This document shows, piece after piece, positions 1 to 33,692 of a stretch of DNA of 33,692 nucleotides (its first letter is position 1; the number at the start of each line of letters is the position of its first letter). Source of the DNA: Pseudomonadota bacterium (GTDB lineage: Bacteria; Oederibacteriota; Muellerivitia; Muellerivitales; Muellerivitaceae). The position numbers and the translations under genes were made by a program. Under the pieces are notes generated by a model. It had not been told where the DNA came from. It searched no databases and saw nothing but the letters and a program-made list of their open reading frames with translations. Where the stretch lies: the NCBI GenBank assembly GCA_021324075.1, contig JAJPJW010000020.1, positions 1-33,692 of the forward strand. The letters are read 5' to 3'.

Positions 1-857
1 CAAACCAGCGGATTAGCCAAAAGGTATTGCAGGGCCACCCGGGCCAGGTCCTTCACGTCGCTTCCGAAACGGGTCTTCAGCTTCTCGACCTTGGGCTGTA
101 CTCCCAGCAGGAATTCGGTGGTGAAGCGGTTATCCCCCTTGCGGTGGTCGCCTTCCTCGAAGTTGGGCGGGTTCTTCGGGTCGAACTTGCCTAATAGAAT
201 GCCCTGGTTTAGGGGGGAAAAGGCCACGAAGCTCATCTTTCTTTCCTTCAGGAGTTTCCAGACCGGCGTGCCTTCCCGCACGAACTGGTCGTCCATGATA
301 TGGGCCCAGCTTTGCAACACGTCGGGTTGCACCTTGGGCACCAGCTTCACGAAGTCGCCGTTGGAATAGGCCGACTGGCCGATGAGGCGGATCTTGCCTT
401 CCTTCTTCAACTGGTGCATGACGGCCACCGCGTCGTCCAGGTAACGGTCATCCGGGCCGAAGTCCCCGTGGTGGAAGTAATAAAGGTCGATGACGTCCCG
501 CTTCAGGTTGATGAGGGACTGTTCACATTGGTGCCGGATATGGGCGGGTTCATAGGCGTGGGCCGCGGTGCCGGGGAACCAGCCCACCTTGGTGGCGACG
601 ACGAGTTTCTTCGTGCGGGAACCCAGGATCTCGGCCAGCATGTGCTCGGCCCGGCCGTTGCCGTAGACGTCGGCGTTGTCGAAGTGGTTGACGCCCTGGT
701 CCAGGGCGAAATCGATGGCCCGCTTGATTTCCACCGCATCCACGTTGGCCCAGCCGTTGGGGGAGCCGTTGACCCAGTTGAGCCCTCCCATGGTCCAGCA
801 GCCCAGGCTGATTTCGGAGACTTCGACGCCGGATTGGCCCAATTTGCGGTATTTCAT
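1..857 (-). CDS. Aldo/keto reductase, C-terminus cut by window edge
   Basis: NAD(P)H-dependent oxidoreductase of the aldo/keto reductase superfamily, probably cytosolic; the substrate cannot be told. The 285 visible residues begin MKYRKLGQSG, the usual first strand of the family. The catalytic tetrad is readable: Asp60 and Tyr65 in FDNADVYGNGR, Lys90 in VVATK and His129 in DLYYFHHGD. The fragment ends in ALQYLLANPLV, the stretch just before the cofactor-binding SANR-type region, so roughly 40 or more residues lie beyond position 1. The ATG at 857 is preceded by GGGAGGAACC, a good ribosome binding site. It is divergent from the receiver gene at 1094. The fold is certain; the exact subfamily (close to general stress/auxin-induced AKRs) is not. 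Confidence 0.9.
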   Translation of the reverse strand, partial: MKYRKLGQSGVEVSEISLGCWTMGGLNWVNGSPNGWANVDAVEIKRAIDFALDQGVNHFDNADVYGNGRAEHMLAEILGSRTKKLVVATKVGWFPGTAAHAYEPAHIRHQCEQSLINLKRDVIDLYYFHHGDFGPDDRYLDDAVAVMHQLKKEGKIRLIGQSAYSNGDFVKLVPKVQPDVLQSWAHIMDDQFVREGTPVWKLLKERKMSFVAFSPLNQGILLGKFDPKNPPNFEEGDHRKGDNRFTTEFLLGVQPKVEKLKTRFGSDVKDLARVALQYLLANPLV

Positions 858-1037
858 GGTTCCTCCCGAGTGGTATGGGGCCCAGATTAGCTAAAGAAAA
901 GGCCTTTTCCTAGGCTGGGGAAGGCCGATTTTGCACTTGTCCGGGCCGATTGGGTAAAAAATTCCTGGGTTGGGTAATTCACGGCCCCCCAAGCCGCCCT
1001 TTGAGGCGAATTGGGCCTTATTTCAGGGGTTATTCTT

Positions 1038-1053
1038 TGGCATACCGCTTGCC
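1038..1053 (+). promoter_or_regulatory. Putative sigma-54 (-24/-12) promoter
   Basis: TGGCAT-ACCGC-TTGCC matches the RpoN consensus TGGCAC-N5-TTGCA, with the GG (1039-1040) and GC (1051-1052) elements at the canonical spacing. The expected start of transcription is near 1064, leaving a leader of about 30 bases before the receiver gene. No RpoN activator is visible in the window. Confidence 0.55.
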
Positions 1054-1093
1054 CTAGTTAAGGACGAAGATCATAAAACCAAGGAGAGACGCT

Positions 1094-1492
1094 ATGAAAC
1101 GCAATGATTTCCGTATCTTGATCGCCGAGGATGACGCCGCTATCCGCAAGCTGTATGAAAAGGCCTTCAAGCAGGAGGGCTATGAAGTGGTGACGGTGGA
1201 AGCGGGCGGGGAAATCCTGGCCGAACTGTCCGACAGCCCCTACGACCTGCTGATCACGGACCTGAAGCTGCAACACACCAGCGCCCTGGAAATCCTGCCC
1301 GAAGTGCGCAAAAAGAAGCCGATGCTCCCCGTCATCGTGGTTTCGGGTTACTACTCGAAGATGGTGGAGGACTTCCACGGTAAGGGTTTCAACGTGAACC
1401 TTTTCCTGAGCAAGCCGCTGACCTTGAACGACCTCAAGACGGCCGTGCGCCGCACTTTGGGGCTGCCGGTGGCGGAAGATTCCGTTGCTTAA
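1094..1492 (+). CDS. Single-domain response regulator (CheY-like receiver)
   Basis: A 132-residue stand-alone phosphoreceiver. The acidic pocket is Glu12-Asp13-Asp14 (LIAEDDAAIRK), the phosphoacceptor is Asp56 (LLITDLKL), the switch Ser is Ser84 (VVSGYY) and the conserved Lys is Lys107 (LSKPLT). All canonical residues are present, so it should be phosphorylated by a histidine kinase. It has no DNA-binding or enzymatic output domain; it must act by protein contact or in a phosphorelay. The ATG at 1094 follows AAGGAG at 1081-1086. No kinase gene is adjacent, so it is an orphan. Flanking genes point toward or away from it, so it is probably monocistronic, transcribed from the sigma-54-like promoter just upstream. 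Confidence 0.93.
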   Translation: MKRNDFRILIAEDDAAIRKLYEKAFKQEGYEVVTVEAGGEILAELSDSPYDLLITDLKLQHTSALEILPEVRKKKPMLPVIVVSGYYSKMVEDFHGKGFNVNLFLSKPLTLNDLKTAVRRTLGLPVAEDSVA

Positions 1493-1507
1493 CCTGCAAG
1501 TTTTCGC

Positions 1508-2449
1508 CTACTTCCTGTGGCTGGCCTTGGTCAACCGGTCGTTGATGGCCCGGCCAAGGCCCTGGTCGGGGACGGGCAGGGCCCAAATGACATCCAAGTT
1601 CCTCTCATCCAGCCTCCTCACGGCGGCGAAGAGATTCGCCGCCGCTTCCCTCAAATCCTGATGCTCGGACAGGCTTTCCACGGCCGCGAAGGGACCCGGG
1701 TCGGCGGGTTTCCCCAGGCCCAGCCATCCGAGCCTCTGGCCCTGGGGAAGGGCTTCCTGGGGACCTGCGAGGATGAGGGGTGTTCGGGGAGCATAGTGGC
1801 TCTCCAATTGTCCCGGCGCCAAAATCTGGCCGGGCGCCTTTTGCGCCACCCGGACTGGACCGATCAGCGCCTGAATTTCCTCCAACGGCGCACCGCCTGG
1901 TCGAAGGAGCACGGGTTCCTTGTCGATAAAGGAAAGGACCGTGGATTCCACCCCGACCTGGCAGGGGCCTCCGTCTAAGATCATTTCAATTTTCTTCCCG
2001 AAAGACTTTCTGACGTGTTCCGCCGTCGTGGGGCTCACCTGGCCGAAAAGATTCGCGCTGGGCGCCGCGATGGGCCGGCCCGACTCCCGGATCAGCTCCA
2101 GGGCCAGCGGGTGGTTGGGCACCCTTATGGCCACGGTCGGCATGGAGGAGGTCACGATGTCAGGAACCATGGGGGACTTGGGAAGGACCACCGTCAAGGG
2201 GCCCGGCCAGAACTTTTCCACGAGCTTCAAGGCCGCCGACGGGAATTTTTGGACCAGGATCTCGGCCTGGCGCAGGTCGGCCACGTGCACGATGAGGGGG
2301 TCGAAGGTGGGGCGGTTCTTCACCTCGAAGACCTGGGCCACGGCGTAGGGGTTCAAGGCGTCGGCGCCCAGGCCGTAGACGGTCTCGGTGGGGAAGGCCA
2401 CCAGCCCGCCTTCCTGGATGATCTGCGCGGCTTTTTGGATGTCAGACAT
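1508..2449 (-). CDS. sua5: L-threonylcarbamoyladenylate synthase, Sua5 type
   Basis: Makes threonylcarbamoyl-AMP from threonine, bicarbonate and ATP, the first step of N6-threonylcarbamoyladenosine (t6A37) formation on ANN-decoding tRNAs. The 313-residue protein has the YrdC core at about 5-200: PTETVYGLG (20-28), [12 protein letters not shown] (44-55), [11 protein letters not shown] (131-141) and DGG...GVESTV (159-171). A C-terminal Sua5 domain starts near [13 protein letters not shown] (210-222), which separates it from the shorter TsaC/YrdC form. The ATG at 2449 lies 10 bases after the ppc stop on the same strand, with AGGG just upstream, so the two are very likely co-transcribed. The partners TsaB, TsaD and TsaE are not in the window. 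Confidence 0.95.
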
Positions 2450-2459
2450 GGGGACCCTA

Positions 2460-5273
2460 TCAGCCGGTGTTCTTGAGGCCCGCGGCGATACCGTTGATGG
2501 TCATGAGGATCGCCTCCTCCAGGTCCCGGGCTTCGGCTTCGCCGGGATTGGCGCGGAAGCGCTTGATGAGCTCGATTTGGACGAAACTCAAGGGATCAAT
2601 ATAGGGGTTGCGGCGCTTGATGGATTCGTAAAGGGGCCGGTCCTTCTCCAGTAATTCCTTCACCTGGACGATGTCGCAGACCACCCTCACCGCCCGGTCG
2701 TATTCGGCCTTGATCAGGTCGAATATTTCCTTGCCAAGGGCCTTGTCCGGCACCAACTCCGAATAACGGCGGGCAATGTCGATGTCCGCCTTGAAGAGGA
2801 TCATCTGCGCGTTGTCCAGCACGGTCTGGAAGAAGGGCCACTGGCCGTACATTTCCCGCAGGGTCGAGAGGCCTTTCTCCGGTTCGGTTTTCAGGTACTC
2901 CTCGATGGCATTGCCGATGCCGTACCAGCCGGGCAGGGTGGTCCGGTTCTGCATCCAGGAAAAGACCCAGGGAATGGCCCGCAGGGCTTCGATGGAATCG
3001 CCTTTCCCGCGGCTGGCGGGGCGGCTGCCGATACGGTGCCGGCTGATTTCGCCGATGGGCGTGGCCGCATGGAAATACTCCACGAAGCGGGGATGGCTAT
3101 AGACCAGCGAATGGTAGGCCTGGAAGGACTGGCGCGAGAGCTTTTCCATGATCTGCTTCCATTCGGCCTTGGGGATGACCTCTTTGGGCGGGAAGGAGGC
3201 CCTTAAGACCGCGTTGGTGATCTGTTCCAGGTGGCGCAAGGCGGTGGAGGATTCCCCATAGCGGTCGCTGATGACCTCGCCCTGCTCGGTGATCTTGATG
3301 CGGCCTTTGACCGTGCCGGGCGGCTGGGCCAGGATGGCCTGCCCGGCGGGCCCGCCGCCGCGGCCCACGCTGCCGCCCCGGCCGTGGAAAAGCCGCAAGA
3401 GGATGTTGTGGTTGTCGGCCATGCGCACCAGGTCGATCTGGGCCTTGTAGAGGGACCAGTTGGCGGTCAGGTAGCCCCCCTCCTTGTTGGAGTCGCTGTA
3501 ACCCAGCATGATTTCCTGCACGTCGTTGCGCAGGCCCAGGTGGGCCCGGTAGGAGTCGTTCTTCAAAAGGCGCTCGAACATGCCGGCGGCGCGGCGCAGG
3601 TCGTCGCCGGTCTCGAAAAGCGGGACGATGTTCAGGTGGCTGTAATGGTCCTTGCGGTAGAGGCCGGCCTCGCGCAAAAACAACAGCACGGCCAGCACGT
3701 CCGAAACGCCGTGGGTCATGGAAATGATGTAGGTGTCGACGGCCCGGGGGTTCAGGTGTTCCTGGATCATGGCCAGGACCCTGAAGGTCTCCAGCGTCTC
3801 CATGGTTTCGGCGCTGTATTCGGCCTTGGGCGGGATCAAGGGGCGCTCGTCCCTGAGCAGGCTTTCCAGCAGGACCAGCCTTTTTTCCTCGTCCAGGGAC
3901 AGGTAATCGGGGCGGATGCCCATTTTTTCCAGTATCTCGGCCAGGGCCTGGGTGTGGCGGAGCGAGTGCTGGCGGATATCCAGGCTGGCCAGGCGGAATC
4001 CGAAAACCTCCGCGTTGTGCCTTACCTTGGCCAGGAAGCCGTCGGCCAGGATGGCGCCCTTGTTGGCCCTGAGGCTTACGTCCATGACGTTCAGGTCCCC
4101 GAGGAATTCGGAGCCGCTGGCGTACCAGGTGCCGGTCGGCGGGGTCGGGGGGATCTTGTGCCAGTCCTTGCCGAAGGATTCGACATGGGCCAGGGTTCTG
4201 AGGAGTTTTTCGTGGATGTAATTGCATTTCTGCCGGTAGCGTTCGTGCCAGATCTGCTGGGAGATCCGTTCGGCCAATTCGGGGAAAAGGGATTCGTCCC
4301 GCGCGATGGAGGCGGTCATTTCGGACGTAATGGGCGTCTGGCGGTCCGAGGGACTCAAACGGCTGCTGAGCTCCTCGATGGCCTTGATATGGGCCTTCAA
4401 GGCCGAGATGCGCTGCAGCTTCACCGTTTCAACGGTGACTTCGGGCGTGACGAAGGGGTTTCCGTCCCGGTCCCCGCCCACCCAGGAGCCGAAGCGCAGG
4501 AAGGGGGGGAGGGCCCAGGAGGTCTTGGGGAATTCCTTCTTGAGGGAGCGTTCCAGGTCCCGGTAAAGCGCCGGCATGACGCCCCAGAGGGATTCCTCGA
4601 AGTAATAAAGGTAACCTTTGACCTCGTCCAAGACCGTCAGCTTGGCCTGGCGAACCTCATCGGACTGCCAGAGGGCCACGATTTCTTCCAGGATGGACTT
4701 CAGGATGTCGTCCCGCTCGGTTTCGGGCAGGTGTTCCTCGGAGAGCTTCAAGGCGGTGGTGTAGACACGGTGCAGCTTGGTGAGGGTGGTCCGGCGCTTG
4801 GATTCGGTGGGGTGGGCGGTGAAGACCATGAGGATCTTGGCCTGGTCCAGGAGGGCCTGGATCTTGCGCGGCAGGATCCCCTGCTCCCGCAGGGCCGAAA
4901 CGGCCTCGGGGATGGAGCCGGAACGGTGGGAGCCGTCCTCGGGAATGGCGTGGAGGGCGTGGACCACGTCGATTTTCTCGGCCAGGTTGATCAGGCCGAA
5001 GAAATGGGTGAAGGCCTTGGTGAGCAGGTTGAGTTTTTCCACGGGAAGGGAAGCCACGATTTGGGCCAGTTCCTCGCCGATGCGCGGGTCCGAGGTGACC
5101 CGGAAATTCTTGGCCAACTGGCGGACCCTTTCCACCAGGGTGAGGGCTTCCGGACCCTCCTGGAAGGCGATGACCTTTCCCAGGGTGGTGGCCAGGGTGT
5201 TGACCAAGGCGGGCAGGGAATAGGGGTCCGACTGGGGGTCGTGGGGGGTGTTGGATTTGGCTTCTTGGAACAT
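2460..5273 (-). CDS. ppc: Phosphoenolpyruvate carboxylase
   Basis: Carboxylates phosphoenolpyruvate with bicarbonate to oxaloacetate, replenishing the TCA cycle. The 937-residue protein is of normal bacterial length (about 880-950). Hallmarks in order: [12 protein letters not shown] (catalytic His near residue 154), [33 protein letters not shown], the glycine-rich loop [39 protein letters not shown] and the invariant C-terminus ending NTG. I chose the ATG at 5273 (MFQEAK). An in-frame TTG at 5297 would add eight residues but lies inside an inverted repeat and gives a non-conserved extension. The ribosome binding site is weak for either start. It is followed after 10 bases by sua5. No allosteric feature beyond the family standard is evident. 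Confidence 0.97.
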
Positions 5274-5279
5274 GGAATA

Positions 5280-5391
5280 CCTAAGTTGAACCGCCAAGAC
5301 GCCAAGTCCGCCAAGAAAATCCGAACACCTGCTGGCGGTTGAACAATCTTAGGTTTTATGTCTCCCTTGGCGTTCTTGGCGCCTTGGCGGT
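5280..5391. repeat. Intergenic inverted repeat with CGCCAAG units
   Basis: Between purE and ppc, 5290-5315 (ACCGCCAAGACGCCAAGTCC then GCCAAG) pairs with 5366-5391 with 3 mismatches in 26. Each arm carries three CGCCAAG-type units. Nested inside, 5280-5295 (CCTAAGTTGAACCGCC) is also complementary, with a short gap, to 5334-5353 (GGCGGTTGAACAATCTTAGG). The element could fold as a long stem in RNA and overlaps the TTG start alternative for ppc. Arms of this type recur between genes in unrelated bacteria, but copy number here cannot be judged from one window. Confidence 0.75.
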
Positions 5392-5398
5392 GAAAATT

Positions 5399-5890
5399 TT
5401 AAGTTAACTTTTCTTTAAGAATCTTGTCGGCCTGGTCGGCCCTGTATTGCTTGATCTTCTTGCGCAGTTCGGGGTCCTTGAGCCCCAGGATGGCGATGGC
5501 CAGGAGGGCCGCATTGACCGCGCCCGCCTTGCCCACGGCCAGGGTCCCCACCGGGATGCCGCCCGGCATCTGGGCGGTGGAAAGGAGCGAGTCCAGCCCC
5601 AGGAGCTTGCTTTCCATGGGCACTCCCAAAACCGGGAGCACCGTATGGGCCGCGCAAACGCCGGCCAGATGGGCCGCGCCGCCGGCCGCCGCGATGACGA
5701 CCTCCACACCGCGGTCTTCGGCGCCGGAGACGTACTCCGCCGTTTCCTTGGGCGTGCGATGGGCGGAGAGCACGCGGCATTCATGGGCCACGCCGAACTG
5801 GGCCAGGGTGTCGGAGGCGTTCTTCATCACCTCCCAGTCGGATTTGCTGCCCATCATGATATTCACGAGAGGCTTGCCGGTTGGAGCCAT
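5399..5890 (-). CDS. purE: N5-CAIR mutase (class I PurE)
   Basis: Converts N5-carboxyaminoimidazole ribonucleotide to 4-carboxy-AIR in purine biosynthesis, usually downstream of PurK. The 163-residue protein shows GSKSDWEVM (14-22), the active-site SAHRTP with His44, GGAAHLAG (70-77), PVLGVP (86-91) and MPGGIPVGTLA (108-118), the last typical of class I mutases. The ATG at 5890 (MAPTGK) gives the normal length; an upstream in-frame ATG at 5965 would add 25 non-conserved residues. No purK or other pur gene lies nearby. It reads toward ppc, separated by the CGCCAAG inverted repeat. Confidence 0.95.
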   Translation of the reverse strand: MAPTGKPLVNIMMGSKSDWEVMKNASDTLAQFGVAHECRVLSAHRTPKETAEYVSGAEDRGVEVVIAAAGGAAHLAGVCAAHTVLPVLGVPMESKLLGLDSLLSTAQMPGGIPVGTLAVGKAGAVNAALLAIAILGLKDPELRKKIKQYRADQADKILKEKLT

Positions 5891-6048
5891 GGTCTTTCCC
5901 TTTCGGTGGAATAATGGGGGAGAGAATACCAGATTCGAAAGAAAAATTAAGTACCAAGACGGCAAGACGGGTCGAAATCTGGAAGTTGGTGGGACGTCTT
6001 CATGGCGAAAATTATTCGTAAGCCCGGTTCTTCCTGTAAAATAAGCCT

Positions 6049-6740
6049 ATGACCCCCGAAACCTTCACGCTTTTCTACAAGGCCATCACCCAGGGCCTGA
6101 TCATGGGTTTCTGCACCGCCGCCCTCCTGGGGCCGGTGAACGCCCTGGCGGTGCGCCGGGGCATTGTGAGCGGCTTCCAACAAACCATCGGCGTGGGGGC
6201 GGGGGCCGCCGTGGTGGACGCCATCTGGGCCTATGTGGTCTTCGCGGGGCTTATCAAGGTCGGCATCGTGGGTACGGGCAAGATCGTGGTCTGGTGCCTT
6301 TGCGTGGTATTCCTGCTTTATTTGGCTATTCCATGCTCATGGAAATCCGGGACAACCCGGAGGCCATGGACAACCCCAAGGTTTACAAGCAGATGCGTTT
6401 CCTGGACGATTCCTTCGTGATGGGGTTCCTGATCGCCGCCACCAACCCCTTCTCCCTGCTGCGCTGGATCGGGCTGGTGGGAACCCTGGAGGTCGCGGGG
6501 AACATCGACCTGACCGGAGGGGCCGCCACTTCCTTCTTCTCGGCGGTTTTGGTCAGCGAGATGGTCTGGTTTTTCGGCCTGGGGCTGGTGGTGCAGTACA
6601 GCCGAAACCTTTTCGACCGGCGGGCCCTGGGCATCATCAAGTGGGTCTGCGGGCTGATCCTTCTGGGGTACTACCTGTTCATGGCCGGCAAGGTGGTGGT
6701 GACCCTCATCCATACCGGCGGCGCACCGCTCAACCCCTAA
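6049..6740 (+). pseudogene. LysE/RhtB-family exporter with one-base frameshift
   Basis: Inner-membrane amino-acid or metabolite exporter of the LysE superfamily, about 230 residues once repaired. The first part (frame of 6049) shows GFCTAALLGPVNALAVRRG, the family N-terminal signature, and runs into a third membrane segment VVFLLYL ending at 6324. The rest (...GYSMLMEIRDNP..., GFLIAATNPFSLLRWIGLVG) is read one frame over, from 6324 to 6740. Adding one G in the TTGGC run at 6323-6326 (TTG GGC) restores the family's LLYLGY junction exactly. So the gene is either truncated in the cell (124 residues from the first frame) or the base is a homopolymer error. No strong ribosome binding site precedes the ATG. 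It converges with the CPXCG gene, 12 bases away. Confidence 0.8.
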
Positions 6741-6752
6741 AGACGGCGTTGT

Positions 6753-6941
6753 TTAGTCCTGCTCCCTTTCCACGTCCAGTTCCTCAATCTCCCCGCCCCG
6801 TACCCGGACCCGCAAGGCCACGGGCCGGCAGCAATTCTCGCAATCAGTGGTCCATTGGTGGGTGCCGGAAATGGGGTCCAGCGGGGAAAAATTGGGATAG
6901 CCGCAGTAGGGACAGTCAAACTCGACGGTGGAGCCGCTCAT
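6753..6941 (-). CDS. CPXCG-motif cysteine-rich small protein
   Basis: A 62-residue zinc-ribbon-like protein of the Cys_rich_CPXCG family. Two cysteine knuckles are visible: CPYCG at 10-14 and CENCC at 34-38, followed by the RPVALRV strand typical of the family and an acidic C-terminus. The function of the family is unknown; metal binding is inferred from the cysteines. The ATG at 6941 has AAGG about ten bases upstream. It lies 26 bases after the FecR-domain gene on the same strand, so they probably share a transcript. Confidence 0.85.
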   Translation of the reverse strand: MSGSTVEFDCPYCGYPNFSPLDPISGTHQWTTDCENCCRPVALRVRVRGGEIEELDVEREQD

Positions 6942-6967
6942 GGCGATAGAACCTTGAAAACAGATGA

Positions 6968-7912
6968 TTATGGGGTTGTTGCCGTTGATTTGGGTTCTTG
7001 CCGCTCAAAGGACCAATCCGACTCGTCGATCTTCAATTCCGGATGGTCTTCCGACAGTTTCTGGAGGCTGCTGCGCGCCCGGGTATAATCCGGCTGGATC
7101 TCGAGGGCTTCCTTCCAAAAATCTTCGGCCTCACGGAACCTTCCGGCGTTATAGGCATCCTGTCCGTAATGGTAGACTTGGCTGGCTTGCTGCATCTTTG
7201 ATCCCCAAACCCCGTCGGCCCGAAGTTCACTGACGATTAAGTTATCGCTCAAGAGAATGTTGTTGACGACGTCCGCCAGGAGGTCTTGCTCGTCGAAGAA
7301 CCGGTTATAGTTGGTGGCGTCCAGCTCATCGATGGGATCGGGATCCTCTTTCTTCATTTTCCCCGCAATCCAGGTGTTTTCAGTCTGGTTGGCCTTGAAT
7401 TTTTCCTCGTGGTCCTTGTCGATGACGGTCAGCTTCCCAACCATGTATTGGGCGGTGAAGCTTTCATCGGTGGGGTCGTAGGTCAGGATGGCATGGACAT
7501 CGTTGATGGAAGCCACCACCGACCCGGCGTTGATCTCGAAGAAACTTTGAGCGGAACCGCGGCCTCCCGTTTTGAGGAGCAAGGTCCCATTTTTCAAAAT
7601 AAGCCGGATCTGCCGGTCCGGGCCCTCAAAATAATACTCGTCGATGACCACGGAAGTATTGCCACTGAGCCCGATCCTATCCCCGCCGTGGGTTTTCAAG
7701 ATCACCCAACTCCTGTCGTAGCAGGTCAGGATGTCCCCCTTGGCGACGGTGCTCTCGGTCTGAAGGGCATAGGGTTTGGAACCGTCCGCGGGCTGGTCCA
7801 TGATCGTTCCGTTCAGCTTATCGACAGTCGCTTCGTTGTAGGCCGTCGCCTGGAGAAGGCCCGGAACCAGGAGGCTGAGCACCGCCAAGAGAAGCAGGTT
7901 GTTTAAACGCAT
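6968..7912 (-). CDS. Exported FecR-domain protein with C-terminal TPR
   Basis: A 314-residue exported protein. Residues 1-23 form a signal peptide (MRLNNLLLLAVLSLLVPG...QATA). Residues about 30-160 look like a FecR-type beta domain: AKGDILTCYDRSWVILKTHG, GGDRIGLSGNTSVVIDEY, then LILKNGTLLLKTGG. Residues about 245-285 (YHYGQDAYNAGRFREAEDFW...LEIQPDYTRA) form a TPR pair. FecR domains occur both in anti-sigma factors and in stand-alone periplasmic proteins. With no transmembrane segment beyond the signal and no sigma gene beside it, this one is more likely a periplasmic or surface structural protein. The ATG at 7912 has AAGGAG seven bases upstream. The CPXCG gene follows after 26 bases. Confidence 0.8.
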   Translation of the reverse strand: MRLNNLLLLAVLSLLVPGLLQATAYNEATVDKLNGTIMDQPADGSKPYALQTESTVAKGDILTCYDRSWVILKTHGGDRIGLSGNTSVVIDEYYFEGPDRQIRLILKNGTLLLKTGGRGSAQSFFEINAGSVVASINDVHAILTYDPTDESFTAQYMVGKLTVIDKDHEEKFKANQTENTWIAGKMKKEDPDPIDELDATNYNRFFDEQDLLADVVNNILLSDNLIVSELRADGVWGSKMQQASQVYHYGQDAYNAGRFREAEDFWKEALEIQPDYTRARSSLQKLSEDHPELKIDESDWSFERQEPKSTATTP

Positions 7913-8014
7913 GGACGCTCCTTGGAAATAAGGGAACAGCGGGGAATATTCTAGCAGGCCCCCGGGGAAGGCTCCAGGTGGATTTCGCCGGCCCGGGGTG
8001 GCGGGGCAAAAGAA

Positions 8015-8245
8015 GTGGGAATTCCCACGGGGTTCAGAAATTTATCAAAGTCACTTTCAGGCGAGGGGTCGTGACTTGGATATTTCGAGATACGCAGTTT
8101 ATCAATGTAAAGAGGGTCCTCGACCCTAGAATTGAAAACTGTGTCATCCTCATAAACTACATCGGGCTACGCCCGATTTTAGAAGTGAGCATGAGGGCAC
8201 CCAAATTCCACAGGAATTTGGGTATAACAGTCTGCATCGAATGAG
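8015..8245. repeat. Chain of hairpins, possible MITE-like or structured-RNA element
   Basis: This occupies most of the 397-base gap 7913-8309, which holds no convincing gene. Perfect stems follow one another: GTGGGAATTCCCAC (8015-8028); AAGTCAC/GTGACTT (8048-8054/8071-8077); AGGGTC-CTC-GACCCT (8113-8127), itself inside a looser CAGTTTATCAAT/ATTGAAAACTG pair; ATCGGGC-TAC-GCCCGAT (8161-8177); and an 11-bp stem with three-base loop at 8199-8223. The right end, AACAGTCT followed by GCATCGAATG, resembles that of the second such element at 16932-17185. The rest of the gap (7913-8014, 8246-8309) shows nothing I can name. Confidence 0.6.
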
Positions 8246-8309
8246 ATTGTTTTCGTTTTTCAGCAGCCTGTTAATTTAAACTGCGACCATCCCTCCCAAA
8301 GGATCTTCA

Positions 8310-9161
8310 TTGCAAGACCGCCCCGTTGCGTTCATCACCGGTTGTTCCACCGGCATCGGCTTTGAAACCGCCCTTCTCCTCGCCCGCGAGGGTTACCGGG
8401 TCTTCGCCACGATGCGGGACCTGAAGAAGGCGAATCCCCTGAAGGAGGCCGCGAAAGGCCTCGACCTTGAAATCCTTCCCTTGGACGTGGACAAGCCCGC
8501 CTCCGTCAAGTCGGCCGTCACCGCCGCCGTAAAAAAGGCCGGACGGATCGACGTGTTGGTCAACAACGCCGGATGGGGTGCATTCGGGGCCTTGGAGGAA
8601 TTCTCCGACGGGGAAATCCGGGCCCAATACGAGACCAACCTGTTCGGGCTGGTGCGGGTGACCCGGCAGGTCCTGCCGGTGATGCGCGGCCAGAAATCCG
8701 GAAGGATCCTCAACATCGGTTCCCTTGCCGGCCGGATGACCTTCGCGGGGATCGGCCTTTACTGCTCCAGCAAATATGCGGTGGAAGCCCTCACGGAAAG
8801 CCTGAGGCTGGAACTGCGCCCCTTCAATATTAAAGTGGCGGTGATCGAGCCTGGCACCATCCGCACGCCTTTCAAGGCCAACCGGCGGAAGGCCCGTCTG
8901 TTCCAGGAAGGCCGTTCGGCCTACCAGAAGACCTTGGAGAGGATTCTTTACTTCGGGAACCACCCTTCCTCTTCCGCGCCAGGCCCCGAGAAGGTGGCTG
9001 TGGCGGTTTTGAAAGCGCTCCGGGCCAGGCGCATGGCCGTCCGCTACCCCGTGGGACGGGACGCGGTTTGGTTTCCCTTGTTGCGGTGGTTCATGCCGGA
9101 TTTCCTTTTTGATTGGGTCTTGGAGCGGCGCTACGCCGGTTTTCAAAGGGAGGGCGCATGA
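8310..9161 (+). CDS. Short-chain dehydrogenase/reductase (classical SDR), first of tandem pair
   Basis: A 283-residue NAD(P)-dependent oxidoreductase, cytosolic, substrate unknown. The Rossmann glycine motif TGCSTGIG is at 10-17, NNAG at 85-88, catalytic Ser138 in NIGSLAG, and Tyr151/Lys155 in YCSSKYA. Acidic residues are absent after the second strand (ATMRDLKK), which favours NADP(H). The C-terminus (RYPVGRDAVWFPLLRWFMPDFLFDWVL) matches the large family of SDRs acting on lipid or retinol-like substrates. The start is TTG at 8310, supported by AAAGGA at 8298-8303; no ATG lies in a suitable place. The stop overlaps the next gene's start as ATGA, so the two are translationally coupled. Confidence 0.92.
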   Translation: MQDRPVAFITGCSTGIGFETALLLAREGYRVFATMRDLKKANPLKEAAKGLDLEILPLDVDKPASVKSAVTAAVKKAGRIDVLVNNAGWGAFGALEEFSDGEIRAQYETNLFGLVRVTRQVLPVMRGQKSGRILNIGSLAGRMTFAGIGLYCSSKYAVEALTESLRLELRPFNIKVAVIEPGTIRTPFKANRRKARLFQEGRSAYQKTLERILYFGNHPSSSAPGPEKVAVAVLKALRARRMAVRYPVGRDAVWFPLLRWFMPDFLFDWVLERRYAGFQREGA

Positions 9162-10006
9162 GGGGCCCGCAAATCGCCCTCGTCACCGGCGCCAACTCCG
9201 GATTGGGCCTGGCCTGTTCCAAGGCCCTGGCGGAGAAGGGGGCCCGGGTTTACGCCGCCTACCGCAATCCCCGAAAGGCGGGGCCGCTTTGGGAACTGAC
9301 GCGGGCCCTCCCGGTTTTTCCCCTGCTGATGGACGTCAACCGCGCGCCTTCGGTGGAAAGGGGCGTCCGGCAGCTGCTCCGGCGGGAAGGGCGCATCGAC
9401 GTCCTCCTGAACAACGCCGGTTTCGTCATGGCCGGGTTCTGGGAGGATCTCTCGGACAAGGACCTCAAGGACCAGTTCGAGACCAATGTTTTCGGCCTGC
9501 TCAGGGTGGCCCGGGCGGTGCTTCCTTCCATGCGGAAACAGGGGTCCGGGAAAATCCTGAACATGGGCAGTGTGGCGGCTTTCGCGGCCCCGCCCGGCCT
9601 GGGTCCCTATTCGGCCACCAAATTCGCGGTCAATTCCATCACCGAGGCCCTTCGCATGGAGGCCCGCCCCTGGGGGGTGGAAGTGGCGGAGGTCAACCCC
9701 GGTGAAATCCACACTTCAGTCGTGCAAAACACACGGATGGGGGAGGGGGTCTTTTCGGCTAGGTCGCCCTACAGCCCTTTCACCCGGCAGTTCGAAAAAC
9801 TCGCCAAGGAAAGGTTTGAAAAGGCCGCCCCGGTGGAAAAGCTGGTACAGGTGGTTTTGAAGGCCCTGGGCCACAGCCCCATGAAGCGCCGGTACCTGGT
9901 GAGGCCGGACGATTACGCCATCTATTACCTGCGCTGGCTCCTACCCGACGCCCTTTGGGAATGGGGCCTGGGCCGCATGTTTCCCTGGTCCTGGCCGACG
10001 GAATAA
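9158..10006 (+). CDS. Short-chain dehydrogenase/reductase (classical SDR), second of tandem pair
   Basis: A 282-residue paralogue of the preceding SDR. The motifs fall at the same residue numbers: TGANSGLG at 10-17, NNAG at 85-88, Ser138 (NMGSVAA), Tyr151 and Lys155 (YSATKFA). The arrangement implies a tandem duplication. I chose the ATG at 9158 because it overlaps the upstream stop by four bases (ATGA), follows AAAGGGAGGGCGC, and starts the protein at the usual place (MRGPQIALVTG). An in-frame start at 9113 lies inside the upstream gene. The two enzymes may act on related substrates or as a heteromer; nothing in the neighbourhood names the substrate. A strong hairpin terminator follows at 10055. 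Confidence 0.92.
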   Translation: MRGPQIALVTGANSGLGLACSKALAEKGARVYAAYRNPRKAGPLWELTRALPVFPLLMDVNRAPSVERGVRQLLRREGRIDVLLNNAGFVMAGFWEDLSDKDLKDQFETNVFGLLRVARAVLPSMRKQGSGKILNMGSVAAFAAPPGLGPYSATKFAVNSITEALRMEARPWGVEVAEVNPGEIHTSVVQNTRMGEGVFSARSPYSPFTRQFEKLAKERFEKAAPVEKLVQVVLKALGHSPMKRRYLVRPDDYAIYYLRWLLPDALWEWGLGRMFPWSWPTE

Positions 10007-10054
10007 GATTCCAATCCCGATTCTCCAAGATTTCCAACTCAAAAAAGGCAAAAA

Positions 10055-10086
10055 AAAGGCGGCCCGCCTGATGGCGGGCCGCCTTT
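10055..10086. terminator. Bidirectional intrinsic terminator
   Basis: A perfect 14-bp stem AAAGGCGGCCCGCC (10055-10068), loop TGAT, and its complement to 10086. On the minus strand it is followed by a long T run (the A-tract at 10044-10057), making it strong for the lipoprotein gene that ends at 10099. On the plus strand only TTT follows, so it is weaker for the SDR pair. Confidence 0.85.
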
Positions 10087-10098
10087 CAAGCCGGACGA

Positions 10099-11550
10099 CT
10101 AATAAAGATCCACTTCACCGATGACGTAATCACCCACCGCAGTTCCGGAATTAGCGTGGGGATTGACTCCGATGGCCGTCACGTTGGTCTTATCGGTGGT
10201 CCAGCTTCCGCCGCTGGGGCTGTAGGTTACGGTTTGCCAAGTATTGTCCCCCACATAGGAACAGGAAGCCGTGTTGTTACAAGAAGTGGTATAGCCTTGG
10301 TAGGTGCCGCCGTAATTATTCCCGTTTGCAACCACGAAGGGATAGAAGGTTGAATTAAAACTGCCGATTCCGGCATTAATATAATACTTAACCTTCACCG
10401 TCGTGATACCCAAAGCAGTCCAGTTCATTCCCGATCCGACGATGGGACCGCCGCTCACGCTGGCCAGGATATCCATCCCCGTCGTGCCCGTGAATTGGAG
10501 GTCCAAACCGTTGGTGCTGCCGCTGCAGGGAGCCGGGAACGCCGTGGTGTCAGTGACCGCCAAGGAAGCGGAGGGTGAAACCTGAGCCCAGCTGTCCACG
10601 GTGCCGCCCGAGAAGTTCCACCTGTAAAGCGGTGTGGGGGGGGCACCAAAAGCCACATCCGCAATATAAAAGCTGCCGGTCTGCCCGCTGGGGATGCCCG
10701 AAAGCTGGACACCGAATTGGAAAACGTTGGTGTTGGTCATGCCGCTAAAAATATATTGGATCCAGGTGCCGCCACCGGTCAAAGTGCCGTAACCAGCCCC
10801 TTCGAAGTTGGCGAAACCGGTGTTTTGGTCAAACACCTGCAGGTGTTCACCGCTGGCGTAGAGGCTTGAATCCACATAAGCCCAAACCGTGACCGAATAC
10901 CCGCAAAGATTCGTAACAGGGTTGTATTGAACTTCGATTTGAACGGTGGAGGTCGAACCCGACGTATTGTTGACGGTGACTTGGTAGGAGTTGTTGCCAT
11001 TGTGCTGGAGGGAGCCGGTGGCGCCGAAGGAAGTCACTAAGGCCGAACTTCCCGCGTCCAAGTTCCAGCAATTGTTGCCGTTGCTGAAGTTATAGGAAGA
11101 CTGGAAGGCAGTCGGGCCGCAAGGCGTTTGGGTCAAAGTCGCCGTAAATGTTGAGGTCACCGTGGGTGTGTCGGTCGGCGTGCCGGACGGAGTGAGTGTG
11201 GGCGAGTCGGTCGGCGTGTTGGTAATGGTGAATGTGGCTGTTGACGTCCCCGTGTCGGTGATGGTGGCGGTAGCCGTTTGGGTGGCCGTGTTCGTGAGCG
11301 TGCCGGTCGCCGTCTGGGTTGCGGTCAAGGTCGGCGTGCCAGTTGTCGTCGAAGTCGCCGTTTTCGTCGCGGAACTGGTCGGGGTGGAAGTGGCCGTCTG
11401 GGTCGCCGTGCTCGTGGCCGTCCCCGGAATGGAAGTGGGAGTATCGGTCGGGGCCGAGGGGCTGGAGGGGCTGCTGCTCTTGGAGGGACAACCCATGGCC
11501 CCCAATATCACGCATCCTAAGAGGATCAGAAAACCGGCGATTCTGCGCAT
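10099..11550 (-). CDS. Secreted Thr-rich protein (probable lipoprotein) with two beta-sandwich modules
   Basis: A 483-residue exported protein. The signal [21 protein letters not shown] ends in a lipobox-like AMGC with Cys21 as the likely lipidated residue; Met at -2 is unusual, so lipidation is not certain. About residues 22-145 are a Thr/Ser/Pro-rich linker of short units ([21 protein letters not shown]). Two domains of about 160 and 170 residues follow, each opening with an aromatic 'F/W-N-F-S-G' strand ([32 protein letters not shown]) and ending YIADVAF or VIGEVDLY. That is the pattern of carbohydrate-binding jelly rolls of the CBM4/9/11 type. Ligand binding is inferred from the fold. The ATG at 11550 has AAGGAG eight bases upstream; an upstream in-frame start at 11613 would bury the signal peptide. 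It may help hold polysaccharide at the cell surface. Confidence 0.75.
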
Positions 11551-11746
11551 GACAAGCTCCTTGAAATTTATTTCGTTCCAACTTGGCTGATTAGGTGACA
11601 ATCCCACAAGCAAGGACAGCCGGAAGAGGCCACATATTACCCGACAATTCGAATCGGTCCATGAGGCTTGTCATAATCCTAGAATCCCCCTTAAAAACAA
11701 TGCAACACCCTGAAATTGGATCAGGAATTCTCATAAAAAAACAAAT

Positions 11747-11808
11747 GAGGTTAAACATTAAAACCACTTTCTTGGGAAAAGTTCCCCCAGTTTCGCCCGT
11801 TTAACCTC
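11747..11808. terminator. Stem-loop flanked by T runs on both strands
   Basis: In the 340-base gap 11551-11890, GAGGTTAAAC (11747-11756) pairs perfectly with GTTTAACCTC (11799-11808). An inner GGGAA/TTCCC hairpin lies near 11774-11786. The stem is followed by TTTTATTGTTTTT on the plus strand and, on the minus strand, by a T run (AAAAAAACAAAT at 11735-11746 read in reverse). It most likely ends the minus-strand GT39/GH44/DUF3592 run that stops at 11891. The 42-base loop is long for a plain terminator. I see nothing else in this gap. Confidence 0.5.
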
Positions 11809-11890
11809 TTTTATTGTTTTTGGACTTGAAGGGATTTTAGCCTGAGATGGAATTCGGCTTTTTTCAGGAGCGGGCTTCGGGCGAAAAACC

Positions 11891-12325
11891 TTAACCCAGG
11901 TTCCATTGCCAGGCGATAAAGACAATAGCCCCCAAGGGGGCGATGATAAAAAGAAAGGGAAAAACCCAGAGCCCGATGGAATCATCCCATTTGGCCTTGT
12001 GGGGCTTCTCCGGGTCGTAGAGGACGGTGACTTTGGTCCCGGGTTTTGGCATGCCGGCGCTCATTCCAAAATCCGAAACGAAGGTCCTTTGCCTGCCATC
12101 CCTTGCCGTAAACCGGATGACCGGGTCGTAGATCACCCCGCCCTTGTAGCCGCTTTCGGCCTTCTCGGCCACGACTTCCCCTTCCGCTTTCACCGCTTTT
12201 TTGAGGAAACGGATGTTGCCGATCAACAGATAAACCCCGATGAAAAGAAAAAAACACGCCGCAGCGAAAACCAGGATGAGCTGCCAAGGCGCGCTGTGGC
12301 CGGTGAAATGAAGGAAGAAGTTCAT
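11891..12325 (-). CDS. DUF3592 membrane protein
   Basis: A 144-residue inner-membrane protein. A first membrane helix (about 15-37, LILVFAAACFFLFIGVYLLI) is followed by an extracytoplasmic beta domain with GEVVAEKAESGYKGG...YDPVIRFTA and GTKVTVLYDPEKP. A second helix (about 118-138) closes the protein. The helix-sandwiched beta domain with the VLYDP motif is the DUF3592 signature; the function is unknown. Its ATG (12325) overlaps the GH44 stop as ATGA, so it is translated by coupling to the glycosidase gene. That suggests a related envelope role, but not a defined one. Confidence 0.85.
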   Translation of the reverse strand: MNFFLHFTGHSAPWQLILVFAAACFFLFIGVYLLIGNIRFLKKAVKAEGEVVAEKAESGYKGGVIYDPVIRFTARDGRQRTFVSDFGMSAGMPKPGTKVTVLYDPEKPHKAKWDDSIGLWVFPFLFIIAPLGAIVFIAWQWNLG

Positions 12326-13902
12326 TTGGAATGACAGACAAAAAGGGTGGCGGTCAGGGGTGGCAGAGAATAATCGAAATGGTCCCCATCCACCTTATCC
12401 TTCTTTACCCATTTGATTTCGGGTGAGTCCTTGCCGAAGGAGTAAGCCTCATAAGAAGAATAGGCCTCCCGGCCCTTGAACTTGAATTTACCGTGGAGGG
12501 AGTCCTTCTGGTTTTTGTTGAGGACCACGACCCAAAGCTCGCCGGGGTTCTTGCTGTCGGTTGCGGCGTAACAGGAAGTCTGGACCACATCCTCGGTGGC
12601 GGCGGAAACCGCCGTGTCGCCGAAAGAACCGTCCTTGCCGTCGTAATTACGGTAAAGCTTGAAGGCGGCCTTGTTATAAGCGTTCAAATCCCCCCAGTAA
12701 CAGGCTAAAAGCACGCCATACTTGCCGAAGATGCCCAGAACGTCGGCTTGGGCCAATCCCCCCGAGACGTGGTTCCCCGCGCCGTAGTCGTACTCGGAAA
12801 AAGCCAGCTGGGTTCCCGGGCAGTGTTGGTTGATCTTCCCCTTCACCCAGGGGATCAGTTGGATGGGCTGGCCCTTGGTGGACCATTGGGTGATCCAGCT
12901 TTTTTCGACGTAGCCCGGGTCCCAAAGGCTTCGCGGCGCCTGCAGGCGCGCGTCGATGGAATCGGGCGAGGTGTCGCCTTCCGTGATGCGCTTCCCGCCC
13001 CCCTGGGCTTCGGGATACCAATGCAGGTCCAAGGCCCGCACTAGTGGCTTATGGTAGGCCACCTGGAAGTTGTGGAGGCAGTCCAGATAGAAGTCCAGGT
13101 AGGTAGGGAACTGGTTGGTCACCGCCGCGTCCTTGCTTTCGGGGGCATCCTGGAGGCTCATGAATTCTGCCCAGCCGTAGCAAACCCCGCCCAGGATGAC
13201 GGCGGTCGGGTCCACCCGCAGGATGTTGTCGGCGGCGATTTCGGTCTTGTTGCGCATCTCCCAATAGGAGGTCTTGGCTGGGTGGAGGCGGGGGTGGGTG
13301 GAAGGCCAGATGCCCGGTTCGTTGTCCAGGTCGTAGAATTTCACGCCCCCCTCGGAGGCCTGCTTGAAGTTGGACTTCAGGAAGTTGACGAACTCGTCCT
13401 CGTAAACCACGGGGCCATTGGGGTCGGGGTTGAGGGTATAGGGTTTCTTCTTATGAAACCCGAGCTTCTTCCAACGTTTGCCGGGCGCGGCCTCGGCCTC
13501 GGAGACCTCGCCGGACTTATCGGCGGCTACGTAACCCGCCATGGGCACGGTGATGAGCGATTCCATGCCCGCCTTCCGGCTGTCCAAAACGAAATCCTTC
13601 ACCATGGCCCCGGGTTGGGCGCAGTCGGAATAATGAAGGTTCTGGGCGCACATCCAATCGTCGCTTGTCTGGTGCCAGTCGCTGCCGGCGTTGGAGGCGT
13701 TGTTTTCCCAGTTGTAGCCCGTCATGCGGTTGCCGCCCAGGCGCCGCAGGGTGGTATGGGTGTCGCCCGGGTCCTTGTCGTTGATGCCGTAGATATAGGG
13801 GCTGATGGGACCGATCACTTCGTCGGGCATGACCAAAAAATTTACGTCCGCAGCGAAAGCCCCGGTAGTAAAGGCCAAAAAGAAAGCCAATTTACGAATC
13901 AT
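12322..13902 (-). CDS. Glycoside hydrolase family 44 (endoglucanase/xyloglucanase), secreted
   Basis: A 526-residue secreted enzyme expected to cut beta-1,4-glucan backbones such as cellulose derivatives or xyloglucan with retention. A signal peptide occupies residues 1-17 (cleavage near AFA-AD). GH44 hallmarks in order: ISPYIYGIND (33-42), RRLGGNRMTGYNWENNASNA (53-72), DLDNEPGIWPSTHPR (191-205) with Glu195 as the acid/base, and AFSEYDYGAGNH (367-378) with Glu370 as the nucleophile. The C-terminal part is the small beta domain seen in the family; there is no carbohydrate-binding module or dockerin. The ATG at 13902 follows AGGAG six bases upstream; an in-frame start at 13968 lies before the signal. 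It overlaps the DUF3592 gene by four bases and follows two GT39-like genes. Confidence 0.93.
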   Translation of the reverse strand: MIRKLAFFLAFTTGAFAADVNFLVMPDEVIGPISPYIYGINDKDPGDTHTTLRRLGGNRMTGYNWENNASNAGSDWHQTSDDWMCAQNLHYSDCAQPGAMVKDFVLDSRKAGMESLITVPMAGYVAADKSGEVSEAEAAPGKRWKKLGFHKKKPYTLNPDPNGPVVYEDEFVNFLKSNFKQASEGGVKFYDLDNEPGIWPSTHPRLHPAKTSYWEMRNKTEIAADNILRVDPTAVILGGVCYGWAEFMSLQDAPESKDAAVTNQFPTYLDFYLDCLHNFQVAYHKPLVRALDLHWYPEAQGGGKRITEGDTSPDSIDARLQAPRSLWDPGYVEKSWITQWSTKGQPIQLIPWVKGKINQHCPGTQLAFSEYDYGAGNHVSGGLAQADVLGIFGKYGVLLACYWGDLNAYNKAAFKLYRNYDGKDGSFGDTAVSAATEDVVQTSCYAATDSKNPGELWVVVLNKNQKDSLHGKFKFKGREAYSSYEAYSFGKDSPEIKWVKKDKVDGDHFDYSLPPLTATLFVCHSK

Positions 13903-13912
13903 AGTTTCTCCT

Positions 13913-13977
13913 AAATGAATAATGAAGAATGGAAAATGAAGGGGACTCAGTGATCGTCCATTTTTCATTGATCATTT
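13913..13977. repeat. Inverted repeat of the AATGAAGAATGGA type
   Basis: 13913-13933 (AAATGAATAATGAAGAATGG then A) is complementary to 13957-13977 with 3 mismatches in 21 and a 23-base loop. It fills the 86-base gap between the GT39-like gene ending at 13989 and the GH44 start. In the transcript it could form a stem about 10 bases upstream of the GH44 initiation codon. Like the CGCCAAG repeat at 5280-5391, it is a low-complexity intergenic palindrome. Confidence 0.65.
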
Positions 13978-13988
13978 TAAATTGCCGT

Positions 13989-15293
13989 TCAGTTAAAGCT
14001 CCCCGGCCGTCTTTCCCCCAACAAATGGTAGTTCTTTTCCCGCACGGCTTTCGCCGCCAAAGCGCGGTTGCCGTAAAGGGAACCGGGATTGGGCATGTCC
14101 TTCACCAGGGTCCCGACCGTCCACCAAAGGCTCAACCCCAGGCAGAGGAGGCCCAGGATCCTGAAAAAGCGGCGCTCCACCAGTTCATTCCAGACGGTGA
14201 AGGAATAAACCAGGACCACCGGAAGAAAAACGTAATAAATATGGGCCAGGGGTTCCTTGGAGGTGAACCAGAAACTGACATCCAGGAGCAGGAAAGCCCC
14301 GAAGGCCAGGAGGACGATGGGCCTTTGGCCCTTCTTCCAAAGCAGCCAGCCGAAGCCCAGCAGGAGGAAAGGCTGGATGTATCCCACCACAATCAGGAAA
14401 AAGCCGGGGGGGACCAGCCAGGGCGCGGACTTGAAGAATCCCCACCTTGCGGGGCCCGAACCCAGGAACCTGAGGATTTCGTAACAGCCGAAGGAGAGGT
14501 AGCGGGCCAGGATGGTGAAAAAGGCTTCGATGTTCTCCCGGCAGAAGAACTGGCTCGTCCCCCCGCCGCCCAGGACCCGCCGCCAGCCGAATTGGACCAG
14601 GGTTGGCGCCAAAAGGGCCGCCAAGGGGATGGCACCCAAGATAAAGCCCGCCAAGGCGCCGGCGAAACCTTCCCCCTTGTTCCTGAGGCGCCCCCAGAAG
14701 GCGAGGGCGATGAAGGGCGGGAGAAGGATCCATGAAAAATGGAACTGCATGCACCACAAAAGGCCGAAGCCCATGAAGGCGAAAGCCCAAGGCGCCCGGA
14801 GCCAGTTCAGGGAAAGGGAAGGCATGGCTTCCATAAAGCCGATGAAAAAGAGCGTGCCGCCTAAAAGCAGGTAGGAGGGGTTGTAGATGCGGGTGGATTC
14901 ATAGAGGGTCCAAGGCAGGAGGGAGGACCAGGAAAGCACGAACCAGAAGGGCATCTTCGGGAGCCGCCTCGTGACGTACCAGGAAAGCAGGACCAGGGCG
15001 CCGAAGGAAAGCAGGTTCAGGACGATGATGGGGGCCTCGGGAAAGGGAAAAAGATAGAGGGGAAGGCCGATCACCAGGGGTTCCAGGGCCCCCGGGATCT
15101 GGGCGTAAAAGCCCGTTTCGGTCACGATCAGGTCCGGGCCGAAATAGGGCCAGGAACCGGTGCAATAGAATTTCAAGCCGATGAGGAAAGTCTGCAATTC
15201 ATCGGTGGAAAAAAGCGGTTGGGAAAAGCCGAAAAGGGTCCGGACAACCAACAAGAATAAAAGAAGGAAGATGATTTTCGTTCGGTTGGACAT
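13989..15293 (-). CDS. GT39-like polytopic membrane glycosyltransferase, paralogue B
   Basis: A 434-residue membrane protein with about ten hydrophobic segments, resembling the ArnT/PMT (GT-C, GT39) superfamily that moves sugars from polyprenyl-phosphate donors on the outer face of the inner membrane. The first loop has the acidic STDELQTFLIGLKFYCTGSW motif and PYFGPD; an Asp or Asp-Glu here is the usual catalytic/metal site of GT-C enzymes. The C-terminus is YHLLGERRPGSFN, almost the same as in its neighbour. The ATG at 15293 has AAAGG five bases upstream; the in-frame ATG at 15305 lacks one. Substrate and acceptor are unknown; a surface glycan or protein glycosylation role is inferred. Confidence 0.7.
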   Translation of the reverse strand: MSNRTKIIFLLLFLLVVRTLFGFSQPLFSTDELQTFLIGLKFYCTGSWPYFGPDLIVTETGFYAQIPGALEPLVIGLPLYLFPFPEAPIIVLNLLSFGALVLLSWYVTRRLPKMPFWFVLSWSSLLPWTLYESTRIYNPSYLLLGGTLFFIGFMEAMPSLSLNWLRAPWAFAFMGFGLLWCMQFHFSWILLPPFIALAFWGRLRNKGEGFAGALAGFILGAIPLAALLAPTLVQFGWRRVLGGGGTSQFFCRENIEAFFTILARYLSFGCYEILRFLGSGPARWGFFKSAPWLVPPGFFLIVVGYIQPFLLLGFGWLLWKKGQRPIVLLAFGAFLLLDVSFWFTSKEPLAHIYYVFLPVVLVYSFTVWNELVERRFFRILGLLCLGLSLWWTVGTLVKDMPNPGSLYGNRALAAKAVREKNYHLLGERRPGSFN

Positions 15294-15327
15294 GGGACCT
15301 TTCATCAAAAGGTTGGGGCCGCCGCCC

Positions 15328-16800
15328 CTAATAAATGCTTTCCGGCCGGCGTTCACCGAAGATCCGGTAGTCCTTCTGGTCGATGGCCTTCTTGATGGCC
15401 GGCCATTCGACGTAAATCGAAGTGTGCTGCTCCTCCGCCACCGCATAACCCAATTGGAAGAGCAGCCCCAGGACCAAGAAGGCCTTTCCCAAGGCCGGTC
15501 CCCACTTCCATTCCTTGTAGCTTGACCAGATGTAGCACGAATAAGTCATGATCAGCGGGAAGAAAATAAAATAGATGTGGGAGAGGGGCATTTTTACGGT
15601 GAACCAGAAACTGGCGTAAACCATGGCGAAAACCCCGGCAAGGAGGAGGTTCAGCTCCCGCCATTGGGGCCCGGCTTTTTCGGGCTGGAGCCGCCTGAGC
15701 GAAAGGTTCAAAACGAAGGTGAGGGCCGCCACGCCCGCTGAAATTTGCAACAATTCCCACCGCCGGTTCGGGCAGCCGGCCGCTAAAAAGACGGTCAAGG
15801 CGAGGTAAATCCCCCAAAAATTTTTCCCCGAAAACCGGCGCAACTCGGCGAACCAGGGTGTCACGAGTAAAAAAGGCTGGACCAGCCCGATCCCCCAAAG
15901 CAGCAAACCGGGGACCAAAAGATAGGGATGCTGGTGGGCGAGGAAATCCATCCGGGATTTGACGTTCACCCCGATGAAGCGGGGAAGCTCGAAGGAAACC
16001 AGGGAGAAAAAGCGGGCCAGGATGGTCCAGAATTCCCCCACGTTGTCCCAGTCAAAAGGCACGGCGAAGCCCCCGGCCACGTTGCCCCGGGCCAGGCCGA
16101 ATTTCACGTAAGTGGGGATGAGCAGAGCCAGCGGCGGCAGGGAGCCCAGGCCCATGAAAAGGGCGGGCTTGATCCACTGTTTCTTCCAAGCCTGGACGGC
16201 CAGCGAAAAGGCCATCAGGGGCGCCAGGTAAACATAGGAAAAATGGAACTGCATGATCCAGAAAAAGGAAAAGCCCATGGCCGCATTGGCCCAGGTTAGG
16301 GGGAGGAGCCTCAGGGTGAAAAAAGGGAGGGACTCCATGAAGCCAATGAAGAACAGGATCGAGGGCAGGAAGGTATAGGCCGGGTTGATCAGGGTGGTGG
16401 ATTCCTGGATGCTCCAGGGACAGATGGCGATCCAGGTGAAGACCCAGCCATAGGGAAGGCTGGGCAGGCGGCGGTGGATGTACCAGGCGAGAAGCGCCAC
16501 CCCGGCCAAGGACAGGACATTCAACAGGAGGAAGGGGGCCTCGGGGAAAGGCAGCAAGTAAAAGGGAAGGCCGATCAACAGGCCCTCCAGGGCCCCGGGA
16601 ATCTGGCTTTTAAAGGAATTTTCCGACCCGTTCACGTCCGGCCCGAACCAGGGCCAGGTGCCGGTGGTATAGCACTTCAAGCCGACCAAATAGGTCTGGG
16701 ACTGGTCGATGTCGTCCAATTGGGCGCGGAAAAGGCCGAACAGGAGGCGGAAGGCGAAAAAAGCCAGCAGGAGGAGGATGAGTTTTTTGCGGTCGGGCAA
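15328..16800 (-). CDS. GT39-like polytopic membrane glycosyltransferase, paralogue A
   Basis: A 490-residue paralogue of the gene at 13989-15293, separated from it by 34 bases. Shared landmarks: the first-loop acidic motif (LDDIDQSQTYLVGLKCYTTG, then TWPWFGPDV), IPGALEGLLIGLPFYLLPFP (IPGALEPLVIGLPLYLFPFP in the other), MQFHFSYVYLAP (MQFHFSWILLPP), ARFFSLVSFELPRF, and a C-terminus of GERRPESIY. The start is TTG at 16800 with GCGAGG just upstream; no ATG is available before a stop. It carries an extra cytoplasmic/membrane stretch (about residues 330-390) that its paralogue lacks. This is a GT-C fold by inference from motif and topology; the substrate is unknown. Confidence 0.7.
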   Translation of the reverse strand: MPDRKKLILLLLAFFAFRLLFGLFRAQLDDIDQSQTYLVGLKCYTTGTWPWFGPDVNGSENSFKSQIPGALEGLLIGLPFYLLPFPEAPFLLLNVLSLAGVALLAWYIHRRLPSLPYGWVFTWIAICPWSIQESTTLINPAYTFLPSILFFIGFMESLPFFTLRLLPLTWANAAMGFSFFWIMQFHFSYVYLAPLMAFSLAVQAWKKQWIKPALFMGLGSLPPLALLIPTYVKFGLARGNVAGGFAVPFDWDNVGEFWTILARFFSLVSFELPRFIGVNVKSRMDFLAHQHPYLLVPGLLLWGIGLVQPFLLVTPWFAELRRFSGKNFWGIYLALTVFLAAGCPNRRWELLQISAGVAALTFVLNLSLRRLQPEKAGPQWRELNLLLAGVFAMVYASFWFTVKMPLSHIYFIFFPLIMTYSCYIWSSYKEWKWGPALGKAFLVLGLLFQLGYAVAEEQHTSIYVEWPAIKKAIDQKDYRIFGERRPESIY

Positions 16801-16931
16801 GCGGGCCTCGCGAAGGGGAGTGCAGGGGGATATTAACAGAAGGCCCAGGCCCGGAGAAGCCCGAAGGCGCCGGGCCTTGCCGGGCCGTTTTTAGCAACCC
16901 GCTAAGGCGGCGGAAGCCGGCCTTCGATATA
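16801..16931. other. Intergenic stretch with GC-rich hairpin
   Basis: First part of the 453-base gap before the NB-ARC gene. GGCCCGG (16848-16854) can pair with either of two direct copies of CCGGGCC (16870-16876 and 16880-16886); the second is followed by GTTTTTA, so a plus-strand terminator shape exists, but no plus-strand gene precedes it. A TATAAT at 16928-16933 has no matching -35 box. Nothing else is recognisable. Confidence 0.35.
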
Positions 16932-17185
16932 ATATGAGCGTCGAAAAACCCATCGTCGATGGGATTTTTCAACGGCGCCCTCAAGGTGACCCCAAGATTT
17001 CAACGGCGCTCATAGGGGAAATCCCCTATGTACCCGCAAAACCAAAGCTGCAGACATCTTGGGGTGGTGACTGTTGCATGGTTGTCTTCAATGAAGGATT
17101 AAATGAGGCAACCATAGTGCTTTAGCACAAGGCACCCTTTGTCCTTGGAACGATGTTCCAAGGACTTTTCAACAGTCTCATAATG
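16932..17185. repeat. Second hairpin-chain element with imperfect terminal inverted repeats
   Basis: About 255 bases built almost entirely of stems: CCCATC-GTC-GATGGG (16949-16963), extended by A and T runs; ACCCCAAGAT/ATCTTGGGGT (16989-16998/17056-17065) enclosing CATAGGGGA-AA-TCCCCTATG (17011-17030); ATGGTTG/CAACCAT (17078-17084/17109-17115); GTGCT-TT-AGCAC (17117-17128); and an 11-bp stem with loop GAT (17141-17165). The left end ATATGAGCGTCGAAAAA and the right end, read on the other strand (TTATGAGACTGTTGAAAAG), are imperfect inverted repeats. The right end shares AACAGTCT-CAT-AATG with the element at 8015-8245. A non-autonomous mobile element (MITE/REP-like) or a structured RNA are both possible. 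Confidence 0.6.
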
Positions 17186-17253
17186 CCAACCGTAAGCCCC
17201 GCGTTGAGCCGCCGATCCCACCGCCGATAAGCCGCCGGAAAGGACGCCGAGGG

Positions 17254-20200
17254 ATGATTTTTCTTTTTATCGAGATCGATCATCCGGAAGTTTCGGGGAA
17301 GAGGGGCGAACCCGAGGCCGACCATGTCCTGGCCAGCCAGTTTTTCCTCATTGAAGAAATCCTTTTCAGCCACGGCGTCCATTGGATGAAACGGACCCCC
17401 ACCGGGGTCCTGGGGGTTTTTGGGGGCGGCGACGGGCCCGAAAGCGCCCCCTTCTCCCCCGGGCCAACCCCGTCCGTTCCCCAGCCCGTCCCCTCCGGAA
17501 TGGCCCAGGGCCGGCCGGGGGAAGCGATCCTGGCCTTGCAAAAAGAATTCCAGAAACGCCCCTGGGACTCCTTCGGCAAAGCCCGGCTCAAGGCCTCCCT
17601 CCACGCCGGGGAAGCGGAACCGGCGGGCCAGAATTACGTGGGCCCGGAGGTCCACCATGCCCTGAAGGTCCTCACCGCCGCCCGGAGCGGCCAAACGCTC
17701 TTAACCGTGCCCGCGGTGCATTTCATCCCCCTGCCCCCGGGGTCCCGCCTCAAGGACATGGGCAAGCACTTCCTCAAGGACCTCACCGAGCCCCAGACCC
17801 TCTATGCGCTCCTCCATCCAGACCTCGCGGAGGAGGGAAACCAACCGCCCCTCTCCCTGGCCGATTATCCCCAGAATTTTTTCCCCCAGGCCTCGCCCTT
17901 CTTCGGCCGGGAGGAGGAAATAGGCGAAATAACGCACCTCCTGGCCGCGCCCCACAACCGGCTGCTGACCCTGATCGGCCCGGGAGGCTTCGGCAAGACG
18001 CGCCTGGCCTTCCAGTCCTCCGCGGAGGTCGTGGAGAAATTCAGGGACGGGATTTTCATCGTGGCCCTGGCCCCCCTCCTGTCGGACCACCTGCTGGTGG
18101 CCAGCATCGCCAACGCGGTGAAGTTTTTCTTTTACGGCCCGGACGACCCGAAGGCCCAGCTCCTGGCCCACCTGAGGGACAAGCAGTTGCTCCTCGTGAT
18201 GGACAACTTCGAGCACGTCATCGAGGGGGCCGAATTGGTGCTGGAGATCCTTTCCGCCGCCCCGGGCGTGAAGGTCCTGGCCACCTCGCGGGAATCCCTG
18301 GGGATCGGGGGGGAGAAGATCTTCGAGGTGCGCGGGCTCCGCTATCCCCCGGTGGAGGAAGCGGCCCAAATGGAATCCTCCAGCGCGGTGCAGCTTTTCC
18401 TCAAGAGCGCCCGCCGCATCCAGCCTTATTTCACGTTGGCGCCGGGGGACCGGGGGCCCCTCCTGGACATCTGCCGCTACCTGGAAGGCATGCCCCTGGG
18501 GCTGGAGCTTTCAGCCACCTGGGTGGGCACCCTTTCGCTCTCGGAAATCGCCTCGAAGATCGAGTCCAGCCGCGATTTCCTCGCCACCTCCATGCCCCAC
18601 CTGCCGGCCCGGCACCGGTCCGTGCGGGCGGTCTTCGAGTATTCCTGGATCCTGCTCACCGAGGGGCAGAAGAAGGCCCTGAAATCCATCTCGGTCTTCC
18701 GGGGCGGTTTCATGCCCGAGGCCGTGAAGAAGGTGGCCGGGGCGGGGGAGGATCTGCTGGAGAAACTGGCCCAGAAATCCCTGCTGCGCCGCAAGGGCGT
18801 CCGGTGGGAGATCCACGAGCTCCTGAAATACTACGCCAAGGAAAAACTGTTCGACGACCCGGAAGAAAAGGAGAAATCCTTCGACGCCCACAGCCGTTAT
18901 TTCAGCCAATGGATGGCCAAGCGGGAGGCCGACCTGACGGGCCCCCGCCAGCAAAAAGCCCTGGAGGAAATGGTCGAGGAGATCGGCAATATCCGCGAGG
19001 GGTGGCGCCGGGCCCTGGGTAAAAGGATGGTGGAGGAACTGCAAGGCTACCTGGAGGCTTATTTCCTGGTCCTGGAGACCAAGGGGTGGTTCCAGGAAGG
19101 CCGGGAAGCCTTCCGGCAGGCCGCCGAGTCCCTCCGGGAGGTTTTCCCCGAAGGCATCCGCTCCGCTTCCGTTTCGGTGCTGTTGGCCCGGCTCCTTTGC
19201 CGTTGGGCGGATTTCGAGCGCAACCTGGGCCACACCACCCAGGCCGGGGAACTTTTGAAGGAGAGCCTGGCGGATTTTAAATCCGCTTCCGCGATGAGCC
19301 AGGCGGGATATGCCCAGGGAAGCCTGGGAAAGGTCTTCGAAACCCAGGGGGATTACAAAACCGCCAAGACCCTCTTCGCCCAGAGCCTGGCCACCTTCCA
19401 AAGGGCCCGGGACCGGCACGGCTCGGCCTGGGCGCTCAACGAGCTGGGCCATATGGAATCGCTGGCCGGCAACTTCAAGGCGTCCCTGTTGCTCGTGCGC
19501 CGGAGCCTCGCCCATTCGGAAGGCCGGGGTGACCGGCGGTCCGTTGGCCATTCCTACATCTTGATGGGGGACGCCTTTTACGGACAGGGGATGCTGGAGG
19601 AATCCAAAGCCTATTACCAGAAGGGACTGGAGGCCTACCTGGAATCGGGGGACCGGCGGGGCATGAGCTGGGCCTTCATCAACTTGGGCCGGGCGGCCGA
19701 GATGCTGGGCGATTACACCGGCGCGCGCCAGATGTACCGGGAAGGGATGGCCATCGCCAAGGACATGGGGGACCTGAGGGGCCTGGCCTGGGTCGACAAC
19801 CTGCTGGGCTTCACCCTCTGGGCCACGGGGGACTACCCCGAAGCCCAAAGGCATTTCCGGGACGGTCTCGCCCTTTACCGGGAGATCGGCGACCACCGGG
19901 GACAGGCCTGGACGCTGGACCTGATGGCCAACGTGAAGCTGGCCCAAAGGGAACCGGCGGAGGCGGAAGAATGTTACCGGCAGGCCCGTGAATTGATCGT
20001 GAAGGAAGGGATGAACGTCCAGAACAAGGCCTGGGATTCCTTCCACCAGGGGGCCCTTTTAGCCTCCCAGGGATCCCAAAGGGAGGCTTTCCAGAAACTC
20101 AAGGAAGGCAACCGCCTGTTCCATTCCATCCGGGAGGGACTGGGAGAACTGAGCTGCCTCCTCCAATTGGGCGAAGTCAGCCTGACCCTGGGGGATACGG

Positions 20201-20625
20201 ATGCGGCCGAAGATTTTTTCCGGAAGGCCGGGACCATGGCCCTGAAACGCCACCTGCCGCCCTTCCTCTCGGATTTGTTGGTGGGCGTGGCCCAGGTGGT
20301 GAAGGCCCGGGGGGACGAGGGGCAGGCTTTGGCGCTCCTGATGGTGGCCCTCTGCCAGCCCACCTGCCGCCAGCCGACCAAGGACCGCACCCTGGTGCTG
20401 GCCAAGGAACTCAGGGCCCCCTTTTCCCCCGAGGAAGTGGAAGGTTCGGCCTACTGGGCCCGGTCCGTTCGTATCCAGGAAGTGGTGGCCAACTGGCTTT
20501 CATCCCGCTCCAAAAGGGGGATGAAAAAAATCTCCCCCGTATCCTCCCGCAAGCCCCGGCTGGCAGCCCGCCGGCGTTCCCCGAAGAAAAGCCCCAAGGC
20601 CCTTAAGAAAGGCCGGCGGAGGTAG
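17254..20625 (+). CDS. Degenerate class III cyclase domain + NB-ARC-type ATPase + TPR protein
   Basis: A 1,123-residue cytosolic signalling protein. Residues 1-190 align with class III adenylate cyclases of the kind fused to AfsR/LuxR-like ATPases: the start IFLFIEID (for FLFTDIEGS), LHAGEAE, NYVGPEV and LKDMGKHFLKDL are recognisable. The catalytic positions are lost: metal Asp 1 is Glu, Asp 2 of GDG is Thr in TPTG, and the N..R pair is His..Lys. Residues 215-490 are an NB-ARC-type ATPase with Walker A GPGGFGKT (Lys248), Walker B LLLVMDNFEHV (Asp317) and LATSRESLG. A winged-helix-like region (465-535) and about nine 40-residue TPRs (640-1070) follow. Instead of a LuxR helix-turn-helix it ends in a 40-residue Lys/Arg/Ser/Pro tail. 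The ATG at 17254 has GGAAAGGA about ten bases upstream. The ATPase looks active and the cyclase dead; the output is unknown. Confidence 0.85.
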   Translation: MIFLFIEIDHPEVSGKRGEPEADHVLASQFFLIEEILFSHGVHWMKRTPTGVLGVFGGGDGPESAPFSPGPTPSVPQPVPSGMAQGRPGEAILALQKEFQKRPWDSFGKARLKASLHAGEAEPAGQNYVGPEVHHALKVLTAARSGQTLLTVPAVHFIPLPPGSRLKDMGKHFLKDLTEPQTLYALLHPDLAEEGNQPPLSLADYPQNFFPQASPFFGREEEIGEITHLLAAPHNRLLTLIGPGGFGKTRLAFQSSAEVVEKFRDGIFIVALAPLLSDHLLVASIANAVKFFFYGPDDPKAQLLAHLRDKQLLLVMDNFEHVIEGAELVLEILSAAPGVKVLATSRESLGIGGEKIFEVRGLRYPPVEEAAQMESSSAVQLFLKSARRIQPYFTLAPGDRGPLLDICRYLEGMPLGLELSATWVGTLSLSEIASKIESSRDFLATSMPHLPARHRSVRAVFEYSWILLTEGQKKALKSISVFRGGFMPEAVKKVAGAGEDLLEKLAQKSLLRRKGVRWEIHELLKYYAKEKLFDDPEEKEKSFDAHSRYFSQWMAKREADLTGPRQQKALEEMVEEIGNIREGWRRALGKRMVEELQGYLEAYFLVLETKGWFQEGREAFRQAAESLREVFPEGIRSASVSVLLARLLCRWADFERNLGHTTQAGELLKESLADFKSASAMSQAGYAQGSLGKVFETQGDYKTAKTLFAQSLATFQRARDRHGSAWALNELGHMESLAGNFKASLLLVRRSLAHSEGRGDRRSVGHSYILMGDAFYGQGMLEESKAYYQKGLEAYLESGDRRGMSWAFINLGRAAEMLGDYTGARQMYREGMAIAKDMGDLRGLAWVDNLLGFTLWATGDYPEAQRHFRDGLALYREIGDHRGQAWTLDLMANVKLAQREPAEAEECYRQARELIVKEGMNVQNKAWDSFHQGALLASQGSQREAFQKLKEGNRLFHSIREGLGELSCLLQLGEVSLTLGDTDAAEDFFRKAGTMALKRHLPPFLSDLLVGVAQVVKARGDEGQALALLMVALCQPTCRQPTKDRTLVLAKELRAPFSPEEVEGSAYWARSVRIQEVVANWLSSRSKRGMKKISPVSSRKPRLAARRRSPKKSPKALKKGRRR

Positions 20626-20709
20626 TTTCCGTCCCTCAATAAAAGAAACGCCAATTCAGCCAAAAACCGCTATATTTCCCCTGCTTCGTTTTGTCACCCA
20701 GCCTTTTTG

Positions 20710-20737
20710 GGAATAAAACCGCCGGTTAAGCCACTGG
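20710..20737 (+). promoter_or_regulatory. Putative ECF-type promoter of the sigma-factor gene
   Basis: GGAATAAA (20710-20717), 14 bases, then CACTGG (20732-20737). It matches the three other sites in the window (22222, 25348, 30814) except for G in place of A at the fifth base of the downstream box. It lies about 60 bases before the sigma gene start, which implies autoregulation. An 8-bp inverted repeat, ACCCAGCC/GGCTGGGT (20697-20704/20763-20770), brackets the site. Confidence 0.55.
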
Positions 20738-20797
20738 GTTAAGGAAGGGTAAAAAAACCCGTGGCTGGGTACCGGAAGTCCTTGCGCGGGGAGCCCT

Positions 20798-21370
20798 TTG
20801 GAAGACCGTGAATTGGTGGAAAAACTTTTGGCCAAGGAAGAGGCGGCCTACCGGTATTTTTACGGCACCTACCGGGACAAAATCTACAAGGCCAGCGTCT
20901 ATCTCCTGGGATACCAGGACCCGGACGCCGAGGACGTAACCCAGGAAGTCTTCCTGGCGGCCTTGAAACAGCTTCCCCAGTTTGAATTCCGCTCCAGCCT
21001 GTACCACTGGCTTTACCGGATCTGCATGTACCTTTGTTACGAAAGGATCCGCAAGCGAAGGCGCCAGGTCGCCAGCCTGGAAGACGAGTTGGAAACGGCC
21101 GCCGCCCCCCTGGTCTTCGGCCAGGACCAGGCCCTGGACGACCAGGAGAGGCAAAAGGCCCTGGAAACCATCGAGGCGCAGCGCCAGTTGATGGGGGACC
21201 CCTGCCGGGGCCTGCTGGACCTGAGGGAAAAGCAACAGAAGAGCTACGCCCAGATCGCCGACGCCCTCAAGGTTCCCATCGGTACGGTGATGTCGAGGCT
21301 GGCGAGGTGCAAGGAAGCATTGAAGGCCCTGGTTTTAAAGGCCTTAAAGGAAAAGCCGCATGGCGGATGA
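20798..21370 (+). CDS. ECF-family RNA polymerase sigma factor
   Basis: A 190-residue extracytoplasmic-function sigma factor. Region 2 covers about residues 8-90: DAEDVTQEVFL (43-53) is the region 2.2 core-binding helix and LYHWLYRICMYLCYERIRKR (69-88) spans 2.3-2.4 for -10 melting and recognition. Region 4 covers about 130-182, with the helix-turn-helix SYAQIADALKVPIGTVMSRL (149-168) for -35 binding. The start is TTG at 20798, with GGGGAG six bases upstream and the rest of the protein beginning at the normal place (EDRELVEKLL). The candidate anti-sigma gene overlaps its end by 11 bases. Its likely targets are the GGAATAAA-N13/14-CACTAG sites, including one upstream of itself. Confidence 0.93.
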   Translation: MEDRELVEKLLAKEEAAYRYFYGTYRDKIYKASVYLLGYQDPDAEDVTQEVFLAALKQLPQFEFRSSLYHWLYRICMYLCYERIRKRRRQVASLEDELETAAAPLVFGQDQALDDQERQKALETIEAQRQLMGDPCRGLLDLREKQQKSYAQIADALKVPIGTVMSRLARCKEALKALVLKALKEKPHGG

Positions 21371-22127
21371 CCTCATCATCAAATTTTTCAGGGAAGACCT
21401 GACCGAGGCGGAGGAAACGGCCCTTTTGGAAAGGCTGTCGTCCTCCGTGGAGGATGCTTTGCGCTTCGGCCAGCACGCCGAGGCTTCCTACCTCCATTAC
21501 GGGCTCCCCGAACCGAAATGGCGGGGCGGCCCGCCTCCCCCCGGATTCCCCTCCCATTCCGGTTCCAAGCTGTGGCTTTGGTTGACGCTGGCCTTCCTGG
21601 CCGGGCTGTCCTCCTGGAGTGCCTGGACCTTTTGGAAGGGAAATGAAAACAAGCCTTTGACCGCCGTTTCGAGGACCGCACCCGGGGTTTCCCCTTCCCT
21701 TCCGGCGGTGAAACAACGGGGTTCCATCCTTTCGGGCGAAAAGGCTGTCATCCCCGACCACTTACCCGAGAGCCCGGCGCAAAACCGGGACTCCTTATCG
21801 ACCGCCCAACCTGCGGCCTCCAGGACCCTGGCCCAGGACAACTTGCCCGCTTCCACACCCATTCCGGCCGCAGTTCCGGGCCGATCCCATACCAACCTGG
21901 AGGTGCAGGTGAAGCGGGCCAAAGCGGGACCTGTGACCGTGAGGGTGGTGGGGCCGGACGGGGCCCAGGCCGTGATGCTTTACCAGGGGATGCTGCAACC
22001 CGGCAATTGGGCTTTCGACTGGAACGGCCGCCTGGCCAATGGGAGGGCCCCGCCGGCGGGAACCTATCAAATCCAGGTGGTTTCAGGGGCCGTCACCCTC
22101 AACAAGCCGGTGGTCCTTCGAAAATAG
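21360..22127 (+). CDS. Candidate anti-sigma factor with one membrane segment and FlgD-like periplasmic domain
   Basis: A 255-residue membrane protein. Residues 1-50 (FFREDLTEAEETALLERLSS) resemble the short helical anti-sigma domain of non-zinc anti-sigma factors; no HxxxCxxC is present. Residues 71-91 form a single membrane helix (LWLWLTLAFLAGLSSWSAWT). A Pro/Ser/Thr-rich spacer (95-180) leads to a C-terminal FlgD Ig-like domain (about 181-255) with WAFDWNGRLANGRAPPAGTY, so the topology is cytoplasmic N-terminus and periplasmic C-terminus. It starts at ATG 21360 behind AAGGA and overlaps the sigma gene by 11 bases, the usual arrangement of a sigma/anti-sigma pair. The assignment rests on position, topology and the N-terminal helix pattern; binding to the sigma factor is inferred. 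Confidence 0.7.
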   Translation: MADDLIIKFFREDLTEAEETALLERLSSSVEDALRFGQHAEASYLHYGLPEPKWRGGPPPPGFPSHSGSKLWLWLTLAFLAGLSSWSAWTFWKGNENKPLTAVSRTAPGVSPSLPAVKQRGSILSGEKAVIPDHLPESPAQNRDSLSTAQPAASRTLAQDNLPASTPIPAAVPGRSHTNLEVQVKRAKAGPVTVRVVGPDGAQAVMLYQGMLQPGNWAFDWNGRLANGRAPPAGTYQIQVVSGAVTLNKPVVLRK

Positions 22128-22221
22128 CCTGGAAATAGCTTTTTTTACCTTTGCATGACATTGACCCCGAATTCGTTGTTTTCCCGTCCCAAAGAATGTG
22201 TTAAAAAAAATGTCCTTTGAT

Positions 22222-22250
22222 GGAATAAAGGGGCCCCTTCCTACACTAGT
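22222..22250 (+). promoter_or_regulatory. Putative ECF-type promoter before the PorV-like gene
   Basis: GGAATAAA (22222-22229), 14 bases, CACTAGT (22244-22250), with TTCCTA just before the downstream box. The predicted transcript would begin near 22257 and carry a leader of about 105 bases, in which GGCTCAAA (22260-22267) can pair with TTTGAGCC (22318-22325). Confidence 0.6.
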
Positions 22251-22362
22251 TGTGTGGAAGGCTCAAATGGCCCCTTGATCAGCCTTGCGGTTGAAAAGGG
22301 ACTTTTTTTATGACTTTTTTGAGCCTCACTATTTTCCGGAAGTGTATAGGCGGGCAGTTGTA

Positions 22363-23976
22363 ATGCCCCGCACTCCTATCGCCCATTCGGAGCCTTCCAG
22401 TTTTTTCCGGCTCCTGTTTCCGGTCCTTTCCGCCTGGTTGTTCCTTGTTCCGGCCCTTTCCCTGGGCGGCCAAACCCTTTATTCCGCTTCCAGCCAAACC
22501 AACCCCCTGGACAACATCCCCCAAGCCGCCCGTTCGGCCGGCATGGGTTCGGCTTTTACCGCCGTGGCCGACGATGCCTCGGCCCTTTTGTCCAACCCGG
22601 CGGGATTGGGATTCCTCAACCGAGGCCAATTGTCCCTGAACAGCGATTTATGGCTGGTGGGAACTTTCCAGGAAACGGCCCTGGCCGGGTTCCCGGCGGG
22701 TGAAGCGGGAGGCTTCGGCCTGGCGGCCCATTACCTGGATTACGGTTCCATGGAAGGGAGGGACAATTCGGGATCCCTCACGTCCAGCTACAGCGCCAAC
22801 CGCCTGGGACTGCAGGCGGGTTGGGGATATGCCTTCCTGAAAGACTGGTCGCTGGGTGTGGGGTTCGGCGGCTCCCAAACCACTTTGGCCGGAACGGATT
22901 ACACCCACGTGACTTCCAAGCTGGGGTTGCTATGGCAAAATGGCCAGGGACTCCGGCTGGGGGCTTCCTACGTCAACGCCGGGTGGATTTCCCCCGGGGG
23001 AGCAAGTGAAGACGCGGTGAACCTGGGGGCTTCTTATGACTGGGCCTTGGACCGGGCCGACCGGCTATTGGTGGCGGTAGGGGGCTCCTTGGAACCCAAT
23101 GCCGTCAGCTATCTCCAGGCGGGAGCCGAATTTTCCCTCCAGGGGCAGGTTTTCCTGCGCGTGGGATACCAGGTTCCTCTTTCGGACGAAGCCCTCGGGG
23201 GTTTGACGGACCTGACGGCGGGAGCCGGGTTCCATCTTTCCGACTTCAGCCTGGACTATGCCTTTCTCCCCTATGGGGATTTGGGTGTCGCCCACCGGGT
23301 CAGCATCGGATATTTTTTCGGAAACCCGAAGCAAGAAAAAGCGGCTTACGGGTCCCCCGCTGCTTTCGGGTCTGCGAAACCGCCCGATGTAACCTCAAAA
23401 GAAAACACCGCAACTCATCCCGGGTCCTTGAACCCCGCCCTTGGAATGCAGGGGACGGGCCTTCCGCCCGCGACGTCCAGTGTAAAGACCGGCAGCGGGC
23501 TGACAAACACGACCGGCGTCGGTTCCAATTTCCCCCCCTTGCCTTCGGACAGCCCCATCCCTTCCTCTTCCTCGAACCCGGGAGCGGCCGCCACCGCGGG
23601 GTCGGCAACAACCGTTTCCCAGCCGCAAACCGCCACGGCCGCCATGGGGCCTGCAACAGCGCCTTCCCAGCCGCAAACGGCGGACTCCAACAGTCCCAAA
23701 GATTCCCTGGTCGTCCAGTTCGACCTTCCGGATAATTCCTCCCCCAGCGGGGCTGAGTTGGAAAAAGAAGGGAAATATAAAGAGGCGATGAGCGCCTACC
23801 TGGACGCGGTCAAGCAAAACCCCCAGGACACAGCCTCCTGGTGGGCCATGGGAAACCTGTACCGGAAGGGCGGCCAAAAAACCTACGCCATCCAATGCTT
23901 TGAACAGGTTCTCAAGCTCCAGCCGTCCAACCAGAAATTATCGGATTGGCTTCAAAACTACAAATTACAACCTTAG
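22363..23976 (+). CDS. PorV/PorQ-like outer-membrane beta-barrel fused to C-terminal TPR
   Basis: A 537-residue exported protein. A signal peptide covers about residues 1-36. The N-terminal motif GMGSAFTAVADDAS...NPAGLG (60-83) is the signature of the PorV/PorQ family (FadL-like barrels). About 300 residues of alternating, aromatic-ended beta strands follow, to a strand VSIGYFFG. Residues 330-460 are a Ser/Pro/Thr/Ala-rich linker. Residues 465-537 (GKYKEAMSAYLDAVKQNPQD..., CFEQVLKLQPSNQ) are two TPRs. In type IX secretion PorV carries C-terminal-domain cargo at the outer membrane; here the next genes encode proteins with such C-termini. The start is uncertain: ATG 22363 gives a clean signal peptide, while GTG 22339 and TTG 22285 are in frame. 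The TPR fusion is unusual. Confidence 0.75.
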   Translation: MPRTPIAHSEPSSFFRLLFPVLSAWLFLVPALSLGGQTLYSASSQTNPLDNIPQAARSAGMGSAFTAVADDASALLSNPAGLGFLNRGQLSLNSDLWLVGTFQETALAGFPAGEAGGFGLAAHYLDYGSMEGRDNSGSLTSSYSANRLGLQAGWGYAFLKDWSLGVGFGGSQTTLAGTDYTHVTSKLGLLWQNGQGLRLGASYVNAGWISPGGASEDAVNLGASYDWALDRADRLLVAVGGSLEPNAVSYLQAGAEFSLQGQVFLRVGYQVPLSDEALGGLTDLTAGAGFHLSDFSLDYAFLPYGDLGVAHRVSIGYFFGNPKQEKAAYGSPAAFGSAKPPDVTSKENTATHPGSLNPALGMQGTGLPPATSSVKTGSGLTNTTGVGSNFPPLPSDSPIPSSSSNPGAAATAGSATTVSQPQTATAAMGPATAPSQPQTADSNSPKDSLVVQFDLPDNSSPSGAELEKEGKYKEAMSAYLDAVKQNPQDTASWWAMGNLYRKGGQKTYAIQCFEQVLKLQPSNQKLSDWLQNYKLQP

Positions 23977-23987
23977 GGAACCGGACC

Positions 23988-25193
23988 ATGGGAATGCGGC
24001 ATAGGGTTAAAAAATGGATCGTTGGGATTCCGCTGGTATGCCTGGGATTGCACGGGACCGGCGAAAAGGCCCTTGCCCAGACCCCCATTTGCTGCCAGGG
24101 GGTCACTTTCTTCAATGGATTTAATAATCCCGCCGGCTTGGCGATCCAATACGGACTTGGATTGATTTATGTTGGCGACCGGGCCAACCACCAGGTTCAA
24201 GTCCTGAATATGCAGGGGATGTCGGTCACGGCCTTTTCCGCAAGTCCACCGATGGATTCGGTCGATGTTTCGGTCGATACGGCCGGCAATATTTTTGTGG
24301 CGGATTACAATGGCGGCCTGATTCGGGAGTTTAATTCAAGCTACAACGAAATTCCGGTTTTGTTCACCGGTGGCCCTCCCAGCTTGCCAAGGGGTCTCTG
24401 GGTGGACGGCCCGCCCGCAACCGAATCGCTCTATATTTCATACCAGGACAGTTCCGTGATCCGTTTTGACCGTGGCAGCACGGTTTTTTCCGCGGCGGTG
24501 ACCTATCCAGGTTTGACGGGAGTGCCGGACCAACTGGTGAAACAAGGTAATTACCTTTATGTCGCGGACACGACCTCCAACCAAATTGCGAAATTCGACG
24601 TTTCCGGCGGAGCGCCTGTTACGGTTTATTCGATCACCGGCCCCTATGGAATAAGGACGGACCTGGCGGGGAATTTTTTCGTCGTCGGGGGCAACGTGGT
24701 CTTCCGGTATGGCGATTTGGCAGCCGCGCCGGTCACCGACTGTCTCATCCCGAATTTTCCATGGTCGGCGGTGGTCAACCCAGCGGGTGAAGTCTTCGTT
24801 AGTGAGTACGATGGCACCGGTGTTACGGTTATCCAAAGCTGCGTGACCGAACCTTCCTTGACCCCAACGCCCACCTTCACCCCTACGCCCACGCCCACCT
24901 CGACCCCTCCGGCCTCTGTAGGGCAGTTTTTCCTCTACCCTTCACCTGCCACCGGAACAACGGCTACCGCGGCCTATTACATGGCCCAACCGGGCCAGAT
25001 GGAGTTGAGGGTTTGGAACGAGAAGGCCGAGATCGTGACGCGGGTCACGGATTCGAAGCCGGCCGGTTCCCAGGTGACGCCCTTTTCCATCGCGGGCTTC
25101 GGGTCGGGGATCTATTTTTACTCCCTGACCCTCACTTATTCATCGGGTGCGGTGGAGAAATTCGGCCCCAAGAAGTTCGCTATCCTGCATTAA
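23988..25193 (+). CDS. Secreted beta-propeller protein with FlgD/sorting-like C-terminus
   Basis: A 401-residue exported protein, 11 bases after the PorV-like gene and surely co-transcribed. A signal peptide covers about 1-33 (ending KALAQ). Residues 35-290 form an NHL/SMP-30-like propeller: PAGLAIQYGLGLIYVGDRA, VSVDTAGNIFVADYNGGLI, YLYVADTTSNQIAKFDV. The domain opens with TPICCQG, a CCQ start also found in both propellers of the large subtilase. A TPTPTFTPTPTPTSTPP linker (about 287-306) leads to a 95-residue C-terminal domain, YPSPATGTT...SGIYFYSLTL, ending FAILH, which resembles FlgD Ig-like and type IX sorting domains. The ATG at 23988 has AGGGAA eight bases upstream. Probably surface-exposed; ligand unknown. 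Confidence 0.75.
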   Translation: MGMRHRVKKWIVGIPLVCLGLHGTGEKALAQTPICCQGVTFFNGFNNPAGLAIQYGLGLIYVGDRANHQVQVLNMQGMSVTAFSASPPMDSVDVSVDTAGNIFVADYNGGLIREFNSSYNEIPVLFTGGPPSLPRGLWVDGPPATESLYISYQDSSVIRFDRGSTVFSAAVTYPGLTGVPDQLVKQGNYLYVADTTSNQIAKFDVSGGAPVTVYSITGPYGIRTDLAGNFFVVGGNVVFRYGDLAAAPVTDCLIPNFPWSAVVNPAGEVFVSEYDGTGVTVIQSCVTEPSLTPTPTFTPTPTPTSTPPASVGQFFLYPSPATGTTATAAYYMAQPGQMELRVWNEKAEIVTRVTDSKPAGSQVTPFSIAGFGSGIYFYSLTLTYSSGAVEKFGPKKFAILH

Positions 25194-25347
25194 AAATAAA
25201 ATCACTTTAGACGGTTATCGCTGAAGTCCTTCCAAAGAAAATCTAACGTTCGGTTAACTTCGTTTAACCTAAAATCGTTTCCGACTTCTTTTGAATGAGA
25301 AGGATGGGGAATGGTTCTGCTTTTTCATTTATTGGAAAATTTTTTTT

Positions 25348-25374
25348 GGAATAAAGACGACATTCCTCCACTAG
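25348..25374 (+). promoter_or_regulatory. Putative ECF-type promoter of the subtilase gene
   Basis: GGAATAAA (25348-25355), 13 bases ending TTCCTC, CACTAG (25369-25374). Transcription would begin near 25380. That rules out the ATG at 25379 as a start and supports the ATG at 25430. Confidence 0.6.
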
Positions 25375-25429
25375 GGACATGACGAACCTATTTAAAGATG
25401 GACCTATTTTTTTATTTGAGGGTATTTCC

Positions 25430-28400
25430 ATGGAAATCATCACGCCCGATCCGTTAAAGCAGAAATTCCATTTCAGCCATGGCTTCCCATTACTTTTTTG
25501 GGCCTGGGCCATTGGAATAGTTGTTTTCCTGTCATTTTCCGCAGCGCACGCCGTCCCCACTAAAACACCCACCCCCACCAAGACCAGGACGCCCACTTCC
25601 ACTTTCAGTCCGACGGCGTCATCGACCGCAACCAATTCCATGACCCCGAGCGCCACCAATACTCCTACCATGACCCCAACCGCCACCGTTACGAGTACGC
25701 CAACCGACACGGCTACTTCCACGGCCACCGTCATGGCGGCCTTTCCCACCGATCTTCCAACCTACGTGCCAAGCGAAATTCTCGTCCAATTACAGCAAAA
25801 CATCGATATTCCAACGGCATTGACGGTGCTTTCCATCTATGGTCAGGCCTCCACTGTTTATGCCGGCGACAATAATTGGGTCCAGGTCGAACTCAACCCG
25901 AATATCAAGGTGGAAGACGCCGTAACCTTAACCCAGAATCCCGATTGCGCCCCTTTCGTGGTATCCGCCCAACCCAATTATTATTACTACGCACATGGTT
26001 GCCCGGCTCCAACCTCCACCAGCGATCCTTATTACACAACCGGAACCTATGCCTTGTCCTGTGGTGGCAATATGACCGATCCTGCTTGGCCGCTAACGAT
26101 GATTGGCGCCCCTTGTGCCTGGAATGTTCTTTCCTCCAATCTTGCCTGCCCTAACTCTAATCCGGTCATCGTGGCGGTTATTGATACGGGTGTTGCATCG
26201 GATCACACAACGACCAACCATCCGGACCTTCCTTCCTCCATTTTTGTCCCTGGAATCCACTATTGGACCGCTGGAACAGTATTGAACTCGGATACCAATA
26301 CCTTCGACGATTATGGACACGGGACCCATGTGACCGGCATCATCGCCGCCCAATGGAACAATGCCGGGGGAACCAATCCTTGCGGGACCAACACGCCTCC
26401 CGGCCCCTTTAACGGCGGCATGGCCGGAGTGGCGGGCTATCCGGGACTTGTCGAAATCATGCCGGTGAGAGTCATGGAAAAAACCTTGGTGACGGGGACG
26501 GGTGGCAGTTATTACGTTGCTTCCGGCTCTACCGCCAGTATTGTGGCAGGCATCAATTGGGCCGTTGCCAATGGAGCGAAAGTTCTGAACCTTTCACTGG
26601 GCGCTAAGCCGTCAGTGATTCCCTATGGAGACATGGTTTGGGAAAAGAGCGCCGTTCAAGCCGCGGTGAATGCGGGTTGTGTGGTGGTCGCTTCGGCGGG
26701 TAATGATAGCACGGCCGCAAGTTTGCAGCCCGTCGATTATCCGGCGGCTTTTACAAACTATGGCCTGACGGCTCCCGGTGTGATTGCCGTCGGCGCGGTA
26801 GACCCGAATTCAAACCGGGCGCCATATTCCAATGGAGGAGGTGGCTTGAGTTTGATGGCGCCGGGTGGATATGGAGTGGCGGGGTTCAACTCTTCCTTGA
26901 ATGTTTTCAGCTGTATTTCCAATTGTCCGGTAGTGGCAACCGTGGGCCTCCCTTTCGCCGCGGCTTTCGACCCCTGCGATAATAACTACGGAACGGATGC
27001 CGGCACTTCCATGGCCGCTCCCTATGTTTCAGGCGCCGCGGCGATGATGCTGGCCTTGAATCCCGCTTTACCGAACTACCAGATTAAAACCATACTGCAA
27101 AACACCGCGACGGATCTTTACACCACCGGTTGGGATACCAAGAGCGGTTACGGTCTTTTAAATCTTTGCGCGGCTTTAACTGCCGCAAAAAACGCAGCAC
27201 CGTCCCCCACCTTCACGCCCCAAGCGACATATACGCCCACGTTTACGCCGACAATTCCCGTCACTCCCACCTTTACTCCCATCCCCAATTTTACCCCGAT
27301 TTTTACCCCGGATCCGATTGGTTGCACCACCAAAGGCCGGGATTTCTGGGTGGCTTTTCCCAGTAGCTCCGTGAGTACCAGCACAATATTTGAAAAAATG
27401 CTGGTCTATGTATCCTGCGCCACGAATGCAACGGGAACTGTTTCTGTTCCGGGGTTGGGGCCTTCCTACAATTACCCCTTTTCTATCCCCGCTGGTGGTG
27501 GGATCGCAACCGTCCAAGTTTCCCTGATCGCCATGCTGACCCAGTCTGCGAGCGGCCCGGGACAATCCCTTGAACATAAAGGGGTCCACGTGGTCGCGGA
27601 TCATGATGTGGCAGTTTCGGGATTGAACGATATCGAGTTTTCTTCGGATGCCTATCTTGGTTTGCCGACGAGTATTTTAGGGACGAACTATATTGTTGCG
27701 ACGTGGGAAAATTATTACAACCAAACCTACAGTCCTTCCGAAATCGCCGTCGTTGGAACCCAACCCGGCACAACGGTGACTATCGTGCCGTCCGTTTCCT
27801 TCACCGGTCATCCGGCGGGTGTCCCTTATTCATTTAATTTAAACCAAGGAGATACTTATCAACTGGATGTTTACGGTGATTCATTGGATTTAACCGGCAC
27901 TTCGGTAAGCTCGAGCGATCCAACCAAACCTATAGCCGTATTTTCCGGACATTTTGAAGCTTTTATCCCGAACACCAATATCTATGCCGGCAATTATATT
28001 TTTGAAGAAATGCTTCCGACGGGAAATTGGGGAAAGAGCTTTGCTACAGTGCCCTTCAAGAGCCGTTTGGACGGCGACTTTTTCAAAATTGTCGCTTCGC
28101 AAAATGGGACTAATGTCAACATCAATGGCGGATTGGTTGCGAGCCTCAACCAAGGGCAATTTTATCAAACGCTGCTTACCAGCCCGGCCGACATTGAAGC
28201 GAACAATCCTGTGGCCGTCATGCAGTTTTCGCAGGGAAATGGAGTGGATCGTCAGCCGCCCATAAACGGAAATGATTGGACCGGGGATCCAAGCATGGTG
28301 ACGATTCCTTCGGTTAACCAGTGGCTTTCCAACTATATCGTTGAGTCCGGGGATGTTAATTACGGGTTGATGAATAACTTCTTTAACCTCGTTGTGCCAA

Positions 28401-30772
28401 ATTCCCTTGTGGCTACACCGCCTGGAGCTCCAACGGGTTCTTCCTCGGTTGTCATGGATTCCGCTTATCTTCCGGCTTCCGATTTTAATCCCGATTTGAG
28501 CATGCCCGGTTATTCTTACGCCCAGATAGGCGTCACCCGGGGCAAGCATTCTTTCAGCGCGCCTCAACCCTTTGGGTTAATTGTGTATGGTTTCGCTCCG
28601 GCGGATGCGTACAGTTACCCTGGTGGCATGAATCTTTGCGCCCCTCCTCCCACCCCCACTTTCACCCCCACCTTCACCTTCACGCCACCTCCCACACCCA
28701 CTCCCACACCCGATTGCTGCCAGGCGCCTCAAAGCATTTTGGCGGGAATTAATCCAATGACTGGCGTGAGCTATCAAATGCAGTATTCGGTGGTGATGGA
28801 CAAGCTCAACAATGCCATTTACGCCATGGATCCAGTGGAGTCCCAAATCGTCAAGTTTAGCATTCCGGCGGGGACCCCTGAGGGAACCATTCAGCCGGTG
28901 GGGACGGCGTTTAGCGGCCTGGCTTGTTTGGCCATGGGACCGAACGGTTTCCTCTACGTGGCGGAGGGCACTGGCACCATCCTCAAAGTGGATCCCCAAG
29001 GAATCCAGACCACCGTGACCGTCGAAAGCGGTGTGGGCCAGTTACGGGGAATTACCGTTGACCCAACCAATAGCGATATCTATGTGACACTGCAAGGAGG
29101 TGCGGTCAAGGTATTTCCCTATGTTTCCGGAAGCTATTCAACGACACCCATCACCGTGGGAACGGTCGCGACCAGCACCCCGACGGGCATTGTGGTGCTC
29201 AACAACGCGGTCTACGTGACGGACGGTTCGGGGGCGGTCATCCGCTTCCCGGAAACCGGGAGCCACACCTACGGGGCCGGCACGTCCTTTATCAGCAGCA
29301 ATCTGGTCACTCCCTTCATGATGACCACGGATGGAGCCAACCTCTACATCGCCTCGTCAGGCGACAACAGCTATGTGATCGCCAACGGGTCCACAGGAGC
29401 CCTGTTCACTAAATGTCCCGTCCCAATATCAGGTTTCGGGATCGCGGTGGATCCAATCACGGGGGAGGTCTATGTCCTAGCTGCAAACGTCATTTACAAA
29501 TATGCACACTGCGGCAGTGTCATTGTTCCAACGCCCACGCCTACCTTTACGCCCACTCCTACACCCGATTGCTGCCAGGTGGTCCAGACGATCACGCCGA
29601 TTAAGCCGAGTTACCATTTGGATTATTCGATGGTGATGGACAAACCTAACAACGACATCTATGTCATGGATCCGGTAGATTCCATCGTTTTCAAGTACAA
29701 CATCCCGTCCGGAACTTCGGCGGGAACCATTCAGCCGGTGGGGACGGCGTTTAGCGGCCTGGCTTGTTTGGCCATGGGACCGGACGGGTTCCTCTACGTG
29801 GCAGAAGGCAATGGCACCATCCTCAAAGTGGATCCCCAAGGAATCCAGACCACCGTGACCATCGAAAGTGGTGTGGGCCAGTTACGGGGAATTACCCTGG
29901 ATCCAAGCAACAGCGATATCTATGTGACACTGCAAGGAGGGGCGGTGGAAGTATTCCCCTATGTTTCAGGGAGCTACTCAACGACTCCCATAACCGTGGG
30001 AACGGTCACAACCGGCACGCCGACAGGCATTGTAGTGCTCAACAACGCGGTTTATGTAGCGGATGGTTCGGGGGCAATCATCCAATTCCCTGAGACGGGA
30101 AGCCACACTTATGGGACTGGGATTCCTTTCATTACAGGCTCAGTGGTGACGCCCTTCATGATGGCCACGGACGGGGCCAACCTCTATATCGCCTCATCGG
30201 GGAGCAACAGCTTCGTGGTGGCCAATGCCACTTCGGGACAGAATCTGAAGACTTGTTCGGTTCCGACTTCGGCTTTTGGGATCGCCGTCGACCCCATTAC
30301 AGGGGAAACTTACCTTTTAGCTTCGGATATTATTTACAAGTTTCCCCACTGCTCCAATGTCCCCTTGCCGGGGGGCGGTGGCGTAAAGCGTCCCGCCAAT
30401 CTTAGTGGAGTTGAGGGATCGGCCCATCTTACTCCGACACCGACTGCTACGCCGACGTCCACGCCCTCCGCAACGCCCACGGCGGCTTGGTTCACCCTGG
30501 CGGCCCCCAACGTTTCCCGGAATGAGGAACCGATCAAGTTTTATGTGAATCTGGATGAGGCGGGGAAGATCAGCATGCAACTCTTTTCCCTCTCCGGGGA
30601 ACAGATTTTCGAAGAGTCCTTCCAAGGGGACAGGGGAGTGAATAGCCTTTCGTGGAACCTTGAAAACAACTCGGGCGGACAAGTGGCCAGCGGGCTTTAC
30701 ATTTATGTCCTGACGACCGGGGATGGGGCTTCTAAAAGAAGCCAAAGAGGCAAAGTGGTGGTTGTACATTAA
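25430..30772 (+). CDS. Giant surface subtilase: S8 peptidase, IgGFc-binding domain, two propellers, FlgD-like C-terminus
   Basis: A 1,780-residue exported protein. Signal peptide about 1-41; TPT/TST linker 42-104; I9-like propeptide with PSEILVQLQ (about 105-190). The subtilisin domain has Asp252 (VIDTGV), His297 (GHGTHVTG), oxyanion Asn425 (SAGNDS) and Ser527 (GTSMAAPYVSGAA), so it should be active. A second linker precedes an IgGFc-binding-protein-like domain (about 631-1070: GRDFWVAFP, LTGTSV..DPTKPIAVFSGH, VMQFSQGNGVD). Two related propellers follow (1093-1363 and 1379-1645), each opening DCCQ. A last linker leads to a FlgD/sorting-like domain (1687-1780, SLSWNLENNSGGQVASGLYI) ending KVVVVH. 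The ATG at 25430 has GAGGG eight bases upstream and fits the promoter. Likely a surface-anchored or secreted protease with adhesive modules. Confidence 0.88.
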   Translation: MEIITPDPLKQKFHFSHGFPLLFWAWAIGIVVFLSFSAAHAVPTKTPTPTKTRTPTSTFSPTASSTATNSMTPSATNTPTMTPTATVTSTPTDTATSTATVMAAFPTDLPTYVPSEILVQLQQNIDIPTALTVLSIYGQASTVYAGDNNWVQVELNPNIKVEDAVTLTQNPDCAPFVVSAQPNYYYYAHGCPAPTSTSDPYYTTGTYALSCGGNMTDPAWPLTMIGAPCAWNVLSSNLACPNSNPVIVAVIDTGVASDHTTTNHPDLPSSIFVPGIHYWTAGTVLNSDTNTFDDYGHGTHVTGIIAAQWNNAGGTNPCGTNTPPGPFNGGMAGVAGYPGLVEIMPVRVMEKTLVTGTGGSYYVASGSTASIVAGINWAVANGAKVLNLSLGAKPSVIPYGDMVWEKSAVQAAVNAGCVVVASAGNDSTAASLQPVDYPAAFTNYGLTAPGVIAVGAVDPNSNRAPYSNGGGGLSLMAPGGYGVAGFNSSLNVFSCISNCPVVATVGLPFAAAFDPCDNNYGTDAGTSMAAPYVSGAAAMMLALNPALPNYQIKTILQNTATDLYTTGWDTKSGYGLLNLCAALTAAKNAAPSPTFTPQATYTPTFTPTIPVTPTFTPIPNFTPIFTPDPIGCTTKGRDFWVAFPSSSVSTSTIFEKMLVYVSCATNATGTVSVPGLGPSYNYPFSIPAGGGIATVQVSLIAMLTQSASGPGQSLEHKGVHVVADHDVAVSGLNDIEFSSDAYLGLPTSILGTNYIVATWENYYNQTYSPSEIAVVGTQPGTTVTIVPSVSFTGHPAGVPYSFNLNQGDTYQLDVYGDSLDLTGTSVSSSDPTKPIAVFSGHFEAFIPNTNIYAGNYIFEEMLPTGNWGKSFATVPFKSRLDGDFFKIVASQNGTNVNINGGLVASLNQGQFYQTLLTSPADIEANNPVAVMQFSQGNGVDRQPPINGNDWTGDPSMVTIPSVNQWLSNYIVESGDVNYGLMNNFFNLVVPNSLVATPPGAPTGSSSVVMDSAYLPASDFNPDLSMPGYSYAQIGVTRGKHSFSAPQPFGLIVYGFAPADAYSYPGGMNLCAPPPTPTFTPTFTFTPPPTPTPTPDCCQAPQSILAGINPMTGVSYQMQYSVVMDKLNNAIYAMDPVESQIVKFSIPAGTPEGTIQPVGTAFSGLACLAMGPNGFLYVAEGTGTILKVDPQGIQTTVTVESGVGQLRGITVDPTNSDIYVTLQGGAVKVFPYVSGSYSTTPITVGTVATSTPTGIVVLNNAVYVTDGSGAVIRFPETGSHTYGAGTSFISSNLVTPFMMTTDGANLYIASSGDNSYVIANGSTGALFTKCPVPISGFGIAVDPITGEVYVLAANVIYKYAHCGSVIVPTPTPTFTPTPTPDCCQVVQTITPIKPSYHLDYSMVMDKPNNDIYVMDPVDSIVFKYNIPSGTSAGTIQPVGTAFSGLACLAMGPDGFLYVAEGNGTILKVDPQGIQTTVTIESGVGQLRGITLDPSNSDIYVTLQGGAVEVFPYVSGSYSTTPITVGTVTTGTPTGIVVLNNAVYVADGSGAIIQFPETGSHTYGTGIPFITGSVVTPFMMATDGANLYIASSGSNSFVVANATSGQNLKTCSVPTSAFGIAVDPITGETYLLASDIIYKFPHCSNVPLPGGGGVKRPANLSGVEGSAHLTPTPTATPTSTPSATPTAAWFTLAAPNVSRNEEPIKFYVNLDEAGKISMQLFSLSGEQIFEESFQGDRGVNSLSWNLENNSGGQVASGLYIYVLTTGDGASKRSQRGKVVVVH
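28711..30360 (+). repeat. In-frame tandem duplication of a propeller module
   Basis: Copy 1 (28711-29520) and copy 2 (29566-30360) encode propellers about three quarters identical over most of their length. The offset is 855 bases at the DCCQ start and exactly 840 bases from GGAACCATTCAGCCGG (28882 and 29722) onward, so a small in-frame indel lies between. DNA identity is uneven: nearly perfect at 28882-29100 against 29722-29940 and lower at both ends, which suggests recent gene conversion inside an older duplication. Confidence 0.85.
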
Positions 30773-30813
30773 GCCTCCATTATTTTGGGCATTAATTTTC
30801 TGGGAGGAGAGAG

Positions 30814-30841
30814 GGAATAAACCCCGACTTTCCCCACTAGT
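30814..30841 (+). promoter_or_regulatory. Putative ECF-type promoter of the NHL-repeat gene
   Basis: GGAATAAA (30814-30821), 13 bases ending TTTCCC, CACTAGT (30835-30841). It lies about 57 bases before the TTG start at 30898. Confidence 0.6.
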
Positions 30842-30897
30842 AGTAAAAGAAACCTTATTTGACGCTGTTTATATTTGAATGATGCCTAGGAATTTAT

Positions 30898-33692
30898 TTG
30901 AAACCGAAAATCCGCCTATTTGACGGTTTACCTATCCTTGACCGAGGGCCCCGGTCTTTTTGCAGGGCTGCCCTATGGGTCTTTTTCGCCCTTTCGCCCG
31001 CCCTTTCCCAAGCCCAGGCAGTTCGGGGTTTAGCCGGCGATTATTGGGCCGACATCGTACTGGGCCAGCCGAATTTCGGGGGCCTGAGCCTCAACGAAAC
31101 CACTTCCTCCAGCATCCTGCTTCCCAATGGGGTGGCGGCCGATCCCAACCCGTCGAACGTTCCCGGCCGCAACACGGTTTTCTTCTGGGATTCGGGCAGC
31201 AGCCGCATATTGGGTTTCAGCGATTCCAGCGTGCTTTCCCCCAACCAAGCCGCCAGCCAAGGGGGCTTTTCGGCCAATATCGTGATCGGCCAGACCAATT
31301 TCAGCAGTTGCGGCTGCAACGGCGACAACAACAACGCCAATTGGCCCAGCTATACCCCCCCCACCGGCAAAACACTTTGCGGCATGTGGCAGCGGCAGGG
31401 ATCCATTTTGGAAGGCGGATCGGGCTCCAATATGGCGGTGGACCCCGCAACGGGCGACCTCTACGTCCCCGATATTTTCAACAACCGTGTTTTAAGGTTT
31501 TCCGCCGCGAACCTCGCCAATAACCCGCTGGGGCCCTCCGCGGACACTATTTGGGGCCAGCCCGATTCGGGCAGCTTCCTCGCCAACCAGGGCCTGGACG
31601 CCCCCAACAATATCACCTTGCTTTTCGGGGGTACGCCGGCGCTGTCGCAAATAAGCGCGGTTTCGGACGCCCCCCGGGGTTCGGCCTATGGGGGAGTGGG
31701 CATCGACAGCAACGGCAACCTTTGGGTGGCGGATACGGGCAACAACCGCGTCGTCCGCTTTCCGGCGAATCCCCCGCACAGCCTCCCCCAATCCGCCGCC
31801 GACCTGGTCCTGGGACAAGCCAACTTCAATTCCGGTGCCGGCAACGCCAATATGATCGCGCCCAAAGGCGTCCGGGTGGATGGCGCCGGGAACGTCTATG
31901 TCATCGACGGCGGCGGTTCGGCCGGGCGGGTTTTGATCTTCAGGGCGTCCTCCTTGGCTGGCCAGACGGCCGTACCGGCGGCCGACGGCGTCTATACCAC
32001 GGGGATCGACGGTCCCACCGGAATCGACATGGACAATTCTGGGAATGTTTGGGTGACGAATATCCACAATCCCGCAACCGCCGACACCTCGGGAGTGGGC
32101 AACGTGGTGTTGTACCAGCCCGATTTCAGCCAGCCGACCCCGACCCTCAACCCCATCAAGGTCCTGCTCCAGGACCAACTGCCGCCTACGAACCCGACCA
32201 CCTCCGGGGGCTCGGGGCCCGATTTCCTATTCCCCACCGCGACAAGTTTCCAGTCCTCCTGGTCGATCAATGGGGTCGGGGCGGTGGCGCAGGATGGACA
32301 GGGGAATGTTTACGTCACCGGCAAGGGCGCCAGCCAGAACGCCTTCCGGTTCAAGGGCCCCATTCCTTTCCCGACCACCGGGACGGCCTATTCGGCGGAC
32401 GTGGAGATCTTCAAGCAGGTCGCGTCCTCCATCTTCAACCAAATCGGGTTCAACGGGTTCAACGTGGTTTACGGGGTGGCGGTGGGACAGGACAACCCCA
32501 CGCCCCAGTTGGTTGCGGCCGACAGCTACCGGCTGGACTACTGGAACCTCCCCCCGGGCGGACTCGTACCCGGCCAAACGACCCTCAAGAACAACCAGCT
32601 GCCGAGCGGCTATGTGGGGGTCGACAGCACCAGCGTGACCCAGCCGGGGCAGAACACCTACACCCGCATCCGCGTGGACCACTCGGACAACAGCTCCACG
32701 GGCCCCCAGCACCTTTGGGCCATCCTCAACGAGGGGGGCGCGGAGGTTTACAACCTCCCCCTGACGCCCTTCGCCAGTTACAACAACATCGTCAACACCA
32801 ACATCCCGGTCCTGGGCTCGACCTCCACACTGGTGGATTGGTCCGGGGTGGGGGGCCTGAGCGGCTTGAACGACCTAATGCCTTGTTCCAGCGTTTCAAA
32901 GCCCTATGCGGCGGGCCCGGTTTCCTACCTTTGGGTGGCCGACAACTTCCACTCGCGGGTTTTCCGGATAAGGAACCCCCTGGCCGATCCCAACCAGCCG
33001 GCCCGGGCGGTGGACCTGATGATCGGCCAGACGACCGCCTCCAACGGCACCTGCGGCGATTTCGGCACTTGGAACTGGCCCGACTGCAACGGGTCCGTAC
33101 CGGCCAACCAATACACGCTCAACTGGCCGGGGTCCCTGACCCTGGACCACGCGGGGAACCTCTACATTTGCGACTTCTCACTGGAGACGGCGGGGAACTG
33201 GCGGCTGGTCGAATATGACGAATGGGAAATCGCCCAGGCGACCCAAAAATCCATCCGGACGGGCCAGATCCAATACCTCGGGGATTCCACCCAATATCCC
33301 GGGGCGACCCATATTTACGACCGGCACGGGCAGTTCACGGGCCAGAACCAGTGCGACGACGTCCCCGCCAATAACCTCATCGCCACCCTCTGCCAACCCC
33401 TCCAGGCGGCCTTCCCCTCGGATGACCGGGCCATGGTGGTGGCGGGCTTCGGGAAATTCGCCCAGGTGATCCCCAACCCCCAAGGCAACTATGACCCTAC
33501 TAATCCCGTGATGCCCTGGAACCACCTGAACGATTTTTATTCCAACCTTTATTCGGCCACCTTCGACCAGCAGGACAACCTCTATACCGTGGACAGCAAC
33601 CGGGCGCGCCTGTTGGTTTACTACAATCCCGTCCCCACCTCCAACGCCACGCCCTATCCCACCCCCTCCGTCACCCCCACGCCGCCGCCGGG
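30898..33692 (+). CDS. Secreted NHL-repeat protein, C-terminus beyond window
   Basis: At least 931 residues, open to the right edge. I start it at TTG 30898, which has AGGA seven bases upstream (30887-30890) and is the first start after an in-frame stop at 30880; it gives a signal peptide of about 41 residues ending PALSQAQA. The body is a series of NHL-type blades: MAVDPATGDLYVPDIFNNRV, GIDSNGNLWVADTGNNRVVR, VDGAGNVYVIDGGGSAGRV, SLTLDHAGNLYICDF, interleaved with DIVLGQPNF, NIVIGQTNF, DLVLGQANF and DLMIGQT strings typical of large secreted NHL proteins. At the right edge a TPYPTPSVTPTPPP linker begins, so a C-terminal sorting-like domain probably follows. It probably folds as propellers at the cell surface; ligand unknown. 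Confidence 0.8.
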   Translation, partial: MKPKIRLFDGLPILDRGPRSFCRAALWVFFALSPALSQAQAVRGLAGDYWADIVLGQPNFGGLSLNETTSSSILLPNGVAADPNPSNVPGRNTVFFWDSGSSRILGFSDSSVLSPNQAASQGGFSANIVIGQTNFSSCGCNGDNNNANWPSYTPPTGKTLCGMWQRQGSILEGGSGSNMAVDPATGDLYVPDIFNNRVLRFSAANLANNPLGPSADTIWGQPDSGSFLANQGLDAPNNITLLFGGTPALSQISAVSDAPRGSAYGGVGIDSNGNLWVADTGNNRVVRFPANPPHSLPQSAADLVLGQANFNSGAGNANMIAPKGVRVDGAGNVYVIDGGGSAGRVLIFRASSLAGQTAVPAADGVYTTGIDGPTGIDMDNSGNVWVTNIHNPATADTSGVGNVVLYQPDFSQPTPTLNPIKVLLQDQLPPTNPTTSGGSGPDFLFPTATSFQSSWSINGVGAVAQDGQGNVYVTGKGASQNAFRFKGPIPFPTTGTAYSADVEIFKQVASSIFNQIGFNGFNVVYGVAVGQDNPTPQLVAADSYRLDYWNLPPGGLVPGQTTLKNNQLPSGYVGVDSTSVTQPGQNTYTRIRVDHSDNSSTGPQHLWAILNEGGAEVYNLPLTPFASYNNIVNTNIPVLGSTSTLVDWSGVGGLSGLNDLMPCSSVSKPYAAGPVSYLWVADNFHSRVFRIRNPLADPNQPARAVDLMIGQTTASNGTCGDFGTWNWPDCNGSVPANQYTLNWPGSLTLDHAGNLYICDFSLETAGNWRLVEYDEWEIAQATQKSIRTGQIQYLGDSTQYPGATHIYDRHGQFTGQNQCDDVPANNLIATLCQPLQAAFPSDDRAMVVAGFGKFAQVIPNPQGNYDPTNPVMPWNHLNDFYSNLYSATFDQQDNLYTVDSNRARLLVYYNPVPTSNATPYPTPSVTPTPPP

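Follow-up and report, generated by a model that had tools for sequence, protein, structure and literature searches.

What is sensed by a membrane protein whose gene overlaps that of an ECF sigma factor, and whose predicted exported end resembles a domain carried by secreted proteins? The question is raised by a gene pair in a 33,692-nucleotide stretch of DNA (the window), contig C10 in a draft genome of 3.57 Mb from the little-known phylum FCPU426, to which the relatives considered here also belong. Families of this phylum are labelled f1, f3 and so on, and loci, genomes and contigs carry L-, G- and C-numbers, respectively. The features of the window are listed in Table 1.

Table 1. Position and description of the gene pair, its protein domains, the promoter-like motifs and the adjoining module.
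Feature	Position	Strand	Description
ECF sigma factor	20798..21370	+	190 aa, TTG start; Sigma70_r2 44 bits, sigma70-ECF superfamily model 73 bits
Predicted membrane anti-sigma factor	21360..22127	+	255 aa; 24 homologues, 23 beside a sigma gene
N-terminal cytoplasmic anti-sigma domain (predicted)	21360..21524	+	aa 1-55, helical, without zinc motif; conserved block DLxxKFFxxDLTEAEExAL...AExxYxxYGLPEP (alignment)
Membrane helix	21570..21635	+	about aa 71-92; hydrophobic stretch in every family member; helical in the predicted model
Periplasmic linker (predicted), variable, Pro/Ala/Ser-rich	21636..21884	+	aa 93-175; length varies, sequence unconserved (family alignment)
FlgD Ig-like sensor domain (putative), extreme C-terminus	21885..22124	+	aa 176-255, all-beta; FlgD_ig in 23/23; FlgD structures at E 1.6e-9 and fold match
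Promoter-like motif, sigma gene	20710..20736	+	GGAATAAAACCGCCGGTTAAGCCACTG, one base off the exact pattern
Promoter-like motif, PorV gene	22222..22248	+	exact pattern
Promoter-like motif, large cargo gene	25348..25373	+	exact pattern
Promoter-like motif, next cargo gene	30814..30839	+	exact pattern
PorV/PorQ-family outer-membrane barrel with C-terminal TPR	22285..23976	+	PorV_fam 106.8 bits, cut-off 90
Companion: NHL repeats and type IX sorting-type C-terminus	23946..25193	+	NHL 53.6 bits; Por_Secre_tail 19.9 and TIGR04183 19.4 bits, both below cut-off
Large cargo: subtilase, IgGFc-binding-like and NHL parts, sorting-type C-terminus	25379..30772	+	translation probably begins further downstream than the listed ATG
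Next cargo: Pro/Thr-linker surface protein	30898..33690	+	continues past the window end

The sigma gene and its overlapping partner

The 255-aa open reading frame starts within the final codons of the sigma gene, and the two genes overlap by 11 nt. Its product can be assigned a membrane anti-sigma topology, with the N-terminus presumably cytoplasmic, a single helix and an exported C-terminus; a signal peptide was looked for and none was found. The initial annotation had described the product of the overlapping gene as having a helical domain in the cytoplasm, a single membrane helix and a FlgD Ig-like domain in the periplasm, and this layout, with its predicted topology, was confirmed from sequence and alignment. 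Across 24 homologues (23 of them complete) from seven genomes of family f1, both ends of the protein were conserved and the linker between them was not. The isolated N-terminal domain gave no confident match to any Pfam family, and the HX3CX2C zinc motif (ZAS/zf-HC2) was absent from the aligned window-type proteins. A FecR-type N-terminus (DUF4880) was considered and rejected, with one of 23 members matching at E 0.12 and no match for the isolated domain. RsgI_N had no Pfam match in the window protein or in the 23 complete family members, and the partner sigma factor is of the ECF type, not SigI. Just upstream of the sigma gene, positions 17254-20625 encode a 1123-aa STAND-type regulator with NB-ARC/AAA-like ATPase and TPR parts, which no motif links to the module.

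An ECF sigma gene lay directly upstream in 23 of the 24 homologues, mostly with an overlap of 4-11 nt. The exception (L009, 5126-5884 of G000:C140) is an orphan without a sigma gene, located approximately 95 bp downstream of an autotransporter-like barrel gene. Some genomes carry several paralogous pairs, with 5 counted in G000 and at least 7 in G003. A search with the sigma factor as query gave, as its top 24 places, the 23 known pairs and one that was cut off by a contig end. Sigma orthologues lacking the neighbour, which the initial annotation had named as evidence against the pairing, were thus not seen among the 24 closest homologues, but a sigma homologue without it was found further away, in another family (L260:3916-4515 in G012:C9, 41% identity, no adjoining anti-sigma gene), and the pairing holds among close orthologues only. 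More distant sigma genes in FCPU426 were paired with other anti-sigma proteins.

Two further kinds of N-terminus in the same layout were revealed when only the sensor domain served as query. The second f1 type (MKFTPETLLQIYLDGS..., L140-L145) was encoded downstream of a sigma gene in all seven cases (7/7). The zinc type, with the HX3CX2C motif, was present in families f3, f7, f8, f9, f11 and f13 at 19 distinct loci, 18 of which had a sigma gene and 12 a PorV gene. Here, zf-HC2 exceeded the Pfam cut-off in L153 and L157 and FlgD_ig did so in all five members scanned, while matches to NCBI anti-sigma models were below cut-off. The most persuasive argument for an anti-sigma role of the window protein is the occurrence of a canonical zinc anti-sigma domain in the same layout elsewhere in the phylum. 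Together with the sigma gene directly upstream in nearly all homologues, it strongly supports the anti-sigma candidate put forward initially. We infer that the window protein is very likely an anti-sigma factor, which would bind the sigma factor encoded in overlap with it.

In a search of 289 genomes, seven candidates were scored per genome; a control with the zinc domain was therefore run for absence outside the phylum. This control covered 37 genomes from other phyla in which FlgD_ig or PorV is abundant. None of the 45 zinc anti-sigma ORFs, from 50 loci of which 49 had a sigma gene, ended in a FlgD/CTD domain. The literature searched contained no anti-sigma factor of such a layout either, in agreement with the initial annotation, to which no described one was known.

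The secretion module and its promoter motif

The genes downstream of the pair encode components reminiscent of type IX secretion (Table 1). A PorV-family gene was present in the fetched flank, within a few kb of the anti-sigma homologue, in 22 of 24 loci, with at most about 25 PorV matches in the whole 3.57 Mb of the genome. A companion with a sorting-type CTD stood beside PorV in 20 of the 24 modules. The distances of the sigma factor, both anti-sigma ends, PorV and the companion CTD were correlated (Mantel r 0.70-0.83, p 0.0002), indicating that the parts of the module are inherited together, a pattern that functional coupling and mere linkage would produce alike. At four loci the companions are tiny (approximately 110-140 aa; L048:4144-4500, L049:8216-8626, L053:3791-4213 and L089:1659-2141), consisting almost entirely of a signal peptide and the sorting-type CTD, and are always located beside PorV; they are candidate reporter proteins, comparable to PorA of Porphyromonas gingivalis. 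The large cargo protein of the window has two highly similar NHL-type repeat regions besides its subtilase and IgGFc-binding-like domains.

The FCPU426 genomes encode SprA-like proteins, many PorV-family proteins and many CTD cargo proteins. An SprA-like translocon protein was detected in 14 of 15 genomes, above the cut-off in two of them. The PorU sortase was not found in FCPU426 genomes; among the matches listed, the CTD part of the model alone was aligned. With SprA, PorV and CTD cargo present but PorU not found, the pathway is described here as type IX-like and not as the full known type IX system.

The exact promoter pattern was defined as GGAATAA-N13-17-CACTA, with the reversed pattern and shuffles as controls. 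The window contained three exact copies, against 0.04 expected. In the whole 3.57-Mb genome there were seven exact copies and no copies of the reversed pattern, and all seven were located at these modules: three in the window, one before the sigma gene on C24, one before the sigma gene on C123 and two on C67. The C67 copies precede a lipoprotein-like gene, next to a companion and a PorV fragment. C67 is plausibly the continuation, or missing end, of the C24 module; a sequence overlap between the two contigs was looked for and none was found. Within the family, GGAATA(A)-N-CACT(A) precedes nearly all sigma genes, with a spacer of 15-17 after GGAATA, and further copies stand before some unrelated genes as well as before genes for CTD cargo and for Pro/Thr-linker lipoproteins. 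The module loci (338 kb) contained 37 motif sites versus 3.4 in shuffles. In the f1 genomes with pairs, 37 copies were counted versus 8 reversed controls, and other genomes had no such excess.

The C-terminal domain and the signal it may read

The C-terminal domain was assigned to the FlgD Ig-like fold from profiles and models. FlgD_ig (PF13860) matched all 23 complete homologues, at best with 4e-13, the window copy scoring 21 bits, below the 27-bit cut-off. A profile of the sensor family matched the solved FlgD structures in the PDB (E value in Table 1); HLA matches in the same search are generic Ig-fold noise. AlphaFold modelled the whole protein poorly from two sequences (pLDDT 49) and the sensor domain alone modestly (pLDDT 60). 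The best fold matches of this low-confidence sensor model were FlgD, every one with an E value above 0.01. The type IX sorting models TIGR04183 and Por_Secre_tail (PF18962) did not match the window anti-sigma at E up to 1.

The exported proteins had been annotated as ending in FlgD-like domains. This is true of the broad domain family, but the cargo ends in the window are of the type IX sorting type rather than FlgD (20.2 and 19.4 bits against TIGR04183, whose cut-off is 23; 13.2 bits or no match against FlgD_ig). Cargo CTDs scored below the cut-offs of the curated sorting models in the window and above them in L157, L151 and L145. In profile-profile comparison, the window-clade sensor matched the CTD of the large cargo with a probability of 90% (E 1.5e-6) and those of the small companions with 14%. 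Pairwise sensor-cargo scores in this clade barely exceeded those of shuffled sequence. Family f1 alone allowed a fair comparison of cognate pairs, the broader comparison including loci picked by sensor similarity, and the f1 sensors showed no preference for their own cargo over the cargo of other modules (p about 0.35). The sensors of the window clade were always closest to one another. Zinc-type sensors had sub-cut-off matches to TIGR04183/PF18962, and at zinc-type loci the sensor and the neighbouring cargo both exceeded the FlgD_ig cut-off, the pair in L157 being 41% identical. The resemblance between sensor and cargo C-termini noted initially therefore stands at the level of the fold here, and of one domain family in some zinc-type clades, but the sensor is not a copy of its own cargo. 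Mimicry of the cognate cargo was rejected since own cargo was no closer than that of other modules, and a recent domain swap from cargo into sensor since the sampled sensors matched sensors best.

We consider it an even call that the system is a secretion-state-sensing ECF switch of a type IX-like module, with a membrane-bound anti-sigma factor carrying a FlgD/CTD-like periplasmic domain. The N-terminal helical domain would hold the ECF sigma factor, a product of the same transcript, at the inner membrane, and the single helix and long linker would give the FlgD/type IX CTD-like domain a periplasmic position. There, it would report the state of the module, i.e., of PorV, the CTD companion and the large CTD cargo. 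By swapping its partner or being cut off, it would free the sigma factor, which would activate the genes for itself, PorV and the cargo via the GGAATAA-N-CACTA promoters. The link with secretion is drawn because PorV and CTD proteins adjoin the pair under a common promoter motif and because zinc-type sensors match the domain family of the neighbouring cargo, which suggests that the sensor domain of the anti-sigma factor may serve the cell as a gauge of its secretion. That the ligand belongs to the secretion pathway, be it PorV, its TPR or the companion CTD, and does not come from outside is our guess, as is the direction of the signal. A wider version is offered tentatively and is more doubtful: throughout the phylum, ECF anti-sigma factors of one class may read type IX-type secretion directly, each PorV/cargo module having its own switch and a sorting-signal-like domain sampling PorV or the translocon.

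Alternatively, the FlgD-like domain might detect a signal unrelated to secretion, such as a polymer, a surface or envelope stress, the module being a mere output, as with RsgI and its carbohydrate-binding modules. The FlgD_ig domain is of a general Ig-like kind, the presence of several paralogous pairs in a genome would fit several outside signals, as in the RsgI set (PMC4711584), and the sensors have no similarity preference for cognate cargo. This explanation is nonetheless less likely: the sensor would be periplasmic and could reach the surface only if the linker spans the envelope, the genes nearby encode secretion parts and not enzymes for one substrate, and the zinc-type relatives employ the cargo's own domain family.

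In a stricter form of what the initial annotation proposed, the C-termini of cargo still awaiting export would vie with the anti-sigma domain for a single site, e.g., on PorV, so that a backlog shifts sigma activity up or down. Sensor and cargo ends belong to a common superfamily by profile-profile comparison, and PorV of P. gingivalis binds CTDs (PMC7712824). The zinc-type loci, with sensor and neighbouring cargo of one domain family, fit such competition, but the window clade does not: its sensor is no nearer to the cargo of its own module than to that of other modules, lacks TIGR04183 and Por_Secre_tail matches and is always most like other sensors, which makes strict competition unlikely. 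Even less probable is a purely structural FlgD-like domain (e.g., an oligomer-forming or cell-wall-anchoring one) with the sigma factor freed by general proteolysis, since the domain, albeit of a common fold and behind an unconserved linker, is retained at the extreme C-terminus across three N-terminal anti-sigma types in one phylum and is absent from the 45 zinc anti-sigma ORFs examined in other phyla.

Comparison with known systems

Zinc-binding (ZAS, zf-HC2) ECF anti-sigma factors are similar in that the relatives in f3, f7-f9, f11 and f13 carry such a domain before the membrane helix, whereas the window protein lacks the zinc motif and the 45 zinc ORFs of the control in other phyla lack the sensor end. 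In the control of sigma-E by DegS/RseA in Escherichia coli, periplasmic C-termini of waiting exported proteins are the signal, which is read by a protease. The signal proposed here would likewise come from C-termini of exported proteins in the periplasm, but in DegS/RseA a protease reads the peptide and none such is linked to the window module.

The secretion-state-sensing switch proposed here also resembles the RsgI system of Clostridium thermocellum, with its several paralogous pairs, single membrane helix, exported sensor and autoregulated promoters (PMC4711584, PMC12203970). An RsgI sensor may have the same kind of domain as the exported proteins of its regulon (PMC4711584), a further likeness, and RsgI proteins can be released by stepwise proteolysis (PMC12203970). 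Differences are that SigI is not an ECF factor, that the system is Gram-positive with polysaccharide-binding sensors, that the RsgI_N/autocleaving domain is not seen in the window system and that RsgI has no linked secretion helper.

How type IX secretion is sensed is an open question even in P. gingivalis, where PorA, a protein with a CTD, lies upstream of SigP, an ECF factor, by an unknown route and CTDs bind PorV (PMC7712824). The PorA-PorXY-SigP system shares with the window system an ECF factor, a CTD-bearing protein as input and the involvement of PorV, but it uses a two-component system and has no known anti-sigma factor (PMC7712824), whereas in the window system it is the anti-sigma factor that bears the CTD-like domain. 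With a sorting-signal-like domain placed there, beside PorV and cargo, phylum-wide and behind three different putative sigma-holding domains, the question becomes testable with small soluble parts.
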